Shown: piece after piece, positions 1 through 64,000 of the stretch
Layout of the letters: each line of letters opens with the position of its first letter
Numbering within the stretch: the first letter of the stretch is position 1
NCBI GenBank assembly: GCA_022750195.1
Contig: JAKIWE010000004.1
Span: 1-64,000 of the forward strand
DNA length: 64,000 bases
Reading direction: 5' to 3'
From: Thermoplasmata archaeon
GTDB lineage: Archaea; Thermoplasmatota; Thermoplasmata; Lutacidiplasmatales; UBA184
Notes under the pieces: model-generated
The model's database searches: none
Told to the model about the DNA's origin: nothing
The model's input: the letters and a program-made list of their open reading frames with translations, nothing else
Program-made: the position numbers and the translations under genes

Positions 1-2821
1 TTCCGTCCGAGAACTGGAACCGGTTCAGTCCGTCCAACGTGTCCGCCTCGACGCTGGCCGCCCAGACGCCTCGTCCTGTGCTGGCGTCGATCACGCGTCC
101 GTTAACCCAGGCTCCCACGGCGTTCGATCCGGTCCCGCCACCGCCCACGGACGGATGCCGTCCGACCGGAGCCGCAGAGGAGTTCGTACCGACCGGGTAG
201 ATCGTCATTGTCGGCACCACCGAGGTCTGGCCCGGGGTCGCGTTGACCCACGCCCAGTCCGTCGAGTAGCCGCTCGCCGTCACCACGATGGCGTAGGTCG
301 TCCACGGGAGCCAACCGCCGGGGACCGTCCCGTTGTACACCCCGTCGGTCTCGGTCTGGCCGGCGCCGAGGGTCTTGCCGCCGCCCAGCGCGCAGGTCGG
401 AGTCTTCGAGACCGTACAGTAGTGGATATTCGCCTGGAAGACCGGGGCGCCGTTCGGCCCGACGACCCGCCCGGTAAGGGTGGCGAGAGGAGTCAGGGTC
501 AGGTTCCCGGCCGAGGCGTTGTCGCCGACCGAGGTGATGTCGACCCACGCCGTGTTCTGCGAGTAGCCGGACGCCGAAGCGGTGACGTAATCCCATCCGA
601 CCGGGGCGGCCGCGTAGAAGTTGCCGCCGGCAAAGACGACGGTGTAGGTACAGGAGAAGGGCGAGGTAGAGGCCGCCGGACAGACCTGGACGGAGCCGAA
701 GGCGACGCCCAGGGAGGTCCCGCCGCCGAAGACGTGACCGTAGACCGTGCCTTCCGTCGAGAGATTGATGTCCTGGATGCGCTGGTCGGTGACCTTCTGC
801 AGCAGCTCCGGCTCCAGGGCCTTGTTGCAACAGATCGTCGAGCTCCACGACCAGGTCCAATTGTCGACGTACCCGGCCGCGGTGATCTTCACCTGGAAGT
901 TCCCCGGCGGCACGGGCACGCAGAAGGCCGACGCGGTCTGGGACTCAGGGCAGGCCCAGTTCGACGGGCCGTAGATCCTCGGGTTGGGGTAGGTGTACGG
1001 GTACTCGGGGATGGTGGGGAATTCGGTGGAGAAGACGGAGGCGGTGAAGCCGTTCGGCGGTCCGATCAGCTTGCCGGTCTTGTCGTGCACGAAGACGTTG
1101 CCGTACAGGTAGTCCCCGTAGGTGAAGTTCAGGTAGGTGGTGCCCGTGGCGGCCTGCCCGGGCAGCACCGAGACCCAGGTGTTGTTGTTCCAGACCGGAG
1201 CGACCCCCGGGATCGGCCAGGTCGTGTAGCCGAACGAGCAGGTCCCGGAGATGTCGGGTGCGATCGAGATCGTGTTGCGAAGCGGGAAGGCCCCGACGCC
1301 CCGGAACAGCCCGAAGCCTTGCGCACAGCCGGTCATCGTGGTCGTGACAGTCATGTTGACGGCGCCGGTGAACGGATTCTGGATCGCCTGGCCGACGCTG
1401 TAGCCGTTGAGGCTCGAGATCGAGATCGAGTAGTAGGTGCCGAAGGCCCAGTGGGGGTAGGTGGAGTCGCTGAGCGGATGGCTCACGCCGATGTTGAGGT
1501 TGAACGTAGAGAGGGGCTCGACGAACACCGGGAAGTACCCGGGCGACCCCGACGGCCACGATTGGCCCGCAGCGAGCTCGGGGACCGGCCCGATCATCGT
1601 GACGTTCTCGAGGAAGTTCTGGACCTGCACGTGGACGTAATCCTCTCCCGTGAAGGCCAGAGAACTGATCAGGCCCGGGGTCACCACGCTGGGGGACTGC
1701 GCGAGGCAGGCGCCCGAGACCGCACTGCAGACGGAGACCGCAGCGTACGCGCCGCTCACCGGCTGGAACACGCCGTTCTGCTCCGAGAGGCGGTCGTAGA
1801 CCTTGATGCGGATCTGGGTCAAGTGCGAGAGGTAGATCGTCCCGATGTTGATCGTCGCCCCCGGGGTCGCGTTCACATACGTGAAGTTCCCCAGATACCC
1901 GGGCGGCGGGCTGAACAGGATCTTCGAGGGTAGCGGCGGCACCGCCACCGAGAACACTCCGTTCGTGTTCGACGTCCCCGCCGGGTTCCCCGTCACCGTC
2001 CCGTCCCGCGAGATCGACTGCACCGACACCCCCGCCACCTTCTGGTGCGACGCGGTGTCCCCCTCTAGGAGCCCGGTGACCGTCGCCTCGGGAACTAGGT
2101 AGACCGCGCTCAGGTTCGTGTCGAGCCCGTTGCTGCAGCTGGAGTAGGTGACGTTCGTCAGGTAGAACGACTCGGAGTACTGCACGAAGTCCGCCCCGAC
2201 CGGGCAGACGACCGTGTAGGCCCCGGCGCTGTTGGAGGAGACGGGGGCGCAGGTGGTCGCCGGGCAGATCGCCGCGCCGACACTGTAGGCTTCGACGGTG
2301 ACGCCCTGGACGGCGGCGCCGGTCAGGGAGTTGTAGACGTAGCCGGAGAACTTGCCGGTCGGGATGGTGAGGTCCGGGTGCGCGCGAGCCTGAGCGGCGG
2401 TCGCGTTCGCGGCCGCGGAGGCGTTCTCATGCGCCCAAACCTGGCGGGAGTAGAGGTACTGATTGATGTTCGATTGGAAGGGGAGGACGGTAGAGGTCCT
2501 AGGGGCGCTCGGGAGGAATCCGCTGGAGGCTCCCGCGTTGATCGCGCTGGAGCTCGCAGCCCCCGGTAGCGGGACGACGGCCGCGGCGTGGTGGGGGCTG
2601 TGAGCCGCCACCGGCGCAGCGACGGGGCCGGCCAGGCTGATCGCGACCCCGGCAAGATTCGGGATGGCCATGACGCCGATCGCGAGCCAGAAGAGTACCC
2701 CTACGGCCAGTAGGCCGACCCGCCGACGGGTCGGACGGCGTTCGCTCACTCCCGTCGGTGCGGCGCTCGAAGAGCTTCGGGTCCGTGCGACGGGTTCGGC
2801 GGGTGGTCGCGGGGCGGTCAT
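1..2821 (-). CDS. Large membrane-anchored surface protein with carboxypeptidase-regulatory-like repeats (C-terminus outside window)
   Basis: Reading the minus strand from the ATG at 2821 gives one frame open for 940 codons to the window edge, so the gene is 3'-truncated here. An Arg-rich N-terminus (RRPTRRR) precedes one hydrophobic segment at about residues 37-65, a signal anchor or signal peptide. The exported part is rich in Asn, Thr, Tyr, Gly and paired Cys. It repeats a beta-sandwich pattern of the form G-x-V-x(6-9)-G-x-x-V-x-G-V-x-V: GYVYNSLTGAAVQGVTV near 155, TGLLEG near 245, YGNVFVHDKTGK near 572, YGHVFGGG near 690, TGRVVGPNGAPV near 780 and NGRVIDASTGRGV near 903. These resemble carboxypeptidase regulatory-like (PF13620-type) domains of archaeal cell-surface proteins. 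Role is probably envelope or adhesion (inference); no catalytic domain is visible. A TATA-like box lies about 30 nt upstream. Confidence 0.85.
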   Translation of the reverse strand, partial: MTAPRPPAEPVARTRSSSSAAPTGVSERRPTRRRVGLLAVGVLFWLAIGVMAIPNLAGVAISLAGPVAAPVAAHSPHHAAAVVPLPGAASSSAINAGASSGFLPSAPRTSTVLPFQSNINQYLYSRQVWAHENASAAANATAAQARAHPDLTIPTGKFSGYVYNSLTGAAVQGVTVEAYSVGAAICPATTCAPVSSNSAGAYTVVCPVGADFVQYSESFYLTNVTYSSCSNGLDTNLSAVYLVPEATVTGLLEGDTASHQKVAGVSVQSISRDGTVTGNPAGTSNTNGVFSVAVPPLPSKILFSPPPGYLGNFTYVNATPGATINIGTIYLSHLTQIRIKVYDRLSEQNGVFQPVSGAYAAVSVCSAVSGACLAQSPSVVTPGLISSLAFTGEDYVHVQVQNFLENVTMIGPVPELAAGQSWPSGSPGYFPVFVEPLSTFNLNIGVSHPLSDSTYPHWAFGTYYSISISSLNGYSVGQAIQNPFTGAVNMTVTTTMTGCAQGFGLFRGVGAFPLRNTISIAPDISGTCSFGYTTWPIPGVAPVWNNNTWVSVLPGQAATGTTYLNFTYGDYLYGNVFVHDKTGKLIGPPNGFTASVFSTEFPTIPEYPYTYPNPRIYGPSNWACPESQTASAFCVPVPPGNFQVKITAAGYVDNWTWSWSSTICCNKALEPELLQKVTDQRIQDINLSTEGTVYGHVFGGGTSLGVAFGSVQVCPAASTSPFSCTYTVVFAGGNFYAAAPVGWDYVTASASGYSQNTAWVDITSVGDNASAGNLTLTPLATLTGRVVGPNGAPVFQANIHYCTVSKTPTCALGGGKTLGAGQTETDGVYNGTVPGGWLPWTTYAIVVTASGYSTDWAWVNATPGQTSVVPTMTIYPVGTNSSAAPVGRHPSVGGGGTGSNAVGAWVNGRVIDASTGRGVWAASVEADTLDGLNRFQFSDG

Positions 2822-2850
2822 TCTCAGGTGCCTTACGACGGGATTTGGGG

Positions 2851-2860
2851 CATATACCTT
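2851..2860 (-). promoter_or_regulatory. TATA-like box of the surface protein gene
   Basis: The minus-strand sequence AAGGTATATG is centred about 34 nt before the ATG at 2821, placing the transcription start a few bases before the start codon. No other start is needed, so a near-leaderless mRNA is inferred. Confidence 0.5.
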
Positions 2861-3081
2861 CGGCCTAGGTACAGAGAGCGTACAGTCGGGTGTACACTGT
2901 GGATTCTGAGGGCCATCCCGTAGCCTGATTTGCTGCCTTCAGGGTGGGCAGAAAACAACGGCGGCGGTTGCCAAAAGGGGGTATCGACCCCAGGAGGCCG
3001 GTCCAAGGAGCCGCCCCGCGCGTTGGGTGTCGAGGCCGGGGGCGCCGGCGGATACGACGCGCCCACCACTCCGAACCCGGC

Positions 3082-3087
3082 TTTAAA
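3082..3087 (+). promoter_or_regulatory. TATA box deciding the GTG start at 3107
   Basis: TTTAAA stands in an otherwise GC-rich stretch, 22-25 nt upstream of the GTG at 3107. That is the archaeal TATA-to-start distance, so transcription should begin at the start codon (leaderless). Confidence 0.6.
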
Positions 3088-3106
3088 TCGGGGGGCGGAG
3101 GTCGTC

Positions 3107-3454
3107 GTGCCGGTACCTACGCCCGATCCGGAGCAGAAGGCCCTCGCCTTCCACGATACCCTCCTTGAGGTCCTTCGACTGCTGAACCAGTCGGCCGAGC
3201 GTCGCTCGGAAGTGGCCGGGATGGAGCGCGTCGAGCTCCAGAGAGCGATGCGGGACTTCTGGGCGGTCCGGGCCGGAGAGACGGACCTCGCGCGCTCCCT
3301 CCACCTTCTCATGGAGAACGGGCTGGTCGCGGAAGAGGACCGACCGCAGTACGCCTGGGACCGAGGTCGGGTGCTCCGCGACCGGTTCGCGATCACGCCG
3401 CTCGGCAAGGCCTACCTGGTCCGACAGATCGCAGAAACGGGCCGTATCCGCTGA
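3107..3454 (+). CDS. Small winged-helix-like protein, paralogue 1
   Basis: A 115-aa protein starting with GTG at 3107. The frame is open further upstream, but the TATA box at 3082-3087 and the low-complexity upstream translation argue for this start. An N-terminal helix (LLEVLRLLNQS) is followed by a region containing DFWAVRAGETDLARSLHLL, then LVAEE, a YAWDRGR stretch and a terminal ITPLGKAYLVRQI. The pattern of helices, short wing and I-T-x-x-G-K resembles small archaeal winged-helix regulators. The next gene (3679-4053) shares the same order of motifs, so this is a tandem duplicate. I do not recognise a named family; DNA binding is inference. Confidence 0.75.
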   Translation: MPVPTPDPEQKALAFHDTLLEVLRLLNQSAERRSEVAGMERVELQRAMRDFWAVRAGETDLARSLHLLMENGLVAEEDRPQYAWDRGRVLRDRFAITPLGKAYLVRQIAETGRIR

Positions 3455-3678
3455 TTCGGCACCCGCCGAGTCTCGTCCGAATGCCCAGATGGGTTAGACG
3501 GGTCTCAGGCCTCAACCGAGGTCCATCCTAGCCGATTGGATGGGGTTCGACCCGCAGACTTTCGGTAGGTCCGCCCACACCAGCGCCCTCGGCGAGAGTC
3601 GAGGTCGAGGCAGGCGGTGGGCTCACCCCTCGAACAGGCGAGGGGTTCATGTACCCCCTCCTAGCGTGTTTAGCCGGG

Positions 3679-4053
3679 ATGGTTTCTCAGCCCAAGGACG
3701 ACCCTATCCGGGCGACCCTGCTCGCCATCCTCCGTCTCCTCAACCAGGCCGACGTGGTGAACGAAGGGAAGGACGCCGAGCAGGCCCAGGAGCTCGGGGA
3801 GCTCGAGAAGCGGATGGCCGACTTCGGGCCGATCCGGGACGGGAGCGTCAAGGTCGCCCTCGCGCTCGGTTTGCTGATCCGCAACAAGCTCGTCACCGCG
3901 CAGACGGACGGCGACTATTCCTGGGCCCGGCAGCGGGACGCGGAGGTACGGTACCGGATCACCGCCGAAGGGAAGAAGTTCCTCGTCGACTCGGTGGAGA
4001 CCTCCGACCGGATCCCCGACGCGAGGGGCCGGAACTCCGCCGGCCGCATGTAG
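3679..4053 (+). CDS. Small winged-helix-like protein, paralogue 2
   Basis: A 124-aa protein with ATG at 3679; an in-frame ATG at 3649 is possible but adds only a short hydrophobic stretch (YPLLACLAG). It mirrors its neighbour: LLAILRLLNQAD near the N-terminus, MADFGPIRDGSVKVALAL, then LLIRNKLV, YSWARQRD and YRITAEGKKFLVD at the end. The spacing of LLNQ, the charged central helix, the aromatic-W-x-R wing and the IT-x-x-GK element is kept in both copies, while sequence identity is only moderate. This suggests an old tandem duplication of a probable DNA-binding regulator. Function unknown. Confidence 0.75.
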   Translation: MVSQPKDDPIRATLLAILRLLNQADVVNEGKDAEQAQELGELEKRMADFGPIRDGSVKVALALGLLIRNKLVTAQTDGDYSWARQRDAEVRYRITAEGKKFLVDSVETSDRIPDARGRNSAGRM

Positions 4054-4073
4054 AGCGCCGTCGCGCACCAACC

Positions 4074-4082
4074 GTTATCTAC
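4074..4082 (+). promoter_or_regulatory. TATA-like box of the rps15 operon
   Basis: GTTATCTAC is centred about 25 nt before the GTG start of rps15 at 4103. A GAGGTGG stretch also lies between box and start, so a very short leader is possible too. Confidence 0.45.
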
Positions 4083-4102
4083 CCCACCGAGGTGGAACGG
4101 CC

Positions 4103-4558
4103 GTGTCCCGCATCCACTCCGGACGGAAGGGCCGCGCACGGTCCCACCGCCCCTTCCCCGCCGTCAAGCCCACGTGGGTGACGGTCGAGCGGGCAGAGAT
4201 CGAGGAGACCGCGGTCAAGCTCTCCAAGAGCGGCCTCAACTCCGCGCAGATCGGGCTCGCGCTGCGCGACACCTACGGCGTGCCGTCCGTACGGTCCGTT
4301 CTCGGCACCCGAATGACCGCCTTTCTCGCCTCCAAGGGGATCTCGGCGGACCTGCCGGAGGACCTGCAAGCGCTGCTCAAGCGCGTCGTCCATCTCCAGC
4401 GCCATCTCGAGACGCACCCGACCGACCACGCTAACCGCCGGGGCCTGACCCTCATGGAGGCGCGCATCCGGCGGTTGAGCCGGTACTACCGCGCCAAGAA
4501 CCGGCTACCCGCCAACTGGAGCTACTCCTCCGCCGCGGCGGTGCTTCAGGTGGAGTGA
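4103..4558 (+). CDS. rps15: 30S ribosomal protein uS15 (archaeal S15)
   Basis: 151 aa, GTG start. The N-terminus MSRIHSGRKGRARSHRP is the archaeal/eukaryotic S15 signature extension. It is followed by the core with LSKSGLNSAQIGLALRDTYG and, at the C-terminus, RRLSRYYRAKNRLPANWSY. Length matches archaeal S15 (about 150 aa). It binds 16S rRNA helices in the small subunit. It heads a tight operon: its TGA overlaps the ATG of the following nuclease gene (TGATG). rps15 followed by a RecJ/GAN gene is a recurring archaeal arrangement. Confidence 0.97.
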   Translation: MSRIHSGRKGRARSHRPFPAVKPTWVTVERAEIEETAVKLSKSGLNSAQIGLALRDTYGVPSVRSVLGTRMTAFLASKGISADLPEDLQALLKRVVHLQRHLETHPTDHANRRGLTLMEARIRRLSRYYRAKNRLPANWSYSSAAAVLQVE

Positions 4559-5955
4559 TGCCCTCGGGGCCTGAAGGCCTCGTGGACCACCCGGCGTACC
4601 GCACCGAGCTCGAACGGGCGCGCAGCCTGCTGTTCGCCCATCCCGGACGCTGGCGGATCATCTACCATTACGATGGCGACGGGATCGCCTCGGCCTCCTG
4701 CGCGGTTCGGGCGCTCCAACGCCTCGGCTTCCCCGTCCAGGCGACGGCGCTCCTCGCGGTCGAGAAGCCCCGGATGGTCGAACTGCTCGCGGCGACGAGC
4801 ACGCCGGTCCTTGTGGTCGACACGGGGGCGAGCTGGCTCGACCTGTTCGCGGCCCATCCGCACCCGGTGATCGTCCTCGACCACCACCAGTACCACGGAG
4901 CGCCGCAGCCGCCCGAGCTCCCGGAGAGCGTCGCGTTCGTCGACCCTCTCGACTGGGGGGTGGACGGGATGAACGAGATGTGCGCGTCGACGCTCACCTG
5001 GCTGTTCACGGTCTTCTTGGACGCCCGCAACTGGGACAACGCGGCGTACGGAGTCTCCGGAGCGATCGCGGACCGTCAACACGTCGGCGGGTTCAAGGGG
5101 CTCAATGCCCGGCTCGTCGAGGAGGCCCGCGAGCGGATGTTCCTCACCAAGGCGGTCGGTCCCCCGTTGTTCGGCGGCTCGCTGGAGGAGGCGATCGCCC
5201 TGAGCGTCGACCCGTACCTGACCGGGCTCTCCGGCCGCGCCGCCGAGACCCGCGCCTTTCTCACGTCGCTGGGCCTCGAGCCGCAACGGCCTCCGAACGG
5301 CCTCGATCCCGCCGAGGGGCGACGGCTGATCGAGGCGGTGTCGATGCGGCTGGTTCGGCAGGGCGTGCGCCCGGAGTTCGTCGCCGCCTTCCACGAGGAC
5401 GGCTGGTTCGTCCCGTCGCTCGGCCTGCGGGCGGAGGAGCTGGCCAACTTGCAGAACGCCACGGGGCGGGTCGGGGACCCGGGCGTCGGCGTCGCTCTCG
5501 CGCTCGGCGACGCGGCCGCGCTCGGCCACGCGCGGGACGCGGAGCGCGCCTGGCGCCAGGGGGTCCTGAACGGGCTCGAGCGGGTCGAGAAGGGGGGAGT
5601 TAATTCCCTGCGCGCGCTCCAGTGGTTCGAGAGCCCGGACGGGAGTCTTGCCGGGACACAGGCCGGCCTCGCGATGAACTATCTCCTCAACGCTCGCAAG
5701 CCGGTGTTCGTCTTCACCGCGGCCCGCGACGGCCTCAAGGTCTCGGCGCGCGGCACGACCTGGCTGGTGGGCCAGGGCCTCGACCTGGCGACGGTCTGCC
5801 GCAGCGCGGCCGGCAAGGTCGGCGGCGAGGGCGGCGGGCACCGGGTCGCGAGCGGGGCGACGATCCCGCCCGCACGGCGCGACGAGTTCCTTGCGATCGC
5901 CGACGGGCTCATCGCCGAGCAACTCCCCGCCTTTGCGACGGAGGCCGCAGCATGA
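4558..5955 (+). CDS. DHH-family single-strand nuclease, archaeal RecJ-like / GINS-associated nuclease (GAN)
   Basis: 465 aa from ATG 4558 (a GTG at 4555 is an alternative). DHH phosphoesterase motifs are clear: YDGDGIAS (motif I), VLVVDTGAS (motif II), VLDHHQYH (motif III) and VDPLDWG (motif IV). The C-terminal DHHA1 substrate-binding region ends with the Gly-rich [12 protein letters not shown]. The family comprises 5'-3' or 3'-5' single-strand exonucleases; in archaea GAN binds GINS and the CMG helicase. Length and location after rps15 fit GAN. It ends in an ATGA overlap with gyrA, so nuclease and gyrase are translationally coupled here. Which archaeal RecJ subfamily it belongs to cannot be settled by reading alone. 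Confidence 0.88.
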
Positions 5956-8540
5956 GCAGCCCGCCGGCGGTCGCCACCCCGAAGAGTCCCGAGCGCCCCG
6001 ACCGGCTCCGCGACCAGCCGCTGGAGCGGGAGATGCACCGCTCCTACATCGACTACGCGATGAGCGTCATCGTCGGGCGCGCGCTCCCGCTCGCCAACGA
6101 CGGCCTCAAGCCGGTGCACCGCCGGATCCTCTGGTCGATGTGGGAATCCGGCGCGACGCACGACAAGCCGTACCGCAAATCCGCGCGCACGGTCGGTGAC
6201 GTGCTCGGGAAGTACCACCCCCACGGCGACATCGCGGTCTACGACACGCTCGTGCGGATGGCCCAGGAGTTCTCCCTGCGGTACCCGCTCATCGACGGCC
6301 AGGGGAACTTCGGCTCGATCGACGGCGACTCGCCGGCGGCGATGCGGTACACCGAGGCCCGCCTCTCTCCGCTCGCCGAGGAGATGCTGCAGGACCTGGA
6401 GAAGGAGACCGTCGAGTGGGTCGACAACTTCGACGGGACGCTGAAGCAACCGGTCGTCCTCCCGAGCAAGGTTCCGAACCTTCTGATCAACGGCTCCGAG
6501 GGGATCGCCGTGGGGATGGCGACGAACATGCCGCCGCACAACCTCAACGAGGTGATCGCGGCGCTCCGGATCGTCCTCGCCAACCCGGAAGCGACGCTCG
6601 ACCAGGTGATGGCGGTCCTCCCCGGCCCCGACTTCCCCACCGGGGGCCTCATGTCGGCCGAGAGCGGCATCCGCGAGGCGTACGCGACCGGCCGCGGGAT
6701 GATCCGCGTCCGCGGGACGGCCGAGATCCGGGAGCGCGACGGACGCGACGAGATCGTCCTCACGTCGATCCCCTACGCGGTCAACAAGACCACGCTCCTC
6801 GAGCTGATCGCCGACCTGGTGAAGACCAAGCGGCTCGACGGGATCACCGACCTGCGCGACGAGTCCGACAGCGACGGCGTCTCGGTCGTCCTCGAATTGC
6901 GGAGGGACGCGCCGGCGGAGATCGTGCTCAACCGGCTCTACGAGCACACGCCGCTCGAGACCTCCTTTGGCGTGATCAACCTCTGCCTCGTCGACGGCCG
7001 GCCCCAGGTCCTGCCGCTCCTCGAGCTGCTGAGGCTCCACGTGGGCCACCGTCGGGTGACGATCACCCGTCGGACCAGCTACGACCTGCGCAAGGCCGAG
7101 GAGCGGCTCCACCTCCTCGAAGGGTTCCTCATCGCGATCGACCACATCGACGAGGTGATCCGGATCATCCGCCGCTCGCGCGACGCTCCGGCCGCCGAAA
7201 CGTCGTTGATGGGCAAGTTCCTGCTGTCGACGGAGCAGGCGAAGGCGATCCTCGACATGCGGCTCGCCCGGCTCACGGGGCTCGAGCGCGAGGCCGTCGA
7301 GAAGGAGTCGAAGGAGAAGGAGGAGCTGATCCTCCACCTCAAGGCGATCCTCGCCTCCCCGCACGAGCTCGACCGGTTGATCGTCGACGAGCTCGCCGAC
7401 CTCGAGAAGCGGTTCGGCGACGCGCGACGGACGACGATCGTCCCGGCGTTCACCGAGCGGACGCTCGAGGACCTGATCCCCGACATGGACGTCGTCGTCC
7501 TCGTCACCCGGGACGGCTACATCAAGCGCCTGCCGCTCGACCAGTACCGGCGGCAACGCCGGGGCGGCAAGGGCCTCGTGCAGATGGCGACGAAGGAGGA
7601 GGACTTCGTCATCCGGACCTTCCTCACCCGCACGCACGACAACGTGCTGTTCTTCACGACGCTAGGCCGCGTCTACCGCCTCAAAGCGTTCGAGCTCCCC
7701 GAGGGAAGCCGGCAGTCGAAAGGAAAGGCGCTGATCAACCTCGTGCCGCGGCTCAAGGAGAAGGAGAAGGTCCAGACGCTGCTGCCGGTCCGCGACTTGG
7801 CGACCGGCGGCTCGCTCGTCTTTGGGAGCCGGAAGGGGCTCATCAAACGGACCCCGCTCGACCAGTACCAGAACATCCGGACGAGCGGCATCCAGGCGGT
7901 GCTCCTCGAGGACGGTGACGAGATCGTCGATGTGGCGCTCGTCGCCGACGAGGCGACGGAGATCATCCTCGCGACCCGGGCCGGCCAGCTCGTCCGCTTT
8001 CCCCTCAGCGAGGTGCGGCCGATGGGCCGGGCCACCTACGGGGTGATCGGAGTGCGGCTGAGCGATGAGAAGGGCGACGGCGTCGTGACGATGGCCCCGC
8101 GCTCCGCGGAGTACCCCTCGCTGCTGTCGATCACCTCGACCGGTTTCGGCAAGCGGAGCCCGATCGACGACTACCGCAAGACCCACCGAGGCGCGAGCGG
8201 CGTGGTGACGATCAAGACCGGCGGACGGAACGGCCAGGTCGTCGCCGTCCTTCCCGTGCGCGAGGATTCCGAGCTGCTCGTCACGACGCAGGGTGGGATC
8301 ACCATCCGCATTCCGGTCAAGGGCGTCACCGAGCAGGGACGCAACACCCTCGGGGTCCGGATCATCCGTCTCGAGGAGGGCGACGCGGTGAAGGACGCGG
8401 TCGTCCTCGCGGCCTCCCCCGAGGAGGCCGTGGTCGGGGAGATAGTGGCGACCATCCCGCCCGATGCCCCGCTCCCCGACAACGGCGGGGACGAGGACGA
8501 CGAGGAGGAGGACGATGGTCCGCCGCCGACCGAGGGGTAG
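5952..8540 (+). CDS. gyrA: DNA gyrase subunit A
   Basis: 862 aa from the ATG that overlaps the nuclease stop; the frame is open further upstream but that part only shadows the nuclease gene. The N-terminal breakage-reunion domain has [24 protein letters not shown] and KYHPHGD. The catalytic tyrosine is in AMRYTEARL, about residue 133. The GyrA box QRRGGKG sits near residue 533, the hallmark of gyrase rather than Topo IV, followed by the DNA-wrapping beta-pinwheel blades ([18 protein letters not shown]). The tail is strongly acidic ([10 protein letters not shown]). Gyrase introduces negative supercoils with GyrB; gyrB is not adjacent, unlike most genomes. The bacterial-type enzyme inside an archaeal operon indicates an old acquisition from bacteria. 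Confidence 0.97.
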
Positions 8541-8697
8541 GTCCGTCAAGGTCTGCCCGCAGTGCGGCTCCGCGCGGATCGTGATGGAGGCCGGTTTCAT
8601 CACCGGCCAGCGGTACCACTGCCTCGCCTGCGACTACATCGGCTCGCTGATCTTGGAGACCGACCTCGACCCGGGCTCCACGGCGCCGTCGGGCTAG
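8515..8697 (+). CDS. Small zinc-ribbon protein
   Basis: 60 aa from the ATG at 8515, which lies inside the end of gyrA (26-nt overlap). After a basic N-terminus (RRRPRGRS) come KVCPQCGS and HCLACDYIG, two CxxC knuckles about 20 residues apart, a rubredoxin/TFIIS-like zinc ribbon. It ends 4 nt before the ArsA/Get3 gene. The frame is open upstream, but that part would read the acidic gyrA tail as a basic low-complexity peptide. Nucleic-acid binding is plausible; no specific function is known. Confidence 0.8.
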
Positions 8698-8701
8698 CGG
8701 G

Positions 8702-9901
8702 ATGCGCGTCGTCATCTACACCGGGAAGGGTGGCGTCGGCAAGACGTCGATCGCCGCCGCCACGGGGATCGGCGCGGCCGCCTGCGGCCACACGACGCTC
8801 GTGATCTCGACCGACAACGCCCACTCGCTCGGCGATTCGCTGGGCGTACCCCTAGGCCCGGACCCGACGCCGGTCACCCCGAAGCTGTTCGGACTCGAGG
8901 TCGACGTGCTGACCGAGCTCCAGCGGAACTGGGGCGAGGTCCACCGCTACCTCCTCGCCCTGCTCGCCTCCCAGGGGGTCGAGGAGATCACCGCCGAGGA
9001 GGTCGTCATCCTTCCCGGGATGGAGCTGATCACCGCGCTCCTTCTGCTCGACCAGGTAGCCGAGCAGCGCCGGTTCGACACCGTCGTGCTCGATACCGCT
9101 CCCACCGCCGACACGCTCCGCCTGCTGAGCTTCCCCAACGCGGTCGAGTGGTACTTCGACCACCTCTTCGGCCTCCAGCGCCGGATCGCCCGCGTCGCCC
9201 GCGCGACGGTCGGCCGCGCCATGAAGACCCCGATCCCGCCGGATGCCTTCTTCGCCTCCGTCCAGAAGCTCCACGGCCGCTTCCAGCGCGTGCGCACCTT
9301 GCTCACCGACCCGCGGCAAACCACCGTGAGGCTCGTCGTCAACCCGGAGAAGATGGTGATTGCCGAGACGCAACGGGCGTTCACCTACCTCTGCCTCTTT
9401 GGATTCGCGGTCGAGCTGCTCGTCGTCAACCGCGTCTTCCCGACGGCCGCCACTTCCGGCTACTTCGCGAACGTTCGTGCCGAGCAGGAGACGAACCTCG
9501 CGACGCTCACCGAGCTGTTCGGCGAGATCCCGCAGCTGCCGGTGCCGCGGTACCCGAACGAGGTCGTCGGCATCCCCGCGCTCGAGCGCCTCGAGCGGGA
9601 CCTCTTCGGCTCGGGGGACCCGGTGAGCGTGCGGCCGACCCCCTCGCCGATCCGCTTCCTCGAGCGGGGCGGCCACCCGGTGATCGAGCTCGCGTTGCCG
9701 TACACCGGGCCGGACCAGGTCGACCTGAGCCAGCGCGGAGACACCCTCTTCCTCCGCGTCGGCGCCTACCGACGTTCGATCGTCCTCCCGTACGCGTTCA
9801 CGGGTCGGACGGTCGACGGCGCGAACCTAGACCACGGCACGTTCACCATCCATTTCGCGTCGCGCCGCACCTCCAAGCCGGTGGCCCATGCCGCGTCGTA
9901 G
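8702..9901 (+). CDS. ArsA/Get3-family ATPase
   Basis: 399 aa, ATG start, 4 nt after the zinc ribbon gene. It has the deviant Walker A GKGGVGKTS at residues 8-16, the A/switch region ISTDNAHSLGDS (usually TDPAHSL; here Asn replaces Pro) and switch II VLDTAPTADTLRLLSFP. About 90 C-terminal residues form a beta-rich HSP20-like ArsA domain (VDLSQRGDTLFLRVGAYRRSIVLP). Members are Get3-like chaperones that deliver tail-anchored membrane proteins, or arsenite-pump ATPases. No arsenite metalloid Cys cluster and no arsB are present nearby, so the Get3-like role is preferred (inference). Confidence 0.93.
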   Translation: MRVVIYTGKGGVGKTSIAAATGIGAAACGHTTLVISTDNAHSLGDSLGVPLGPDPTPVTPKLFGLEVDVLTELQRNWGEVHRYLLALLASQGVEEITAEEVVILPGMELITALLLLDQVAEQRRFDTVVLDTAPTADTLRLLSFPNAVEWYFDHLFGLQRRIARVARATVGRAMKTPIPPDAFFASVQKLHGRFQRVRTLLTDPRQTTVRLVVNPEKMVIAETQRAFTYLCLFGFAVELLVVNRVFPTAATSGYFANVRAEQETNLATLTELFGEIPQLPVPRYPNEVVGIPALERLERDLFGSGDPVSVRPTPSPIRFLERGGHPVIELALPYTGPDQVDLSQRGDTLFLRVGAYRRSIVLPYAFTGRTVDGANLDHGTFTIHFASRRTSKPVAHAAS

Positions 9902-10325
9902 GCTTCCGAAGATCCCCAAAGGCGCCCAGCGGGCGACGCGCCACGCCGTCGTGCGGCTCCTCGACCTGGTCGAAGCCCAGTTGAACAGCCCCGAGCTCGT
10001 CGCCCGCCTATCGGCGGCGGGACGGGGCACGACCTCCCTGGTGCGTAAGCTGCGCGACCCGGACCCCGAGGCCGCCCCGCCCGTCGAGGAGGCCCGGCAG
10101 GTGCTCCGCCAGTGGCTCGCGGCGGTGGAGACGGCGACCCGGGTCGCGCGTCAGTCGGTCGACGCGCCGCTCGTCCGAGCCGACCGCTCGCCCCCGCTTA
10201 CGCGGATCGCCATCTCGACGGGGGCGCCGGGACCGAGGCGGCCCCGCGACGGACCGCGTCCGCCACCCGCAGCGCCCGCACGGTCGGGGCGACGTCGTGC
10301 ACGCGGACGACGTCCGCCCCCCTGA
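9888..10325 (+). CDS. Hypothetical basic protein overlapping folP
   Basis: 145 codons starting within the last codons of the ArsA/Get3 gene (14-nt overlap). Residues 1-95 look like a real protein: basic start (RRRLPKIPKG), then helical stretches HAVVRLLDLVEAQL and VLRQWLAAVETATRVARQS. The last 40 residues are Arg/Pro-rich low complexity and lie antisense to the 3' end of folP (128-nt convergent overlap). Either the gene truly overlaps or its end is shorter in relatives. No family recognised. Confidence 0.5.
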   Translation: MPRRRLPKIPKGAQRATRHAVVRLLDLVEAQLNSPELVARLSAAGRGTTSLVRKLRDPDPEAAPPVEEARQVLRQWLAAVETATRVARQSVDAPLVRADRSPPLTRIAISTGAPGPRRPRDGPRPPPAAPARSGRRRARGRRPPP

Positions 10326-11163
10326 GCGCGGCGACCACGGCCGCGGCGACGCTCGCGTCCTGACGGTCGGCGACGCTGGCGCCGTCGGTGAGCCAGCCGA
10401 GGAACGATTTGCGCGACGCCCCGACGACTACCGGATGGCCGAGGCCCCGCAGATCGCCGAGGTGGGCGAGGAGCTCCAGGCTCTGGGGTGCCGTCTTCGC
10501 AAAGCCGAGGCCGGGGTCGACGAGGAGGCGATCGGCGGGTACGCCATCCGCCAAGGCGCGCGCGAGGGACGTTGCCAGCTCGGAGCGGACCTCCGCCCTG
10601 AGGTCTCGGTACCCGACCTGCTCCGTCATCGTCGCCGGCGTCCCCCGCATGTGCATGACGACCGCCGCCGCACCCGTCGCGGCGACCAACTTGCGCATCG
10701 CCGGGGAGCGGAGCCCGCTGACGTCGTTGACGAAATCCGCCCCTGCGTCGATGGCATGGGCCGCGACCTCGGGGTGACGCGTGTCGATCGAGAGGGGGAC
10801 CGTGGTGTCGTCGTGGAGGGCCCTCAGTACCGGCTCGACCCGTCGCCACTCTGCGCCGGCGCCCATCTCGGCTGCACCGGGCCGCGTGGACTCCCCCCCG
10901 AGATCGATGATCCCTGCTCCCTCGTCGACCAGCTGACGGGCACGGGCGACGGCCACCCCTGGCTCGAGGAACCGTCCGCCGTCACTGAAGGAATCCGGCG
11001 TGATGTTGACCACGCCCATCACGACCGTCGCCTCGCCCACGGTGAGCTGGCGGTGTGCCCCGGGCACGACGCGCTTCGGTCGCGGGCCAAAGTCAGCGAG
11101 CGTCGCGTCGGCCACGGACGCCGACGAGGTTCCAGCCCCAGAGGGACGACGTTGCGTCGCCAA
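10198..11163 (-). CDS. folP: Dihydropteroate synthase
   Basis: 321 aa when started at the TTG at 11163. The TIM-barrel motifs are intact: VMGVVNITPDSFSDGGRF, IIDLGGESTRPGA, LLVDPGLGFAKT, VVVGASRKSFLG and DVVRVHDV. The enzyme condenses 6-hydroxymethyl-7,8-dihydropterin pyrophosphate with p-aminobenzoate in folate biosynthesis. Start choice: a TTTATCG box at 11184-11190 lies about 24 nt before the TTG, as for leaderless genes here. The GTG at 11115 is an alternative, and an ATG at 11304 would run into the divergent kinase gene. The 3' end overlaps the convergent gene at 9888-10325. Confidence 0.93.
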   Translation of the reverse strand: MATQRRPSGAGTSSASVADATLADFGPRPKRVVPGAHRQLTVGEATVVMGVVNITPDSFSDGGRFLEPGVAVARARQLVDEGAGIIDLGGESTRPGAAEMGAGAEWRRVEPVLRALHDDTTVPLSIDTRHPEVAAHAIDAGADFVNDVSGLRSPAMRKLVAATGAAAVVMHMRGTPATMTEQVGYRDLRAEVRSELATSLARALADGVPADRLLVDPGLGFAKTAPQSLELLAHLGDLRGLGHPVVVGASRKSFLGWLTDGASVADRQDASVAAAVVAALRGADVVRVHDVAPTVRALRVADAVRRGAASVPAPPSRWRSA

Positions 11164-11183
11164 CGGTCGGCCAACGCCAGGGA

Positions 11184-11190
11184 CGATAAA
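11184..11190 (-). promoter_or_regulatory. TATA-like box of folP
   Basis: TTTATCG on the minus strand, centred about 24 nt before the TTG proposed as the folP start. It is the only AT-rich patch in the divergent interval between folP and the kinase gene. Confidence 0.4.
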
Positions 11191-11263
11191 GCCCGCCGGC
11201 CTTCCAAGGGGGACCGTGCCGCGATCGACGACCCGCCGCTCGACACCCGCTCGACGTCCCGCG

Positions 11264-12073
11264 ATGGTGGCGATCGAAGGTCTCAGCGGTTCGGGGAAGA
11301 CCACGCTGGTGCGCGCCTTGGGTGGTTCGCCCGGTTTCCGGACGATCGCGGAGGGGTACGACCGCCTCCGCCGCCGGCCCTCCCTCCGTTTCCGTGACCG
11401 GACCCAGCTGCTTCGTCTCGAGCTCGAGCTGCTCGAAGAGGACCTTCAAAGGTACGACGAGGCGCGCCGGGCCCGTGAGGGCGGACGGACCGTGGTACTC
11501 GATACAGATTTCCTGGGACCCCTCACCTACGTAGCCGGGCTGGCCTGCCAGATCGACCCGAAATGGAACGTGCTAGTCCCGATTGTCGAGCGCCTCCGAT
11601 CCGCACTCGACGCCGGCGGATGGGGCCTCCCGGATCGCTACGTCTATCTCGCGGTCGAGCCCCGCGTCGCCCTTCAACGCGCCGCGGAGGCTGGCGTTTC
11701 GCACCCCGCCTCGCTCCGAGGTCGGCACGACCGGGTCGGTCGGTGGGAGCGCTCGTTCTTCCTACGACGACTTCCTCTCCTCCTTCCCGGCCGCGTCGAG
11801 GTGCTCCGGGGGGACCTTCCGGTGCCCCAGCTGGTGAACGAAGTACGACGCCACCTGACCCGCACCGTGCGAAAGGCCTCGTCGGGAGAGGCACGCCGGG
11901 TCCTCACGTGGTTCGAGGAGAGCGCGGTGGACGAGGGGGAGCGTGCCACCCACTCGCGCCGCTTCGACGCCGGGGTGGGTCGTCAACCGACTCGCCCCCC
12001 GGTCGAGTCCCGACGGGGGCCGGCCCGAGGCTCAGCCGCCGGGGGCGGGAAGGCTGCTGAACGCGTCCCGTAA
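11264..12073 (+). CDS. P-loop nucleotide kinase-like protein
   Basis: 269 aa from ATG 11264, chosen because the P-loop IEGLSGSGKTTLVRAL follows within five residues. Further features are FLGPLTYVAGLA in the middle and YLAVEPRVALQRAAEAG, a LID-like or base-binding stretch, followed by the Arg-rich RGRHDRVGRWERSFF. The layout resembles thymidylate kinase/deoxynucleoside kinase-type AAA_28 proteins with short P-loop kinase folds. The substrate cannot be named from the sequence. The last 60 residues are low complexity, and the 3' end overlaps the convergent peptidase gene by 42 nt. It is divergent from folP. Confidence 0.78.
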   Translation: MVAIEGLSGSGKTTLVRALGGSPGFRTIAEGYDRLRRRPSLRFRDRTQLLRLELELLEEDLQRYDEARRAREGGRTVVLDTDFLGPLTYVAGLACQIDPKWNVLVPIVERLRSALDAGGWGLPDRYVYLAVEPRVALQRAAEAGVSHPASLRGRHDRVGRWERSFFLRRLPLLLPGRVEVLRGDLPVPQLVNEVRRHLTRTVRKASSGEARRVLTWFEESAVDEGERATHSRRFDAGVGRQPTRPPVESRRGPARGSAAGGGKAAERVP

Positions 12074-13588
12074 CGCCTCGGCACCGAACGGTCGCCCGGT
12101 CAACCTCCGCACGCGGGGCACCCAATCGTAGAGCGATCCGGGGGCGAACCATTCGCGCGCCAGCCACGGGCCGACACGCGGGTTGGGCCACAGGGGCTCT
12201 CCGAACCGCTCGCGCAGCGTGCGGGCCAGCTGATAGTGGTAGGTCGCGGCGAGGAGGTAGTTGGGAGCGTAGACCGGGGCATCGACCCAGAACGCATCGA
12301 CGAAGGACGGAGCCGGGTAGTCGTCGTAGCCGAACAGCCGGCGGTCGAACCGTCGAGCGTCCTCGGCCGGGTCGCGCTGCGGGGCCCGGTACAGCGCCTG
12401 CTCGACCCGCATCCAACTGACCGTGTGCGCGGCGTCGAGCAGGTCGAGCTCCTTCCACGCGGTCTCGAAGGCCTGGGCGTCGGCCGCGCCGATGCCTCGT
12501 TGCGTCGCGAGCCACCGCGCGCTGCGTGGGATCTCCTCGAAGAGGGCGGCGATCCCCTCGTGGAACCCGCCGAAGCCAGGGACGTTCTCGTGCCAGCGGA
12601 GCAGGTGGCGGGGCGCCCGGATCGAGGCGGAATGCACGGCGTGACCCACCTCGTGGAACATGACGCGGTAGGCGTGCCATCCTCCCTGGGGGTGGACCTG
12701 GATCCGCACGTCGGTCGGCGGGTCGGGCGCGAGGGACTGGCCCCCGGCCGGCAGGTCGTGAAAGACGACCTGGAACCGCATGCGTTCCGTTCGGAATCCC
12801 CACTGGCGAACCGCGCTGAGGATCGTCGGCAGCATCGATCGCACCGGGAACGGCGCCTCCGGGAGGGAGGCGATCTGCTCGCGGGCGAAGGAGAAATCCC
12901 ACGGATGCCAACCGGCGTCGGGGGTCGCCGTTTCCATCCTCGCCCGCATCTGTCGAGCGCGCGGGGGCACGCCCTCGGCGACTTTCCGAGCGAGCTCGTC
13001 GAGCCGATCGACCGTCATCCCCTGGAATCCCAGGCGCATCTCCGCGAAGGTTCGGTAGCCGAGCAGCCGGGCCCGTTCGTTCCGGGTGCGGACGAGCTCC
13101 TGCACGGCCGCCTCCATCGGACGGTACAAGGGTTCCAGGGCGTAGAACGCCCGCCGACGTTGTTCCGGATCGGGGTCGAGGCGCAGCACCCGGTGCACGA
13201 GCGCTCGGTTCACGCGTCGGCCGTTCCACCGCGGGCGGAACGCCACGATGCGCCGTTGCAATTCGCCGCGCCGGCGCACGACGTCCGGGTGTTGCTCGAC
13301 CCTGGCGTCGAGGAGGATCCGACCGAGAAGATCGAGGCGTCGACGGTCGCCGATCGACCACCCGCTGGTCCGCGCCGTCCGGGCCCAGCCGAGGAGACGG
13401 TCATCGGAGAGCAGGGCGCTGCGCCGGAGCTCCCACGCGTCGGCGCCCCGTCGGGAGCGGCCCGTGTAGAGGTTCCATTCGGCCACCAGGATCGCCCGGT
13501 CGAACCGCTCCAGGCGGCGGTCGAGGTCACGGAGCAGACGGCGTCCCCCGGCAGTGTCGGAGCGAGCCGGAATGCTGAGCGGCGCCAC
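12032..13588 (-). CDS. M3-family (thimet/PepF-like) oligoendopeptidase
   Basis: 518 aa from a GTG at 13588. The zinc site FHEVGHAVHS matches HExxH of M3 peptidases, and the third ligand is probably the Glu in GGFHEGIAALFEE about 30 residues later. A C-terminal Tyr/His-rich stretch (YAPNYLLAATYHYQLARTL) also fits M3. These cytosolic enzymes degrade short peptides. Start choice: GATTAAG at 13612-13618 is 26 nt before this GTG; an ATG at 13744 would add a low-complexity segment and run across the promoter. Compared with typical PepF (about 600 aa) it is short. Confidence 0.85.
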   Translation of the reverse strand: MAPLSIPARSDTAGGRRLLRDLDRRLERFDRAILVAEWNLYTGRSRRGADAWELRRSALLSDDRLLGWARTARTSGWSIGDRRRLDLLGRILLDARVEQHPDVVRRRGELQRRIVAFRPRWNGRRVNRALVHRVLRLDPDPEQRRRAFYALEPLYRPMEAAVQELVRTRNERARLLGYRTFAEMRLGFQGMTVDRLDELARKVAEGVPPRARQMRARMETATPDAGWHPWDFSFAREQIASLPEAPFPVRSMLPTILSAVRQWGFRTERMRFQVVFHDLPAGGQSLAPDPPTDVRIQVHPQGGWHAYRVMFHEVGHAVHSASIRAPRHLLRWHENVPGFGGFHEGIAALFEEIPRSARWLATQRGIGAADAQAFETAWKELDLLDAAHTVSWMRVEQALYRAPQRDPAEDARRFDRRLFGYDDYPAPSFVDAFWVDAPVYAPNYLLAATYHYQLARTLRERFGEPLWPNPRVGPWLAREWFAPGSLYDWVPRVRRLTGRPFGAEALRDAFSSLPAPGG

Positions 13589-13611
13589 GGACCGAGGGAT
13601 TCGAGCCCCCC

Positions 13612-13618
13612 GATTAAG
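13612..13618 (-). promoter_or_regulatory. TATA-like box of the M3 peptidase gene
   Basis: CTTAATC on the minus strand lies 26 nt before the GTG at 13588, implying a leaderless transcript and settling the start. Confidence 0.5.
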
Positions 13619-13746
13619 GCGCTTCCATGGCGGGGAGGGACGGATCGCTCGACCCCCCCTTCCGGTGGTGGGACGGGCAAGCTGCGGCTCGGGCCGGGGG
13701 TGAACTAATTGTTGGACTCCACAGTCGTAGGAACGGTTCGGCAACT

Positions 13747-13752
13747 CTTAAG
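13747..13752 (+). promoter_or_regulatory. TATA-like box of the LSm-eL37 operon
   Basis: CTTAAG, centred 32 nt before the ATG at 13782. It is the only AT-rich hexamer in the divergent interval with the M3 peptidase. Confidence 0.45.
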
Positions 13753-13781
13753 AACCGGACCCGGTCTCGCGCGTTCCCCCG

Positions 13782-13994
13782 ATGAAGCCGCTCGACGTCC
13801 TCCAGCAGAGCCTCCACAAGCGCGTGATCGTGGAGCTGCGGGGCGGTCACTCCTTCCGCGGGGTCCTGGACGCCTTCGACCAGCACCTCAATCTCATCCT
13901 CTCCGCCTCCGAGGAGGTCGTCGCGGACACCGTCACGCCCCACCCAGGGCTCACGCTGTTGCGCGGCGACAGCGTCGTGTACATCGCACCGTAG
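13782..13994 (+). CDS. Sm-like archaeal protein (LSm)
   Basis: 70 aa. Sm1 motif: LHKRVIVELRGGHSFRGVLDAFDQHLNLILSA with the conserved G-x-L-x-x-F-D-x-H-x-N-L pattern. Sm2 motif: LLRGDSVVYIAP, the usual R-G-[DN]-x-V. The protein forms heptameric rings that bind U-rich RNA. It is followed 9 nt later by the eL37 gene, the standard archaeal LSm-rpl37e pair. Confidence 0.97.
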   Translation: MKPLDVLQQSLHKRVIVELRGGHSFRGVLDAFDQHLNLILSASEEVVADTVTPHPGLTLLRGDSVVYIAP

Positions 13995-14003
13995 GGGACG
14001 TCG

Positions 14004-14165
14004 ATGGGAAAGGGAACTCCGGCGCAGCGCGGCGGCAAGATCGTGCACGTCCGCTGCCGACGCTGCGGCAGCCACTCGTACCACCGGCAAAAGAAGGTCT
14101 GCGCGTCGTGCGGGTTCGGCGACACGGCCCACCGCCGCCGGTTCAGCTGGGCGAAGCTGCGCTGA
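14004..14165 (+). CDS. rpl37e: 50S ribosomal protein eL37
   Basis: 53 aa beginning MGKGTPAQRGGK, followed by the zinc-binding set CRRCGSHSYH and CASCGFGDTAHRRRF and the C-terminal WAKLR. This is the archaeal/eukaryotic L37e zinc ribbon with four cysteines in two CxxC pairs. It sits 9 nt after LSm on the same strand. Its last 23 nt overlap the 3' end of the convergent glycosylase gene. Confidence 0.96.
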   Translation: MGKGTPAQRGGKIVHVRCRRCGSHSYHRQKKVCASCGFGDTAHRRRFSWAKLR

Positions 14166-14766
14166 TCGGGCGCTCCTTGTCCGCGAGCCGCGGAAGCGAG
14201 ACCCAACGGTTCGCGGCAAGCCCGTAGCGCCATGGCACGGCAGCGTTGCGCCGAATGCCGACGCGCGGGCCTCGGAGTATCTTCCCGCGAGCTTGGAACG
14301 ATGGAAGGATACGGAGCGAGCCGGAGACGAGGTCGGAGCCGTCCTCCGAGCGCGTGATCCCGAGCGTCCGACAGAGCCGGCCCGGACCGCGAGACGTTCC
14401 GGCCATCCCGTCGAGCGGTTCGGCGCTGCGGAGGAGGACCGCCTCCCCCCGTCGGGTGACGACGTTGGCGCAGTGCACCTGATGGATACGGTAGACGTAG
14501 AGGGTTCCGGGTTCACCGAACATCGAACGGTTCCGCGGCGTCGGCCCCCGGTAGGCGTGGCTCGCCTCGTCCGAACGCAGGTAGGCCTCCGTCTCCACGA
14601 TGCGCACCGCCTCGAACCGGTCGTTCCGGCGCCGAACGAGGAACTCTCCGAGCAACTCGCGCGCAACGCGGCGAGTCGGCCGGTCGAACCAGGCGCGGGA
14701 GCGGGGCGTTTCGAAACGGGCGACCCACTCCACCGGTTCGCGCGGTGGGTCAGAGGAGCTTGCCAC
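14143..14766 (-). CDS. Alkyladenine (3-methyladenine) DNA glycosylase, AAG/MPG family
   Basis: 207 aa. Family motifs are present: ARELLGEFLVRR near the N-terminus, IVETEAYLRSDEASHAYRG with the catalytic Glu region, PRNRSMFGEPGTLYVYRI and CANVVT. The family excises 3-methyladenine, hypoxanthine and other alkylated purines by nucleotide flipping. The position usually YGMHxCxN reads HQVHCAN here. It starts inside the aminopeptidase gene (17-nt overlap) and so is the distal gene of that transcript. Its C-terminus (after VSLPRLADKE) crosses the end of eL37. Confidence 0.93.
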   Translation of the reverse strand: MASSSDPPREPVEWVARFETPRSRAWFDRPTRRVARELLGEFLVRRRNDRFEAVRIVETEAYLRSDEASHAYRGPTPRNRSMFGEPGTLYVYRIHQVHCANVVTRRGEAVLLRSAEPLDGMAGTSRGPGRLCRTLGITRSEDGSDLVSGSLRILPSFQARGKILRGPRVGIRRNAAVPWRYGLAANRWVSLPRLADKERPISAASPS

Positions 14767-15859
14767 GGTCGCTCAGCGGTACGCCGTCCACTGCGACCGT
14801 CGCCTCGCCGAGGACGACCCACGAGAGGAACGGGCACCGGTTCGAGCCGCCGTAGTTCGCGTTGCCCCCGAGTCCCAAGGTCACAGCGCCGGCCTCCTGG
14901 TCTTCGACGAGCGGGACGCCGGCCTCGAGCGCCGGGTTGAGACCGATCGAGAAGATCCCGATCACGTCCTTCCCCTTCGGCGCGGCCTGGTACGCCTCGT
15001 CGAACGTCGCTTGACCGTCGGTGTACCACGCGTTCGTGAGATGTCCCGCGTGCATCTCCCACTGACCCCCCTCGAGCCGGCCGGGTCGCCAGAACGTCGG
15101 ACGGTTCGCGATCGCGACCCCTTCCGCCGACCTTTCGTCGACCGCGACGACGACCGCGCCGGGCGGCGAGGCGGTGACGTTCTGGCCGCTCTTCACGTCC
15201 TCCGGAGTAACCACCCCGTCGTCCACCGTCGGCGACCGACCGCGCAGTTTCAGGGTCACGTCGGTGCCGTTCGGGGCCGTGACGCGGAGCAGCTTACCGC
15301 GCTTGAGCTTCGCCGCAGCCCGCTGCGCGTCGGCGCGTACGGTCTTCAGATTCGTCGCGATCGTAGCCCGTACCAGCTGGGTCCGCCAAGCGGCCGCGGA
15401 GACGCCGAGCTGGGTGGCGCGCGCGTCGGTGGCGTAGCCGAGCATGCTGCGCACGCCCCGAATCCGGGCTGCCTTGGCGCGTCGGTACCACTCGCCGTTG
15501 TATGCCTGGAGCCGGACCCGTTCCGGCGCGGGCAACGCGTTCAATCTCGGGCTATCGGCCGGTCCCGGGAAGAAGACGAACGCCTGGGACTTCGCGAGGG
15601 CGGCCCACTCGTGCGCCCCGACGCGACCGAGCCCCTTCGACGACGCCGGCGACTCGAAGCTCCGCCAGTAGGCGGCCTCGTCTTCGAGTTGCAACACCGG
15701 GCTGGCGCCCAGGCGACGCGCCTCGACGACGCAGGCGGCGGCGTAGGGGAGCGTATGGTTCCAGGTTTCGATGAGGAGGTTCTCGCCCCGCTTGAGAGCG
15801 AGGGCGCCGCCGAGCAACGCCTTCGCCACCCCTTCCGGGCCTCCCTCCTCCGACGACAT
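14750..15859 (-). CDS. M29-type aminopeptidase (thermophilic metalloprotease family)
   Basis: 369 aa. The N-terminal part (ALALKRGENLLIETW followed by VVEARRLGASPVLQLEDEAAYW) is the Rossmann-like half seen in M29 aminopeptidases. The C-terminal half has GQWEMHAGHLTNAWY, GIFSIGLNPAL, a Gly-rich GLGGNANYGGSN and WVVLGEATVAVDG, fitting the metal-binding half, but not every canonical ligand is obvious, so activity is uncertain. A TTTAAGG box at 15884-15890 is about 28 nt upstream and contains the stop codon of the preceding gene. Overlaps the glycosylase gene by 17 nt. Confidence 0.7.
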   Translation of the reverse strand: MSSEEGGPEGVAKALLGGALALKRGENLLIETWNHTLPYAAACVVEARRLGASPVLQLEDEAAYWRSFESPASSKGLGRVGAHEWAALAKSQAFVFFPGPADSPRLNALPAPERVRLQAYNGEWYRRAKAARIRGVRSMLGYATDARATQLGVSAAAWRTQLVRATIATNLKTVRADAQRAAAKLKRGKLLRVTAPNGTDVTLKLRGRSPTVDDGVVTPEDVKSGQNVTASPPGAVVVAVDERSAEGVAIANRPTFWRPGRLEGGQWEMHAGHLTNAWYTDGQATFDEAYQAAPKGKDVIGIFSIGLNPALEAGVPLVEDQEAGAVTLGLGGNANYGGSNRCPFLSWVVLGEATVAVDGVPLSDRGKLL

Positions 15860-15885
15860 CCGGCGGGAGGAGGGGAAGCCGCTCC

Positions 15886-17205
15886 TTAAACCCGGCGAAA
15901 CGACGAACCGGTCGCCGGCGGCAGCTCGCCGGCACGCGCCTCGGCGACCACGGAGGTCGACGCTCGCCCGTCATCGAACCGCTCCACGACGGACCGTAGG
16001 AACGTCCCCCCGTTGTCGAACGGTGGCTCGAAGCCCACCGGCCCTCGCCAGCGCGGGAACCCCTCCGCCCAGCGAGGATCCTGTACGACCCGTCGGACGA
16101 TCGGCGCGACCCGTTGGAGGCGGCCGAACGCCGCCAGCTCCTTCCGCCAGCGGGCCGAGGCACCTTGGGCTCCCCAACAGGCGAGCAGCGCGTCGAGCTT
16201 CTCGGGCCGGTGTCGCCGGACGCTCGAACCGTGTCCGAGCACGCCGTTGAAATAGAGGAACGGACCACCGAGTTCGAGCGCTTCGAGCAGCGTGCGACTT
16301 CCGGTGACGATCCGGAGGTCGGCGCTAGCGAACCTCCGGAGCCACACGGCGTCCGGCAAAGCGCGGGAGAGTCGCCAGGTCACCCCCTGGACCGGGGGCG
16401 GCCACCAGGCATGCCCTGACCGGAGGTCGACTCGGACCGGCCGTCCGGTCCCGGCCAGTCCTCGGGCGATCTGCGCCGCGAGCCGTTCCGACGAACGGGG
16501 GCTCGCGTACCAAACGAGGTGCGGCACGCGCCGCGCCGACGCGGGCGGCCTCGTTCGGGATCTGGTGGGCCAATCGCGATTCGGCCACAGCGGCCCGCTC
16601 TGCACGGCCTCCGGGAATTCTCGCCCGAACGATCGCGAACGAACGAAGGTGGGGAACCAGTGGAGCACGTTGGGCCGGTCGAACGCGCGAAATTTTCGAT
16701 ACGCCGTGGCGAGTCGTCGGGTTTCGGCTCTCCCAACGACCGTCCGGAGGTAGCGCCCGATCTCACGGGAGGGGACTCCGCCCTCGCGCCGCCGCTCGGA
16801 CTCCTGCTCGGGGGAGGTCAGGGTGCGCGCGAACTCCTCGAAGCTCAGATGGATCGTCGCCGAAGCCCCGTACGCCGCCTCCACCGCCCTGGACTCTTCC
16901 GTCCAAGGTCCCGGGCGGCCGAGCGGTTCGTCCCGGGCGGGAGCGGCGGAGGTGCCCCACGAGGCGCTCACCGTGAGAGCCCGAGGATGCCGACGCCGGA
17001 CCGTTCGCCTCCGGTCGTGAGGTGGCCAGGCCCACGGGCCGTCGACCTCCTTCGGAAGCGAACGACCCGGGGCGCGGAAGAGATGGACCGGGTACCCCCA
17101 CCCAGCCAGCCACCGCCCGGCGGCGAGTACCTCCTCGATGTCGCCGAGTCCTCCCCCGACGACGGCCGGGAAGAGATAGACGTCCGTGGCCGGACGACGG
17201 TCCAG
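15886..17205 (-). CDS. GT-B glycosyltransferase-like protein with no canonical start at its N-terminus
   Basis: The frame from the GTG at 16971 gives 361 aa, but protein-like sequence continues 78 codons further upstream: VYLFPAVVGGGLGDIEEVL, then AAGRWLAGWGYPVHLFRAPG and EVDGPWAWPPHD. This resembles the Gly-rich N-terminal Rossmann half of GT-B glycosyltransferases. A C-terminal half has SADLRIVTGSRTLLEALELG and PFLYFNGVLGHGSS, like the nucleotide-sugar side of MurG-like enzymes. The only start-like codon before this is CTG at 17205, because an in-frame TGA lies just upstream; a GTG overlapping the GNAT stop at 17211-17213 is in another frame. Either a CTG start or a frameshift (assembly or real) is needed. 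Exact substrate unknown. Confidence 0.6.
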   Translation of the reverse strand: MDRRPATDVYLFPAVVGGGLGDIEEVLAAGRWLAGWGYPVHLFRAPGRSLPKEVDGPWAWPPHDRRRTVRRRHPRALTVSASWGTSAAPARDEPLGRPGPWTEESRAVEAAYGASATIHLSFEEFARTLTSPEQESERRREGGVPSREIGRYLRTVVGRAETRRLATAYRKFRAFDRPNVLHWFPTFVRSRSFGREFPEAVQSGPLWPNRDWPTRSRTRPPASARRVPHLVWYASPRSSERLAAQIARGLAGTGRPVRVDLRSGHAWWPPPVQGVTWRLSRALPDAVWLRRFASADLRIVTGSRTLLEALELGGPFLYFNGVLGHGSSVRRHRPEKLDALLACWGAQGASARWRKELAAFGRLQRVAPIVRRVVQDPRWAEGFPRWRGPVGFEPPFDNGGTFLRSVVERFDDGRASTSVVAEARAGELPPATGSSFRRV

Positions 17206-17209
17206 AGAC

Positions 17210-18157
17210 TCACCCGGTCGTACTGCGGACGAGGGTCAGAAGCTCGAGCTCCGGCACGAAGCCCGCGGTCCGGAGGGCCGCCTCTGCCTTCGGCACCGAC
17301 CCCTTGAGCTCGGTGACGATGCTCGGGGCGCCTTTCGCCGACGCCCAGGCGAGCGCCTGCTCGATCAATCGGCTCCCGAGTTCGTCCGGGAGCGTCGGGT
17401 CGAGGATCGGATGCGTCAGGTTGGCGGCCTCCATCGCCGGGGCCACGGTGGCTCGAACGAACCCCCTCGGTCGGCCCGGCGGACCGACGACCCACGCCTC
17501 GGTCTCGGAGAGGAACGCGCGCGCCGCGAACGGGGCGGACGTGAAATCACTCGCCTCGACCGGAGTGACGGCGGCGACCTCGGGGGGAAGCTCGGCGGCC
17601 GCGATCCGGACCAGCTCGCGTGCGTCGCGTCGCTCGAACGGGCGGATCGGTTCGCCCTCTTCCGGGGTAGGGGCCGGCGCGACCCGGTGGGCCAATCCGA
17701 GCGAGTAGTACCGCCCCCTCTGGATCTCGTGGAACCCGAGCTTCTGGTACAGGCGGAGCGCGGGGTCGTTGTTCGCCAGCACATCGAGCATCGCGTAGGC
17801 GCGGCCCGATCGCCCCGCGTGGTCGATGCACGCGCGGACGACCTCGGCCGCGTAGCCGCGGCGACGGAACGGGTCGTCGACCATCACCATGCCGATGTAG
17901 CCGGCGCTCCGGAGGTAGACGAGGAAGGCCGTCGCCGCGATCCGTCCGTCGACCTCGACGACGAACAGGTCGAAGATCGGCCCTTTGACGAGACGCACGA
18001 GGGCGATGAGGATTCGGAGGTCCAGGCGGAAGGACCTCTCCACGATCTTCTTGAATTCGATGGGCCGCATCCCGAGGAGGCGATTCTCCTCGGGAAAGTG
18101 GCGGTCCACGAGGGTCGAGAGTCCCGTCGCGTCGCTGCGGCGGAACCGGCGGAGCAT
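17210..18157 (-). CDS. Tandem-domain GNAT N-acetyltransferase
   Basis: 315 aa. Domain 1 (about residues 1-165) has IGMVMVDDPFRRRGYAAEVV, the acetyl-CoA pyrophosphate loop R-R-x-G-x-A, and ANNDPALRLYQKLGFHEIQ, the typical beta-5/alpha-4 end. Domain 2 (about 170-315) keeps the layout but its loop (DPTLPDELGSRLIEQAL) is degenerate, so it is probably structural. The ATG shares one base with the stop of the HEAT gene (TGATG), and the stop is 4 nt before the glycosyltransferase-like frame. Acceptor substrate unknown. Confidence 0.87.
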   Translation of the reverse strand: MLRRFRRSDATGLSTLVDRHFPEENRLLGMRPIEFKKIVERSFRLDLRILIALVRLVKGPIFDLFVVEVDGRIAATAFLVYLRSAGYIGMVMVDDPFRRRGYAAEVVRACIDHAGRSGRAYAMLDVLANNDPALRLYQKLGFHEIQRGRYYSLGLAHRVAPAPTPEEGEPIRPFERRDARELVRIAAAELPPEVAAVTPVEASDFTSAPFAARAFLSETEAWVVGPPGRPRGFVRATVAPAMEAANLTHPILDPTLPDELGSRLIEQALAWASAKGAPSIVTELKGSVPKAEAALRTAGFVPELELLTLVRSTTG

Positions 18158-19629
18158 CAGAAGTCGCCGTCGTCCGAGGCGGCGAGGGCCTCGTCAAGCA
18201 CCGCCCGAAGGGTCGGAAGCCCCTCAGGGGCCGTCGACTCCGGAGGCGGCAGGCGCGCGGGACGTTCGAGGTCGTCGTCCCGGATGCGGGCCCGGGCCTC
18301 CTCGAGCGCGTGGAGCACGGCCGGGTCGGCCGGTTCGCCCCGCAGGCGACCCAGCGCTTGAACCGCCGAATCGAAGAGGCGGCTCTCCGCGTCGCTCAGG
18401 AGTCGGACCGCGCCCTCCCCCCGGGCGAGCGTACGGTTCGAGCCGCGGGTCGGGCGAGTCTGTCGCAAGAGGGCGATGAGCGCCTCACGGGCCCCGTCGT
18501 CCCGCAGCCGACCCAGGGCCCACGTGGCGGCGAGGCGGACTTCGGCGTACGGGTGGGCCAACTCCTCGCGAATCCGGGGGGCCGCGACGGAGAGGTCGAG
18601 TCGGCCCAGCGCGTAGATCGCTCCGCGGCGCGGCCAAGGGTGCGTGTCCTCCACCAAAGCGAGGAGCACGGCCAGATCGTCGGCGGTCCCTACGAGCCCG
18701 AGACAGTCCGCCGCGGCGCCGCGGACCGCCCAAAGGGGGTCGGTGAGGTGGGCGAGCGCCGTGGCCCGGGCCTCGAGCCCCCCCAACGTACCGAGGGCAT
18801 GGAGGGCGCACACTCGGACCCAACCGGCCCGGTCGTCGGCGGCGCTGACCAGCGCCGGGACGGCCGCCGGGTCGCCGATGCGGCCCAGCGCAACGAGGAG
18901 CGAGGTCCGGGCAAAACTGTCCTCGAGGGGCAGCCGCTCGAGCAGGAACGGCACCGAGGGCCGGTCCCGGTAGGAGCCGAGCACGACCGCCGCCGCGATA
19001 CGGACGCGGCGGGCGGGATCACGAAGGAAGCGGCGCACGCGTTCGGGAACCGAGGTGTCCCCCGAGCGGCCGAGCCCGAGCAGCGCGTCGCGCCGCACGC
19101 GGTCGTTGGGGTCCTCCAACGCGAGCACGAGGGCGGCGAAGGAGGCGGGGGTCGGCATCCTTCCGAGAGCGGTCGCGGCCGACCACCGGACCCGCTCGTC
19201 GACGTCCGAGAGCAAAGGGGTCAGCACCGGCACCGAACGCGGGTCGGCGATCGACCAGAGCGCCCAAGCCGCCTGCTCCCGGACATGGGGGTCCGTGTCG
19301 GTCAACGCCTCTTCGAGCACAGGACGGCTCTCGGGGCGGCCGATCGCACCCAGCGCCTCGGCAGCCGCGGCGCGTACCTCTTCGACAGGGTCGCGCAGCG
19401 TCGCCTCCAGTGCGCCCCGTCCCCGGGGGTCCTTGATCTGCGCGAAGGCGATCGCCGCCGCTCGCCGGATCGCAGCGGTACGGTGGGAAAGGAGGTCGAC
19501 AAGCCGCTCCGGGTCACCGGTCGGGCCCGCATCGGCGAGCGTCCGAATCTCTTGTAGCTGGGCCGTGACCGGGTCCGTCGGGGTAAGCGGTGGGGGCGAG
19601 GCCTTGGAACGCCGGACCCGGGCCGCCAC
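18157..19629 (-). CDS. HEAT/PBS-lyase-type repeat protein
   Basis: 490 aa, GTG start, with a TATA-like box 24-28 nt upstream. Residues 40 to about 440 consist of roughly a dozen 31-residue helical repeats of the form D-P-x-x-x-V-R-x-A-A-x-x-A-L-G-x-I-G (DPVEEVRAAAAEALGAIG, DVDERVRWSAATALGRM, DPNDRVRRDALLGLGRSG, and so on). Such HEAT repeats form superhelical scaffolds for protein or cofactor binding. The C-terminal 60 residues are acidic. As first gene of a GNAT/glycosyltransferase array it may be a scaffold for a modification complex (inference). Confidence 0.9.
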   Translation of the reverse strand: MAARVRRSKASPPPLTPTDPVTAQLQEIRTLADAGPTGDPERLVDLLSHRTAAIRRAAAIAFAQIKDPRGRGALEATLRDPVEEVRAAAAEALGAIGRPESRPVLEEALTDTDPHVREQAAWALWSIADPRSVPVLTPLLSDVDERVRWSAATALGRMPTPASFAALVLALEDPNDRVRRDALLGLGRSGDTSVPERVRRFLRDPARRVRIAAAVVLGSYRDRPSVPFLLERLPLEDSFARTSLLVALGRIGDPAAVPALVSAADDRAGWVRVCALHALGTLGGLEARATALAHLTDPLWAVRGAAADCLGLVGTADDLAVLLALVEDTHPWPRRGAIYALGRLDLSVAAPRIREELAHPYAEVRLAATWALGRLRDDGAREALIALLRQTRPTRGSNRTLARGEGAVRLLSDAESRLFDSAVQALGRLRGEPADPAVLHALEEARARIRDDDLERPARLPPPESTAPEGLPTLRAVLDEALAASDDGDF

Positions 19630-19652
19630 GATTGACCCAGTAGGGCAGCGGG

Positions 19653-19657
19653 TTTAA
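19653..19657 (-). promoter_or_regulatory. TATA-like box of the HEAT-GNAT operon
   Basis: TTAAA within GTTAAACC on the minus strand, about 26 nt before the GTG at 19629; supports a leaderless GTG start. Confidence 0.45.
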
Positions 19658-19769
19658 CAGGTTCCAGCGCGGGAAGTCGGAGCCGGTCCGACCCGCCGAC
19701 GGCGGCTCGGCGGTCGGGGCCTGCCCGGCCGACCGGCGCGAGGCAAGGAGCCTGCGTCGAGATTCGGTA

Positions 19770-20228
19770 TCATTCGCCGATCCAGATTGTGCCCAGGTAC
19801 GAATAGGAGCCCGCGGTCGTGGGCAGCTCGATCAACATCTTCTCCTGAACCTCGGCTCCCCCCGGCAGCGGAAGGTGGATCGGGAGCGCCGGGGAGTAGC
19901 TCAACAGGACGAAGGGCGACGGGGCCGTGAACTGGAGAATCGAGGCCCCGTTCTCCCCGGAGCCGTAGCCGAACGGCAGAAGCACGGTCCAGACCGAACC
20001 GGCCAGCGCACCGGTGGGGCAACCGACCGCGCAGCCCGACAGCGGCTCGTTGAACACATACCCGGTCGAGGAGTTGTTCACGAACACTTCCCAGTTCGCA
20101 CCCGTGACGGTGACGTGGGCCGACGTCTGTTCGTACCTGTAGATGCTCCCGCCTCCGACGGCAACGCCGACCAACACGGCGGTCGCAATCCAGAGCGGGA
20201 AGTAGCGGGTCCGGAGCTGCGGCGCCAC
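19770..20228 (-). CDS. Exported or membrane-anchored small protein
   Basis: 152 aa. One N-terminal hydrophobic segment (YFPLWIATAVLVGVAVGGG, about residues 9-28) is followed by a beta-rich extracytoplasmic part with NSSTGYVF, a Cys pair (CAVGC) and a C-terminal GSYSYLGTIWIG. Composition (Ser, Thr, Gly, Tyr, Asn) is that of archaeal surface domains. No family recognised. It stands alone between the HEAT operon and the thiol-oxidoreductase gene. Confidence 0.75.
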   Translation of the reverse strand: MAPQLRTRYFPLWIATAVLVGVAVGGGSIYRYEQTSAHVTVTGANWEVFVNNSSTGYVFNEPLSGCAVGCPTGALAGSVWTVLLPFGYGSGENGASILQFTAPSPFVLLSYSPALPIHLPLPGGAEVQEKMLIELPTTAGSYSYLGTIWIGE

Positions 20229-20337
20229 CGCGGGGGGGCCTCGAGCGGAGGGTTCACGGTCACGTCGACCTTAGTTGACGGCCAGATCCGCCCATGCCCG
20301 GGCCGTTCCCTCCCTCGAGGCCCCGACCGAGGCCTCC

Positions 20338-20715
20338 CTAGAGCGCCCGGGCCCCGGCGCCGGGCGCGGCGCATCCGTGACGCTGGCGGTATTCCCAGAA
20401 GCGCAGGTACCAGGCCCGGAGCGCCCGGTTCACGGGAGGGCAGCCTTCAGCGAAGGCGCGTGCGTCGGCTCCGGCGACCAGGCCCACCCAGGCGGGCATC
20501 GCCTCTGGGCCGGTCCAGGTCCTCCCGCGCTCCACGATGTGGAAGGCGCCGTACCGATCGTCGGTCGAGAGGGACGAGAGCTGCCGGTCCGCTTCCGGAC
20601 CGCTGAGCGGGAAGACGCCCAACGCGGAACGGGAGACCCGGGCCGTGAACCGGGCCCAAAAGGTACACGGACCACACCCCGTGTCGAAGAACATCGCAAC
20701 GGCGGCAGCGGCCAC
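20338..20715 (-). CDS. DCC-family thiol-disulfide oxidoreductase-like protein (DUF393)
   Basis: 125 aa from GTG 20715 (ATG 20694 is nearly as likely). The N-terminus MFFDTGCGPCTFWARF matches the D-x-x-C-x-x-C active site of the DCC/DUF393 family. It is followed by the family layout: GVFPLSGPEADRQL, FHIVERGRTWTGPEAM and the Trp-rich C-terminal ALRAWYLRFWEYR. These cytosolic proteins are predicted thiol-disulfide oxidoreductases. The frame is open further upstream to 21168 but that portion lies antisense to the PKD gene and is not protein-like. Confidence 0.8.
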   Translation of the reverse strand: MAAAAVAMFFDTGCGPCTFWARFTARVSRSALGVFPLSGPEADRQLSSLSTDDRYGAFHIVERGRTWTGPEAMPAWVGLVAGADARAFAEGCPPVNRALRAWYLRFWEYRQRHGCAAPGAGARAL

Positions 20716-20813
20716 GCACCCCCCCCGGGCCTCGCCCCGTGAAAGCGCTTGAGAGCGGGTGCGTCGAGCGGCCTCTCCGCAGGGCGGGGAGGTTCGAGGT
20801 CCCACCGCCGCCG

Positions 20814-23783
20814 TCAAGGCTCCGACGCGCCGGACGCCTCGGGGGAGGGGTCGATCGCACCGGGGTCGGTATCCGGTGGGGGTTCGCCGCCGGAGGGCTG
20901 GCGACGGCGACCGACGATCAGCCACGCCGCCAGGACGCCGCCCGCCCCGACCCCGACCCCCACGATCACCCACGTGAGCGGCACGACGCCGGTCACGACC
21001 CCCGGCACGGGGGGCGGCGCGACGATGCTGAGGTTCGTCGACGCCGCGACCTGGTCGCCGATCCCATCCGAGACCGACACCCCCACGCCGAAGTTCCCCG
21101 TGGCATTCGGTGTGCAGGCGACCCGCGGGCCGTCGACCGCGGCGCATCCCGACGGCAACCCGCTCCATGCGTAGTGCCGCGGCGCGTTGCCCCCGACGAC
21201 GTTCGTGGTGAACGCGACGCTATCCCCCAGGACGATCGGGGTCGTGTTCACGCTGAGCGTCGCCGACAGCGGAACGATGACCTCCACCGCCGTCGGGACC
21301 GTTACCTGCTCGCCCAGGTGGTCGGTGACCGACACGCTCGGGTGGTAGGTTCCAACCAGGGCGTAGGTGTGGTTCACCATCGCACCACTCGCGCGTGGCG
21401 AGCCGTCGCCGAAGTTCCAGTTCAAGGCGAACGGCGCCGCCCCCCCGGCGGAGGTCGCGGAGAAGTCGACCCGAAGCGGGGCGGCGCCGATCGCCGTCGA
21501 GCGCGATAGGTTCACGGTGAGGGGGGCGACGACATCGATCGTCGTGCTGGCGGGAACGGAAAGGCCCGACGAGTCGTTGACCGTCAGATTGACACGGTAG
21601 GTCCCGGGGGCGGAGAAGGTGAACACCTGGGAGGCACCGGTCGCGGTCGCGCCCCCGTCACCGAAGCTCCAGTCGAACGTGTACGGCGCGAACCCGCCCT
21701 GCGCGGCCGCACCGAAGGTGACCTGCAGGGGTGCGACCCCGAGCGCCGGCGTGGCGACGAGCTGCGCGGTCAACGGCGTGGCGACCGCGATCAAGAACGG
21801 TTGGGAACGGGTCACGCCGTTGCCGTCGGTGACGTTGACGAATCCATGGTAGGTCCCCGCGACGGTGTAGGTGTGCGGCACCGAGACGGCACCGCCGAGG
21901 TAGCCACCGACGTAGGGTGAGCTTCCGTCCGCGAAGTCGACGGCGATCGAGTACGGTCCGCTCCCTCCCGTGGTCGTGAGGTTCAGCTCCACCGGGAGCG
22001 GGACGATCCCGCGCAGCGGGGTCGCTGTGAAGACGCTCACGAGGAACCTCGACGCGACGGTGACGTTCCCGGCCGAGAGCTGGTCGTGCCCGTCACTGTC
22101 GGAGACGTTCAGCGTCCAGCTGAAATTGCCCCGGACGGGGTAGGTGTGGTTGGTATCCGCGGAGAGGTTCGAGCTCCCGTCGCCGAACCGCCAGACGGTA
22201 CGGACCGGGGGGAGCCCGCCGTGATCGCCGGCGGTGAAGTGGACGGTCAACGGGGCATCCCCCGCGAACGGCGCGGCGAGCGGCGCGGCCGTGAGGGGCG
22301 CGTACGCCTCGACCGAGAGTCCGTCGTGGAGCACGTCGCCGGCGGCGTCCGTCGTGGTCAGGTTCACGGTGTAGACTCCGGGCGCCGTGAAGCCGTAGCT
22401 CGCGTTCGCGCCCGTCCCGATCGACGTCCCGTTGGCGAGCGCCCAGGCGTAGGTGAACGGCCCGTGCCCGTAGACCTGGGAACTGAAGTTCGTGTCGAAC
22501 GGGACGATGTCCCGGAGCGGAGACCCGTGAACGAACGCCGAGAACGCGACGGAGAGGTTCCACGTCTCGGTCGACTGCGAAAAGGAGTTCGGCACCGTGT
22601 TGCCGGAGAACAGGAGGGCGGAACCGGTCGCTGGGTCGGCGGCGAAATCGGCGTCCCAGATCCCGCCGGGGTTCTGCCTCAAGTTGAGGTCGATCCAACG
22701 ACCGTCGGTGAACGCCCACGTGTCGTTCGCGAACGACCCGCAACCGACCGACGCCCAGCCACCGTAGAGGACCACCCCCCCGAGGAACGGTGCATCGGCC
22801 ATCATGCGCGAGCCGGCGCCGACCGGCGGCGCGACCGAGAGGTTGCCCGTCAAATTCGTGTACGCGCCATGCCGGTAGGTCCACGTCGACCCCTCGTAGC
22901 CCGCCCCGGTGCAGTTGCCTCCGCCCGACGCCGACCCCCCGTAGAACAGGACGAACCCATCGGTCGTATCGTAGGTCGCGAAGGTGAGCCCGTTCGGGTT
23001 TCCCGGGGAGTTGGTGACGCTGGCGGTGAGGTTCGTCCAGTTTCCGGCGCGGTAGCTCCAGGTGCTGTTGTAGTACCCTGGGGTCCCGGGCATGATGCTG
23101 TCGCCGCCGAACAGGAGGACGTACTGGTCCGCGGCGTCGTACACGAGCCGCCCCGTCGTCAGGGGGGGCGGCGCGCCGCTCGCGTTGACGAGCGTCCAGT
23201 TCGTCCCGTTGAAGGTCCAGGTGTCGTTGAAATCGGTGGCCCCGTTCCGCCCCCCGAAAAGGACGACGCACTGATCGTAGGCGTCGTAGGTCATCCCGAA
23301 GTACCACCGCGCGGCAGGGGCGATGGCGTTGGACGGCAACTTCGACCAGTTCCCGTCGGAGAAGAACCAGGTGTCCCCTCGGGCGAGACCACCCGACTCA
23401 CCCCCGAACAGGACGTACTCCCCGGCGAGGGGATCGTAGACCATTTCCCCGGACTGTCGCGGGGGCGGCGAGACGCCGGTGCCGCCGGAGAACAGTTCGG
23501 TCCAGTTCGCGATCACCGCGGTCGATGAACCGTTGCTGCTCGGGCGCGGGGCGAGGACCGAGCGCGGAGGTGGCGCGACGGCCCCCGTCCCGGCCGGTGC
23601 TCCCCCGGCCGCTGCGACCGGGCTCCTAGGTGTCGACGGGGTCGGGTGCGCCGCGAATCCCACGGGCGCCATCGGGGCGGCCAGCAGGGCCACGAGGACC
23701 ACCGCGACCACCGGAGCTCCGGCCCAACGCGCGTACCTCGGTCCTAAGGAATCTCTCCGATTTCGGCCTACCAGCAGGTTCAC
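20814..23783 (-). CDS. Kelch-propeller and PKD-domain surface protein
   Basis: 989 aa, GTG start; TATA-like TTTTTCTA at 23803-23810. Signal peptide at about residues 18-45. Residues 95-410 hold six Kelch-like blades (YVLFGGESGG, CVVLFGGRNG, YVLLFGGDS, FVLFYGGSA, VVLYGGWAS, ALLFSGNTV), each ending in a W-x-F/Y strand, enough for a six-bladed propeller. From 420 to 925 are about six PKD-type beta-sandwich domains with FGDGSSN, FADGSSP, FGDGGAT and FGDGSPR signatures. A C-terminal transmembrane helix (about 932-957) is followed by RRR and an acidic cytoplasmic tail. Many N-x-S/T sites suggest glycosylation. Probably an adhesin or envelope component. Confidence 0.93.
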   Translation of the reverse strand: MNLLVGRNRRDSLGPRYARWAGAPVVAVVLVALLAAPMAPVGFAAHPTPSTPRSPVAAAGGAPAGTGAVAPPPRSVLAPRPSSNGSSTAVIANWTELFSGGTGVSPPPRQSGEMVYDPLAGEYVLFGGESGGLARGDTWFFSDGNWSKLPSNAIAPAARWYFGMTYDAYDQCVVLFGGRNGATDFNDTWTFNGTNWTLVNASGAPPPLTTGRLVYDAADQYVLLFGGDSIMPGTPGYYNSTWSYRAGNWTNLTASVTNSPGNPNGLTFATYDTTDGFVLFYGGSASGGGNCTGAGYEGSTWTYRHGAYTNLTGNLSVAPPVGAGSRMMADAPFLGGVVLYGGWASVGCGSFANDTWAFTDGRWIDLNLRQNPGGIWDADFAADPATGSALLFSGNTVPNSFSQSTETWNLSVAFSAFVHGSPLRDIVPFDTNFSSQVYGHGPFTYAWALANGTSIGTGANASYGFTAPGVYTVNLTTTDAAGDVLHDGLSVEAYAPLTAAPLAAPFAGDAPLTVHFTAGDHGGLPPVRTVWRFGDGSSNLSADTNHTYPVRGNFSWTLNVSDSDGHDQLSAGNVTVASRFLVSVFTATPLRGIVPLPVELNLTTTGGSGPYSIAVDFADGSSPYVGGYLGGAVSVPHTYTVAGTYHGFVNVTDGNGVTRSQPFLIAVATPLTAQLVATPALGVAPLQVTFGAAAQGGFAPYTFDWSFGDGGATATGASQVFTFSAPGTYRVNLTVNDSSGLSVPASTTIDVVAPLTVNLSRSTAIGAAPLRVDFSATSAGGAAPFALNWNFGDGSPRASGAMVNHTYALVGTYHPSVSVTDHLGEQVTVPTAVEVIVPLSATLSVNTTPIVLGDSVAFTTNVVGGNAPRHYAWSGLPSGCAAVDGPRVACTPNATGNFGVGVSVSDGIGDQVAASTNLSIVAPPPVPGVVTGVVPLTWVIVGVGVGAGGVLAAWLIVGRRRQPSGGEPPPDTDPGAIDPSPEASGASEP

Positions 23784-23824
23784 GCGCCGAACTCGACTCC
23801 CGTAGAAAAATGCCTTTGCCGCAG

Positions 23825-23838
23825 ATATGGCGGCATAT
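23825..23838. repeat. Short inverted repeat upstream of the Kelch/PKD gene
   Basis: ATATG-GCGG-CATAT, a perfect 5-bp palindromic pair around 4 nt, lies about 15-35 nt upstream of the putative TATA box of the Kelch/PKD gene. It could be an operator or chance; no second copy noticed. Confidence 0.25.
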
Positions 23839-23874
23839 GCGCCGAGGGCTGTGGGCGGGGCTTCGCGCGGCTAG

Positions 23875-24555
23875 CTACCGTCCCGGGGACGGCGGCATCG
23901 AGCGGCGGGCCACCCCCTCTCCCTTGACCGTGAGGCGATAGATCTTCACCCGCCGCCGGCCCCCGGGCACGTGGCCAAGCTCCGCCTGCACCAGGCCGGC
24001 CGACTCCAACCGGAGCAAGGCCTTGGCGAAGGCGCTCTGCGGTCGGCCCAGCGCCCGGGCGATCCCTTCCTGCGTGCAGTCGCCGCCGTTCACGGTAGCG
24101 CCCGAAGCGGATGCCCGACGGTACAGATGGACCAGGATCCGCGCCGAGACCGGGTAGTCGCCCTCCGTCGCCGGCGGGTTGGCCGCGACACTGGCCCGCG
24201 GCGGTGCGGGCGCCCGCACTTCGTAGAGAACGCCGGCGGGCATTGACGCGGGTACCGGTTCGGCGTTCGCTACCCGGGAAACCCTCGGCGCCGAGGACGG
24301 GCGTGAGGCTGGGTCCCGGCCCTGGAAGAACGCGACCGCCGCGCCGATGGCGCCGATGTCGGCGGTCCCGATCCCCAGCGCGGCCCAATCCGTCGCCGGT
24401 ACCTTGCAGAAGGCGGGGGCATTGCAAAGCGCGGTCCGGACCGGAACTGCCTCCCCCATCGCGTACAGGACGAAGCTGAGCACCCCCGCCACGATCAGGA
24501 TCGTCCACCAGCGTTGGCGCCGGCGCGTGAGCAGGGCGCGACCGGCGTCGTTCAC
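23875..24555 (-). CDS. Membrane-anchored winged-helix regulator
   Basis: 226 aa from GTG 24555, with CCATAGG at 24580-24585 as possible TATA box; the frame is open upstream to 24759 but that part overlaps the polymerase end and is low complexity. A basic stretch (RALLTRRRQRWW) precedes a transmembrane helix (TILIVAGVLSFVLYAMG). A short outside loop with two Cys (ALCNAPAFCKV) and a second hydrophobic stretch (IGAIGAAVAFF) follow. The C-terminal 95 residues form a winged helix: ARILVHLYRRA, CTQEGIARALGRPQSAFAKALLRLESAGLV, then KIYRLTVKGEGVARR. A one-component membrane-bound transcription factor is inferred; no ligand domain recognised. Confidence 0.8.
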   Translation of the reverse strand: MNDAGRALLTRRRQRWWTILIVAGVLSFVLYAMGEAVPVRTALCNAPAFCKVPATDWAALGIGTADIGAIGAAVAFFQGRDPASRPSSAPRVSRVANAEPVPASMPAGVLYEVRAPAPPRASVAANPPATEGDYPVSARILVHLYRRASASGATVNGGDCTQEGIARALGRPQSAFAKALLRLESAGLVQAELGHVPGGRRRVKIYRLTVKGEGVARRSMPPSPGR

Positions 24556-24628
24556 GACCCCCGGCGACGGCCGTTCCGACCTATGGCGCTTTGGGAGCGG
24601 ACGCGACGGGCCGGGCCCCTGGAGGACG

Positions 24629-26998
24629 TCAATCCCCTTCCGCACCGCTCGCCCCCCGGGTCGCGGCCGGGAGGAGCCGCGCCTGGGCCCGGGACTCGAC
24701 GGAGCGGTACCGGTGCCGCGGGGGGGCCGCGCCGCCCCCCCACCGCTCGAGCAGGGCACTCCGCGTGACGCCGAGCGGCGCGAGCAGCGTCTCGGCCGAG
24801 CGGGCGAGGAGCTCGAGGTAGGCGCCGACGTCGTACCGCTCGTCGCCCGCGAGCCGCTCGGCCGCGACGACCCGGTCGTGCACCGAGCGGGAGCGCCGGT
24901 CGACGATCAGGTACCGCACCGCCTCGCCGGCCGCCCGCGCGACGCCGTGGTGGGCGAGCTGGCGGACCGCGGCGACCGAGTCGGTGAAGGTGACGAACGC
25001 CGCCGGCTCCTGCCCGAGCCGGTGGGTGATCAGGAGCTCCTCCCGCGGCCACGCGCCGTCCGCGAGTCGCGAGGCGAACAGGTCGGCGCGGGCGAGCACC
25101 TTCGGCACCGTCGCGCGGAGCTCGGTCGAGTTCCGCGCCTTGCCGAACGCCTCCAACAGCTCCTGCTCGAACCGCCGGACGTACGTCGGCGTGTCCTGCC
25201 GCCGCGAGCCGATCCCGCGGAGCTTGAACTCCCCGTGCTCGTACCGACCGTAGTACCGGTTCGGCACGCCCAGCCCGTGGGTCACCGCGGGCAGGAAGAC
25301 GATCCAGCGGTACCGCCCCTCGTAGCCGAGCGGCAGGTCGAACTCCTTGCTCATCGCGGCGGCGAACGCCGGGGCGTCCGGCGAGACGCCCGGCCGGGAC
25401 GGCACCAGCCAGAGGGAGTCGACGAGGCCGTGGACGACAGTGTAGCCGGCCGCCTCCGCCCTCGGGATCAGCGCCGCGATGAGCTCGCGGGCGTAGGCGT
25501 TGATCGCTTCGTGGCACTCGATCCGCCCGAACCGGGCGTTCCGGTACCCCTGGTAGCCGAAGGCGGTCACCAGCACCCACTTGAGCATCCGCGCCCGCTC
25601 GGTGAACCGTCGGCGCTCCGCGAGCGGCCGGTGCGGGTCCTTCATCGCCGCCTTGTAGGCGAGCCGGCGGGTGAGCAGCGGCTCCAGCGTCCGGGGGATC
25701 AGCCCCTTGCGTTTCTCGCAGGAGCGGTAGCCGAGCCCCGGCGCGCGTCGCCGGCTCTTCGGGCAGCACCGGCACTCGAGCGTCTCCGTCGAGAGGTTGT
25801 TCCGCACCATGAGGTGCGGGTAGAGGCTCGCGAAGTCGAACTCGTCGACCGCATCGTGGACGCCGACCGGCGGGAGGAAGATCACACCGCCGCGGTCGGC
25901 GGCGACGAGCGTTCGCCCGGTCTTGAACTCCTCCGGCCGGTTCTTCTTCCACGGGACGTGGACGCCCATCTTCAGCGCCTCCGCGATCTCCATCGCGGTG
26001 AAGCAGGTCCCCGGCGACTGCCGGGCGACGGTCTGCAGCGAGAGGCACGCCAGGCGCGCGGCGTCGACGAGCCCGTCGATCGCCGCGTCGTCGTACAGGA
26101 ACGAGTTCGCCCGGTCGAGGTGGAAGCGGCCGGGGAGCGGGAAGCTCGCCTCGCTGTGCAGCACCCGGCCGTACGTCGCGAACGACCGGGCCTGCCGGGC
26201 GGGGGCCCAGCGCGCCGGTTCTCGCCCCAGAAAGAAACTCTCCGGCGAGAGCCCGTTCGCCTCGGCCCGGCGGTAGAGCCGCGGGAGGTCGAAGCTGTCG
26301 CCACCGTCGGTGAGCAGGATGTCCGGCTCCTGCCGTGCGAGCTCCCGGACGACCTCGGGCAACAGGTCGCGCTCCGCGCCCTCGAGCAGCGCGTCGCCGA
26401 TCCGCACCGAGGCGACCGGCGGCTCCCCCGGGACGATCCCGTCGCGGCGGTACCCTTCGAGCTCGATCGCGAACGGCCGGACGGTCACCGGCGCCGGGGC
26501 GAGCGCGAGCTCGAGCGACTCGGACGGCGCGGTCGCGGTGACGCGCTCGGCGTCCCAGCTGACCGGGGCGAACGGATAGAGCTCGTGCGTCAGGTAGTAG
26601 AGCTGCGGCGCGCCCAGGTCGACGTCGTAGAGCGTGAGCTGGTGGTAGGCGCCGATCGCGTCGACGCACGTCGCGAGCCGGCGCCGGTCGTAGAGGCGCC
26701 GCGGGACGATGGCGAGCAGCCGCCGGCGCCGGTGGTCGAAGAGCGACGGGCGGACGACCGACCACTCCGCCGACTCGACGCGGGGGTCGTCGCGGAGCTT
26801 CCCGGCCACCGACTGAAGGAGCGCCTTCGGTCCGTCGACGAGGAACGGGGGGCGGTAGGCGAGCGGGCGCGGCGTGACCCGGCCGCTCGTGCGCTCCTTG
26901 AGCCAGAGGACGATGGAGCGGCCGTCCCGGCTCTCGCCGATGTCGAGCAGCCAGCCGTCGGGCACGCGCTCGGTCGGGGCGCCGGAGCCCCCGCTCAC
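24629..26998 (-). CDS. polB2: Family B DNA polymerase, PolB2 (Dpo2)-like
   Basis: 789 aa, GTG start overlapping the previous stop (GTGA). Motif A is intact (DFASLYP, residues 388-394). Motif B is altered (K473-WVLVTAFGYQGYRNARFG; usually Kx3NSxYG). Motif C reads HGLVDSLW: only the second Asp of DTD remains (D527). The exonuclease domain is decayed: Exo I reads AIE (177-179, Asp lost), though Exo II-like GGDSFDLP persists. A Cys cluster (CRCC at 409-412, C427) follows motif A. The GYRNARFG and VDS signatures are those of archaeal PolB2, regarded as a damage-tolerance polymerase rather than the replicase. No proofreading is expected. It is last in an operon with a RadA-like protein and a small helical protein. 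Confidence 0.85.
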   Translation of the reverse strand: MSGGSGAPTERVPDGWLLDIGESRDGRSIVLWLKERTSGRVTPRPLAYRPPFLVDGPKALLQSVAGKLRDDPRVESAEWSVVRPSLFDHRRRRLLAIVPRRLYDRRRLATCVDAIGAYHQLTLYDVDLGAPQLYYLTHELYPFAPVSWDAERVTATAPSESLELALAPAPVTVRPFAIELEGYRRDGIVPGEPPVASVRIGDALLEGAERDLLPEVVRELARQEPDILLTDGGDSFDLPRLYRRAEANGLSPESFFLGREPARWAPARQARSFATYGRVLHSEASFPLPGRFHLDRANSFLYDDAAIDGLVDAARLACLSLQTVARQSPGTCFTAMEIAEALKMGVHVPWKKNRPEEFKTGRTLVAADRGGVIFLPPVGVHDAVDEFDFASLYPHLMVRNNLSTETLECRCCPKSRRRAPGLGYRSCEKRKGLIPRTLEPLLTRRLAYKAAMKDPHRPLAERRRFTERARMLKWVLVTAFGYQGYRNARFGRIECHEAINAYARELIAALIPRAEAAGYTVVHGLVDSLWLVPSRPGVSPDAPAFAAAMSKEFDLPLGYEGRYRWIVFLPAVTHGLGVPNRYYGRYEHGEFKLRGIGSRRQDTPTYVRRFEQELLEAFGKARNSTELRATVPKVLARADLFASRLADGAWPREELLITHRLGQEPAAFVTFTDSVAAVRQLAHHGVARAAGEAVRYLIVDRRSRSVHDRVVAAERLAGDERYDVGAYLELLARSAETLLAPLGVTRSALLERWGGGAAPPRHRYRSVESRAQARLLPAATRGASGAEGD

Positions 26999-27255
26999 TC
27001 CGCGGCGAGGGCGGATCCTTTCGCCTCGCCCTTCGGCATCCGCCGGGCGAGGTCGAGGAGGACGGAGAGGAGGATCGACTCGAGCAGGTCCGGGCTCCCC
27101 ACGTACGTCGCCTGCGCGACGTACCGGCGGGCGCCGGTCCGAAGCGTCTCGAAGGCGGCGCGCTCCTCCGGCGTCGTGAGGAGCCGGCCGAACGCCTCCC
27201 AGCGCTTCAGCCGCTCCTCGAGCGCCTGGCGGTAGGTCGGCGCGGTGCGCCCCAT
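26995..27255 (-). CDS. Small helical protein between RadA-like and PolB2 genes
   Basis: 86 aa, ATG 27255. The start is fixed by an unusually complete Shine-Dalgarno sequence 9 nt upstream. The protein is almost wholly helical and charged: YRQALEERLKRWEAFGRLL, FETLRTGARRYVAQATYVG, then ESILLSVLLDLARRM. It lies within overlaps on both sides (49 nt with the RadA-like gene, 4 nt GTGA with PolB2), so it is co-translated with both. I recognise no family. An accessory or bridging subunit of the polymerase complex is a reasonable guess, not shown by sequence. Confidence 0.85.
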   Translation of the reverse strand: MGRTAPTYRQALEERLKRWEAFGRLLTTPEERAAFETLRTGARRYVAQATYVGSPDLLESILLSVLLDLARRMPKGEAKGSALAAE

Positions 27256-28094
27256 GGCGCGATCACCTCCTTCGGTTCGGCCGGCGCGAACGCCTCGAGC
27301 CCGACCTGGTGCGGCCCGCGGGTGACCAAGGTGAGCCGGGCGCCGTCGCGGAACGCGGTGAGCTCGAGCGCGCGGTCGCTCGCCTCCACGCGGACCATGT
27401 CGAAGAGCCGGGGCCCGCAGTCGGCGAGCCCCGGGAACCCGGCGAGGCCGTGGGGGAGCGTGAGCAGGAGCGGCCGCCGGCTGGTGCGCAGCAGCTCCTG
27501 CAGCGTCGCGGCGACGTGGCGGAGCAGCGGGGTCCGCTCCTCGGCGGGGAGCTCCTCGGCGTTATCGAAGAGCGTCGGCAGGTCGTGGCCGATGAGCAGC
27601 GAGGCGGGGACGCGCCGCACCTCCTTCGCCCAGCCGTCGACGAGGGCGACCAGCTGGTAGGCGGTGAACGCCCGGGCGAGGCGGATCCGGTCGAGGACCG
27701 CCTCCGGGTCGGTCCCGACGCCCCGGCCGGCTTCCGCGATCCGGTACGGATGGAACCGGTTCGCGCCTTCGATCAGGGAGAGCCGGCCGCCGGCGAGCGC
27801 GCTCCCCGCGTAGAGCAGCTCGAGCAGCGGCTCGAGCGCGGAGCTCGCGCCGACCCAGAGCGTCGCCTCGCCCGGGGCGAACCTCCGCTCGAGCCAGTCG
27901 AACAGCGGAGGGTGGGCCGGGAGCAGACGGCGGGTCGAGGGTCGGGCGGCGCGCGGCGTCGAGCGGCGGACGACCGGGGTCGACGAGGGCGCCGGCCGCG
28001 GGAACGGCGTCGGGATCGGCGTCGGGCCGACGTCCGGGAGCGACGGCGCGACGGCGTCGAGGCCGCCGGCTGACCGAGCGAACAAGGGAACCAC
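27207..28094 (-). CDS. RadA/RecA-like paralogue without Walker A (putative ImuA-like partner of PolB2)
   Basis: 295 aa, GTG start, with CTTAAG at 28121-28126 upstream. Residues 1-60 are Pro/Arg-rich and look disordered. From 62 the RecA fold is recognisable: the Walker A position reads LWVGASSALEPLLELL (no GxxxxGKT). After it come RLSLIEGANRFHPYRIAEAG and DPEAVLDRIRLARAFTAYQL, which match the RadA/RadB segment xxTEGxFRPERIxxIAE...LDxVxxARAF. The Walker B-side strand (PLLLTLPHGL) lacks a clear acidic end. ATP hydrolysis is therefore unlikely. First gene of the operon with the small helical protein and PolB2; an inactive RecA-like protein beside a damage polymerase parallels bacterial ImuA. Confidence 0.75.
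   Translation of the reverse strand: MVPLFARSAGGLDAVAPSLPDVGPTPIPTPFPRPAPSSTPVVRRSTPRAARPSTRRLLPAHPPLFDWLERRFAPGEATLWVGASSALEPLLELLYAGSALAGGRLSLIEGANRFHPYRIAEAGRGVGTDPEAVLDRIRLARAFTAYQLVALVDGWAKEVRRVPASLLIGHDLPTLFDNAEELPAEERTPLLRHVAATLQELLRTSRRPLLLTLPHGLAGFPGLADCGPRLFDMVRVEASDRALELTAFRDGARLTLVTRGPHQVGLEAFAPAEPKEVIAPWGAPRRPTARRSRSG
27261..27272 (-). promoter_or_regulatory. Full-length Shine-Dalgarno sequence before the small helical protein
   Basis: AAGGAGGTGATC, the full complement of a canonical 16S rRNA 3' end, with 5-nt-plus spacing to the ATG at 27255. It lies inside the RadA-like coding sequence. Most neighbours lack such a site, so this internal gene relies on SD-driven initiation. Confidence 0.75.
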
Positions 28095-28120
28095 CCGGCC
28101 GTTCGAGCGCGGGGACGATG

Positions 28121-28126
28121 CTTAAG
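28121..28126 (-). promoter_or_regulatory. TATA-like box of the RadA-like/PolB2 operon
   Basis: CTTAAG about 30 nt before the GTG at 28094; the only AT-rich hexamer between the operon and the zinc-ribbon gene upstream. Confidence 0.5.
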
Positions 28127-28143
28127 CCGGTGACCGGAGGGTA

Positions 28144-28171
28144 GGAAACGGGCCGAAGGCTCGGCGTTTCC
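28144..28171. repeat. Strong inverted repeat / hairpin just upstream of the PolB2 operon promoter
   Basis: GGAAACG-GG-CCGA-AGGC-TCGG-CGTTTCC: 11 paired bases with a 2-nt bulge and a 4-nt loop. It lies about 20 nt upstream of the operon's TATA box and about 110 nt past the stop of the zinc-ribbon gene. It could be an operator or upstream element for the damage operon, or an RNA hairpin at the 3' end of the zinc-ribbon mRNA. Confidence 0.55.
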
Positions 28172-28201
28172 GTCCGGCGGCGGAGCGGCGGCGACCCGTG
28201 C

Positions 28202-28240
28202 GTGCACCGTGGAGGAGGCACGGCGAGTGGGTGCACCGTG
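28202..28240. repeat. Pair of 10-bp direct repeats
   Basis: GTGCACCGTG occurs at 28202-28211 and again at 28231-28240, 29 nt apart start to start. GTGCAC is itself palindromic. It lies in the interval between the zinc-ribbon gene and the PolB2 operon promoter, so it may be a repeated binding site. Confidence 0.35.
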
Positions 28241-28278
28241 AGCTCGTTCGGGAGGTTCGTAACTCGTCGGCCGCCGGT

Positions 28279-28503
28279 TCACTCGGTCTGGAGCTTCTCG
28301 AGCGCCTCGGTGTCGGCCAGGTAGAGCTCGGTGTGGCCGCACTTCCGGCAGACGTGGGCCTCGAAGCGGCCGACCGAGGAGATCTGGCCCCAGCGCAGCG
28401 CGAGGAACGTAGCGCCGGACATGCCCCCTCCGGTCATGACCCGATTGACCCGGCGGACGTCCTCGTTACCGCAAACACTGCAGGCACGAACGGTCGCTGG
28501 CAT
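28279..28503 (-). CDS. Small zinc-ribbon protein
   Basis: 74 aa, ATG start, with a CTTTTAGG box at 28524-28531, 25 nt upstream. Two knuckles, CSVCGNED and CRKCGHTELYL, are separated by a Gly-rich linker (VMTGGGMSGATFL). This is the layout of archaeal nucleic-acid-binding Zn-ribbon proteins of unknown function. It has its own promoter and is same-strand with the PolB2 operon. Confidence 0.85.
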   Translation of the reverse strand: MPATVRACSVCGNEDVRRVNRVMTGGGMSGATFLALRWGQISSVGRFEAHVCRKCGHTELYLADTEALEKLQTE

Positions 28504-28733
28504 GAGAGGCGGCTCGAAAGCTGCCTAAAAGAATGGTCGGTCACCCTCCATAAAAGGGTGGGTAAGGAGCGGCGGTGCCGCACCCCCCCTTCGCCCGTCG
28601 GTGGCCGCCCCCCTTGGGACGGGAGAAGCTCCCTCTGGTCCGCTCCGGTGCCACCGGGCCCTGGGCTCGCGAGCGACGACCCGCGGTGGCCTCGCCCCCG
28701 GGCTAGAACGGGGGCTGTCCCGTAAGTTCCGTG

Positions 28734-29699
28734 CTATACGTATGGGTGCGGACGGACGCCCCGGATCTCGTCGGCGGTGGCCGTCCAGACGAACGGTCGC
28801 GGAGACCCCCGTGTCCCCCGGAAGTGCTCCCGGAGGGCGTTCTGGAGGCGGTGGGGGTTGGCGAGACCGCTCGGGGTCGTCCGCCTCCGAGCGAACCCCT
28901 CGATGAGGTTGTCGAAGAAGTCGTGGCCGCCGTGCTCCGCCGGGAGGGCATGAAGGTGAAACCTCGGATGGAGGGTCAGCCAGCGCTGGACCGGCGCGGG
29001 TACCGGCGTCGACCGGCGCTCGATCACGAGGTGGACGTCGAGGGCGTGCGGGGTCTCGCGGTCGGCCACCTTCAGGAACGCGAGGAGCTGCGCGGCCCGG
29101 TCCGGCGGTCGTTCGGCGGGTGGACGCCGCCGGGAGTGCGCCGGAAGCGCCGAGAAGGTCAAACGCTCGTCCGCGGAGAAGGCGACCACCCGCTCGAACA
29201 GGCTCAGGTAGACCCCGACCAGGTCGGTGACGCGTCCCACGAACCCGAGTCCCTGGTCGGGGGGTCCCGGGCGGGGACGTCGACGGGGGTCGATCCCGCG
29301 CGCCTTCCAGATGCGCTGCACGGTCGATTTGCTCAGCCCGAGCTCGCGGGCGAGGCTCCGCGTGGACCAGCGGACCGCGTCGGTCGGCGCCCTGGCGAAC
29401 GTTGCGCGGACGGCGGCCTCGACCTGGCTGGGGGGGATGGTCGGGGGCCGTCCCAGGCGGGGCGCATCCTTCGCGATCCCGGCGACGCCGTGAACCAGGA
29501 ACCGTTGCCGCCACCGCGCCACGGTGGCCGGGACCGTCCCGAACTCGCGGGCGATCTCGCGATTGGTGGCCCCCCGAGCCGCACGGAGGACCATGCGGGC
29601 CCGGAGGGCGACCCGAGGCGAGACGGTACGACCCTCGGCGATCCGAAGCAGCCGGTATCGGTCGTTGCGATGGAGCTTGACGGTGGGGGCGCGGCGCAT
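28734..29699 (-). mobile_element. IS630-like transposase gene, catalytic motifs diverged
   Basis: 321 aa. The N-terminal HTH region has ARMVLRAARGATNREIAREFG and VARWRQRFLVHGVAGI; a second HTH-like part has TRSLARELGLSKSTVQRIWKARGIDP. The IS630-type catalytic core follows: GVYLSLFERVVAFSADER (family VDEK region), LDVHLVIERRSTPVPAPVQ (family LxLDNxxxHK) and NLIEGFARR (family NxxE). The second catalytic Asp-Asn reads Glu-Arg and the partner His is missing, so activity is doubtful. I could not find matching terminal inverted repeats or a clear TA duplication at either side; element ends are therefore not given. The frame itself is intact. Confidence 0.85.
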
Positions 29700-29899
29700 G
29701 ACGCCCCATGGGAGGCGGAGAATAAAGCCTAGTATTATTGGGCCACTACCGAGGGTTTATCAGGCCGAAGCGGCCCGGGCCGCTCCGTGAGGGCCCGAAG
29801 AGCAGACGCTACCGAGGAGGCCGGCCTCGGCCCCGCGGTCGATGCCCCCGAGCCGACGCCATCGAGCCGCTCGGACCTCACCGGAAGTGGGTGACCTCG

Positions 29900-30844
29900 A
29901 TGGATCCGCTCAGCGGCATCTGGCTCGCTCTCGTCGCGCTCTGCGCGGCGATCGTCAACGGCGCCGTGGGCTACGGCTTCTCGTCGACCATCACACCGAT
30001 CGCGATCCTGTGGTACTCGAACAAGGTCCTCAACCCCGCTCTCGTCGTCGTCGAGGTCGTCGTGAACTCAGTGCTGCTGTGGCGCGAGCGGCGGTTCATC
30101 GGCCGGACCTGGGTTCGCGCGCGGCCCGTGGTGTTCACGCTGTTCCCCGGGGTCGTGCTCGGCACTGTGGGACTGACCTATCTGGCCGTGAACGACGTGA
30201 AGGTCGTGGTCTATGCGGTGCTGCTCCCGCTCGTCGCCCTCCAGATCTACGGCTTCACCCGCCCCTTCCGCAACGAGGTGCGTGGGTCGGCGTCCATTGG
30301 GCCGGGGATCGGGTTCCTGTACTCCCTGACGACGATCTCCGGGCCCCCTCTCGCCCTCTTCCTCCGGAACCAGGGACTGACCAAGGACGAGTTCCGCGCG
30401 ACGATCGCCCAGATCCGGGTCGCGGAGTCGAGCATGACCCTCGGGGTCTACGCAGCGTTCACCGAGCTCTTCGGGGCGAAGTTGATCTCCCTCCCCTCCC
30501 TCGGTCTCCTCCCCTACCTCGCGATTCCGGTGCTCGTCGGGGTTCCCGTCGGCGTCCTCCTCGTCCGATCGCTCACGCCGGAGTTCTTCCGACGCTTCGT
30601 CATGACGGTCGACGCGATCTTTGTCTCCTACGGGTTTTCGGTCGTGCTGGTGTCGCTGAAGTGGCTCTCGAAGACCGGCAGCTACGTGCTCCTCAGCGCG
30701 CTGTTCGCGGGCGTGGCCGTCCTCTCCTACTTCGGGCTTCGTCGGGTCCGTGTCCTCGACGCCACCGGACCCGTGCGAGGCCCTACCGCCGGGTTCCTCG
30801 CCTCCGACGCCGGCCCGCCGCCGCCCCCCTCCGACCCCTCCTAG
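29900..30844 (+). CDS. TauE/SafE-family membrane transporter
   Basis: 314 aa from ATG 29900 (GTG 29891 in frame is an alternative). About eight hydrophobic segments in two halves, with GIWLALVALCAAIVNGAVGYGFSS at the start: the N-G-x-x-G-x-G-x-x motif of the TauE/SafE sulfite exporter family. The second repeat has GFLYSLTTISGPPLALFLRNQG. Family members export sulfite, sulfoacetate or similar anions. The interval back to the transposase (200 nt) holds AT-rich patches (TATTATT near 29733, GTTTATC near 29756), so a long leader is possible. The C-terminal 25 residues are Pro-rich and cytoplasmic. Confidence 0.88.
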   Translation: MDPLSGIWLALVALCAAIVNGAVGYGFSSTITPIAILWYSNKVLNPALVVVEVVVNSVLLWRERRFIGRTWVRARPVVFTLFPGVVLGTVGLTYLAVNDVKVVVYAVLLPLVALQIYGFTRPFRNEVRGSASIGPGIGFLYSLTTISGPPLALFLRNQGLTKDEFRATIAQIRVAESSMTLGVYAAFTELFGAKLISLPSLGLLPYLAIPVLVGVPVGVLLVRSLTPEFFRRFVMTVDAIFVSYGFSVVLVSLKWLSKTGSYVLLSALFAGVAVLSYFGLRRVRVLDATGPVRGPTAGFLASDAGPPPPPSDPS

Positions 30845-30875
30845 GCCCCGGGTGGCCGGTCGGAGGTGTCGGCAT

Positions 30876-31817
30876 CTAGGTCGCCGCTGTGGGTCGGCGC
30901 GGCTCCTCCCGGGCCGTTTCCGCCACCGCGCGCCCCGGAGCGGCGCCTCCCGACCGAGCGGCCGCGGACATCCCGCGTCGGAGCAGGAACACGGCCTCCA
31001 CCAGCATCACGGCCAGCGTGGTGGACGCGAAGGGCAATGCGTCCGGAGCGACCGGCAGCTCCAGGACCGAGAGGGCACCGGCGACGGCCATCGCGAGGAA
31101 CGCGGCCCCGATCCCGATCGCGAGACGGAGCTCCGAGACGGATCCGGCGCCACTCCGCGCGAGTCCCTCGAGCAGGAGGACGAGGGCGACGCCCATCACG
31201 GCCCCCATCGCCACCGCCGCGAGCATCGGCGAGACGGCGAACCACGGTGCCACGGCCATCGTCGCCGTCAGGCCCCCCAACGCCCGTCGCTCGAACCGGC
31301 TCAGGGGCACCCAGAGGAGCAGGGCGGCCATCGTGCCGATCATCGGCACAACGAACCAGAGCGAGTTGACCGAATGGCCGAGGAGCGCGCCGTACGACGT
31401 CGCAGGGCCCCCGCCTATGACCGTGTACGCGATCGCCATGAACAGCTCGTTGGCTACGAGGGCGCCCGCCAGCAGCAGCGGCCAGTACCCCCCTCCCTCG
31501 GGCAGTCGCTTCTCCTCCGCCCGGTACAGCGCGGCGATCATCCAGAGGAACGGGGCCGGCATCGGGATCATCATGAGCTGAGTGACGAGGATCCACGAGT
31601 AGAGACTCGGGGCCACGACCGCCCACGGGAGGCCGAGCCAGAACAGCGACGAGGCGACCAGGACGTAGCCGGAGAGGAAGGCGTGGCCGAGCGTCGGCCG
31701 GCCCCCCGGTCGAGGCAGGACGAGGAGAAGGACGAGGACATCGAGCGCCACCATCGCCGCCGCCACCAGGGCGAACGCCAGCAGCTCGAGGGGGGGAGGC
31801 CCTAGCAGGCCGTCCAC
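30876..31817 (-). CDS. Polytopic membrane protein sharing a module with the NapH-like protein
   Basis: 313 aa, GTG start, about eight transmembrane segments and an Arg-rich C-terminal tail. Residues 121-127 (VANELFM) and 151-159 (NSLWFVVPM) repeat the two signature stretches found twice in the neighbouring 701-aa ferredoxin protein (VNELLMG...NSPWFLFPM and VGELFMG...NGFWF). The two therefore share a duplicated membrane module. No Cys cluster, so it would be a membrane partner rather than an electron carrier. No named family recognised. The start and promoter are uncertain; the divergent interval 31818-32031 serves it and the small zinc-ribbon gene. Confidence 0.8.
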   Translation of the reverse strand: MDGLLGPPPLELLAFALVAAAMVALDVLVLLLVLPRPGGRPTLGHAFLSGYVLVASSLFWLGLPWAVVAPSLYSWILVTQLMMIPMPAPFLWMIAALYRAEEKRLPEGGGYWPLLLAGALVANELFMAIAYTVIGGGPATSYGALLGHSVNSLWFVVPMIGTMAALLLWVPLSRFERRALGGLTATMAVAPWFAVSPMLAAVAMGAVMGVALVLLLEGLARSGAGSVSELRLAIGIGAAFLAMAVAGALSVLELPVAPDALPFASTTLAVMLVEAVFLLRRGMSAAARSGGAAPGRAVAETAREEPRRPTAAT

Positions 31818-32031
31818 GGTAGCTGTGCTCCCGGAAGGGGCGCGTCCGACGCCACGAACGACCCGCCGCCCGCCACGGTGTGCGGAGGGGTCGGGTGGTT
31901 CAAGTCGCCTCGGTACGAGCCCGACGAGCAGATGCGGCGCGCCCCTACGGGCTTCCCCTCGACGGCCGGGGCAACTGCCCAGCCTTTATGCCACCGGAAT
32001 CGCTCGTACGGTCCGTCCTCCGATTCCTCTC

Positions 32032-32235
32032 ATGCCCGATTGTCCGAAATGCGGGAAGCCGATGACGCCCGGCTACCTCGGCTCCGAAAGTCTCGTCGAG
32101 GGGTCGAAGTGGTTCCTGGAACGGACCCGACTCGCGTTCGGCGGCGAGGAGATCGCCAAGCCGAACTCCTTCGGCATGGTGTACATGGAAGGCTTTCGGT
32201 GCCGGACCTGTCGGCTCCTTCACCTCGCCTACTAG
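32032..32235 (+). CDS. Small zinc-ribbon protein (DUF6487-like)
   Basis: 67 aa from ATG 32032. MPDCPKCGKPM at the N-terminus and RCRTCRLLHLAY at the C-terminus supply two CxxC pairs. The linker GYLGSESLVEGSKWFLERT is typical of the PF20097-type C-P-x-C-G-x-x-M family. Upstream AT-rich CCTTTATG near 31983-31990 could be its TATA box with a 20-nt leader. An earlier in-frame start at 31825 would only read low-complexity sequence. Confidence 0.82.
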   Translation: MPDCPKCGKPMTPGYLGSESLVEGSKWFLERTRLAFGGEEIAKPNSFGMVYMEGFRCRTCRLLHLAY

Positions 32236-32291
32236 CGCACCCGGCGCCGAACGGGCGGCCCGACTCGGGAAAGCTCGCACGAGCGGGGGGG

Positions 32292-34397
32292 CTACGGTCG
32301 CGGAGCGGCCGCCGTTGGGGTCGGCCCGGCGAGGGGTTGGGCGGTCGCCCGGAGCATCGGCAGTCGTTGTTCGAACGGGGGTTCCCTCCGCTTCGCCCAT
32401 CGTTGGGCGATCCAGTGACGCACGTCGTGAATGTACAGGTTGCCGTACGGGCAGGCGTCGACGCAGCTCCCGACCCCGCAGCACTTCGAGCTCCGGAACT
32501 CGCCGTACTGGCGGAAATGGCCGGGCATGTCGACCAGTCCGACCGGGCACTTCTTCGCGCAGTCGAGCGTCGTGCACCGCTGGCAGACGGCCCGGTCACG
32601 GACCTTGAGCTTGAAGAATCCGAGGCGGCCGAACGCGGCCGCGATCGTCCCGGTGTAACACCAGCCCATGGTGACGCAGTTGAAGTTCCCGGTGTACGGG
32701 ATCGTGACGAAGAGGAGGAACCAGAGGACGCCGAAGGAGAGCGCGAAGAAGAAGACGCTCGGGTCGGCGCCGAGGAAGCTCACCGAGATCCGACCGGACT
32801 GGTCGAGGAAGGAGAGGGAGGAGACTGCGACGAGGGAGGCCATGGTGACCCCCGTGGTCGCGGAGTACAGCTTGGAAAACCGGCTGCCGAGGTACTTGTG
32901 CGCCACCGGCGACGAGCGGTTGAACGAGCTCATCGCGTCGATCGTCGTCCCCTGGTACATCAGCGGCGCCGTGCAGAACACCGAGCAGACCACGCGCCTC
33001 CCGAACAGGACCGAGAGGGATCCGGTGATCGCGTAGCTCAGGAAGATCACGAGGAAGAGGCTGGGCACGATGGGGGCCGAGCCGAGGCCCATGCTCCAGC
33101 CGAGGACCGGGACCGAGCTGCCGCTCGGTGCGTTCGGGAACAGCGCGGGGTAGTAGACGCTCGGAAAGAACGTCGCGAACAGCGCATACGACCCCATCAT
33201 GAGGCCCATCCGGATCTTGTTCTCTCGCGACCGGGTCTCGCGGAACTTGAAGGCGACGAGGGTCCCCATCTCGAGCCCCATCATGGCGAGGAACCACGTC
33301 GAGCCGGCGACGGCGGCGACGAACCAGAACCCGTTGTACAGGGCGTTGTACGCGATCGTCCCAACGTCCCCGGCGACCGGCAGCGAGGGGAAGGCGCCCC
33401 CGTACACCGTTGGCTCGATCGCGAGGTCGAGGACCGCCCCCATGAACAGCTCGCCGACGAAGATCGCCGCGAGCACGCCGAACGTCCAGCCGGGCCGGAG
33501 CTGCCAGGGGAGCCCGGGGCCGTCGGAAAATCGTTCGGGGCGGACGACGGCGTCGAAGAACAGCGCCATCTCGAGCAGGACCGACGCCGCGAACAGCAGT
33601 CCGTCGCCGTAGACGAGCCAGGTGTAGAGCCCGGCCATCATGACGGCGTAGATCGCCATCAGGCCGAGGAAGTAGCCGGAGGTGACGGGCGCGAGCTGGC
33701 GATGGCGGTAGAGGAACTCCATGACGAAGATGATGACCCCGATCATCCCCGCACCGGAGAGCCCGACGACCAGCGACACGCCAGTCGTGGAGGCGAACGC
33801 TGGCGGCGAGAGGAACATGACCGCCGCCTGCGCGAGGAGAAGGCCGACGAACGGCCGTGGGAGGGCTCCTCTCAGGAGGTAGGCGGTCAGGCCCATTTCG
33901 AGGGCCATCGGGAAGAGGAACCACGGGGAGTTGACGCCCAGCACCAGCAGCGCCGCCGCCGAGCTGGCGGCGCTGGGGGTGAGGACGCCGGTCGCCAACT
34001 GGAAGAGCCAACCCATCAGCAGCTCGTTGACGACCACGAATCCGAGTACCGCCAGACCGAACACGCCTCGACGGGCCACGAGCGCCGGCCGGTACGCTTC
34101 GCCGCGCTGCGCCTGCTCCCGCGCGTCGATCAGGAAGACCCGGAAGACCGGAAAGACACTGACCGACATCGCGGCGCTCGCCAGCCAGAGGCCGTCGACC
34201 AAGCCGGTCGTTCCGGGGCGCACCAGGTAGACCAGCGCGCCCCCGAGCATCGCGGTCATCATCGCCAGCAGGAACAGGACCACGCTGGCGGCCGTACGGC
34301 GACGCGCCTCGGCGGCCCACTTGATCAGAACGGCGGTGATCGAGGCCATCGCCCCCGCGAGGACGATGAGCAGTCCGAGGCCCCAATCGATCATCAT
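32292..34397 (-). CDS. Polytopic membrane ferredoxin, NapH/NosR-like C-terminus fused to duplicated membrane modules
   Basis: 701 aa, ATG start 12 nt after the stop of the upstream gene. Residues 1-400 contain about ten transmembrane helices in two related modules: VNELLMG (123-129) with NSPWFLFPMALEM (156-168), and VGELFMG (314-320) with NGFWF (355-359). Residues 440-600 resemble NapH/NosR-type proteins: RRVVCSVFCTAPLMYQG (C471, C475) and NCVTMGWCYTG (C574, C580). The end is a bacterial-ferredoxin-like 2[4Fe-4S] domain with CQRCTTLDCAKKCPVG (605-618) and CCGVGSCVDACPYG (639-652). It should pass electrons across or along the membrane. Partner oxidoreductase not evident. The fusion of the N-terminal modules to NapH is unfamiliar to me. 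Confidence 0.85.
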   Translation of the reverse strand: MMIDWGLGLLIVLAGAMASITAVLIKWAAEARRRTAASVVLFLLAMMTAMLGGALVYLVRPGTTGLVDGLWLASAAMSVSVFPVFRVFLIDAREQAQRGEAYRPALVARRGVFGLAVLGFVVVNELLMGWLFQLATGVLTPSAASSAAALLVLGVNSPWFLFPMALEMGLTAYLLRGALPRPFVGLLLAQAAVMFLSPPAFASTTGVSLVVGLSGAGMIGVIIFVMEFLYRHRQLAPVTSGYFLGLMAIYAVMMAGLYTWLVYGDGLLFAASVLLEMALFFDAVVRPERFSDGPGLPWQLRPGWTFGVLAAIFVGELFMGAVLDLAIEPTVYGGAFPSLPVAGDVGTIAYNALYNGFWFVAAVAGSTWFLAMMGLEMGTLVAFKFRETRSRENKIRMGLMMGSYALFATFFPSVYYPALFPNAPSGSSVPVLGWSMGLGSAPIVPSLFLVIFLSYAITGSLSVLFGRRVVCSVFCTAPLMYQGTTIDAMSSFNRSSPVAHKYLGSRFSKLYSATTGVTMASLVAVSSLSFLDQSGRISVSFLGADPSVFFFALSFGVLWFLLFVTIPYTGNFNCVTMGWCYTGTIAAAFGRLGFFKLKVRDRAVCQRCTTLDCAKKCPVGLVDMPGHFRQYGEFRSSKCCGVGSCVDACPYGNLYIHDVRHWIAQRWAKRREPPFEQRLPMLRATAQPLAGPTPTAAAPRP

Positions 34398-34409
34398 CCG
34401 CCCTCCGGG

Positions 34410-35633
34410 TCACTCGGACCGAGGGACCTCGCGGAGATCGCTCAACGACGCGTCCATGAGCGCGAGGGCCCCGTTCGGCGCGACGTTCGCGTGGGGGAGC
34501 ACGTTCCCCCGCTCCAACGTTGGTGCAGGGGACGTGGGCCCGGGAGCGGTGACGCCGGCCAGCCGGCCGACGACCGATCCTGGGCGGACCGCCAAGGCGA
34601 TCGCCAGGCCGCCGAGCAGGACGTAGAAAAGGAGCCAGCTCAGCGCAAGGACGCCGAGCGGTATCGAGGGCGGCAGTACCCCGCCGTCGCTCGCGCCGTA
34701 TCCGGCGGCCCCGAGGAGCTCGTTGCCGAGGCCCGCGAAGCCCCAGGAGGTCAGCGGGGGTGGCACGCCGAAGGCCAGCGTGATGCCGCCCACTAGGAGC
34801 CCGCCCCGGACGACCAGGAGGAGGGGCCGTAGGCGCGCCGGACCGGCGGTGCGGAGCAACGACGCGGGCACCAGGGCGACGGCGATCGCCGCGAGCCCGG
34901 GACCGACTTTCTGGAGCAGCAGGCCTACTCCGAGAGCGACTTCGTGAGCGGAGGAACTCGCCGACGGTGAGGGAGCGTTCCCTCCAAGGAGAGCGGAGAG
35001 CGCCCAGATCGTGCCGGTCGCGAGAAGTACCGCTCGCACCGCCCCGACCCGGACGCCAGTCCGACGCGGGGCTGGGTCCACGGTCTCTGCGGCTGCGCCC
35101 CCCGCCGGGGGCGCCCCGGGCAGAGTCCCGTAGATGGTGAGCAACTGTTCCTGGGCGACGAGGGCGACTCCGAGCACCCCCACCTGGAAGACGTTGAGGT
35201 ACCACGCGTTGGCTACGAGCTGGGCGTAGGTCGTCCCGCTCGCCTGTGCCACGGCACCGATCCCGGCGGCCGCGGCGGCCGTGGTCGAGCAGCACGCCCC
35301 GAGGGTGAGCAGCGCGATCATCGCCGGGGTGAGCCCGGTGAGCGACGTAATGACGCCCGCGCCGGCCCCGCGCCGCTTCCGTTCTTTGAGGAGCAAGGCC
35401 GCGAACCGGACCCCGGCCGTCATCCCGAGACCGACCCCGGCCGAGACCACGACCATCGTGATCGTGGCCAGGAACGGTAGACCGATCACGCCCCCGGGCG
35501 CGATGACGAGCACGCCCGGATAGTTCCACCAAGGGCTGCCGTGGCCGAGCAGGTAGATGGTGACCCCGTTCTGTTGAGTGTCGAAGAACGACAGCATCAG
35601 GCCCGTGAGCATGGCGATGAAGCCGTAGCCCAC
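34410..35633 (-). CDS. Polytopic membrane protein upstream of the NapH-like gene
   Basis: 407 aa from GTG 35633, about ten transmembrane segments. Notable: GHGSPWWNYPGVLVIAPGG after the first helix, a small-residue helix with adjacent cysteines (LGACCSTTAAAAAGIGA) and GLGNELLGAAGYG near the C-terminus. The gene is 12 nt before the NapH-like gene and surely cotranscribed. The protein-like frame extends back about 40 codons with no ATG, GTG or TTG, toward a CTTAAG box at 35772-35777, so the true start may be an unusual codon further upstream. No family recognised; adjacent Cys could bind metal or form a disulfide. Confidence 0.75.
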   Translation of the reverse strand: MGYGFIAMLTGLMLSFFDTQQNGVTIYLLGHGSPWWNYPGVLVIAPGGVIGLPFLATITMVVVSAGVGLGMTAGVRFAALLLKERKRRGAGAGVITSLTGLTPAMIALLTLGACCSTTAAAAAGIGAVAQASGTTYAQLVANAWYLNVFQVGVLGVALVAQEQLLTIYGTLPGAPPAGGAAAETVDPAPRRTGVRVGAVRAVLLATGTIWALSALLGGNAPSPSASSSAHEVALGVGLLLQKVGPGLAAIAVALVPASLLRTAGPARLRPLLLVVRGGLLVGGITLAFGVPPPLTSWGFAGLGNELLGAAGYGASDGGVLPPSIPLGVLALSWLLFYVLLGGLAIALAVRPGSVVGRLAGVTAPGPTSPAPTLERGNVLPHANVAPNGALALMDASLSDLREVPRSE

Positions 35634-35824
35634 CGCGATCGAGATCGCCAGGGAGCGACCGAGCGGCGAACGGACGAGGGCCCGGGTCCGTGAGAGGGTC
35701 AGTAGGCGGACCCACGTGGAACGAGGAGGCGGCGCCGTGAAACCGAACCCCCCTCGTTCGAGGCCGTGCGTCTTAAGCGCGTGCCGTACGAACCAAGATC
35801 TCGACGCGCGCGCGATCGTTGGGA

Positions 35825-36592
35825 CTAGGGGATCAGCCTCGAGCTCCAGGGGGGCGGTGGGACGCCGAGCTGCTCGGCGAGCGACGAACAGTTCGCGGCG
35901 GCATCGCCCCGGAAATGGTTGTTGAAGAAGCCGTACACGGTCTGGGATTTTTCGCTCAGCTCGCGGACCCTCGGCACCCAGGCGGCCAGCTCCTCAGGCC
36001 GGTACGTGTAGTCGTACCAGAGGCGTGGACCGTGCCCGTGCCACCGTACGTAGCTGAACGGGGCGGTGACGTCGAGCTGGATCGGGAGCAGTGGCTCGTC
36101 GACGACAACGTACGCGAGATGAAACTCACGAAGCAGGTCGAACGACGCGCTCTGGAGCCACGACCGTTCTCGGAACTCGACGGCGACCGGGAGCTCCTTG
36201 GGAAGGGTCGCGTAGAAGGTCCGGACGGTCGCCGGCTCGAAGGGGAGCGACGGGGGCAACTGGAGGAGGGCGGCGGCGAACTTACCGGCGGCCTGGAGAG
36301 GGCGGACCACGGCGAGGAATCGGGCGAGCTCCTCCTCGGCGTTCACGAGACGGCGTTCGTGCGTGATCGTCTGCGGGAACTTCGCGGCGAAGAGGAACTT
36401 GCGCGGGGTGCGACGGACCCACGACTCCGCGACCGAGACGGGCGGGAGCCGGTAGAACGTGGAGTTGATCTCGACGATCGGGAACCGATCCGCGTAGAAC
36501 CTGAGCTTGTCCGGGACTCCGTGCTTGGGGTACACCCGCCCCACCCACTCCGGGTAGTCCCAGCCGCTGGTCCCGAGCACGACGGCGCCCAC
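35825..36592 (-). CDS. DUF72 (YecE-like) TIM-barrel protein
   Basis: 255 aa, GTG start with TTGATAGTC at 36616-36624 about 28 nt upstream. N-terminal LGTSGWDYPEWVGRVYP and FPIVEINSTFYRLPP are the DUF72 signatures. These are followed by FLFAAKFPQTITHERRL, AVEFRERSW, FSYVRWHGHG and the terminal YGFFNNHFRGDAAANC. Function in archaea unknown (the family is linked to nucleic acid or nucleotide biology in some bacteria). It is divergent from the ferredoxin gene. Confidence 0.95.
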   Translation of the reverse strand: MGAVVLGTSGWDYPEWVGRVYPKHGVPDKLRFYADRFPIVEINSTFYRLPPVSVAESWVRRTPRKFLFAAKFPQTITHERRLVNAEEELARFLAVVRPLQAAGKFAAALLQLPPSLPFEPATVRTFYATLPKELPVAVEFRERSWLQSASFDLLREFHLAYVVVDEPLLPIQLDVTAPFSYVRWHGHGPRLWYDYTYRPEELAAWVPRVRELSEKSQTVYGFFNNHFRGDAAANCSSLAEQLGVPPPPWSSRLIP

Positions 36593-36768
36593 GTTCGCCG
36601 GGAAACGGAACTTGGACTATCAATGGACCGCAGGGGACCGGGAACAGGAAATGCTCCAAAATCGGCGTCCCGGGCGCAGAGAAGAACAGCGCCGGGTCAA
36701 GTCAAGGGGCCGCGCGGACCAAAGCCTAAATACGGAGCCCGGGTGCAACGCCCCGCAGGGAATCGCCG

Positions 36769-37047
36769 ATGGTCCAAGTCGATATTGCCCTCGAAAAGTG
36801 CACGGGGTGCGCCCACTGCCGCGACGTCTGCCCCGTGAACGTCTTCGAGCTCAAGCCGAGGGATCAGTTTCCGAATGTGGTCGATGACGCGGGCGTCGCG
36901 GCCAAGTTCCAGTTCCGCGGTGAGAAGTCGGTCGCGATCAACGGCCCCGAATGCATCGTCTGCGAAGCGTGCCTGTTCGAGTGCGAGGGCGAGTGCATCC
37001 TCATCACCGACGATGAGGGCCACGTCCACAACTCGACGTACAAGTAA
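36769..37047 (+). CDS. Ferredoxin with two 4Fe-4S sites
   Basis: 92 aa. Cluster motifs: CTGCAHCRDVCPVN (CxxCxxCxxxCP) at residues 11-24 and CIVCEACLFECEGEC near 65-79 (CxxCxxCxxxC, with no Pro). A 40-residue insert separates the two halves. It is a small soluble electron carrier; with the membrane ferredoxin 2 kb upstream it may serve the same redox chain (inference). The AT-rich CCTAAATACGG near 36724 is the likely promoter, giving a leader of about 15-20 nt. Confidence 0.92.
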   Translation: MVQVDIALEKCTGCAHCRDVCPVNVFELKPRDQFPNVVDDAGVAAKFQFRGEKSVAINGPECIVCEACLFECEGECILITDDEGHVHNSTYK

Positions 37048-37097
37048 CGGGCGAAATCGCCGCCGTACCAGCCCGTCGCACGCCGGACGCGGCAGGC

Positions 37098-37106
37098 GTT
37101 AAATAG
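37098..37106 (+). promoter_or_regulatory. TATA box of the ATP synthase F-A-B-D-H-I operon
   Basis: GTTAAATAG centred 28 nt before the GTG start of atpF at 37130; leaderless initiation inferred. Confidence 0.55.
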
Positions 37107-37129
37107 CGCCTGACCCCGCCGGCAGCGCC

Positions 37130-37471
37130 GTGTCCGCCTCCGGGTCGCTCGCGCCGGGACGGACGCTCGTTCTCGGCGAACGCCAGCTGATCATCGGCTT
37201 CCAACTGATCGGCATGAGCGACGTGCTCGAGGTGACGGCCGAGACGGCCGCCGCGAAGTTCCAAGAGGCGATGACGAAGGGCGAGTTCAGCCTCCTCATC
37301 GCGAGCGAGTCGATCAAGGCGAAGCTCTCCGAAACCCAGCGCCTCAACGCCGAGGCGTCCCTCAAACCGCTCGTCGTCTTCGTCCCGACGCCCACCGGCG
37401 AGTACGAGATCGAGAGCATCGACCAGCTCGCGAAGCGCATCCTGGGCGTCTCGTTGCAGGTCCCCACGTAG
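37130..37471 (+). CDS. atpF: A-type ATP synthase subunit F
   Basis: 113 aa, GTG start. The Rossmann-like subunit F has FQLIGMSDVLEVT at the N-terminus and a central FSLLIASESIKAKL. It ends with VVFVPTPTGEYEIESIDQLAKRILGV. Subunit F belongs to the central stalk with D. Here it is first in the operon, 11 nt before atpA. Confidence 0.95.
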   Translation: MSASGSLAPGRTLVLGERQLIIGFQLIGMSDVLEVTAETAAAKFQEAMTKGEFSLLIASESIKAKLSETQRLNAEASLKPLVVFVPTPTGEYEIESIDQLAKRILGVSLQVPT

Positions 37472-37482
37472 AGAGGCAATCG

Positions 37483-40400
37483 ATGGCAGGCGTCGTTGCA
37501 CGGGTCTCCGGTCCGGTCGTTCTCGCCGACGGCCTTGAGGGCGCCAAGATGTTCGACGTGGTCCGAGTCGGCGAGCTGGGCCTCGTCGGCGAGATCATCC
37601 GGCTCATCGGAAGCGTGGCCACCGTCCAGGTGTACGAGGATACTACCGGGATCCGGCCGGGCGACCCTGTCGAGAACACCGGTCAGGCACTGAGCGTTGA
37701 ACTCGGTCCCGGGCTCCTCAAGTCGATCTACGACGGCGTGCAGCGTCCGCTCGACGTGCTCAAGGAGAATCTCGGGGACTTCATCACCCGAGGGTTCGTC
37801 GCGCCGGCGCTCGACGAGAAGAAGGTCTGGGAGTTCGACGCCACTGCCAAGGTGGGCAGCGACGTCAGCGGAGGCGCCATCCTAGGCACCGTCCAAGAGA
37901 CCCCCCTGATCCTGCACAAGGTGATGGTACCCCCGGGCCTCGAGGGGACTCTCTCCGAACTGAAGAGCGGCTCGTACACCGTCCGAGACCGGATCGGCTC
38001 GATCACCGCCGGGTCCCGAAAGGTGCCGGTTGGACTGAGCCACAAGTGGATTGTCCGGCTGCCCCGACCGGTCAAGCAGAAACTCCCACCGAGCCTTCCG
38101 CTGTTGACCGGCCAGCGCGTCATCGACACGTTCTTCCCTGTCGCCAAGGGAGGCACGGCCTGCATCCCCGGCCCGTTCGGTTCCGGGAAGTGCGTCGCGG
38201 GCGACACTCCGGTGCTTCTCGCCGACGGGCGCGTACTGGCCATGGAGGAGCTCTACGCCTGGGCCCAAGCACACGGGGAGCGGACCGACGACGGCTCCGA
38301 CGAGTGGTACCGACTGCGCACCCCGATCCAGTTGTACTCCCTCGTCGGTGACCGCCTGGTCCAGAGCGAGAGTCGGACTTTTTTCAAGGGCAAGAGCGAC
38401 CGTCTGATCCGCGTACGGACCCGCAGCGGTCGCACCGTGCGCTTGACCCCGGTCCACCGCCTGTTCACGATCGATGCCCAAGGAGCGCTTCGGGAAAAGG
38501 CCGCCCAGGAGCTCGAACCCGGTGACTACGCCGCGTCGGTCCGGAGGCTCCCGCCCTCCCAGGAGAATCCGAAGCTGGATATCGCCCTCCCCAAGCTTCG
38601 CCGGCGAGGAAAGGCCATCCGGATTCCTGAGCGGATGTCCCCGGAGCTCGCGGAACTCCTCGGGCTGTTCGTCGCGGAGGGGTACATTCGAGGGCTCGGC
38701 ACCGTCGTCTTCACCAACTCCGACGAGGGACTCCTCTCGCGTTTCCTTTCGCTGACAAGCTCCCTCTTCGGGATCGACGGCTACGTCGAGAGGCAGCCGA
38801 GGAAGACCCCGAATGTGCTGGTGCACAGCGTCTCGTTGGTCCGTCTGCTGGACGCCCTGGGTTCCGGCCGGAATGCCAACGGGAAACGTGTACCTCCCGC
38901 CGTTCTCGGCGCGAAGCCCCAGGTGCTCGGCGCCTTCCTCCGGGGCTACTACCTCGGCGATGGAGGGATCGGCGGAGGGGACGTCGAGTTCTGCACGGCC
39001 AGCTCTCGACTGCAAACGGAGTTGGTCTACCTGCTCGCCCGGTTTGGCATCACGTCCACGATGGCCCGGCGCTGGGTCGACGGGACTCCCTACTTCCGCC
39101 TCTACGTCCGGGGGGTCTCCAATCTCTCGCGACTCGAGGTGGTGATCGATTCCGACCACCCGAAGATCGCGCAGATTCGTTCGTACGTCGAGTCGAAGAG
39201 GACGACCTACACAGCGACCGACGTGGTCCCGCTCTCGCCCTCAGTCATCGAGCGAATCTACCGTGCCAACTTCCGGTATTCGACCCTGGCGGCCGAGGGC
39301 GTCGATATTCACAACTACATCGGCAACCACGAACGGATGGGCGCAGGAACCTTCCTCGCGTTCATGCGGGCCCCGCGCGCCATGGGTGCCCCCAGCCTTG
39401 AGGAGGTCGAACCGGCCGCCGCCCGACTCTCCCTGCTCCTCGACTCGGTCTACTGCGACGAGATCGTCGAGGTGACCGAGGAGACCGACGGGCCGTACGA
39501 CGTCTTCGACGTTTCCGTTCCGGAGTACGGTGCGAATTTCGTCGGGGGCCACGGCGGCATGCTGCTGCACAACACCGTGACCCAGCAACAGCTCGCGAAA
39601 TGGGCCGACTCGGACGTCGTCGTCTACGTTGGCTGCGGCGAACGCGGCAACGAGATGACCGAGGTGCTCGCCACCTTCCCGAAGCTGCTCGACCCGAAGT
39701 CGGGTCGACCTCTCATGGACCGGACCATCCTGATCGCCAACACGTCGAACATGCCCGTAGCCGCGCGCGAGGCGAGCGTGTACACCGGGATCACGCTCGC
39801 CGAGTACTACCGCGACATGGGGTACGATGTCGCGCTGATGGCCGACTCCACCTCTCGCTGGGCGGAGGCGATGCGCGAGATCTCCGGCCGCCTCGAGGAG
39901 ATGCCCGGCGAAGAGGGTTATCCCGCGTATCTGGGCCGCCGCGTCGCGGAGTTCTACGAACGCGCGGGGCGCGTCGTCACCCTCTCCCCCGAGGTCCGAA
40001 ACGGGTCCGTCACGATCGTCGGGGCGGTATCGCCCGCCGGCGGCGACACCTCCGAGCCGGTCAGCCAGAACACCCTCCGTGTCGCACGCGTCTTTTGGGC
40101 GCTGGACGCTTCCCTCGCCTCCCGGCGGCACTTTCCGTCGATCAACTGGCTGCAGAGTTACTCGCTCTACGCGGGCGACCTCGAATCGTACTATCGGACG
40201 AACGTCGCCCCGGACTGGGTCACGCTCCGGCAGAAGGCGCTCGAACTCCTGCAGAAAGAGTCCGAGCTCCAAGAGATCGTTCAACTGGTCGGCGTCGACG
40301 CGCTCCCGGAACGGGAGAAGGCGATCTTGGATGTCGCGCGGATGATCCGGGAGGATTACCTCCAGCAGAGCGCGTACGACGACATCGACACCTACTCGTC

Positions 40401-40626
40401 GATCCAGAAGCAGTACCGCATGCTCCGCGCCATTCTCACCTTCGGCGACCAGGAACAGGCGGCGATCCTACGGGGCGGGACGGTGGCGCAGATCTCGAAG
40501 CTGGCCGTCCGCACTCGACTGGCCCGCATGAAGTCGATCCCCGAGAAGGACGCCCCGGCGACCTTCGACGCGCTCGATGGGGAGAGCGCCCAGGCGGTCG
40601 GTCAGATCGCTGCGGGAGGGAGCTGA
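37483..40626 (+). CDS. atpA: A-type ATP synthase catalytic subunit A with intein
   Basis: 1047-aa precursor, of which residues 237-697 are an intein (see separate entry); splicing leaves a 586-aa subunit, the family's normal length. The catalytic P-loop GPFGSGK-T is cut exactly between Lys and Thr. Other A-subunit motifs follow the intein: [57 protein letters not shown] and [15 protein letters not shown]. The N-terminal beta-barrel starts [14 protein letters not shown]. The subunit hydrolyses or synthesises ATP in the A3B3 head. It is 11 nt after atpF and 2 nt before atpB. Excision is essential for activity because the P-loop is interrupted. Confidence 0.97.
38191..39573 (+). other. Intein in atpA (VMA-b type site, LAGLIDADG homing endonuclease)
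   Basis: 461 codons inside atpA. Begins with Cys1 in block A ([21 protein letters not shown]). Block B is [12 protein letters not shown]. It ends with block [17 protein letters not shown] and GGMLLHN, the His-Asn pair; the +1 extein residue is Thr. Two dodecapeptide endonuclease motifs are [11 protein letters not shown] and [11 protein letters not shown], both with the acidic residue kept, so homing activity is possible. The site, between Lys and Thr of the P-loop, matches the known VMA-b insertion site in archaeal A subunits. Block residues needed for self-splicing look intact. Confidence 0.95.
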
Positions 40627-40628
40627 CC

Positions 40629-42065
40629 ATGGCGCAGGCGAAGAGCGGGACCAAGACCGCAGCGGAGCCCAACGTTCCGATCGATTACCGGACCATCGAC
40701 CGGGTCTCCGGGCCGCTGCTGTTCGTCCGCGAGGTGGCCAACGCCGCCTACGGTGAGATCGTCGAGATCCAGCTCCCCAGCGGCGAGCGTCGCCAGGGCC
40801 AAGTGCTCGATTCGCGCAAAGGGCTCGCCATCGTCCAGGTCTTCGGACCGACGATGGGGATGAACGTCACCGACACCTCCGTCAAGTTCCTCGGGCGCGT
40901 CGCCCGGTTGCCCGTCTCCGACGAGATGCTCGGCCGCGTCTTCAACGGCCTCGGGGAGCCGCGCGACGGCGGCCCGAAGATCGTCAGCGATACCGAGCTC
41001 GAGATCGTCGGGAATGCGATGAACCCGTACTCGCGCGAGGAGCCGTCCGAATTCATCCAGACCGGCCTGTCGTGCATCGACGTGATGAACACCCTCGTGC
41101 GGGGCCAGAAGCTCCCGATCTTCTCGGCGGCCGGGCTCCCTCACAATCAGGTGGCCGCCCAGATCGTCCGGCAGGCGAAGCTTCGGGACTCGAGCGAGAG
41201 CTTCGCCGTCGTCTTCGCCGCGATGGGGATCACCAGCGAGGAGGCGAACTACTTCCTGCGGGAGTTCGAGGCCACGGGCGCGCTGGAGCGGACCGTCGTC
41301 TTCCTGAACCTCTCGAGCGACCCGTCGATGGAGCGGGTCATCACCCCGCGAATGGCGCTCACCGCGGCCGAGTACCTCGCCTACGAGCGGGACCTTCACG
41401 TGTTGGTCCTGCTGACGGACATGACCAGCTACTGCGAGGCCCTGCGGGAGATCGCGAGCGCACGGGAGGAGGTTCCCGGTCGTCGCGGCTACCCGGGGTA
41501 CCTGTACACCGACCTGGCCACGCTGTACGAGCGCGCGGGGAAGATCCAAGGCCGGAAGGGCTCCATCACGCAGTTCCCGATCCTCACGATGCCGGCGGAC
41601 GACGTCACGCACCCGATCCCGGACCTGACGGGGTACATCACCGAGGGCCAGATGTTCGTCAGCCGGGAGCTGCAACGGCGGGGCGTCTACCCGGGGATCG
41701 ACCCGCTCCCCTCGCTCTCGCGCCTGATGAACCAGGGGATCGGCAAGGGCCGCACCCGCGAGGACCACCGCGGGGTCGCCGACCAGCTGTTCGCGAGCTA
41801 CGCCATCGGCAAGGACCAGCGGGCGCTCTCCGCGATCGTGGGCGAGGAGTCGCTGAGCGACGTCGACCGGGCCTACCTGAAGTTCGCCGACCGTTTCGAG
41901 CGGGAGTTCCTCAACCAGCGCCCGGACGAGGACCGTTCGATCGTCGAGTCGCTCACGATCGGCTGGCGTCTGTTGAGCGACCTCCCCGAGAGCGAGCTCA
42001 AGCGGATCAAGCCCGAGTACATCCAGCAGTACTACAAGCCGGCCGCCGCCGCCCCGCCGGCGTGA
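40629..42065 (+). CDS. atpB: A-type ATP synthase regulatory subunit B
   Basis: 478 aa, ATG start 2 nt after atpA. Typical B-subunit stretches: [75 protein letters not shown] (no functional P-loop), [36 protein letters not shown] and the C-terminal [16 protein letters not shown]. This non-catalytic subunit alternates with A in the head. Length is typical (about 460). Confidence 0.96.
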
Positions 42066-42087
42066 GGGAGAACCTCCACGAGCAGCC

Positions 42088-42735
42088 ATGCCCGCCGAGA
42101 CGATCCGACCGACCCGCCTCGAGCTGTTGCGCACCCGTCGTCGGATCGTCGTGGCGAAGCGGGGGCTCAACCTGCTCAAGCTCAAGCGCTCCGCGCTGAT
42201 CGCCGAGTTCTTCTCGCTCTCGAAGGAGGCGCTCGCGCTCCGGGGCGACCTCAAGCAGCGGGTCGCCCGCGGTTACGAGGCGATCCGGATGGCCGAGACG
42301 ATGGAGGGGCCGGTCCGTCTCGAGAACCTCGCGATGCTGCTGCCGGCGATCCTGCCGGTGAACGTCGCGACGAAGAACGTGATGGGCGTCAAGACGCCCC
42401 GCGTCGACGCCGGGACCTACGCCCCGGTCCGCGCGACGGCGCTCCTCGACCTGCCGACCTCGGTCCACGAGGCGATCCGTCACTTCCAGGGGATCTACGC
42501 GGTCGTCCTGCAGATCGCCGAGAAGGAGAACGCCCTCCGCCGCCTCCTCAAGGAGATCGAGAAGACCAAGCGTCGGGCGAGCGCGATCGAGAACGTCCTC
42601 ATCCCGCGGCTCCAGGACGTCGTGCGGTACATCAAGTTCCGATTCGACGAGATGGAGCGCGACGCGTTCTCGATGCTGAAGACCGTCAAACGGAAGATGC
42701 AGGCCGAGGAGGAGGGCGCCAGTGCTGCCGTCTAA
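42088..42735 (+). CDS. atpD: A-type ATP synthase subunit D
   Basis: 215 aa. N-terminal IRPTRLELLRTRRRIVVAKRGLNLLKLKRSAL and C-terminal RRLLKEIEKTKRRASAIENVLIPRLQDVVRYIKFRFDEMERDAF form the antiparallel coiled coil of the rotating central stalk, the two conserved ends of the D family. It ends 14 nt past the start of the small membrane-peptide gene. Confidence 0.95.
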   Translation: MPAETIRPTRLELLRTRRRIVVAKRGLNLLKLKRSALIAEFFSLSKEALALRGDLKQRVARGYEAIRMAETMEGPVRLENLAMLLPAILPVNVATKNVMGVKTPRVDAGTYAPVRATALLDLPTSVHEAIRHFQGIYAVVLQIAEKENALRRLLKEIEKTKRRASAIENVLIPRLQDVVRYIKFRFDEMERDAFSMLKTVKRKMQAEEEGASAAV

Positions 42736-42844
42736 CCCGACGGTCCACCCCTTCCGGACCGTCCAGCTCGTCCTCTGGGCGGTGCGGCTCTCGGTGATCG
42801 GCATCGTGCTCTACGTCCTCAGCCATTCGGTCGGAGGGCTCTAA
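42722..42844 (+). CDS. 40-aa single-helix membrane peptide in the ATP synthase operon
   Basis: GTG 42722 starts inside the last codons of atpD and reads VLPSNPTVHPFRTVQLVLWAV, then RLSVIGIVLYVLSHSVGGL and TAA. One transmembrane helix (about residues 15-33) carries an internal Arg (AVRL). The stop is 4 nt before the start of atpH. Position (overlap of 14 nt upstream, 4-nt gap downstream) and the absence of any spare sequence argue that it is translated as part of the operon. No known A-ATPase subunit fits; a candidate new assembly factor or lipid-facing c-ring/stator peptide (inference). Confidence 0.7.
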   Translation: MLPSNPTVHPFRTVQLVLWAVRLSVIGIVLYVLSHSVGGL

Positions 42845-42848
42845 GCCG

Positions 42849-43232
42849 ATGAGCGAGGCGAGCGGGAGCGCGCCGGGCGCCGGGGATACGTCGATCGACG
42901 CGCTGCGTCAGCTCAAGGCCGCCGAGACGAGCTGGAGCGAGAAGCTCGCGAAGGCGAAAGCCGACGCGGAGGCGGAGCTCACCGCGCTGAAGGCGGCCGC
43001 CGACGCGGCGTACGCGAAGGCGAAGGAGCTCGCCGAGAAAGCGCGGAGCGACCGGGTCCAGGAGGCGAAGTTCAAGGCGGACGTTGAAGCCGAGAGCGTC
43101 GTGCGCGACGGCGAGAAGGAAGCGGCGGGCCTATCGTCGAGCGACCCGTCGCGCGAGCCGGGCTTTGGCGCGAAGGTCGTCGACGCGGTGCTCGGTCCCT
43201 TCCGGGGCCCCGGCGGCAAGAAGGGTGCGTAG
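42849..43232 (+). CDS. atpH: A-type ATP synthase subunit H (peripheral stalk)
   Basis: 127 aa. Residues 15-85 are a single Ala/Glu/Lys-rich coiled coil (LRQLKAAETSWSEKLAKAKADAEAELTAL) as in AtpH/subunit G. The following 40 residues hold a hydrophobic short helix (KVVDAVLGPF) and a basic end (GGKKGA). It pairs with subunit E in the stator stalk; here E is on the opposite strand, 4 kb away. The gene is 5 nt upstream of atpI. Confidence 0.85.
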   Translation: MSEASGSAPGAGDTSIDALRQLKAAETSWSEKLAKAKADAEAELTALKAAADAAYAKAKELAEKARSDRVQEAKFKADVEAESVVRDGEKEAAGLSSSDPSREPGFGAKVVDAVLGPFRGPGGKKGA

Positions 43233-43237
43233 CGCGC

Positions 43238-45244
43238 ATGCCGTTCCTCCGCCCCACGCCGATGGCGAAGGTCGGCGTCGTCGCGCTCAAGGACGACCGG
43301 GACCGGGTCGTCACCCTCCTGCACGACCTCGGCGTCATGCAGGTCGAGCCCGTGCGCAAAGAGGTCCTCGAGCAGCTCCCGGCCGAACGCGGCAGTGAGA
43401 CCCAGAGGGTCGTCGGGGACCAGCTCGTCCGGTTCCGGGGCCTGCTGCACGCGCTCCCCAAGGTCGACCTCCCCCCCGCGCCTCAACGGTTCAAGAACCT
43501 GGACGAGCTCGTCGCGGCGTCGAAGCAGGTGACGATCGACCCCGAGGTGGGGTTCCTCAAGCGCGAGGAGGACCAGCTCGTCACGGACCGAGCGTCGACG
43601 AAGGAGACCCTCGAGCTCCTCCGAAAGTTCGCCTTCTTCACCGGCCGCCTGGATGACCTCCACGCGGCGAGCGTACTGACCTTCCTCGGCGAAGCTCCCG
43701 AGGAGCAGTACGCCACGTTGCGGCCGGAGATCGCGGGGCTCTCCGACTCGATGTTCCTCGACGCCCGGGGGGACGACAAGGTCCGTTTCATCGTCGCCGT
43801 GCGCCGGGAGCGCGCCGACGCGGTCGGCCGCCTCGCCCAGCAGCGAGGGGTCCAGCTCGTCGCCGCCCCGAACCTCACCGGGACGGTCGCCGAGGCCGTT
43901 CCGAAGCTCGAGGCGCACCTCGCGGAGGTGGACGGCAAGCTCTCCGCGATCCGTGACCGGCTCGCCGCGCTCGGCCGGCAATGGTCTCCCACCGTCGCGA
44001 CGCTCGAAGAGGCGTTCTCGATCGAGAACCGGAAGCTCGAGGTCGTGCCGAAGTTCGGCGCCGGCGCCCAGGTCTTCGCGCTCGAGGGCTGGGTGGCCGC
44101 GAAGTCGGTCCCGTCCCTCCAGCAGGCGCTCGACGCCGCCCTCGACCACCGCGTGCTGCTCTACCCCGTGCCCACGACCGAGGAGCCGCCGACGATCATG
44201 AGCAACCCGCCCGGCATCCGTTGGTACGAGTTCTTCCTGCGGTTCTACTCGCTGCCGCAAGCCACCGAATGGGACCCGACCTGGGTGTTCGCGATCGCCT
44301 TCCCGCTGTTCTTCGGCCTGATGCTCGGGGACTGGGGGTACGGCCTCGTCATCCTGCTGGTCTGTGTCTGGATGATCCGCGGCTTTCCCGGCGCCCGGCA
44401 CCTGCCGAAGTTCGGGCGGAACCTGGTCAAGACGATCATGAGCCCGCCGGCGATGCGCTCGCTCGCCTTCGCCCTCCTCCCGGGCACGCTGCTCGCCATC
44501 GGGATCGGCATCGGCACGAACCAGTTCTTCGGCTTCGCGATCCTACCGGGCGTCCCCACCCCGTTCGACAAGAACAACCTCTCGGTGACCGTGCCCCGCC
44601 TGCTGTACCTCGCCGGGTACCTGGGGCTCGGGATGGTCGTGCTCGGCTTCGTCCTCGGGGCGCTCAAGGAGTACTTCCACCACCACCGCCGCGCCGCGCT
44701 CGGCAAGGTCGGCGGGGTCATCTTCGCCTTCTCGATCGCCGCCTTCGGGCTGACGTTCCTGCACGTGGGCACGGCGATCTTCAACTTCGGCGCCCACCCG
44801 ACGGCCGCGGTGAGCCTCGCCGGGCTCGTCGGCGGGTTCGTGCTGCTGATCTTCGGCGAAGGGTTCCAGCTGGGGTTCATGTCCCTCATCGAGGTGCTGA
44901 GCCACATCCTGTCGTACACCCGGCTCGTCGGGATCCTGCTCGCGAGCGTCGTCCTGGCGCTCCTGATCAACTCGATCGCCACCGGCTGGATCGCGGGCGG
45001 CATTCCGGTGCCCGGAGTCGGCGCCGCCATCGGGCTCGTCCTTGGGATCGTGCTCATCGTTGTCGGCCAGAGCTTCAACGTCATCCTGGGCGTCTTCGAA
45101 CCCGGCATCCAGGGCGCCCGGCTGATCTTCGTCGAGCACCTATCGAAGTTCTACACCGGCAACGGCAAGGCGTTCCGGCCGCTCGCCTCTCGGCGGGTCC
45201 ACACGTTGCCGGCGACCCCGGCCCCGGCGACCGCCCCGCCCTAG
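43238..45244 (+). CDS. atpI: A-type ATP synthase membrane subunit I (subunit a)
   Basis: 668 aa. Cytosolic N-terminal half (1-320) with coiled coils (LEAHLAEVDGKLSAIRDRLAAL) and an IMSNPPGIRWYEFFLRFY link; C-terminal half with about eight transmembrane helices. The key proton-path Arg lies in HILSYTRLVGILLASVVLALL. GDWGYGLVILLVCVWMIRG is the first membrane helix region. It forms the half-channels against the c-ring. Last gene of the plus-strand half operon; its stop is 4 nt from the convergent atpC stop. Confidence 0.96.
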   Translation: MPFLRPTPMAKVGVVALKDDRDRVVTLLHDLGVMQVEPVRKEVLEQLPAERGSETQRVVGDQLVRFRGLLHALPKVDLPPAPQRFKNLDELVAASKQVTIDPEVGFLKREEDQLVTDRASTKETLELLRKFAFFTGRLDDLHAASVLTFLGEAPEEQYATLRPEIAGLSDSMFLDARGDDKVRFIVAVRRERADAVGRLAQQRGVQLVAAPNLTGTVAEAVPKLEAHLAEVDGKLSAIRDRLAALGRQWSPTVATLEEAFSIENRKLEVVPKFGAGAQVFALEGWVAAKSVPSLQQALDAALDHRVLLYPVPTTEEPPTIMSNPPGIRWYEFFLRFYSLPQATEWDPTWVFAIAFPLFFGLMLGDWGYGLVILLVCVWMIRGFPGARHLPKFGRNLVKTIMSPPAMRSLAFALLPGTLLAIGIGIGTNQFFGFAILPGVPTPFDKNNLSVTVPRLLYLAGYLGLGMVVLGFVLGALKEYFHHHRRAALGKVGGVIFAFSIAAFGLTFLHVGTAIFNFGAHPTAAVSLAGLVGGFVLLIFGEGFQLGFMSLIEVLSHILSYTRLVGILLASVVLALLINSIATGWIAGGIPVPGVGAAIGLVLGIVLIVVGQSFNVILGVFEPGIQGARLIFVEHLSKFYTGNGKAFRPLASRRVHTLPATPAPATAPP

Positions 45245-45248
45245 CCGC

Positions 45249-46325
45249 TCAGAGCCGGGGCACGACCAGCAACGGCTCGATCTTCGTCGCCGGAAGGTCG
45301 TAGACCTTGCCGTAGACGATGCGGCGCAGGTCGGCCCGCTCGAGCTCGGCGAGGAGCAGGTAGCCGAACAGGATCGCGAGGGAGAGCGGGTAGGAGCGCA
45401 GTCGCTTGAGCTCCCGGACCGCCCGTTCGCGGGTGAGCGCGATCTCAAAACCGGTCAGGGTCTTCTCCTCCCGGTAGGCGACCGTCCCCTCGGCGATCGC
45501 CGGGAACTTCGGTTCGAGCGCTTGCACCAGCTCCGGGACGGTCGCCGCTCCGAACAGGTCGGGCACCGAGGACGTGGGGATCGTCCCGCCGTCGAGGAAC
45601 CGGGACTGGACGTCGTCGACGGAGAGCTCCGCGTCCTTCCCTTTGAGGAGGATCAGGACGTTCCGGAGGTCGATCTCGCTCTGGATGAACTGACGGACCG
45701 TCCACTCATCGCCCTGGAAGTACCGCGTCGCCTCGAGCAGCTTCTGGTAGTACTCGCGCTCGAGGGCGTGGAGCAGGGGGAAGATGTCCTTCGTCCGTGA
45801 GAACTGGTCGACGAGCGGGAGGATCGTCGCGCCGTAGCCGAACCGCACGAGGGCGCTCGCCACCGCCTCCACCGTCGGTTGGGAGAGGATCTGGCGGACG
45901 TCATCGAGGCTCATCGCCCCGGCGAAGAGCCCGGCCGGCATGTCGCGGCTCGAGACCAGGAACTGCTCGGTCTCGTTGACCGGCCGACCTTGGACCTTCG
46001 AGGCGAGGATCAGCCCGACGTTCTGGATGTCCCAGCGCCGCAGGTACGCCTGGAGGATGGGCCGTCCGGCGAACGGCGCCGCCTCGAGCGCCTGGCGGTT
46101 GCGCCGAACGAACGTGCGGTTGATCGCGATCTCGAGCAGGGTGGCGCCGGAGTAGCTGGCGGCCGCCTGGACGATCTCCGGCCCGTAGGCGGTCGCCTCC
46201 AGGCTCTTGGTGACCTCGGCGAGGTCGCGCGCTCCGACGATCCCGGCGTAGAACTCCTTCGGCAGAAAGTTGACGAACGACGCCTTGAGCCGCCCGAGGG
46301 CCGCCGTATAGGGGGAGCCGGCCAC
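45249..46325 (-). CDS. atpC: A-type ATP synthase subunit C
   Basis: 358 aa. Family features: AYLRRWDIQNVGLILASKVQGR near residue 100, DIFPLLHALEREYYQKLLE in the middle and a YPLSLAILFGYLLLAELE helix near the C-terminus, followed by RRIVYGKVYDLPATKIEPLL. Subunit C links the central stalk to the c-ring. It is on the minus strand, convergent with atpI, and follows atpE in the minus half-operon with a 15-nt gap. Confidence 0.93.
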   Translation of the reverse strand: MAGSPYTAALGRLKASFVNFLPKEFYAGIVGARDLAEVTKSLEATAYGPEIVQAAASYSGATLLEIAINRTFVRRNRQALEAAPFAGRPILQAYLRRWDIQNVGLILASKVQGRPVNETEQFLVSSRDMPAGLFAGAMSLDDVRQILSQPTVEAVASALVRFGYGATILPLVDQFSRTKDIFPLLHALEREYYQKLLEATRYFQGDEWTVRQFIQSEIDLRNVLILLKGKDAELSVDDVQSRFLDGGTIPTSSVPDLFGAATVPELVQALEPKFPAIAEGTVAYREEKTLTGFEIALTRERAVRELKRLRSYPLSLAILFGYLLLAELERADLRRIVYGKVYDLPATKIEPLLVVPRL

Positions 46326-46340
46326 GGTGCCTCGTCCGCG

Positions 46341-46895
46341 CTAGGCGTCGACGATCTGGCGGATCTTGTCTTCGTTCAGACGCAGGAGCTCGTCGAACGA
46401 GAGATTGAGCCGGCGGGCACCGTCCGGGCTCTGAGCGATCAGCCCCCCGAGGATCGGGGCGGGTTCGTCGTCGAACGCCTTCCCCGCGAGGGCCTTCAGG
46501 GCCGTGGCGTCCTCCGCGCGTCCCCGGATCTTCAGCTTCGGGCCGAGACGATCGACCGCGTAGGCGTACATCCGTTGGAGGACCTGGGCGTACTCGGGAC
46601 CTTTCGTGAAGGCGGTGAGTTCGGCGCGGCTCCGCGCGAGGGCGGCGTTGGCCCGTTGCTCCTTCGCCTCGTACACCTGCTTGCGGGCACGCACCTTCGC
46701 GCCCGCGAGCCGCTGCGCCCGCTCCCGCTCGGCCTCCCGGTCGGCGAGTCGCTGGAGCTCCTGGCCGATGGCGGCCACGCGTCGATCGCGCTCTTCGTTC
46801 AGGGCGGTGCGGCTCGCCGCCGTCGCCTTCGCGATCTCCGCGAGCTGGCTCTCCCCGCGCTGACGAATCTCGTCGAGGAGCTTGTCGAGGCCCAT
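46341..46895 (-). CDS. atpE: A-type ATP synthase subunit E
   Basis: 184 aa. Residues 1-95 form a long charged coiled coil (ERDRRVAAIGQELQRLADRE). The C-terminal globular half has VLQRMYAYAVDRLGPKL, PILGGLIAQSPDGARRLNLSFDELLRL, the NLSFDELL signature of subunit E. It is the peripheral-stalk partner of H, 18 nt downstream of atpK. Confidence 0.93.
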   Translation of the reverse strand: MGLDKLLDEIRQRGESQLAEIAKATAASRTALNEERDRRVAAIGQELQRLADREAERERAQRLAGAKVRARKQVYEAKEQRANAALARSRAELTAFTKGPEYAQVLQRMYAYAVDRLGPKLKIRGRAEDATALKALAGKAFDDEPAPILGGLIAQSPDGARRLNLSFDELLRLNEDKIRQIVDA

Positions 46896-46913
46896 GGCGG
46901 CGGTGCCGGGTCC

Positions 46914-47132
46914 TTAGAGGACGTTCAGGATCAGGATGATCCCGAGCACGAAGCCGATGATCCAGAGCGTCTCGGGAATGACGAAGACGAACAGGAACTG
47001 GCCGAACTTCTCCGGCTTCTCCGCGATGATGCCCATCCCCGCCGCACCGATCCCGGACTGGGCCATCCCGGTGCCGATGAGACCTCCGGCGATCGCAATC
47101 CCTGCGGCAAGTGCCAGTGTCGGGTCCGACAT
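46914..47132 (-). CDS. atpK: A-type ATP synthase proteolipid subunit K (c-ring)
   Basis: 72 aa from ATG 47132, two transmembrane helices: LAAGIAIAGGLIGTGMAQSG with the loop EKPEKFGQ, then FVFVIPETLWIIGFVLGIIL carrying the ion-binding Glu in PET. This single-hairpin length is the c-subunit type, not a fused duplicated form. The frame is open upstream to 47282 but the added N-terminus is not hydrophobic or conserved-looking. An ATTAAATAC box near 47168-47177 serves as promoter with a leader of roughly 12 nt. First gene of K-E-C. Confidence 0.94.
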   Translation of the reverse strand: MSDPTLALAAGIAIAGGLIGTGMAQSGIGAAGMGIIAEKPEKFGQFLFVFVIPETLWIIGFVLGIILILNVL

Positions 47133-47283
47133 GCCCGTGTAACCTCGGCCCGCCGACCCGGGGTGCGTATTTAATGCTGAGTTCGGGGTCCCTGCTACCG
47201 AGCGACACGGCCCGGCCCGGCGGGGTGGTTTCCAAGGCGAAACCATCTTTAGCGCTTGAAACCTAACCGGGCCGAGGCCCACC

Positions 47284-48003
47284 GTGTCCCATCATCTCGA
47301 GCAGGTTGCCGAGCAGCTCACCCGCGACCTCGACCTGGTCCACCCGCCTGTGCAGATCTCCTACCTGGAAGCTCCCCCGAAAGGGGTCGACATGCACCCC
47401 GGAGGGGTCCCCTCGGTCTGCACCTTCTTCGCCGAAGGCGCGACGCATCCGTTCTACGCCGGCGTCAAGGCCCACGACGCCTGCGAGATCGGCGCGTTCG
47501 TCCTCGGCATGAAGCCGGAGGGCGAGCTGGGCGGCCGGTTGATGGGCACGATCGGCACGATGCAGAAGGAAGGGTACCTCAAGCCTGGCGAGGAGGCGTG
47601 GGTCCCGCACAACACCGAAGCGCCCAAGTTCGTCGCGTACGGTCCGCTCGGGACGCTCGACGTGCCCCCTACGACCGTGCTGCTGTTCGCGAAGGCCCGC
47701 TCTGCGATGCTGGCGATCGAGGCAGCGGGCGGGAACGTCCCGATGAACGGCCGGCCGATGTGCTCCATCAATCCGATCCTGAACCAGGGCGCGCCGGTCG
47801 CGATGTCGCTCGGGTGCATCGGCAGCCGCATCTACACGCAGATGGGGGACGGGGAGCTCGTGGTGGGGATCCGGGGCGACCACCTGGATGCGTTCGCGGC
47901 CTCCGTCCGTAAGATCCGCCACGCGAACGACGTGGTGGAAGGCGAAGACGCCCGGCGCAGGAGTGCCGCCGCCCACCCGTTCACGGCGAAGAATCCGCCG
48001 TAG
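47284..48003 (+). CDS. DUF169 family protein
   Basis: 239 aa, GTG start. Signature stretches are VHPPVQISYLEAPP near the start, VCTFFAEGATHPFYAGVKAHDACEIGAFVLG, with the family's Cys residues, and PTTVLLFAKARSAML. A C-terminal CSINPILNQGAPVAMSLGCIGSR also fits. DUF169 proteins have unclear function; the conserved Cys could bind a metal or cluster. It is divergent from atpK with promoter ACCATCTTTAGC near 47241-47252. The 3' end overlaps the VKOR gene by 23 nt. Confidence 0.9.
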   Translation: MSHHLEQVAEQLTRDLDLVHPPVQISYLEAPPKGVDMHPGGVPSVCTFFAEGATHPFYAGVKAHDACEIGAFVLGMKPEGELGGRLMGTIGTMQKEGYLKPGEEAWVPHNTEAPKFVAYGPLGTLDVPPTTVLLFAKARSAMLAIEAAGGNVPMNGRPMCSINPILNQGAPVAMSLGCIGSRIYTQMGDGELVVGIRGDHLDAFAASVRKIRHANDVVEGEDARRRSAAAHPFTAKNPP

Positions 48004-48466
48004 CCGACTCCGGGTGCGGGACAGGCGGGGCCGCGCGGGCCCGTCCCTCTCGGAACAACGTCCACGCGGAGACCAGCACGATCGCGTCGGCGGCGTAGCT
48101 CGAGAGACAGACCGGGCAAAGCGCACCGATCTGGGTCACCTCGATGCTCGCGAGGTACACGGAGACCAGCAGCCCGACGGCCGCCAGGCCAAGGAGCACG
48201 GTCAGCAGCCTCCGGTCCCACGAGCGGAACAGGGGGACATCGACCGCCAAGAGGGCGAGGAAACCGGCGGCTCCTAGGATCCAGTCCTGAATCCCCAGCG
48301 TCGTGGTCTTGCCGCTCGCGAGGACCTTGCTGCAGGAGAAGACCGCGCTGAACGTGCAGCTGTTCGCCGCGGCGGCGTCGACCGTCTCGTACCCCGCGTA
48401 GAAGGAGAGACCGAGACCGGCGAGCACGGCCGCCAGAATGACCTGGTGGAGCGTCTCGGCGCGCAT
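47981..48466 (-). CDS. Vitamin K epoxide reductase (VKOR) family membrane protein
   Basis: 161 aa with four or five transmembrane helices. C37 and C45 lie in NSCTFSAVFSCSKV, and the active-site pair C117-x-x-C120 in ALCPVCLSSYAADAIVL; helix one starts VILAAVLAGLGLSFY. Family members reoxidise thioredoxin-like partners using quinones. The gene is 7 nt after the DUF929 thioredoxin-like gene on the same strand, forming a two-gene extracytoplasmic disulfide system. Confidence 0.92.
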   Translation of the reverse strand: MRAETLHQVILAAVLAGLGLSFYAGYETVDAAAANSCTFSAVFSCSKVLASGKTTTLGIQDWILGAAGFLALLAVDVPLFRSWDRRLLTVLLGLAAVGLLVSVYLASIEVTQIGALCPVCLSSYAADAIVLVSAWTLFREGRARAAPPVPHPESATADSSP

Positions 48467-48472
48467 GCTACG

Positions 48473-49591
48473 TCAATGGATCTGCGTGAGGATCGTGGTG
48501 ACGTTAGGGTCCGTCGCTACGCCACTCGGCGGACTACAACCACAGGCTTTCACCATGAACGCCTCCAGCACGTACGACGGCCCGCTCACCGCGTCCCACG
48601 CCGGGCCGGACTGATTGGAGATCTGACCGAGGACCTGCGAGGTCGTCATGCCGTGGAGCGCGCTCGGCTGGACCATCGTCCCGGTATGGATGTAGATCCC
48701 GTTGACGACGTTGAACGGGATGCCGGCGCTGTAGGTGCTGACGTACGCCTGCTCGACGCAGTTCGAGATCGTCGGGTAGGTGATCGTCGTCGGGTCGGTC
48801 GCCTCCGCGACGTCCATCGCGATGTACTGGCTCTGGTAGCTGGTCCCCGCCAAGATGATCTCCGGCGTGTTCGGCCCCGCCTGGTCAGTCGGCGAGGAGT
48901 AGCCGAAGCTGTAGCCCGATAACGAACCGAACTTCTGGAGCGCGAGGTACATCGACCAGCTCGAGGCCGAGCAGTACGGGCAGGCGATCGAGCCGTAGAA
49001 GAAGAACACCGGACTTCCGCCCGAGGTCCACGCGGGGTTGTTGGCCTTCTCCCAGTTGCTCGGTTCGGCCGAGACGTTCGGCGTCAGGCTCGGGCACCCC
49101 GCGGCGACCGAGGCGAGTCCGAAGATCGCGGCGAGGGCCAGGCCGGCGACGGCGCCCATGATGACGGCGTTCCGGTAGACCGTGGTCCACTTGTCGACCG
49201 AACGAAGCAGGCCGAAGCAGAGCACGCCCAAGGCGACGATGAACAGGAAGAGCAACGTCGGGAACGCCGTGACGTAGACGCCGACGGGGGACGGGTAGAG
49301 GTAGGCGAGGAGCAACCAGACGGCGAAGAGCGGGGTGAGCAGGTAGCCGACCCGAGCGAGCGACCACTTGGGGCGCGAGGGGTCCTTCGCATCCGCGTCG
49401 CGCTCCGCCTTGCTGCCCTTGGACGGGCGCCGCTGTTGGCGGGAGCGCCGCTGGTAGTACAGCGCGCGCAACGCGCGGCCGGGCTCGCCCGCCGACTCTT
49501 CCGCGTGGAAGTCGACCTTGGGGTCGCCCGCGATACGGTCCCAGTCCCAGCCCTTCGAGCGCAACCGCTCGACGGCGTCCCAGTCCGTCAT
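48473..49591 (-). CDS. DUF929 membrane-anchored thioredoxin-like protein
   Basis: 372 aa. Residues 1-75 are cytoplasmic and charged. Two or three transmembrane helices span about 82-130 and 143-164. The outside domain has FFFYGSIACPYCSASSWSM, a C204-P-Y-C207 redox motif with the thioredoxin-fold layout; a second Cys pair lies near the C-terminus (ACGCSPP), typical of archaeal DUF929. It should act as a DsbA-like oxidant for secreted proteins such as the Cys-rich surface protein at 1-2821 (inference). Cotranscribed with VKOR. Confidence 0.92.
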   Translation of the reverse strand: MTDWDAVERLRSKGWDWDRIAGDPKVDFHAEESAGEPGRALRALYYQRRSRQQRRPSKGSKAERDADAKDPSRPKWSLARVGYLLTPLFAVWLLLAYLYPSPVGVYVTAFPTLLFLFIVALGVLCFGLLRSVDKWTTVYRNAVIMGAVAGLALAAIFGLASVAAGCPSLTPNVSAEPSNWEKANNPAWTSGGSPVFFFYGSIACPYCSASSWSMYLALQKFGSLSGYSFGYSSPTDQAGPNTPEIILAGTSYQSQYIAMDVAEATDPTTITYPTISNCVEQAYVSTYSAGIPFNVVNGIYIHTGTMVQPSALHGMTTSQVLGQISNQSGPAWDAVSGPSYVLEAFMVKACGCSPPSGVATDPNVTTILTQIH

Positions 49592-49653
49592 CCGCGTGCG
49601 GAGGAGGCCGAATGCCCCACTTATGCCTAGCCCTCAATCCCGCCGGCGGCGGC

Positions 49654-49660
49654 GTAATAC
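49654..49660 (+). promoter_or_regulatory. TATA-like box of the RNase Z-hutI operon
   Basis: GTAATAC centred 27 nt before the ATG at 49684; leaderless start inferred. Confidence 0.45.
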
Positions 49661-49683
49661 GGGGCTCGGCGTCCCGGCGACCG

Positions 49684-50586
49684 ATGCGCCTCACCTTCCT
49701 CGGGACGGCGGGGAGCTGGCCGACGAAGGAACGGTCGGCGAGCGCCATCGCGCTCGACACGGACCGGGAGGTGATCCTCCTCGACTGCGGGGAGGGGACC
49801 CAGCGCCAGCTGTTCCACTCCTCGGTCTCGTTCATGCGCGTCCGCCGGGTCTTCCTGACCCACTTCCACGGGGACCACTTCCTGGGCCTCCCCGGCCTCA
49901 TCCAGAGCATGGGGCTCAACAATCGGACCGAGCCGCTCGACATCTACGGACCGCCCGAAACGCCGGAGATGGTCGACCGGATCCTCAAGCTGGGCTACTT
50001 CACCCTGCGGTTCCCCATTCAGGTCCACGCGCTCCAAGCCGGTGCGACCGTCGAGCTCGACGGCCTCACGGTCCGGTCGGCAAAGGCCGAGCACCCGGTG
50101 CCGACGCTCGCCTACCGGCTCGATGAGCCGGCGAAACGCGGCCGTTTCGACGAGGTGAAGGCGCACGCCCTCGGTATCCACGGGCGCGACTTCTCGCGCC
50201 TCGAGGCGGGGGAGTCGGTCACGGTGGGCGAGCGCGTCGTCCGCCCCGACGACGTCCTCGGGGGACCTCGCGCCGGCCGCTCGGTCGTCTATTCCGGCGA
50301 CACCTCGCCCACGGACGAGATCCGCAAGCTCGCGCACCGGGCGACGGTGCTCATCCACGAGGCGACGACCGCTCAGGAGCTCGAGAGCGAGGCGAACGCC
50401 TGGGGCCACTCCTCGGCCCGTCAGGCCGCGGAGCTGGCGCGCGACGCGGAGGTCGCGACGCTGTTCCTCACCCATTTCTCCTCGAGGTACAAGGAGTCGG
50501 CACCGCTCGAGGTCGAAGCGCGAGGCCGCTTCCCCGGAGCGCTCGCCGCGCGGGACCTCCTCGACCACCTGATCAAGCAGCCATGA
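49684..50586 (+). CDS. rnz: Ribonuclease Z (tRNA 3'-end processing)
   Basis: 300 aa from ATG 49684; the frame is open from 49612 but the extra part is across the promoter. Zinc motif THFHGDHFLGLPG (HxHxDH) at about residues 60-72, LDCGEGTQRQL before it, YSGDTSPTDEI and the late metal ligand region IHEATTAQE...GHSSARQAAELA and LTHFSSRY. Endonucleolytic 3' processing of pre-tRNA. Ends in an ATGA overlap with hutI. Confidence 0.95.
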   Translation: MRLTFLGTAGSWPTKERSASAIALDTDREVILLDCGEGTQRQLFHSSVSFMRVRRVFLTHFHGDHFLGLPGLIQSMGLNNRTEPLDIYGPPETPEMVDRILKLGYFTLRFPIQVHALQAGATVELDGLTVRSAKAEHPVPTLAYRLDEPAKRGRFDEVKAHALGIHGRDFSRLEAGESVTVGERVVRPDDVLGGPRAGRSVVYSGDTSPTDEIRKLAHRATVLIHEATTAQELESEANAWGHSSARQAAELARDAEVATLFLTHFSSRYKESAPLEVEARGRFPGALAARDLLDHLIKQP

Positions 50587-51839
50587 TCCGGGCCGACCTC
50601 ATCGTCGACGGGATCGCCGACCTCGCCACGCTCGCCGACGGCCCCGTGCCCCGCGTTGAGGAGGCGATGAGCGAGCTCGGCCGCATCCCGGAGGCGGCGC
50701 TCGCCGCCGACGGGGGTCGGTTCGTCTTCGTGGGCACCTCACGGGAGCTCCGCCGTGAGGTCCGACTCCGTTCCGCTGGGCGCCGCGTGGACGCGCAGGG
50801 CGGGAGCGTCGTGCCGGGGTTCGTCGACGCCCACACGCACGTGCTGTTCGCCGGCAGCCGTCCCGGCGAGACGACCCAGAAGGTCCGCGGGGCGAGCTAC
50901 GCGGAGATCGCCCGGCACGGAGGCGGGCTCTTCGCGACGGTGCGCGCTACGCGCGCAGCCTCCGACGCCCTCCTCCTCGAGGAGACCGCCCGGCGGCTCC
51001 GCGGGCTCGCCGCCGGCGGCTCGACGACGGTAGAGACGAAGAGCGGCTACGCCCTGACGGCCGACGGCGAGCTACGGCTGCTGCGCCTGCTCGCCCGCCT
51101 GCGTCGCCGCTCGGGCCTTAACCTGGTGCCGACCTTCCTCGGCGCGCATGCGGTCCCGCCCGAGTACGCCGACCGAGCCGACGACTACGTCGAGCTGGTC
51201 GTCCGAACGATGCTCCCCGCCGTGGCGAGCGAGGGACTCGCCCGGTTCTGCGATGTCTTCTGCGAGCCGGGGTTCTTCACGGTCGAGCAGGCCGGACGGA
51301 TCCTGCGCGCCGCGGCGGCGCTCGGGCTCCGGCCGAAGATCCACGCCGACGAGTTCGTCTTCTCCGGAGGCACTCGGCTCGCCGCCGAGGTCGGCGCGAC
51401 CTCGGCCGACCACCTCCTCGAGTCACGGCCGCGCGACTGGGCCGCCCTCGCCGCCGCCGGTGTCACGGCGGTGCTGCTGCCGGTGACCCCGTTCGCCTCG
51501 ATGGTCGCGAAACCGGGGCTCGGCCGCGCGATGGTCGACGAGGGCGTCGCCGTCGCGCTCGGCAGCGACTGTTCTCCGAACTCCTGGGTCGAGGCGATGC
51601 CGGTCGTCCTGGCGCACGCCGTCTACGGGGCCCGGCTCACGCCGGCGGAGGCGCTCACGGCAGCGACGGTGAACGCCGCGCACGCCCTCGGGGAGGACGA
51701 GCGGGCCGGGCAGATCGCCGTGGGCCGCCCGGCCGATCTGGCGCTGTTCGACCTCCCGTCGGTCGAGGAGCTCGGCTACCGGATCGACCCGGTTCCGACG
51801 CTGATTTTACGTCAGGGAAAACCGGTTCCTTCGAGGTGA
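50583..51839 (+). CDS. hutI: Imidazolonepropionase
   Basis: 418 aa. Amidohydrolase motifs: PGFVDAHTHVLFAGSRPGE (HxH), STTVETKSGYAL, FLGAHAVPPEY, KIHADEFVFSGG, and the fourth ligand ALGSDCSPNSWVEAMP. Converts imidazolone-5-propionate to formiminoglutamate in histidine degradation. The start overlaps the RNase Z stop, so both are cotranscribed. No other hut gene is in the window; the pathway would need distant genes. Confidence 0.95.
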   Translation: MIRADLIVDGIADLATLADGPVPRVEEAMSELGRIPEAALAADGGRFVFVGTSRELRREVRLRSAGRRVDAQGGSVVPGFVDAHTHVLFAGSRPGETTQKVRGASYAEIARHGGGLFATVRATRAASDALLLEETARRLRGLAAGGSTTVETKSGYALTADGELRLLRLLARLRRRSGLNLVPTFLGAHAVPPEYADRADDYVELVVRTMLPAVASEGLARFCDVFCEPGFFTVEQAGRILRAAAALGLRPKIHADEFVFSGGTRLAAEVGATSADHLLESRPRDWAALAAAGVTAVLLPVTPFASMVAKPGLGRAMVDEGVAVALGSDCSPNSWVEAMPVVLAHAVYGARLTPAEALTAATVNAAHALGEDERAGQIAVGRPADLALFDLPSVEELGYRIDPVPTLILRQGKPVPSR

Positions 51840-51895
51840 ATGAAGCCTCACCTTCAAATAGGAGGGCTTTCCTTCTCGCCGGTGAGGCCCCCAAA

Positions 51896-52111
51896 ATGGC
51901 GGAGCGAGTCGGAAAGGAGCAGATCACGCGCGAGAAGGGCTACCTGTACTACCTCGGGAAGGACGGGTACCTGTGGAAGACGCCGACCAAGCTGAACAAG
52001 AGCGGAAAGAAGGGTCGCGTCGGGACCGAGAAGGTCAACCGCGCGGACGGCTTCATGTACTTCCTCGACAAGAAGGGGTACATTGCCCGCGCGAAGATGA
52101 AGAACGCCTGA
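51896..52111 (+). CDS. Small basic protein with internal duplication (GYLYYL/GFMYFL repeats)
   Basis: 71 aa from ATG 51896. Two related halves: TREKGYLYYLGKDGYLWKTP and NRADGFMYFLDKKGYIARAK, each R-x-x-G-[YF]-x-Y-[YF]-L-x-K-x-G-Y, so it is an internal repeat of about 25 residues. The linker is Lys/Gly-rich (KLNKSGKKGR). Composition is strongly basic. Promoter-like TTCAAATA at 51853-51860 and a GGAGGG stretch in a 40-nt AT-richer leader suggest good expression. I do not recognise a characterised family; nucleic acid binding or chromatin role is a guess. Confidence 0.8.
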   Translation: MAERVGKEQITREKGYLYYLGKDGYLWKTPTKLNKSGKKGRVGTEKVNRADGFMYFLDKKGYIARAKMKNA

Positions 52112-52253
52112 AGGGCGCTCTCCACTTCGTCCGCGAAACCCCTCGAAGTTCGAGGAGTTCCAACCGTTTCCTCCTTCTCCATTTTTCAGCGTTCAGGAGA
52201 CGCGCTCGAGCTATCCCTCGGGAGCGGTTCGGCGGGAGCTGGGGGTCGGTCGC

Positions 52254-52403
52254 ATGGGATGCCGGTTCGCCAACGACGACCCGCGCAAGTGCGACCGGTG
52301 CGGCGCGTTCCTCTGGGTGAGCGACGAAGGCCTATTCTGCGGCGATTGCGGGGTCACGATGCCGTGTACGATGCGGTTGCTGCCCCCGCCCGCGCCGACG
52401 TAA
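52254..52403 (+). CDS. 49-aa zinc-ribbon protein
   Basis: ATG 52254 reads MGCRFANDDPRKCDRCGAF, LWVSDEGLFCGDCGVTMPC and a short tail ending TAA. Two CxxC knuckles (CDRC and CGDC) about 15 residues apart plus flanking cysteines form a zinc ribbon. No clear box upstream; AT-rich ATTTTTCAGC at about 52181-52190 could be the promoter with a longer leader. Confidence 0.65.
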   Translation: MGCRFANDDPRKCDRCGAFLWVSDEGLFCGDCGVTMPCTMRLLPPPAPT

Positions 52404-52676
52404 CGCAACGTCGGCCTCCGAGCGACGAGAGGTGCGTGATGCTGACAAGAATCCCTGCTAACGCGAATTTCACCTCGAACCGGCTCTTGTCGGACCCATC
52501 CAACTTATAGAGGGGAGCTCTTACGCGGCACCCGGAAGGTTTCATCCACGGTGTTCGAGCGCGGGCCGGGCGTTCTTTCGGGCGCGAACTCCGAGCGCGA
52601 AACGGGCCTCTACCCTTGCTGTTTCGTCGCCCGTTGAAGGGCCCTTAAGCCGCCGCGGGACCTAGTAGGCTGGTGG
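52404..52676. other. Gene-poor region upstream of the ribonucleotide reductase
   Basis: About 270 nt of lower GC than its surroundings. It holds an inverted repeat, GACAAGA (52444-52450) with TCTTGTC (52485-52491), and a TATA-like AACTTATAG near 52502-52510. A doubtful 28-codon GTG frame (52551-52637) follows that box, as would any small RNA started there. No tRNA fold or known riboswitch could be recognised; a B12-sensing element for the B12-dependent reductase is conceivable but unsupported. Confidence 0.35.
52644..52649 (+). promoter_or_regulatory. TATA-like box before the reductase leader ORF
   Basis: CTTAAG 28-33 nt before the ATG at 52677. It predicts transcription starting just ahead of the mini-ORF, giving the reductase mRNA a leader of about 55-60 nt. 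Confidence 0.5.
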
Positions 52677-52724
52677 ATGTGCGGCGACGCGCTCGATCCT
52701 TGGGACGATCCGATCTGGAAGTGA
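52677..52724 (+). CDS. 15-residue leader ORF before nrdJ
   Basis: ATG 52677 encodes MCGDALDPWDDPIWK then TGA. It starts about 5 nt after the predicted transcription start and ends 6 nt before the nrdJ ATG, in the same reading frame. Either it is a leaderless leader peptide affecting reductase translation, or it is the remnant of a longer N-terminus cut by the TGA. Short ORFs occur by chance, so confidence is limited. Confidence 0.4.
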   Translation: MCGDALDPWDDPIWK

Positions 52725-52730
52725 GGTAGC

Positions 52731-55511
52731 ATGGCAGCAGCGCGCAAGCGAACGATCCCCGCGACGGGCCCGAGCCCGGTGCGGAGCGAGGAGCGCACCG
52801 GTCGAGAGCCGATCCCCGTCCCGCGGCTGGTGCCGCGGGGGAAGACGGCGTTCGACACGGTGGGCTGGAAGAACCACGACTCGATCATCCGCAACGCCGA
52901 AGGCGCGACGATCTTCGAGCTCAAGGGCGTCCGCGCGCCCGCCGACTGGTCGGAGAACGCCATTAACATCGCCGCCTCGAAGTACTTCCGAGTGATCCAG
53001 GGCCGGAAGGAGAACTCCGTCGAGGGGATGATCCGCCGGGTCACCCACTGGATCGCGCAGCGCGGCTTCGAGCTCGGCTACCTCGACACGGTCGAGGAGT
53101 CGACGCAGCTCGAAGAGAGCCTCGCCTACCTGATGGTCCACCAGATGGCGGCGTTCAACAGCCCGGTCTGGTTCAACGTCGGCGTCCGGGAGACGCCGCA
53201 GTGCTCGGCGTGCTTCATCCAGGCCGTCGGCGACGACATGGAGTCGATCCTGAACCTCGCGGTCAGCGAGGGACGGCTGTTCAAGGGCGGCAGCGGGACC
53301 GGCTCGAACCTTTCGGCGCTGCGGGGCAGCCGCGAACGGCTCTCCGGCGGCGGCATCGCCAGCGGCCCGGTCTCGTTCATGCGCGCGTTCGACGCGCTCG
53401 CCGGCGTGATCAAATCCGGCGGGACGACCCGCCGCGCGGCGAAGATGGTCATCCTGAACCTGGACCACCCCGACATCGTCGACTTCATCGAGTGCAAGGT
53501 CCGCGAGGAGGACAAGGCCTACGCCCTGATCCGGGAAGGGTACTCCCCGAACTTCGACGGGACGGACCCGGACAGCGCCTACGCGTCGATCGCCTACCAG
53601 AACGCGAACCACTCCGTCCGCGTGCCGAACAGCTTCATGGAGGCCGTCGAGAAGGACGGCGCCTGGTCGCTGTACAACCGGACGGACCACAGCGTCGCGC
53701 AGACCGTCAAGGCGCGCGAGCTCTGGCGCCGCCTCGCCCACGCCGCGTGGCGGTGCGGCGACCCCGGCGTTCAGTTCGACGACATCACGAACGACTGGCA
53801 CACCTGCCCGACGACCGGGCGCATCAACGCCTCGAACCCGTGCAGCGAGTACCTCTTCCTGGACGACTCCGCCTGCAACCTGGCGTCGATCAACCTGCTG
53901 AAGTTCCTCGGCGACGACGGACAGCTCGACGTCCCGCGGTTCCGGGAGGCGGTCCGCACGATGATCTTCGCGATGGAGATCCTCGTCGACGCGTCGAGCT
54001 ACCCGACCGCGCCGATCGCCCAGAACTCCCACGACTACCGTCCGCTCGGCCTCGGCTATGCGAACCTGGGCTCGTTGCTGATGCACTACGGCATCGCCTA
54101 CGACAGCGACGCCGGCCGCTCGCTCGCGGCCGCCGTCACCGCGATCCTCTCGGCGGAAGGGTACCACATGTCGGCCGAGATCGCCCGGCGGATGGGACCG
54201 TTCGCCGGCTTCGACCGGAACCGCTCGCCGATGCTCCGCGTCATGGGCAAGCACCGCGACGCGGCGGCCGTGATCCCCCCGAACGACCCTCGCCTCACCG
54301 CGATGCTCACGACGGCGGTCGACCGGTGGCACGACACGGTCCACGCCGGCGAGCTCTGGGGGTACCGCAACGCGCAGATCTCCGTCATCGCGCCGACCGG
54401 CACCATCGGGCTCCTGATGGGCTGCGACACGCTGGGTCTCGAACCGGAGCTCTCGCTGGTCAAGACGAAGAACCTGGTCGGCGGTGGGACGATGCGCCTC
54501 ATCAACCACACCGTCGAAGAGGCGCTCGCCGCGCTCGGCTACGACGCGGAGGCGACCGCCCGCATTCGCGCGCACATCGTCGAGAAGGGAACGATCGAGG
54601 GAGCGCCGGACCTCAAGCCCGAGCACCTCGCGGTCTTCGACTGCGCGCTCGCGCCGAGCGGCAGCTCGAGGACGATCGCGCCGATGGGGCACTTGAAGAT
54701 GCTCGGCGCGACGCAGCCGTTCCTCTCCGGCGGTGCGTCGAAGACGATCAACCTGCCGAACGACGCGACCGTCGAGGAGATCGAGAAGATCTACTTCGAG
54801 GCGTGGAAGTACGGCGTGAAATCGGTCGCGCTCTACCGGGACGGCTGCAAGGCCTCCCAACCGTACGAGACCGGTGCGGGGAAGGCCACGGCCGCCGCGA
54901 GCGGCGGCCGGGCGCCGAAGCGCGAGAAGCTCCCGGACGAGCGGAAGGCGATCACCCACCACTTCCAGGTCGGCGGGCACGACGGCTACGTGACGGTCGG
55001 CCTCTATCCGGACGGCCGGCCCGGCGAGATGTTCTTCCGGGTGACGAAGGAGGGGTCGACGGTCAACGGGCTGATGGATTCGCTCGGGATCGGGATGTCG
55101 ATGGCGCTCCAGTACGGGGTGCCGCTCAAGGACCTCGTGCGGAAGCTGGCCCACATGCGGTTCGAGCCCGCGGGGGCGACCAACAACCCGAAGATCCGGT
55201 TCGCGAAGTCGATCCCGGACTACGTCGCCCGGTGGCTCGCCGTCGAGTTCTTGACCGAGGACGAGCGCCGCTCGATCGGCCTCGAGGGCCCGGCCGCCGA
55301 GGGGAACGGCAACGGCCACACCTCCGCCCCGACGAGCAAGGGCTCCGCGAGCCAGGTGAAGTTCGAGACCCGCCCGCTCGACGCCTTCGGCGAAGGCGCG
55401 CGGGGCGTTTCGGAGGACGCGCCGTCCTGCCACGTCTGCGGTGGGATCATGGTCCGGTCGGGGACCTGCTACGCCTGCACGGTCTGCGGGGCGACCAGCG
55501 GCTGTTCCTAA
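52731..55511 (+). CDS. nrdJ: Adenosylcobalamin-dependent (class II) ribonucleotide reductase
   Basis: 926 aa. Catalytic barrel motifs: TPQCSACFIQAVGDDMESIL, GRLFKGGSGTGSNLSALRG, ASGPVSFMRAFDALAGVIKSGG, and INASNPCSEYLFLDDSACNLASIN with the N-P-C-S-E radical cysteine. C-terminal third carries the usual vitamin B12-dependent RNR extension (GYVTVGLYPDGRPGEMF, GLMDSLGIGMSMAL) and a Cys-rich tail (CHVCGG, CYACTVCGATSGCS) that re-reduces the active site. It makes deoxynucleotides with or without oxygen. An SD-like GAGGTAG lies 5 nt upstream of the ATG; see the leader ORF. Confidence 0.97.
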   Translation: MAAARKRTIPATGPSPVRSEERTGREPIPVPRLVPRGKTAFDTVGWKNHDSIIRNAEGATIFELKGVRAPADWSENAINIAASKYFRVIQGRKENSVEGMIRRVTHWIAQRGFELGYLDTVEESTQLEESLAYLMVHQMAAFNSPVWFNVGVRETPQCSACFIQAVGDDMESILNLAVSEGRLFKGGSGTGSNLSALRGSRERLSGGGIASGPVSFMRAFDALAGVIKSGGTTRRAAKMVILNLDHPDIVDFIECKVREEDKAYALIREGYSPNFDGTDPDSAYASIAYQNANHSVRVPNSFMEAVEKDGAWSLYNRTDHSVAQTVKARELWRRLAHAAWRCGDPGVQFDDITNDWHTCPTTGRINASNPCSEYLFLDDSACNLASINLLKFLGDDGQLDVPRFREAVRTMIFAMEILVDASSYPTAPIAQNSHDYRPLGLGYANLGSLLMHYGIAYDSDAGRSLAAAVTAILSAEGYHMSAEIARRMGPFAGFDRNRSPMLRVMGKHRDAAAVIPPNDPRLTAMLTTAVDRWHDTVHAGELWGYRNAQISVIAPTGTIGLLMGCDTLGLEPELSLVKTKNLVGGGTMRLINHTVEEALAALGYDAEATARIRAHIVEKGTIEGAPDLKPEHLAVFDCALAPSGSSRTIAPMGHLKMLGATQPFLSGGASKTINLPNDATVEEIEKIYFEAWKYGVKSVALYRDGCKASQPYETGAGKATAAASGGRAPKREKLPDERKAITHHFQVGGHDGYVTVGLYPDGRPGEMFFRVTKEGSTVNGLMDSLGIGMSMALQYGVPLKDLVRKLAHMRFEPAGATNNPKIRFAKSIPDYVARWLAVEFLTEDERRSIGLEGPAAEGNGNGHTSAPTSKGSASQVKFETRPLDAFGEGARGVSEDAPSCHVCGGIMVRSGTCYACTVCGATSGCS

Positions 55512-55544
55512 GCGGTCGATCCGTTCGCCGCCAAGCAGCGTCGA

Positions 55545-55970
55545 CTACGGGAGAGCGTACCGCGCTAGCCCGACCAGATCGGAGAGGCTGAGTGCGCGCC
55601 CGCCGGACGCCTCGCCGCCCCACTCGGCCTCGATCGCGCCCATCGGGAAGTCGGGGCGTTCGCCGGCGAGCACCGGCGTAAGGCGGTCGGGCACGCCCCG
55701 GGTCGTACATTCGATCACGACCACGAGCGCGCCCACCGGCCCGGACTCTGCGACCAGGCGGAAGCGCCGCCCGCTCCCTTCGGACTCGACCCTTGCCCTC
55801 TCGTCGCTCAATCGAGCCGTCCGAACGCGGGGGCCGCCCGGTGAGCGCGAGGGTCGGCGCGCTGGGGCCTTCGCGGAGGCCGCCGCGTCGGTCCACGCGA
55901 CCTTCTCGCCGGCCCGACGGAACCGTTCGAGGAGGCCGGGGTCGATGCCGAGAGCCGCCGCTTCCTTCAC
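55545..55970 (-). CDS. Hypothetical protein after the TIGR02757 gene
   Basis: 141 aa from GTG 55970, which overlaps the preceding stop (GTGA). N-terminal helix AAALGIDPGLLERFRRAGEKVAW, a basic Pro/Ser linker, then a beta-rich part (GPVGALVVVIECTTRGVPDRL) and terminal SLSDLVGLARYALP. The frame is open upstream but that portion lies across the other gene. Convergent with nrdJ, 33 nt apart. No family recognised. Confidence 0.65.
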   Translation of the reverse strand: MKEAAALGIDPGLLERFRRAGEKVAWTDAAASAKAPARRPSRSPGGPRVRTARLSDERARVESEGSGRRFRLVAESGPVGALVVVIECTTRGVPDRLTPVLAGERPDFPMGAIEAEWGGEASGGRALSLSDLVGLARYALP

Positions 55971-56842
55971 GACGCCCTTCGCCCCCGCCAGAGTCGGCAG
56001 TCCGGGCGAACGGCGCACCGTCCGCAGATCGCCAGGTCGCGGTGCTTCGGACAGTCCCCCGAAATGCCGGTGTGACACAGGACGAAATCGTACTTCACCG
56101 GGTCGTTCGGGTCCACGGCCCGTAGCGCGGCGGTGATCTCCTCGACCGCCGCCCAGCTCGGCGTCCGGCGGGCGGTGAGCCCGAGGTGGTAGGCGATCCA
56201 GAAGACGTGGTGGTCGAGCGGGATCCGAAGCTCGGAGGCCGGGACGCGCTTCCACAGTCCGAGGTCCGGATACTCGGGCCGGACCATCCACCGGGCGAAC
56301 AACGCGAGCCGCTTGCACGGGCTCCGCGACGGCCGGAGCGGCGAGGGGAAGAGGTAGCGGTACCGCGTCGGGGCTGGCGCCCCCGCGGGACCGCGGAGCC
56401 CCTCCGCCAGGGCTGCGATCCCTCCCGCGAATCCGTCCGGGCCGGCCATCCCCTCGAGGAAGAGCTCCTCGAGCGAGCCGTAGCTCGCATAGAGCTCGTG
56501 GAGGCGGTAGCCGAGGTACTCGAACTGTTCACCGCGCAGCCACCGATGGCGGAACTCCTTCAGTTGCCCGTTCGACTCCGGGCGCCCGGCGCCCTCGACG
56601 AACGCGGGGAAGTCGCCGTCGAGCCGGGCGGAGAGCAGGCCAAAGGACCGGAGGATGGCCCGTGTGTTCCCGACGGCGAGCGTCGCCGCCAGGATCCCCG
56701 CGACCTCCGCCGCCCTACGGTCGTCGGCGAACGGGCGCACGCAGGAGAGCGGGTCCATCGCGAGCGAGCGCTCGACGGGAAATCCCCGGTAGAGCGCGTC
56801 GAGATGGGCGGGGAACTCCGCGGAGGGGCGATGGGCTCCCAC
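55967..56842 (-). CDS. TIGR02757 / DUF2400 family protein
   Basis: 291 aa. Conserved parts: FADDRRAAEVAGILAATLAVGN near residue 40, RLALFARWMVRPEYPDLGLW and the RIPLDHHVFWIAYHLGLT segment. The end has CHTGISGDCPKHRDLAICGRCAVRPDC, a CxxH/Cys-rich cluster motif resembling the 4Fe-4S end of HhH-GPD glycosylases. The family is annotated as uncharacterised; a DNA-repair role is inferred from this fold. Followed by the small hypothetical in GTGA overlap; divergent from polX. Confidence 0.9.
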   Translation of the reverse strand: MGAHRPSAEFPAHLDALYRGFPVERSLAMDPLSCVRPFADDRRAAEVAGILAATLAVGNTRAILRSFGLLSARLDGDFPAFVEGAGRPESNGQLKEFRHRWLRGEQFEYLGYRLHELYASYGSLEELFLEGMAGPDGFAGGIAALAEGLRGPAGAPAPTRYRYLFPSPLRPSRSPCKRLALFARWMVRPEYPDLGLWKRVPASELRIPLDHHVFWIAYHLGLTARRTPSWAAVEEITAALRAVDPNDPVKYDFVLCHTGISGDCPKHRDLAICGRCAVRPDCRLWRGRRAS

Positions 56843-56890
56843 GGCCGTGAAGGGGGGCCGATTGACTTACCGTTTCGCCCGCCCGAACGC

Positions 56891-56896
56891 CCTAAG
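56891..56896 (+). promoter_or_regulatory. TATA-like box of polX
   Basis: CCTAAG 26-31 nt before the ATG at 56922; supports that start over an in-frame upstream codon at 56847. Confidence 0.4.
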
Positions 56897-56921
56897 CGGC
56901 GGGAGCGCTAGCGGCGGCGCG

Positions 56922-58508
56922 ATGGGGACGAACTCGGAGGTCGCCCAACTATTCCGCGAGATCGCCGACCTCCTCGACCTCGCGGGCGAGCGGTTCAAAC
57001 CGGAGGCGTACCGTCGGGCGGCGCGTTCGCTCGAAGGCCTCCCGGAAGACCTGCGGGCGCTAGCGAAGCGTGGGGAGATCGACGCGATCCCCGGCATCGG
57101 CGACGCGCTCGCGGAGAAGATCCGGGAGTACCTCGCGACCGGATCGATCCCCTACCTCGCGAAGCTCCAGGCCCAGTTTCCTCCGGGCCTCCTCGAGCTC
57201 ACGCGACTGCCCGGACTCGGGCCGAAGACCGCCCGGCGTTTCTGGGTCGAGCTCGGCGTCGAGGGACCGAAGGAGCTGGCCGACGCGCTCGCCGCCGGCC
57301 GTCTCAACGGCGTGAAGGGCTTCGGGCCTCGGAAGATCGAACTGATCGGGCAGGCCCTCGCGTCCGCGACGACCCCGGGCCGTCGCCTGTCGATGGTCGA
57401 GGCCGACCAGATCGCCCGGTCGATCGTCGCGTCGCTCCGGGCCCGGGCCCCGCTCGACGCCGTCGAGCTCGCCGGGAGCTTCCGTCGCTGCCGGGAGACC
57501 GTCGGCGACCTCGACGTGCTCGTGACCTCCCGCGAACCGGAGAAGGTCTTCGACGCCTTCACCACCCTACCAGGACTCGCGCGCCAGCTCATGCGCGGGC
57601 CCACCAAATCCACGATCGTCCTCGACAGCGGGCTCCAGGTCGACCTGCGCGTGGTCGCCCCCGAAGAGTTCGGCGCGGCGCTCCAGTACTTCACCGGTTC
57701 GAAGGATCACAACGTCCATCTCCGCTCGATCGCAAAGGCCCGAGACCTCCGGATCAACGAGTACGGTGTCTACCGGGGCGAGGAGCGGATCGCGGGGGCC
57801 ACCGAGAAGGAGGTGTACGCGACCCTGGAACTGCCGTGGATCCCGCCGGAGATCCGGGAGGACCACGGGGAGATCGAGGCGGCCCAACACCACCGGGTGC
57901 CGAAGCTCGTCGAACTGAGCGACGTTCGAGGGGACCTGCACGTCCATCTTGCCGCCGACGCGACCGCGACGACCGTTCGCTCCGCAGTGGCCGGGGGAGA
58001 GGCGCTCGGGTTGGAGTTCCTTGGGTTCGCGGTGCCGGCTGACTCCGGGAGCTCCGATGAGCTCGTGAAGATCGTTCGCTCGACCCCTTCTTCGCGTCTC
58101 CGAGTTCTCCTCGGGGCGGAAGGCACGCCGGACGAGCTCGCGGCGCTGGACCCGGGGGCGTTCGACTACGCTATCGCCACGAGACCTACCCACGAGGCCG
58201 AGCGCCCGAAGCGCGGAGGGCACCCCAAGGGCGCCACCTCGCCTCCCACCTTGTTGGCGCACTTCCCACCACCGAACCCTCTGCCCGACGGGAGCTCGCT
58301 GGTCGTCGGCCCGGAGGCACCGTCGCATGGGGTCGACTCGAGCCTTCTACGGCAGCTGGCCGAGGCCGGGGGCGCCATCGCGTTGTCCGCGGACAGCCCC
58401 GACGGAAACGATCTGGATCGACTCCGGTTGGCGGTCGGTCTGGCTCGGCGCGGTTGGACAACGGCCGCTACGGTGACGAACGCCCGCCCTTGGGCGGCCC
58501 GAACGTAG
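56922..58508 (+). CDS. polX: Family X DNA polymerase with degenerate PHP domain
   Basis: 528 aa. The N-terminal HhH 8-kDa-like domain (VAQLFREIADLLDLAGERFKPEAYRRAARSL) has AIPGIGDALAEKI and LPGLGPKTARRF hairpins. The nucleotidyl-transfer site GSFRRCRETVGDLDVLV supplies the first two Asp, and LQVDLRVV the third. From about residue 338 a PHP domain starts as GDLHVH, but the next ligands are lost (family SDG reads ADA; TDHS reads PADS; late DAHS reads ADSP), so the 3'-5' exonuclease is probably dead. The domain is also short. Role is gap filling in base-excision repair. 3' end overlaps the convergent gene by 41 nt. Confidence 0.92.
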   Translation: MGTNSEVAQLFREIADLLDLAGERFKPEAYRRAARSLEGLPEDLRALAKRGEIDAIPGIGDALAEKIREYLATGSIPYLAKLQAQFPPGLLELTRLPGLGPKTARRFWVELGVEGPKELADALAAGRLNGVKGFGPRKIELIGQALASATTPGRRLSMVEADQIARSIVASLRARAPLDAVELAGSFRRCRETVGDLDVLVTSREPEKVFDAFTTLPGLARQLMRGPTKSTIVLDSGLQVDLRVVAPEEFGAALQYFTGSKDHNVHLRSIAKARDLRINEYGVYRGEERIAGATEKEVYATLELPWIPPEIREDHGEIEAAQHHRVPKLVELSDVRGDLHVHLAADATATTVRSAVAGGEALGLEFLGFAVPADSGSSDELVKIVRSTPSSRLRVLLGAEGTPDELAALDPGAFDYAIATRPTHEAERPKRGGHPKGATSPPTLLAHFPPPNPLPDGSSLVVGPEAPSHGVDSSLLRQLAEAGGAIALSADSPDGNDLDRLRLAVGLARRGWTTAATVTNARPWAART

Positions 58509-59517
58509 ACCCAGCGGTCGTCGAGCCCGTCCTTGCTCCCCCGGCGAGCGGGACGGAGGTGGTGGAAGGAGTCGACTGGGAGGAGGCCCGCGCCGTGCAC
58601 TCGGGGCAGCGGTGCAGCCCTGGCCCGGGGCCGTTGCGCCAGTAGCACGAGCTGCACAGTACCCGGCCGCATCCCCAGCAGAGGGGGACGTTGAGGTCCC
58701 CGGGGATCGTGGAGTCACAGCTCGTGCAGTGACGGGAGCTGGTCGCCACCGCGGACGGGCGGTCCGGAGGCTGAGGGATCTGAGCGATCGTGGCCGCGCC
58801 GCCCGACCGGGCCGGGGAGATCGGGGGGCGTGGAGGCCTCGAGGGGACGGTCAGAGGGGGGTCGTCCACCAACGGGTCGTTGCGCCGAAGCCCCTGCAAC
58901 GTGGAGGGGGAGGGGTGGGCCATGGAGACCCCGGCACCCGCGTCGACCCCAGCCGGGGGCGCACGGACACTCGACTGGATCACCGGGGCGAAGGCGATCG
59001 ACCCGGACATCGGGCTGACGGCCGAACGGTACGCCTCGTCGGCCGTTGCGGAGCGGCGGACCGCCTCGGCCGCAGCGCCCGGGCCGCGCGCCCGCGCGGC
59101 CGAGGGCCGGAGGGTGGTGGGCTCGGGCGCCAGGTACGGGGCCTCGTCGTCGAGGTCGATCGGGACAACGAACCCGCTGGCGGCATCGAGGTCATCGTCC
59201 GGGGCCGGGGACGGCGCCCTCGGTGGGGCAGCCCTCCGTACGGGCGTTGCCGGAGCGACGACCCTCGCGCGGGCCCGACCGCGAACGGCGGCCCATACGT
59301 AGAGTCCTCCGACGAGGAGCACCAGGCCGGCGCCGACAAGCACGGCCGCGAAGAGCGAGGTAGCGGCACCCAGGTCGAGGAGTCCTCCGAGGAACGCGAC
59401 GAGGCTCACGGCGACGAACACGGCCCCGGCGGCGATCGCGACCGCCGGTTCCCACGCTCGGGCCGGCGCTAAGCGGCGGCGGGCGACGCTCACGGTTCCC
59501 AGCCGTCGGCTACCCAC
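58468..59517 (-). CDS. Membrane protein with C-terminal zinc-finger domain
   Basis: 349 aa from GTG 59517 (GTG 59529 is 4 codons upstream and would lie too close to the TATA box at 59537-59542). Two hydrophobic stretches (AVAIAAGAVFVAVSLVAFLGG and AVLVGAGLVLLVGGLYVWAAV) at about 25-80. A long Ala/Pro/Arg low-complexity middle part precedes the C-terminal finger: CTSCDSTI, then CWGCGRVLCSSCYW and HRCPECTA, eight cysteines in four pairs, RING/B-box-like. It may be a membrane-bound zinc-finger adaptor; no match to a known family. Confidence 0.75.
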   Translation of the reverse strand: MGSRRLGTVSVARRRLAPARAWEPAVAIAAGAVFVAVSLVAFLGGLLDLGAATSLFAAVLVGAGLVLLVGGLYVWAAVRGRARARVVAPATPVRRAAPPRAPSPAPDDDLDAASGFVVPIDLDDEAPYLAPEPTTLRPSAARARGPGAAAEAVRRSATADEAYRSAVSPMSGSIAFAPVIQSSVRAPPAGVDAGAGVSMAHPSPSTLQGLRRNDPLVDDPPLTVPSRPPRPPISPARSGGAATIAQIPQPPDRPSAVATSSRHCTSCDSTIPGDLNVPLCWGCGRVLCSSCYWRNGPGPGLHRCPECTARASSQSTPSTTSVPLAGGARTGSTTAGSTFGPPKGGRSSP

Positions 59518-59536
59518 GGTCGCGGCCACTGCATTC

Positions 59537-59542
59537 TCCTAA
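59537..59542 (-). promoter_or_regulatory. TATA-like box of the zinc-finger membrane protein
   Basis: TTAGGA on the minus strand is only about 10 nt from GTG 59529 but 23 nt from GTG 59517, which is why the later GTG is taken as the start. Confidence 0.4.
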
Positions 59543-59657
59543 GACCGACCGGGAGCCGGGGAGCCGGCGGCGAGCTATCTACCTTTCTCCGCCCCTTACG
59601 GGCGGTCCGCATCCCTGCGCATGGAACCTCGTTTTCTTCTACCTGCGACGACGCGCC

Positions 59658-59993
59658 TTGACCGTGCGGCGGGAGGAACCGCTCCGGAGCCCCCCGACGC
59701 CCCCGCGCGAACGCCGTCGTTCGCACGCTGCGGCGCCGGTCGCCTTCGTCCTTCTCCTGCTCGGGGCGGTCCTCGGCCACTACACGGTGATCGTCCCGTT
59801 CCTCCTGGCCGTCGTGCTTCTCGGCAGCGGCGCCTCGTTCCTCTCGAGCCGCCTCAACCCTCTCTCGACGAGCTTCTACCTGAACACGAAGCCGTCGTGG
59901 AGCGCGATCGGGGCGGTGTTCCTCGTCGGCTTCGTGCTGTTGCTCGTCGCCTACGAGTACCTCGTCCGCGGCTTCGGTCCGGTCGTCCCGTAG
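59658..59993 (+). CDS. Small membrane protein
   Basis: 111 aa, TTG start (a GTG at 59664 is two codons later). Basic N-terminus (RREEP, RERRRSHAA) then hydrophobic segments VAFVLLLLGAVLGHYTVIV, PFLLAVVLLGSGASF, and IGAVFLVGFVLLLVAYEYL: about three transmembrane helices with the basic end inside. No family recognised. Convergent with nadA, 10 nt apart. Confidence 0.7.
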   Translation: MTVRREEPLRSPPTPPRERRRSHAAAPVAFVLLLLGAVLGHYTVIVPFLLAVVLLGSGASFLSSRLNPLSTSFYLNTKPSWSAIGAVFLVGFVLLLVAYEYLVRGFGPVVP

Positions 59994-60003
59994 GCCGGTA
60001 GCT

Positions 60004-60909
60004 CTACGCGGCGACCATCCGTTCGAGCGCGAGCCGCGCCTTCGCCGCCGTCGGGGCTGGGACCTCGATCACGAACTGGTTGAGCGCGAGCGAGTCGCGG
60101 ACATCGGTGAGGTCGATCTGCTTCATGTACGGGCAGACGGCCCCTTCGCTCAGCGGCAGGAACTGGGTCGTGGGGTTGAGCTTGCGCATCCGGTGAAGGA
60201 TCCCGACTTCGGTCGCGACCAACACCACCGGGGCCCGCGTCTCCTCGGCGAAGCGCACCATCCCGTCCGTCGAGAGGATCCGGTCGACGTGCGGGAGCGC
60301 CGCCGTCGAGCAGCCGCACTCCGGGTGCGCGATCACCTCCGCGCCGGGGTGCTCGGCCCGGGCCTGGACGAGCTGCTCGGGACGCAGCTTGGCGTGGACC
60401 GGGCAGTCGCCGACCCACAGGTGCATCTTGCGACCGGTCTGCTTGCGCACGTGCTCACCGAGGAAGACGTCGGGGAGGAACAGGATCTCCTGCCCGGCGG
60501 GGACCGAGCTCACGACCTTCGCGGCGTTGGAGCTGGTGCAACAGTAGTCCGCCTCGGCCTTGACCTCCGCCGACGTGTTGATGTACGCTACGACCGCCGC
60601 TCCTGGGTGCTCGGATTTCCAGGTGCGGAGCTGCTCGGCCGTGATCGAGTCGGCGAGGCCGCAGCCGGCGGCGAGGTCCGGGAGGAGGACGACCTTGTCG
60701 GGGTTGAGGATCTTCGCGGTCTCGGCCATGAAGCGGACCCCGGCGAAGCAGATCACCGGCGCGTCGGTGTCCTTCGCTTTGCGGGAGAGGTAGAGCGAGT
60801 CGCCGACGAAGTCGGCCACGTCCTGCACTTCAGGCCGCTGGTAGTTGTGGGCGAGGAGTAGCGCTCCGCGCTCCTCCTTCCAATGGCGGACCTCCGCCTC
60901 GAGCGACAT
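60004..60909 (-). CDS. nadA: Quinolinate synthase NadA
   Basis: 301 aa. Typical NadA stretches: LLLAHNYQRPEVQDVADFVGDSLYLS, PDLAAGCGLADSI (first cluster Cys), TSAEVKAEADYCCTSSNA, LWVGDCPVHAKL (second Cys), HPECGCSTA and AVCPYMKQIDL (third Cys). It makes quinolinate from iminoaspartate and dihydroxyacetone phosphate with a 4Fe-4S cluster. Located 36 nt downstream of nadC, the next enzyme; nadB or aspartate dehydrogenase is not in the window. Confidence 0.96.
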   Translation of the reverse strand: MSLEAEVRHWKEERGALLLAHNYQRPEVQDVADFVGDSLYLSRKAKDTDAPVICFAGVRFMAETAKILNPDKVVLLPDLAAGCGLADSITAEQLRTWKSEHPGAAVVAYINTSAEVKAEADYCCTSSNAAKVVSSVPAGQEILFLPDVFLGEHVRKQTGRKMHLWVGDCPVHAKLRPEQLVQARAEHPGAEVIAHPECGCSTAALPHVDRILSTDGMVRFAEETRAPVVLVATEVGILHRMRKLNPTTQFLPLSEGAVCPYMKQIDLTDVRDSLALNQFVIEVPAPTAAKARLALERMVAA

Positions 60910-60945
60910 CGCTCACCCGGTGTCCGTTGAACGTCGAGTCGGCTC

Positions 60946-61842
60946 TTAAGGCGACCGGGACCGCCGCGAGGGCCTCGGCGTGACCGTCAGGTGGAACGGC
61001 AGCGCCGACGCGGAGTGGGTGATCGCCCCCAGGCTGACCGCGTCGGCGCCCACGGACCGGTACGCGCCGACGTTCGCCGGGGTGATCCCCCCGGAGAGCT
61101 CGATGCGGACCGAGGCGCGCAACCCCGCTCGTTCGACCGCGTGCACGATCCCCCGGGCGGACCACGGGGTTCGGTTGTCGAGAAGGATCACGTCGGCCCC
61201 GGCACGTATCGCGCGCAGCGCCTCTTTCGAGCTCCGCACCTCGACTTCGACCGGGAGGCGTCCGCGGCCCGCCCGACGTAGCCGCCGCACGGCCTCCTCG
61301 ATCGAGATCGCGGCCAGGTGATTGTTCTTCACGAGGAGGCCGGTCGCGAGGTCGCGGCGGTGCGGCCTCCCCCCTCCGAGCACGACCGCCCATTTTTCGA
61401 GGTCCCGGAGGCCCGGAAGCGTCTTGCGCGTAGCGAGGACCTCAGGGCCCCGGTGGCCGCGGCGGGCCGCACGGACCGCGCGCGCCGTGGCGGTCGCGAC
61501 CCCGGAGAGGTGCATGAGAAAGTTGAGGACCGTGCGCTCGACCGCGAGCATCCGTCGCAGGTCGCCGTCGAGCACGAGCACCCCCTGTCCCGGCCGCACC
61601 GTGGCCCCGTCGGACACCAGCGTCCGGCCGCGGAGGCCTTGGGCTCGGGCCGCCGCGAGCGCGACGGCCAGCCCCGCGACGGTTCCGGGCGCTTGCGCCG
61701 TCACCACCCCATGCGCCGCCTTCGGTCGAGGGAAGAGCGCGTGGGTCGTCCGGTCCGAACGGACCCGGTCCTCGAGGAGAGCCCGGCGGACCGAGGCGGC
61801 CAGACCGGCGGGAGGTGCCCGGTCGGCGGCGGCGGCCCTCAC
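60946..61842 (-). CDS. nadC: Nicotinate-nucleotide pyrophosphorylase NadC
   Basis: 298 aa from GTG 61842, overlapping the AAA-TPR stop (GTGA); the frame is open further upstream but reads low complexity there. Motifs: ERTVLNFLMHLSGVAT, LATRKTLPGLR, LVKNNHLA, VEVEVRSSKEALRA, ILLDNRTPW and IELSGGITPANVGAY. Converts quinolinate and PRPP to nicotinate mononucleotide. Same transcript as nadA and the AAA-TPR gene. Confidence 0.95.
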   Translation of the reverse strand: MRAAAADRAPPAGLAASVRRALLEDRVRSDRTTHALFPRPKAAHGVVTAQAPGTVAGLAVALAAARAQGLRGRTLVSDGATVRPGQGVLVLDGDLRRMLAVERTVLNFLMHLSGVATATARAVRAARRGHRGPEVLATRKTLPGLRDLEKWAVVLGGGRPHRRDLATGLLVKNNHLAAISIEEAVRRLRRAGRGRLPVEVEVRSSKEALRAIRAGADVILLDNRTPWSARGIVHAVERAGLRASVRIELSGGITPANVGAYRSVGADAVSLGAITHSASALPFHLTVTPRPSRRSRSP

Positions 61843-64000
61843 GCGAGCCGTTCCGTGAGCTGGCGGTACTCCTCCGCCAGGTCGGGGCGCAGGCGTACGA
61901 GGTCCCGTCGTCCGAGCTCTTCCCGGCGACGGCGGGCGGCGGGGAGGTCCCCGCTCGCGTGGGCCACCTCGGCGAGGCGGAGGAGGACCTCGAGCTCGTC
62001 CGCGCCGGCGTTGAGCTCGCGCACGAGGCGGTACGCCTCCAGCAGCTCGATCTCGGCCCGGGCCAGGTCTCCCCGTGCGAGCAGGATCTTGCCGGCGATG
62101 ATGTAGGTCTGACACAGTCCGAACCGGTCGCCGACGCTCTCCAAGATCGCGCGCGATCGCTGGTTCGCCTTCTCGGCGCCCTCCAGGTCGCCGGTCTCCC
62201 GGGTCAGGTCGGCGGTGTTGAAGAGAGCCCAGCCGAGCCGCCGCGGGTCGTGGGCTGCCTCGGCGTGCTCGGCGGCGAGGGCGAGGACCTTCAGGCCCTC
62301 CGTCGTTTGACCGTGCTGGCTCATCACCACGCCGAGGAACAGCTCGGCGTAGGCGGCCTCGGCCTTGTCGCCCATGGCCACGAGCTTCTCGGTGGCGGCT
62401 CGGTAGGTCGCGATCGCCTCCTGCACCCGGTCCGGGATCATGCCCAGGACGTTCGCGCGCCGGACCTCCTCGAGGGCGATCTCGCGCGGGTCGTTGAGCG
62501 TCCGAGCGAGCTCGAGGGCCCGATCGTGGAAGGCGAGCGACGGCCGATAGTGCCCCCGGTAGTACTCGATCTCGCCCCGAAGGCGGGCCACCGCGATGCG
62601 GGCCATCGCGGGCACTGCCTCGGCGTCGCCCTCGTCGACGGCCACGAGGAGCTTCTCCGCGTCGTCGAGGCGCCCCTGGTTCACGAGACTTCGGGCCAGG
62701 TAGATGCTGGCGAGGGCGCGCTGAGAGGCCGGCACGGCCGAGCCGGGCTTCTTCGCGTCGACCACGGCGGTGAGCAGCTTCTCGGCACGGTGGAGCTCGC
62801 CGAGCCGGTCGAGCTGGACGGCGAACGGGAGCACGATCTCGAGCTCGCCGGCCGCATCGTGCGGCGAGGCGCGGCGGTGCGCCTCCAGGGCGTGCTCGAG
62901 GTGTTCGACCGCGACCGAGGGGGAGTAGGTCCGGATCGCGAAGTCGGCGGCGAGCCGGTTGTAGCCCGCGGCCTTGTCGTCGACCCGTCCGAGGTAGAAG
63001 TGGCGAGCGAGCGCGTACATCGTCCCCACGTTGGCCGGGGCGGCGCTCTCGATCGCCTCACCGACCTTCCGGTGGAGCAGTCGGCGCCGGGTATCGGTGA
63101 GCGACTGGTAGACCTCCGCGCGGAAGTCGTCCCGGACGAACTCGAGACGCTCCCCGGGTCGCTCCCGCAGGAGCCCACGCCGGACGAGCGCGTCGGTGAT
63201 CTCGGTGAGCCGCTCCTCCTCCTCCCCGCTGGCCTTCAGGAGGAGCGGGAACTCGATCTCCCGGCCCACGACCGACGCAACTCCGACCACGCGCTGCTCG
63301 TCGTGGGAGAGTTCGGCGAGCAGCCGCTCGGCGGTTTCCGGAGGCCTTCGCGGGTCGACGACCCCACCGTGATCCGCCCGTAGGATCTGCTCGAGGAACA
63401 GCGGATTCCCCGCGGTCTGGGTGTGCCACCGGGTGATCTCGTCGTTCTCGAAGGTGTGGCCGGGGTGGACGACCCGGACGAACTCGGCGACCTCGTTCGG
63501 GGTGAACGGACGGACGACGACCCGCTCGGCGTGCCCGTCCCGCTCGAGCCGCTCGAGAAGCGCCCGCCGCGCGCCGGAGAGGTTCGCCTGGGGGAGGACC
63601 GTCGCGACGACCCAGAGCGTCGCCGGCCCGACCTGCGGGGCGAGGAAATCCAGGAACTCGATCGACGCCTCGTCGGCACGGTGAAGGTCTTCGAGGATCA
63701 GCGCCGTCGGACGGCGACGGGCGCGGTAGAGCAGGTCCTCGGTGAAGTTGCCGATCAGACGCCGTCGTCCGCCCTCCGAACTCTCTTGCGGGCCGCCGAG
63801 CGTCTCCAGCATCCGCTCCTCGATCGGACGGCTCTCGCCCGGCAGGGGGTCGTCGGCGCGGGGGGCGAAGCCGATCATCATCGCGTCGGTCGGCGCCACG
63901 GGGGCGAAGACGAGCCCGGCCGACGTCAGGTCCGGGCTCCCGGGGAGCAGGTCGGACTCCTCGGCGCCCAACGCCTGACGGACCAGGTCGAACGGGGGGG
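61839..64000 (-). CDS. AAA ATPase with TPR repeats (N-terminus outside window)
   Basis: The frame is open to the window end, with protein-like sequence continuing past the TTG at 63971 (FDLVRQALG), so the start and the Walker A motif lie outside. Walker B-like ALILEDLHRADEASIEFL is near the visible N-terminus, followed by LWVVATVLPQANLSG and the AAA_16/NACHT-like RWHTQTAGNPLFLEQIL. From mid-protein on there are TPR-type helical repeats (YNRLAADFAIRTYSPSVAVEHLEHALEAH, AYAELFLGVVMSQHGQTTEG). These large ATPase-TPR proteins act as regulators in archaea. It is the first visible gene of an operon with nadC and nadA. Confidence 0.85.
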   Translation of the reverse strand, partial: PPFDLVRQALGAEESDLLPGSPDLTSAGLVFAPVAPTDAMMIGFAPRADDPLPGESRPIEERMLETLGGPQESSEGGRRRLIGNFTEDLLYRARRRPTALILEDLHRADEASIEFLDFLAPQVGPATLWVVATVLPQANLSGARRALLERLERDGHAERVVVRPFTPNEVAEFVRVVHPGHTFENDEITRWHTQTAGNPLFLEQILRADHGGVVDPRRPPETAERLLAELSHDEQRVVGVASVVGREIEFPLLLKASGEEEERLTEITDALVRRGLLRERPGERLEFVRDDFRAEVYQSLTDTRRRLLHRKVGEAIESAAPANVGTMYALARHFYLGRVDDKAAGYNRLAADFAIRTYSPSVAVEHLEHALEAHRRASPHDAAGELEIVLPFAVQLDRLGELHRAEKLLTAVVDAKKPGSAVPASQRALASIYLARSLVNQGRLDDAEKLLVAVDEGDAEAVPAMARIAVARLRGEIEYYRGHYRPSLAFHDRALELARTLNDPREIALEEVRRANVLGMIPDRVQEAIATYRAATEKLVAMGDKAEAAYAELFLGVVMSQHGQTTEGLKVLALAAEHAEAAHDPRRLGWALFNTADLTRETGDLEGAEKANQRSRAILESVGDRFGLCQTYIIAGKILLARGDLARAEIELLEAYRLVRELNAGADELEVLLRLAEVAHASGDLPAARRRREELGRRDLVRLRPDLAEEYRQLTERLA

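Follow-up and report, generated by a model that had tools for sequence, protein, structure and literature searches.

What does a RadA homologue without an ATPase motif do beside a small helical protein and a B-family DNA polymerase, and with which other genes might such a set be expressed? The question is raised by three adjoining genes on one strand of a 64,000-nucleotide stretch of DNA from a Thermoplasmata archaeon (the window), which a preliminary description had read as a possible archaeal analogue of the bacterial ImuA-ImuB-DnaE2 mutasome. The best explanation of the locus, which taken whole we consider very probable, is a PolB2 mutasome that would be switched on together with radA after DNA damage. 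The features on which the argument draws are as follows:

24629..26998, minus strand: PolB2, B-family translesion-type polymerase, 789 aa, decayed exonuclease (family matches)
25418..25426, minus strand: PolB2 motif C, aa 525–527, LVD; second Asp retained, first lost
26995..27255, minus strand: PPB2 (arCOG07300-type), small helical protein, 86 aa, starts MGRT (N-terminus, aligned rows)
27207..28094, minus strand: iRadA, RadA homologue without the ATPase motif, 295 aa (family matches, fold)
27288..27308, minus strand: QVGLEAF at aa 263–269, in the iRadA tail, a PIP-like candidate for clamp binding (motif)
27825..27857, minus strand: Walker A place in iRadA, aa 80–90, WVGASSALEPL, without GK[ST]
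28123..28149, minus strand: promoter element of GTTTC, C-rich stretch and TATA-like CTTAAG, some 28 nt from the GTG start, a spacing of leaderless type
28144..28171, minus strand: candidate operator dyad GGAAAC-N16-GTTTCC (genome-wide pattern search)
28279..28503, minus strand: Zn-ribbon gene, upstream of the cassette

Gene layout and protein motifs

In the ORF listing of the window the genes for iRadA, PPB2 and PolB2 run on the minus strand from 28094 to 27207 (295 aa), 27255 to 26995 (86 aa) and 26998 to 24629 (789 aa), respectively, and these coordinates bear out the coupling first described, with overlaps of 49 nt (iRadA/PPB2) and 4 nt (PPB2/PolB2). Judged by conservation, they are genuine genes and not GC-rich shadow frames, since all three are kept as proteins in relatives: PolB2 identity is 60–66% in most genomes of the window's genus, and in genus-type loci that of PPB2 is 73–99% and that of iRadA 52–82%, both being lower in loci L041–L043. 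The 49-nt overlap is present in every genus-type locus measured; in L041–L043 and L047–L052 the spacing differs, its extremes being a gap of 124 nt and an overlap of 35 nt. Rows dropped before the counts given here were L001 and L003 (copies from the genome itself, represented by the window row), the genome's own RadA (L002), second copies (L034, L039, L040), the fragments L017 and L042 and, in places, L008, L036, L038 and L055.

iRadA has no N-terminal HhH domain. It reaches E 1.5e-4 and 21.6 bits with Pfam Rad51 (cut-off 22), and the only NCBIfam models that match it at E up to 5 are those of Dmc1, RadA and Rad51. Its predicted fold matches RadA/Rad51/DMC1 in a structure search (best E 2.6e-11), the first 53 residues of the model having very low confidence. 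The Walker A place lies where the model has a strand (77–82) followed by a helix (84–100), and GK[ST] is absent from all 36 rows that span it, so the absence of GKT noted in the preliminary description holds among these relatives, none of the spanning rows having a full Walker A; the alignment has 40 rows and 39 distinct sequences, L008 being one copy in L037 (an identical locus). The genome's own RadA retains the Walker A sequence GEFGTGKTQ. In the iRadA tail QVGLEAF starts 33 residues from the C-terminus and has no second aromatic residue; Q263 is at least 90% conserved (alignment A1), and Q..[LIM]..[FYL] occurs in 38 of 40 rows, 36 of them ending in [FY].

The middle gene, previously seen as an 86-aa helical protein, encodes PPB2. 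Of 40 rows, 36 begin MGRT, one begins MGRS, and three show GRT/GKS with the start Met not visible (the row of L015 was left out of alignment A2, made by iterative profile search with overlap filtering). It matches no Pfam or NCBIfam model, and a structure search gave no significant fold match, so its fold is unconfirmed in the present analysis.

PolB2 matches Pfam DNA_pol_B at E 4.9e-20. The aligned motifs agree with the earlier reading of a PolB2-type polymerase with a decayed exonuclease and one Asp in motif C: in the window the exonuclease motifs are decayed, motif A (DFASLYP) is intact and motif C reads LVDS, and [IL]VDS is found in 43 of 43 covering rows (47 in total). The loop D(K/R) motif is DR in the window and in 31 of 44 rows, the other 13 having D and another residue. 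Loss of the first motif C Asp in every covering row could mean that PolB2 is catalytically dead and that the role of the complex is to regulate replication or the choice of origin, an early proposal made from sequence (PMC4104785). We regard this as quite improbable, since activity as a translesion extender is stated for a PolB2 of Sulfolobus that likewise lacks this Asp (PMC11791011, PMC8764526), and motif A and the second Asp of motif C are intact here.

Linkage and relation to known polymerase complexes

The linkage of polB2 to both partners claimed at the outset extends well beyond the window: the iRadA, PPB2 and PolB2 genes stand together in 28 of 30 genus loci and in six of the eight class-level loci taken (the other two are PolB2 fragments), and PolB2 is present in all 37 genomes that have PPB2. 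Exceptions are L045, where PolB2 has neither partner within 14 kb, and L046, which has PPB2 but where iRadA was not found. The cassette is that of the already described PolB2 mutasome of PolB2, PPB2 (arCOG07300) and iRadA (PMC11791011; its operon is also given in PMC4104785), and iRadA-PPB2-PolB2 is among the gene orders published for it (PMC11791011). Gene content, gene order, the MGRT arm, the dead ATPase site and missing RadA N-terminal domain of iRadA, the lost first Asp of motif C and the decayed exonuclease are all the same here. The cassette differs in its genus-conserved 49-nt overlap, in a clamp-motif candidate just beyond the 30-residue limit of the published search, in a promoter element resembling that of radA, and in its surroundings: orc1/cdc6 genes are enriched near, though not required by, PolB2 mutasome genes in archaea (PMC11791011), whereas tblastn with the two own Orc proteins found an Orc1/Cdc6 gene near polB2 in none of 23 loci. 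The cassette extends the known mutasome to a GC-rich Thermoplasmata genus with near-universal linkage; the promoter likeness, which appears to be new, matters more than the cassette itself.

The comparison made in PMC11791011 is with Pol V, which is alike in having a polymerase bound to a RecA-family protein and a small-subunit arm near the active site, and different in its Y-family polymerase, RecA proper and other small subunit; the words ImuA, ImuB and DnaE2 are absent from the text of that paper. The proposed analogy with ImuA-ImuB-DnaE2 survives as one of logic, a dead RecA-family protein beside a non-replicative polymerase, because the RecA-type partner of the specialised bacterial polymerase is dead in two of three ImuA groups (ImuA1 and ImuA2 are also without Walker motifs; PMC12926913). 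Membership was rejected. True membership in the bacterial set, or close homology to it, is exceedingly improbable, given that the polymerase of the cassette is B-family and not a C-family DnaE2, that its middle gene encodes the 86-aa helical protein without Pfam or NCBIfam match and not an inactive Y-family adaptor of the ImuB type, and that its RadA-like protein matches RadA/Dmc1/Rad51 models only; the two sets are non-homologous as a whole.

In the preferred reading, a PolB2 mutasome, PolB2 would copy past DNA lesions, the extender activity and the damage induction being taken from published work on Sulfolobus. The dead RadA and a PPB2 oligomer would hold the polymerase in a heteropentamer, and the MGRT arm of PPB2 would reach the polymerase–iRadA cleft, as in published models. 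A clamp-binding tail, perhaps QVGLEAF of iRadA, may tether the complex to PCNA.

A promoter element at the cassettes and at radA

The cassette would be transcribed from a promoter in which about two helical turns (18 nt) separate GTTTC from the TATA-like box downstream of it. GTTTC precedes 28 of 31 cassettes (25 genus-labelled and 6 from unlabelled near relatives), and the full arrangement of GTTTC, C-run and TATA-like box precedes 26; the genus loci L014, L018 and L027 are without the element. G027 has a split cassette, and there iRadA-PPB2 and polB2 are each preceded by a GTTTC, C-run and TATA-like box of their own. Rows without the anchor residue (L025, one L037 copy and L047–L052) were left out of this upstream analysis. 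Apart from the dyad, the 2.45-Mb genome has no exact match to GGAAACN{13,17}GTTTCC. We also considered GGAAAC as an ORB-like sequence but set this aside, since the run of G is on the opposite side from that in an ORB.

radA was picked as a negative control, was found to share the element, and was then tested anew at class level (below). GTTTC is present before radA in 16 of 18 resolved genus genomes, or 18 of 20 with looser resolution (three genus loci, or one under the looser resolution, were left out with the N-terminus not found). From this similarity we infer that the cassette and radA would be switched on together after DNA damage in this archaeon. dinB was rejected as a conserved holder of the operator: GTTTC and TATA precede it in the window's own genome, and GTTTC is found at only 3 of 21 dinB genes. 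In the own genome a related pattern was absent from FEN1 and from three Orc-type loci, a weak control because the same pattern also missed the own radA site, and the PolB3 locus L078, without a gene start, was unusable as a control.

Within the genus the element shows drift, and its pattern is no more frequent than controls: the GTTTC pattern gave 5 matches in the own genome against 5 in the reversed control, and 14 against 14 in five genus genomes, where the pattern ends in CTTA and is blind to genus cassettes with CTTTA.

A class-level consensus and a proposed damage regulon

Cassettes and radA genes outside the genus fit the consensus ANTTTCRNNNACCYC, which opens with ANTTTC, the damage hexamer of Sulfolobus. 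Class-level cassettes have on average 0.71 mismatches to it, compared with 3.44 for shuffled sequences (lowest of 200: 2.86; all shuffles were first-order Markov, not exact), a fit to class-level radA and cassettes that is partly circular because ANTTTCRNNNACCYC was composed after viewing those promoters. Genus cassettes fit only moderately better than shuffles (2.74 against 3.50), and genus radA no better with the three-base spacer (3.50 against 3.42); with a two-base spacer, chosen after looking, radA gives 1.60, and shuffles 3.43 with a best of 3.00 among 200. Two parts of the evidence are free of that fitting, the plain hexamer from the papers and those genomic sites, 51 of 61, that belong to genes other than radA and iRadA. 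ANTTTC is found before 11 of the 15 class-level radA genes that were resolved (1000 shuffles: mean 3.82, maximum 10; four loci with the N-terminus not found were left out at first and returned for consensus scoring) and in 5 of 7 class-level cassettes, the other two reading GCTTTC and ACATTC.

A search for the element with TATA then covered 14 of 24 genomes outside the genus, most of them chosen for having it at radA or the cassette (the other ten lie outside this search; G037 and G039 share one genus, as do G041 and G054), and gave 66 matches against 2 in the reversed control. These are 61 distinct sites, one to six per genome except in G049, and 26 of the 61 precede recombination or repair genes. 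This excess speaks against the reading of GTTTC, C-rich stretch and TATA as an ordinary promoter feature with no bearing on damage control. Such a reading would suit the equal genus counts and a position that general activators may occupy, upstream of TATA, but in addition to the 14-genome result it is opposed by the rarity of GTTTC at dinB and, as a weak control, by the FEN1 and Orc-type loci (above); we consider it unlikely.

Who might read the element is suggested by Sulfolobus, where the hexamer occupies −44 to −39 relative to the start site (PMC5817253) and Orc1-2 binds ANTTTC (PMC9738581). An Orc1-2-like regulator could read the same damage-response element here: the hexamer lies upstream of the core promoter in most class-level Thermoplasmata cassettes and radA genes examined, its radA count exceeds every shuffle, and the own genome has two Orc1/Cdc6-like genes and a weak third. 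Several differences nonetheless make this a possibility that we do not favour. The A is lost in the window's genus, whose element reads CGTTTC; the gap to TATA is roughly 17–22 nt, longer than the Sulfolobus position implies; the ACCYC block after the hexamer is foreign to the Sulfolobus motif; and the element was not found upstream of the own Orc genes, nor an Orc gene near polB2 in any of the 23 loci. The consensus is also longer than the Sulfolobus element and stands before classical recombination genes.

We think it rather probable, from promoter sequences, that an SOS-like regulon for recombination and repair exists in Thermoplasmata, with ANTTTCRNNNACCYC upstream of TATA as its mark. It would comprise radA, the PolB2 mutasome and, by lineage, mre11, nurA, RPA, hef, XPD, xseA and others, and the window's genus would keep the mark, in drifted form, before radA and the mutasome. 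As the core hexamer is also that of the Sulfolobus element, Crenarchaeota and Thermoplasmatota may share a circuit for responding to damage. LexA/RecA-style SOS control is not known from archaea. A Sulfolobus UV study (PMC2246294) reported no rise in DNA repair gene expression. If the regulon is real, a common element before a recombinase, nucleases, RPA and a damage-tolerant polymerase would amount to a predicted SOS-like regulon for an archaeal class.

The Zn-ribbon gene upstream of the cassette on the same strand is doubtful as a part of it. A Zn-ribbon gene also lies upstream of the cassette in L033, L034 and L035.

The three genes and their published counterpart

The three reading frames named in the preliminary description were recovered in the ORF listing, with the overlaps of 49 and 4 nt it gave:

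27207..28094, minus strand: iRadA, a RadA-like protein
26995..27255, minus strand: PPB2, a small helical protein
24629..26998, minus strand: PolB2, a B-family polymerase

Long shadow frames are abundant in the same listing of this GC-rich window; the three cassette frames are genes, since relatives conserve their protein sequences. The reported lack of a Walker A motif in the RadA-like product also held, since GK[ST] is absent at that place in the window iRadA, and no relative with a full Walker A was found among the homologues that span it (0/36; 40 aligned, 39 distinct). The genome's own RadA, ~67 kb off on the same contig, retains GEFGTGKTQ. The predicted iRadA fold is RadA-like (mean pLDDT 74.6; best Foldseek E 2.6e-11), the model having no N-terminal helical domain, and PPB2 is modelled with modest confidence (mean pLDDT 69.1) as three helices. 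PolB2 has the eroded exonuclease motifs ascribed to it, with motif A DFASLYP and a motif C, LVDS, that holds a single Asp; motif C reads [IL]VDS in 43 of the 43 homologues covering it. Besides PolB2, the genome encodes one Y-family and one further B-family polymerase.

This exact gene set is already in print as the PolB2 mutasome. PMC4104785 gives PolB2, arCOG07300 and an inactivated RadA as one predicted operon. PMC11791011, where the set is called PolB2, PPB2 and iRadA, presents a heteropentamer model and describes an MGRT arm, clamp motifs and a D(K/R) loop. The window agrees in its gene order iRadA-PPB2-PolB2, its LVDS motif, the DR of its PolB2 loop and the MGRT start of PPB2, which is found in 36 of 40 aligned PPB2 homologues. 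The likeness to the bacterial ImuA-ImuB-DnaE2 mutasome that had been proposed stands as logic and falls as ancestry; in the accessible text of a paper covering both PolB2 and ImuA we found no direct comparison of the two systems.

The iRadA tail carries Q..[LIM]..[FYL] in 38 of 40 homologues, and Q263 is one of 15 positions of that alignment conserved at 90% or more. In the window this clamp-binding candidate begins 33 residues before the C-terminus, partly because the end of the iRadA coding sequence overlaps the start of PPB2; the clamp-motif search in PMC11791011 reached only 30 residues. The second aromatic residue of the canonical PIP box is missing, so clamp binding by the tail is something that we infer from its sequence.

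Spread and linkage of the cassette

In a sample of 61 genomes (the window's own, 36 of its genus and 24 more distant) PolB2 is present in 40 and PPB2 in 37, and all 37 genomes with PPB2 have PolB2. Within the genus PolB2 is found in 32 of 37 genomes, the five without it being 57–80% complete; it was not found in three genomes from other families of the same order. As described for the window, polB2 adjoins its partners: of the 30 genus loci, 28 have the three genes together (L030 is a fragment of a contig), as do six of the eight loci fetched from outside the genus, the remaining two being PolB2 fragments. Neither iRadA nor PPB2 was found near PolB2 in L045, and iRadA was not found in L046, where the PPB2 frame (L046:851-1351) runs on for ~80 residues resembling a domain of their own.

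Several loci are unusual. One genome (G027; L024, L055, L059) has polB2 and iRadA-PPB2 on separate contigs, another (G036; L037, L060) has two diverged, convergent iRadA-PPB2-PolB2 cassettes on one contig, with one iRadA copy cut by the contig end, and L052 (G054) has an intein-like insertion in PolB2 at motif B. In the window, 28734-29699 encodes a transposase-type HTH protein (HTH_23, HTH_32, HTH_29) with no catalytic domain among the 25 families listed of 32; it may be an IS protein that has decayed or been domesticated. Downstream of the cassette, 20814-23783 encodes a 989-aa protein in which kelch and several PKD domains are recognised.

A promoter element shared with radA

Upstream of iRadA lies a candidate operator dyad:

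28144-28171: GGAAAC-N16-GTTTCC

It is the sole exact match to GGAAACN{13,17}GTTTCC in 2.45 Mb. A C-rich stretch comes next, and then a TATA-like box ~28 nt before the iRadA start codon. Of 31 cassette promoters (25 labelled as the genus, six near relatives without label), 28 have GTTTC and 26 of these also a C-run and a TATA-like box; the dyad's left half is less constant. The split cassette of G027 has GTTTC, a C-run and a TATA-like box before each half. The upstream regions of radA and dinB were taken as controls. GTTTC precedes dinB in 3 of 21 regions, and the full pattern in one, the window genome's own (L076:738; GTTTCA and a TATA-like box). GTTTC precedes radA in 16 of 18 resolved genomes (18 of 20 under looser resolution), at an almost fixed place and mostly as CGTTTC[AG]CGACCTCTCCC before CTTATC.

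Genome-wide, the GTTTC pattern gave 5 matches vs 5 for its reversed control in the own genome, and 14 vs 14 in five genus genomes; radA and the own cassette account for 5 of these 14 matches, and the pattern is blind to CTTTA-type cassettes. GTTTC patterns are no commoner in the genus than reversed controls, and for the window it is therefore the conserved position, rather than any genome-wide count, that speaks for a shared element. The own-genome FEN1 and Orc loci are weak controls, as the pattern used missed the own radA, and the PolB3 locus is no control.

In other families the radA promoters carry, before the TATA box, ACTTTC[AG] (9 of 15 resolved) or ATTTTC[AG] (2 of 15). Mismatches to a consensus fitted to promoters were compared with shuffles, "class" denoting Thermoplasmata outside the genus.

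Mismatches to the fitted consensus ANTTTCRNNNACCYC
Class cassettes (7 loci): 3 exact; mean 0.71; shuffles 3.44, best 2.86
Class radA (19 loci): 8 exact; mean 1.42; shuffles 3.54, best 3.05
Genus cassettes (31 loci): mean 2.74; shuffles 3.50, best 3.16
Genus radA (20 loci): 3.50; shuffles 3.42, best 2.90; no better than shuffles
dinB (21 loci): 3.62; shuffles 3.68, best 3.29; hardly better

The genus radA spacer is two bases, and with a two-base spacer these loci have 1.60 mismatches vs 3.43 in shuffles; the element has drifted in the window's genus. ANTTTC is given as the Sulfolobus UV/damage motif in PMC5817253, PMC9738581 and PMC6934391 and was so fixed beforehand; of the 15 class-level radA upstream regions that were resolved, 11 contain it (1000 shuffles: mean 3.82, maximum 10). 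Orc1-2 as regulator is a lead only.

Judging from the promoter, DNA damage would raise iRadA, PPB2 and PolB2 along with RadA. On the published models iRadA, which is without an ATPase motif, would grip PolB2 as RadA subunits grip each other, and the PPB2 arm would put the active site in order; PolB2 would then extend mismatched ends beyond lesions, following Sulfolobus work as stated in PMC11791011.

Genes behind the element in other genomes

The pattern ANTTTCRNNNACCYCN{4,16}TTWWA was run on 14 non-genus genomes out of 24, chosen mostly for having the element at radA or the cassette, and gave 66 matches (61 distinct sites) vs 2 when read backwards. We found no report of the proposed regulon in Thermoplasmata among open-licence PMC papers. 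The first plausible downstream ORF was read at all 61 sites, the choice (longest start 10–200 nt downstream) being automatic, so that single assignments may err. Recombination or repair genes follow 26 of the 61.

Repair genes behind the element (sites)
RadA 8; Mre11-like 3; RPA-like 3; iRadA 2; NurA 2
Hef 2; XPD/Rad3-like 2; XseA 2; Hjc-like 1; HARP domain 1

Five of the eight RadA (L147, L148, L155, G050, G049) were named by N-terminal sequence and coordinates, not by family scan. Both Hef and XseA (L187) exceed NCBIfam equivalog cut-offs, the Mre11, RPA and Rad3 matches lie below theirs, and the assignments at L162, L192, L202 and L208 are from Pfam only. Cdc48 follows the element at one site. 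At two others, L158 and L211, from two families, the gene is of the functionally uncharacterised family DUF763, a candidate repair protein. Seventeen sites have neither a repair nor a mobile assignment, seven of them unscanned.

At the other 15 sites the gene is of a mobile or defence type (Bro-N, DUF1016, RhuM, Cas6, NotI and similar); 14 of them are in G049, a genome with 25 sites, five of which precede repair genes, while outside it repair genes follow 21 of 36. In G049 (L188-L206) the element precedes Bro-N, DUF1016, RhuM, NotI, two Cas6 and ORF6N, as if foreign genes had entered a damage regulon.
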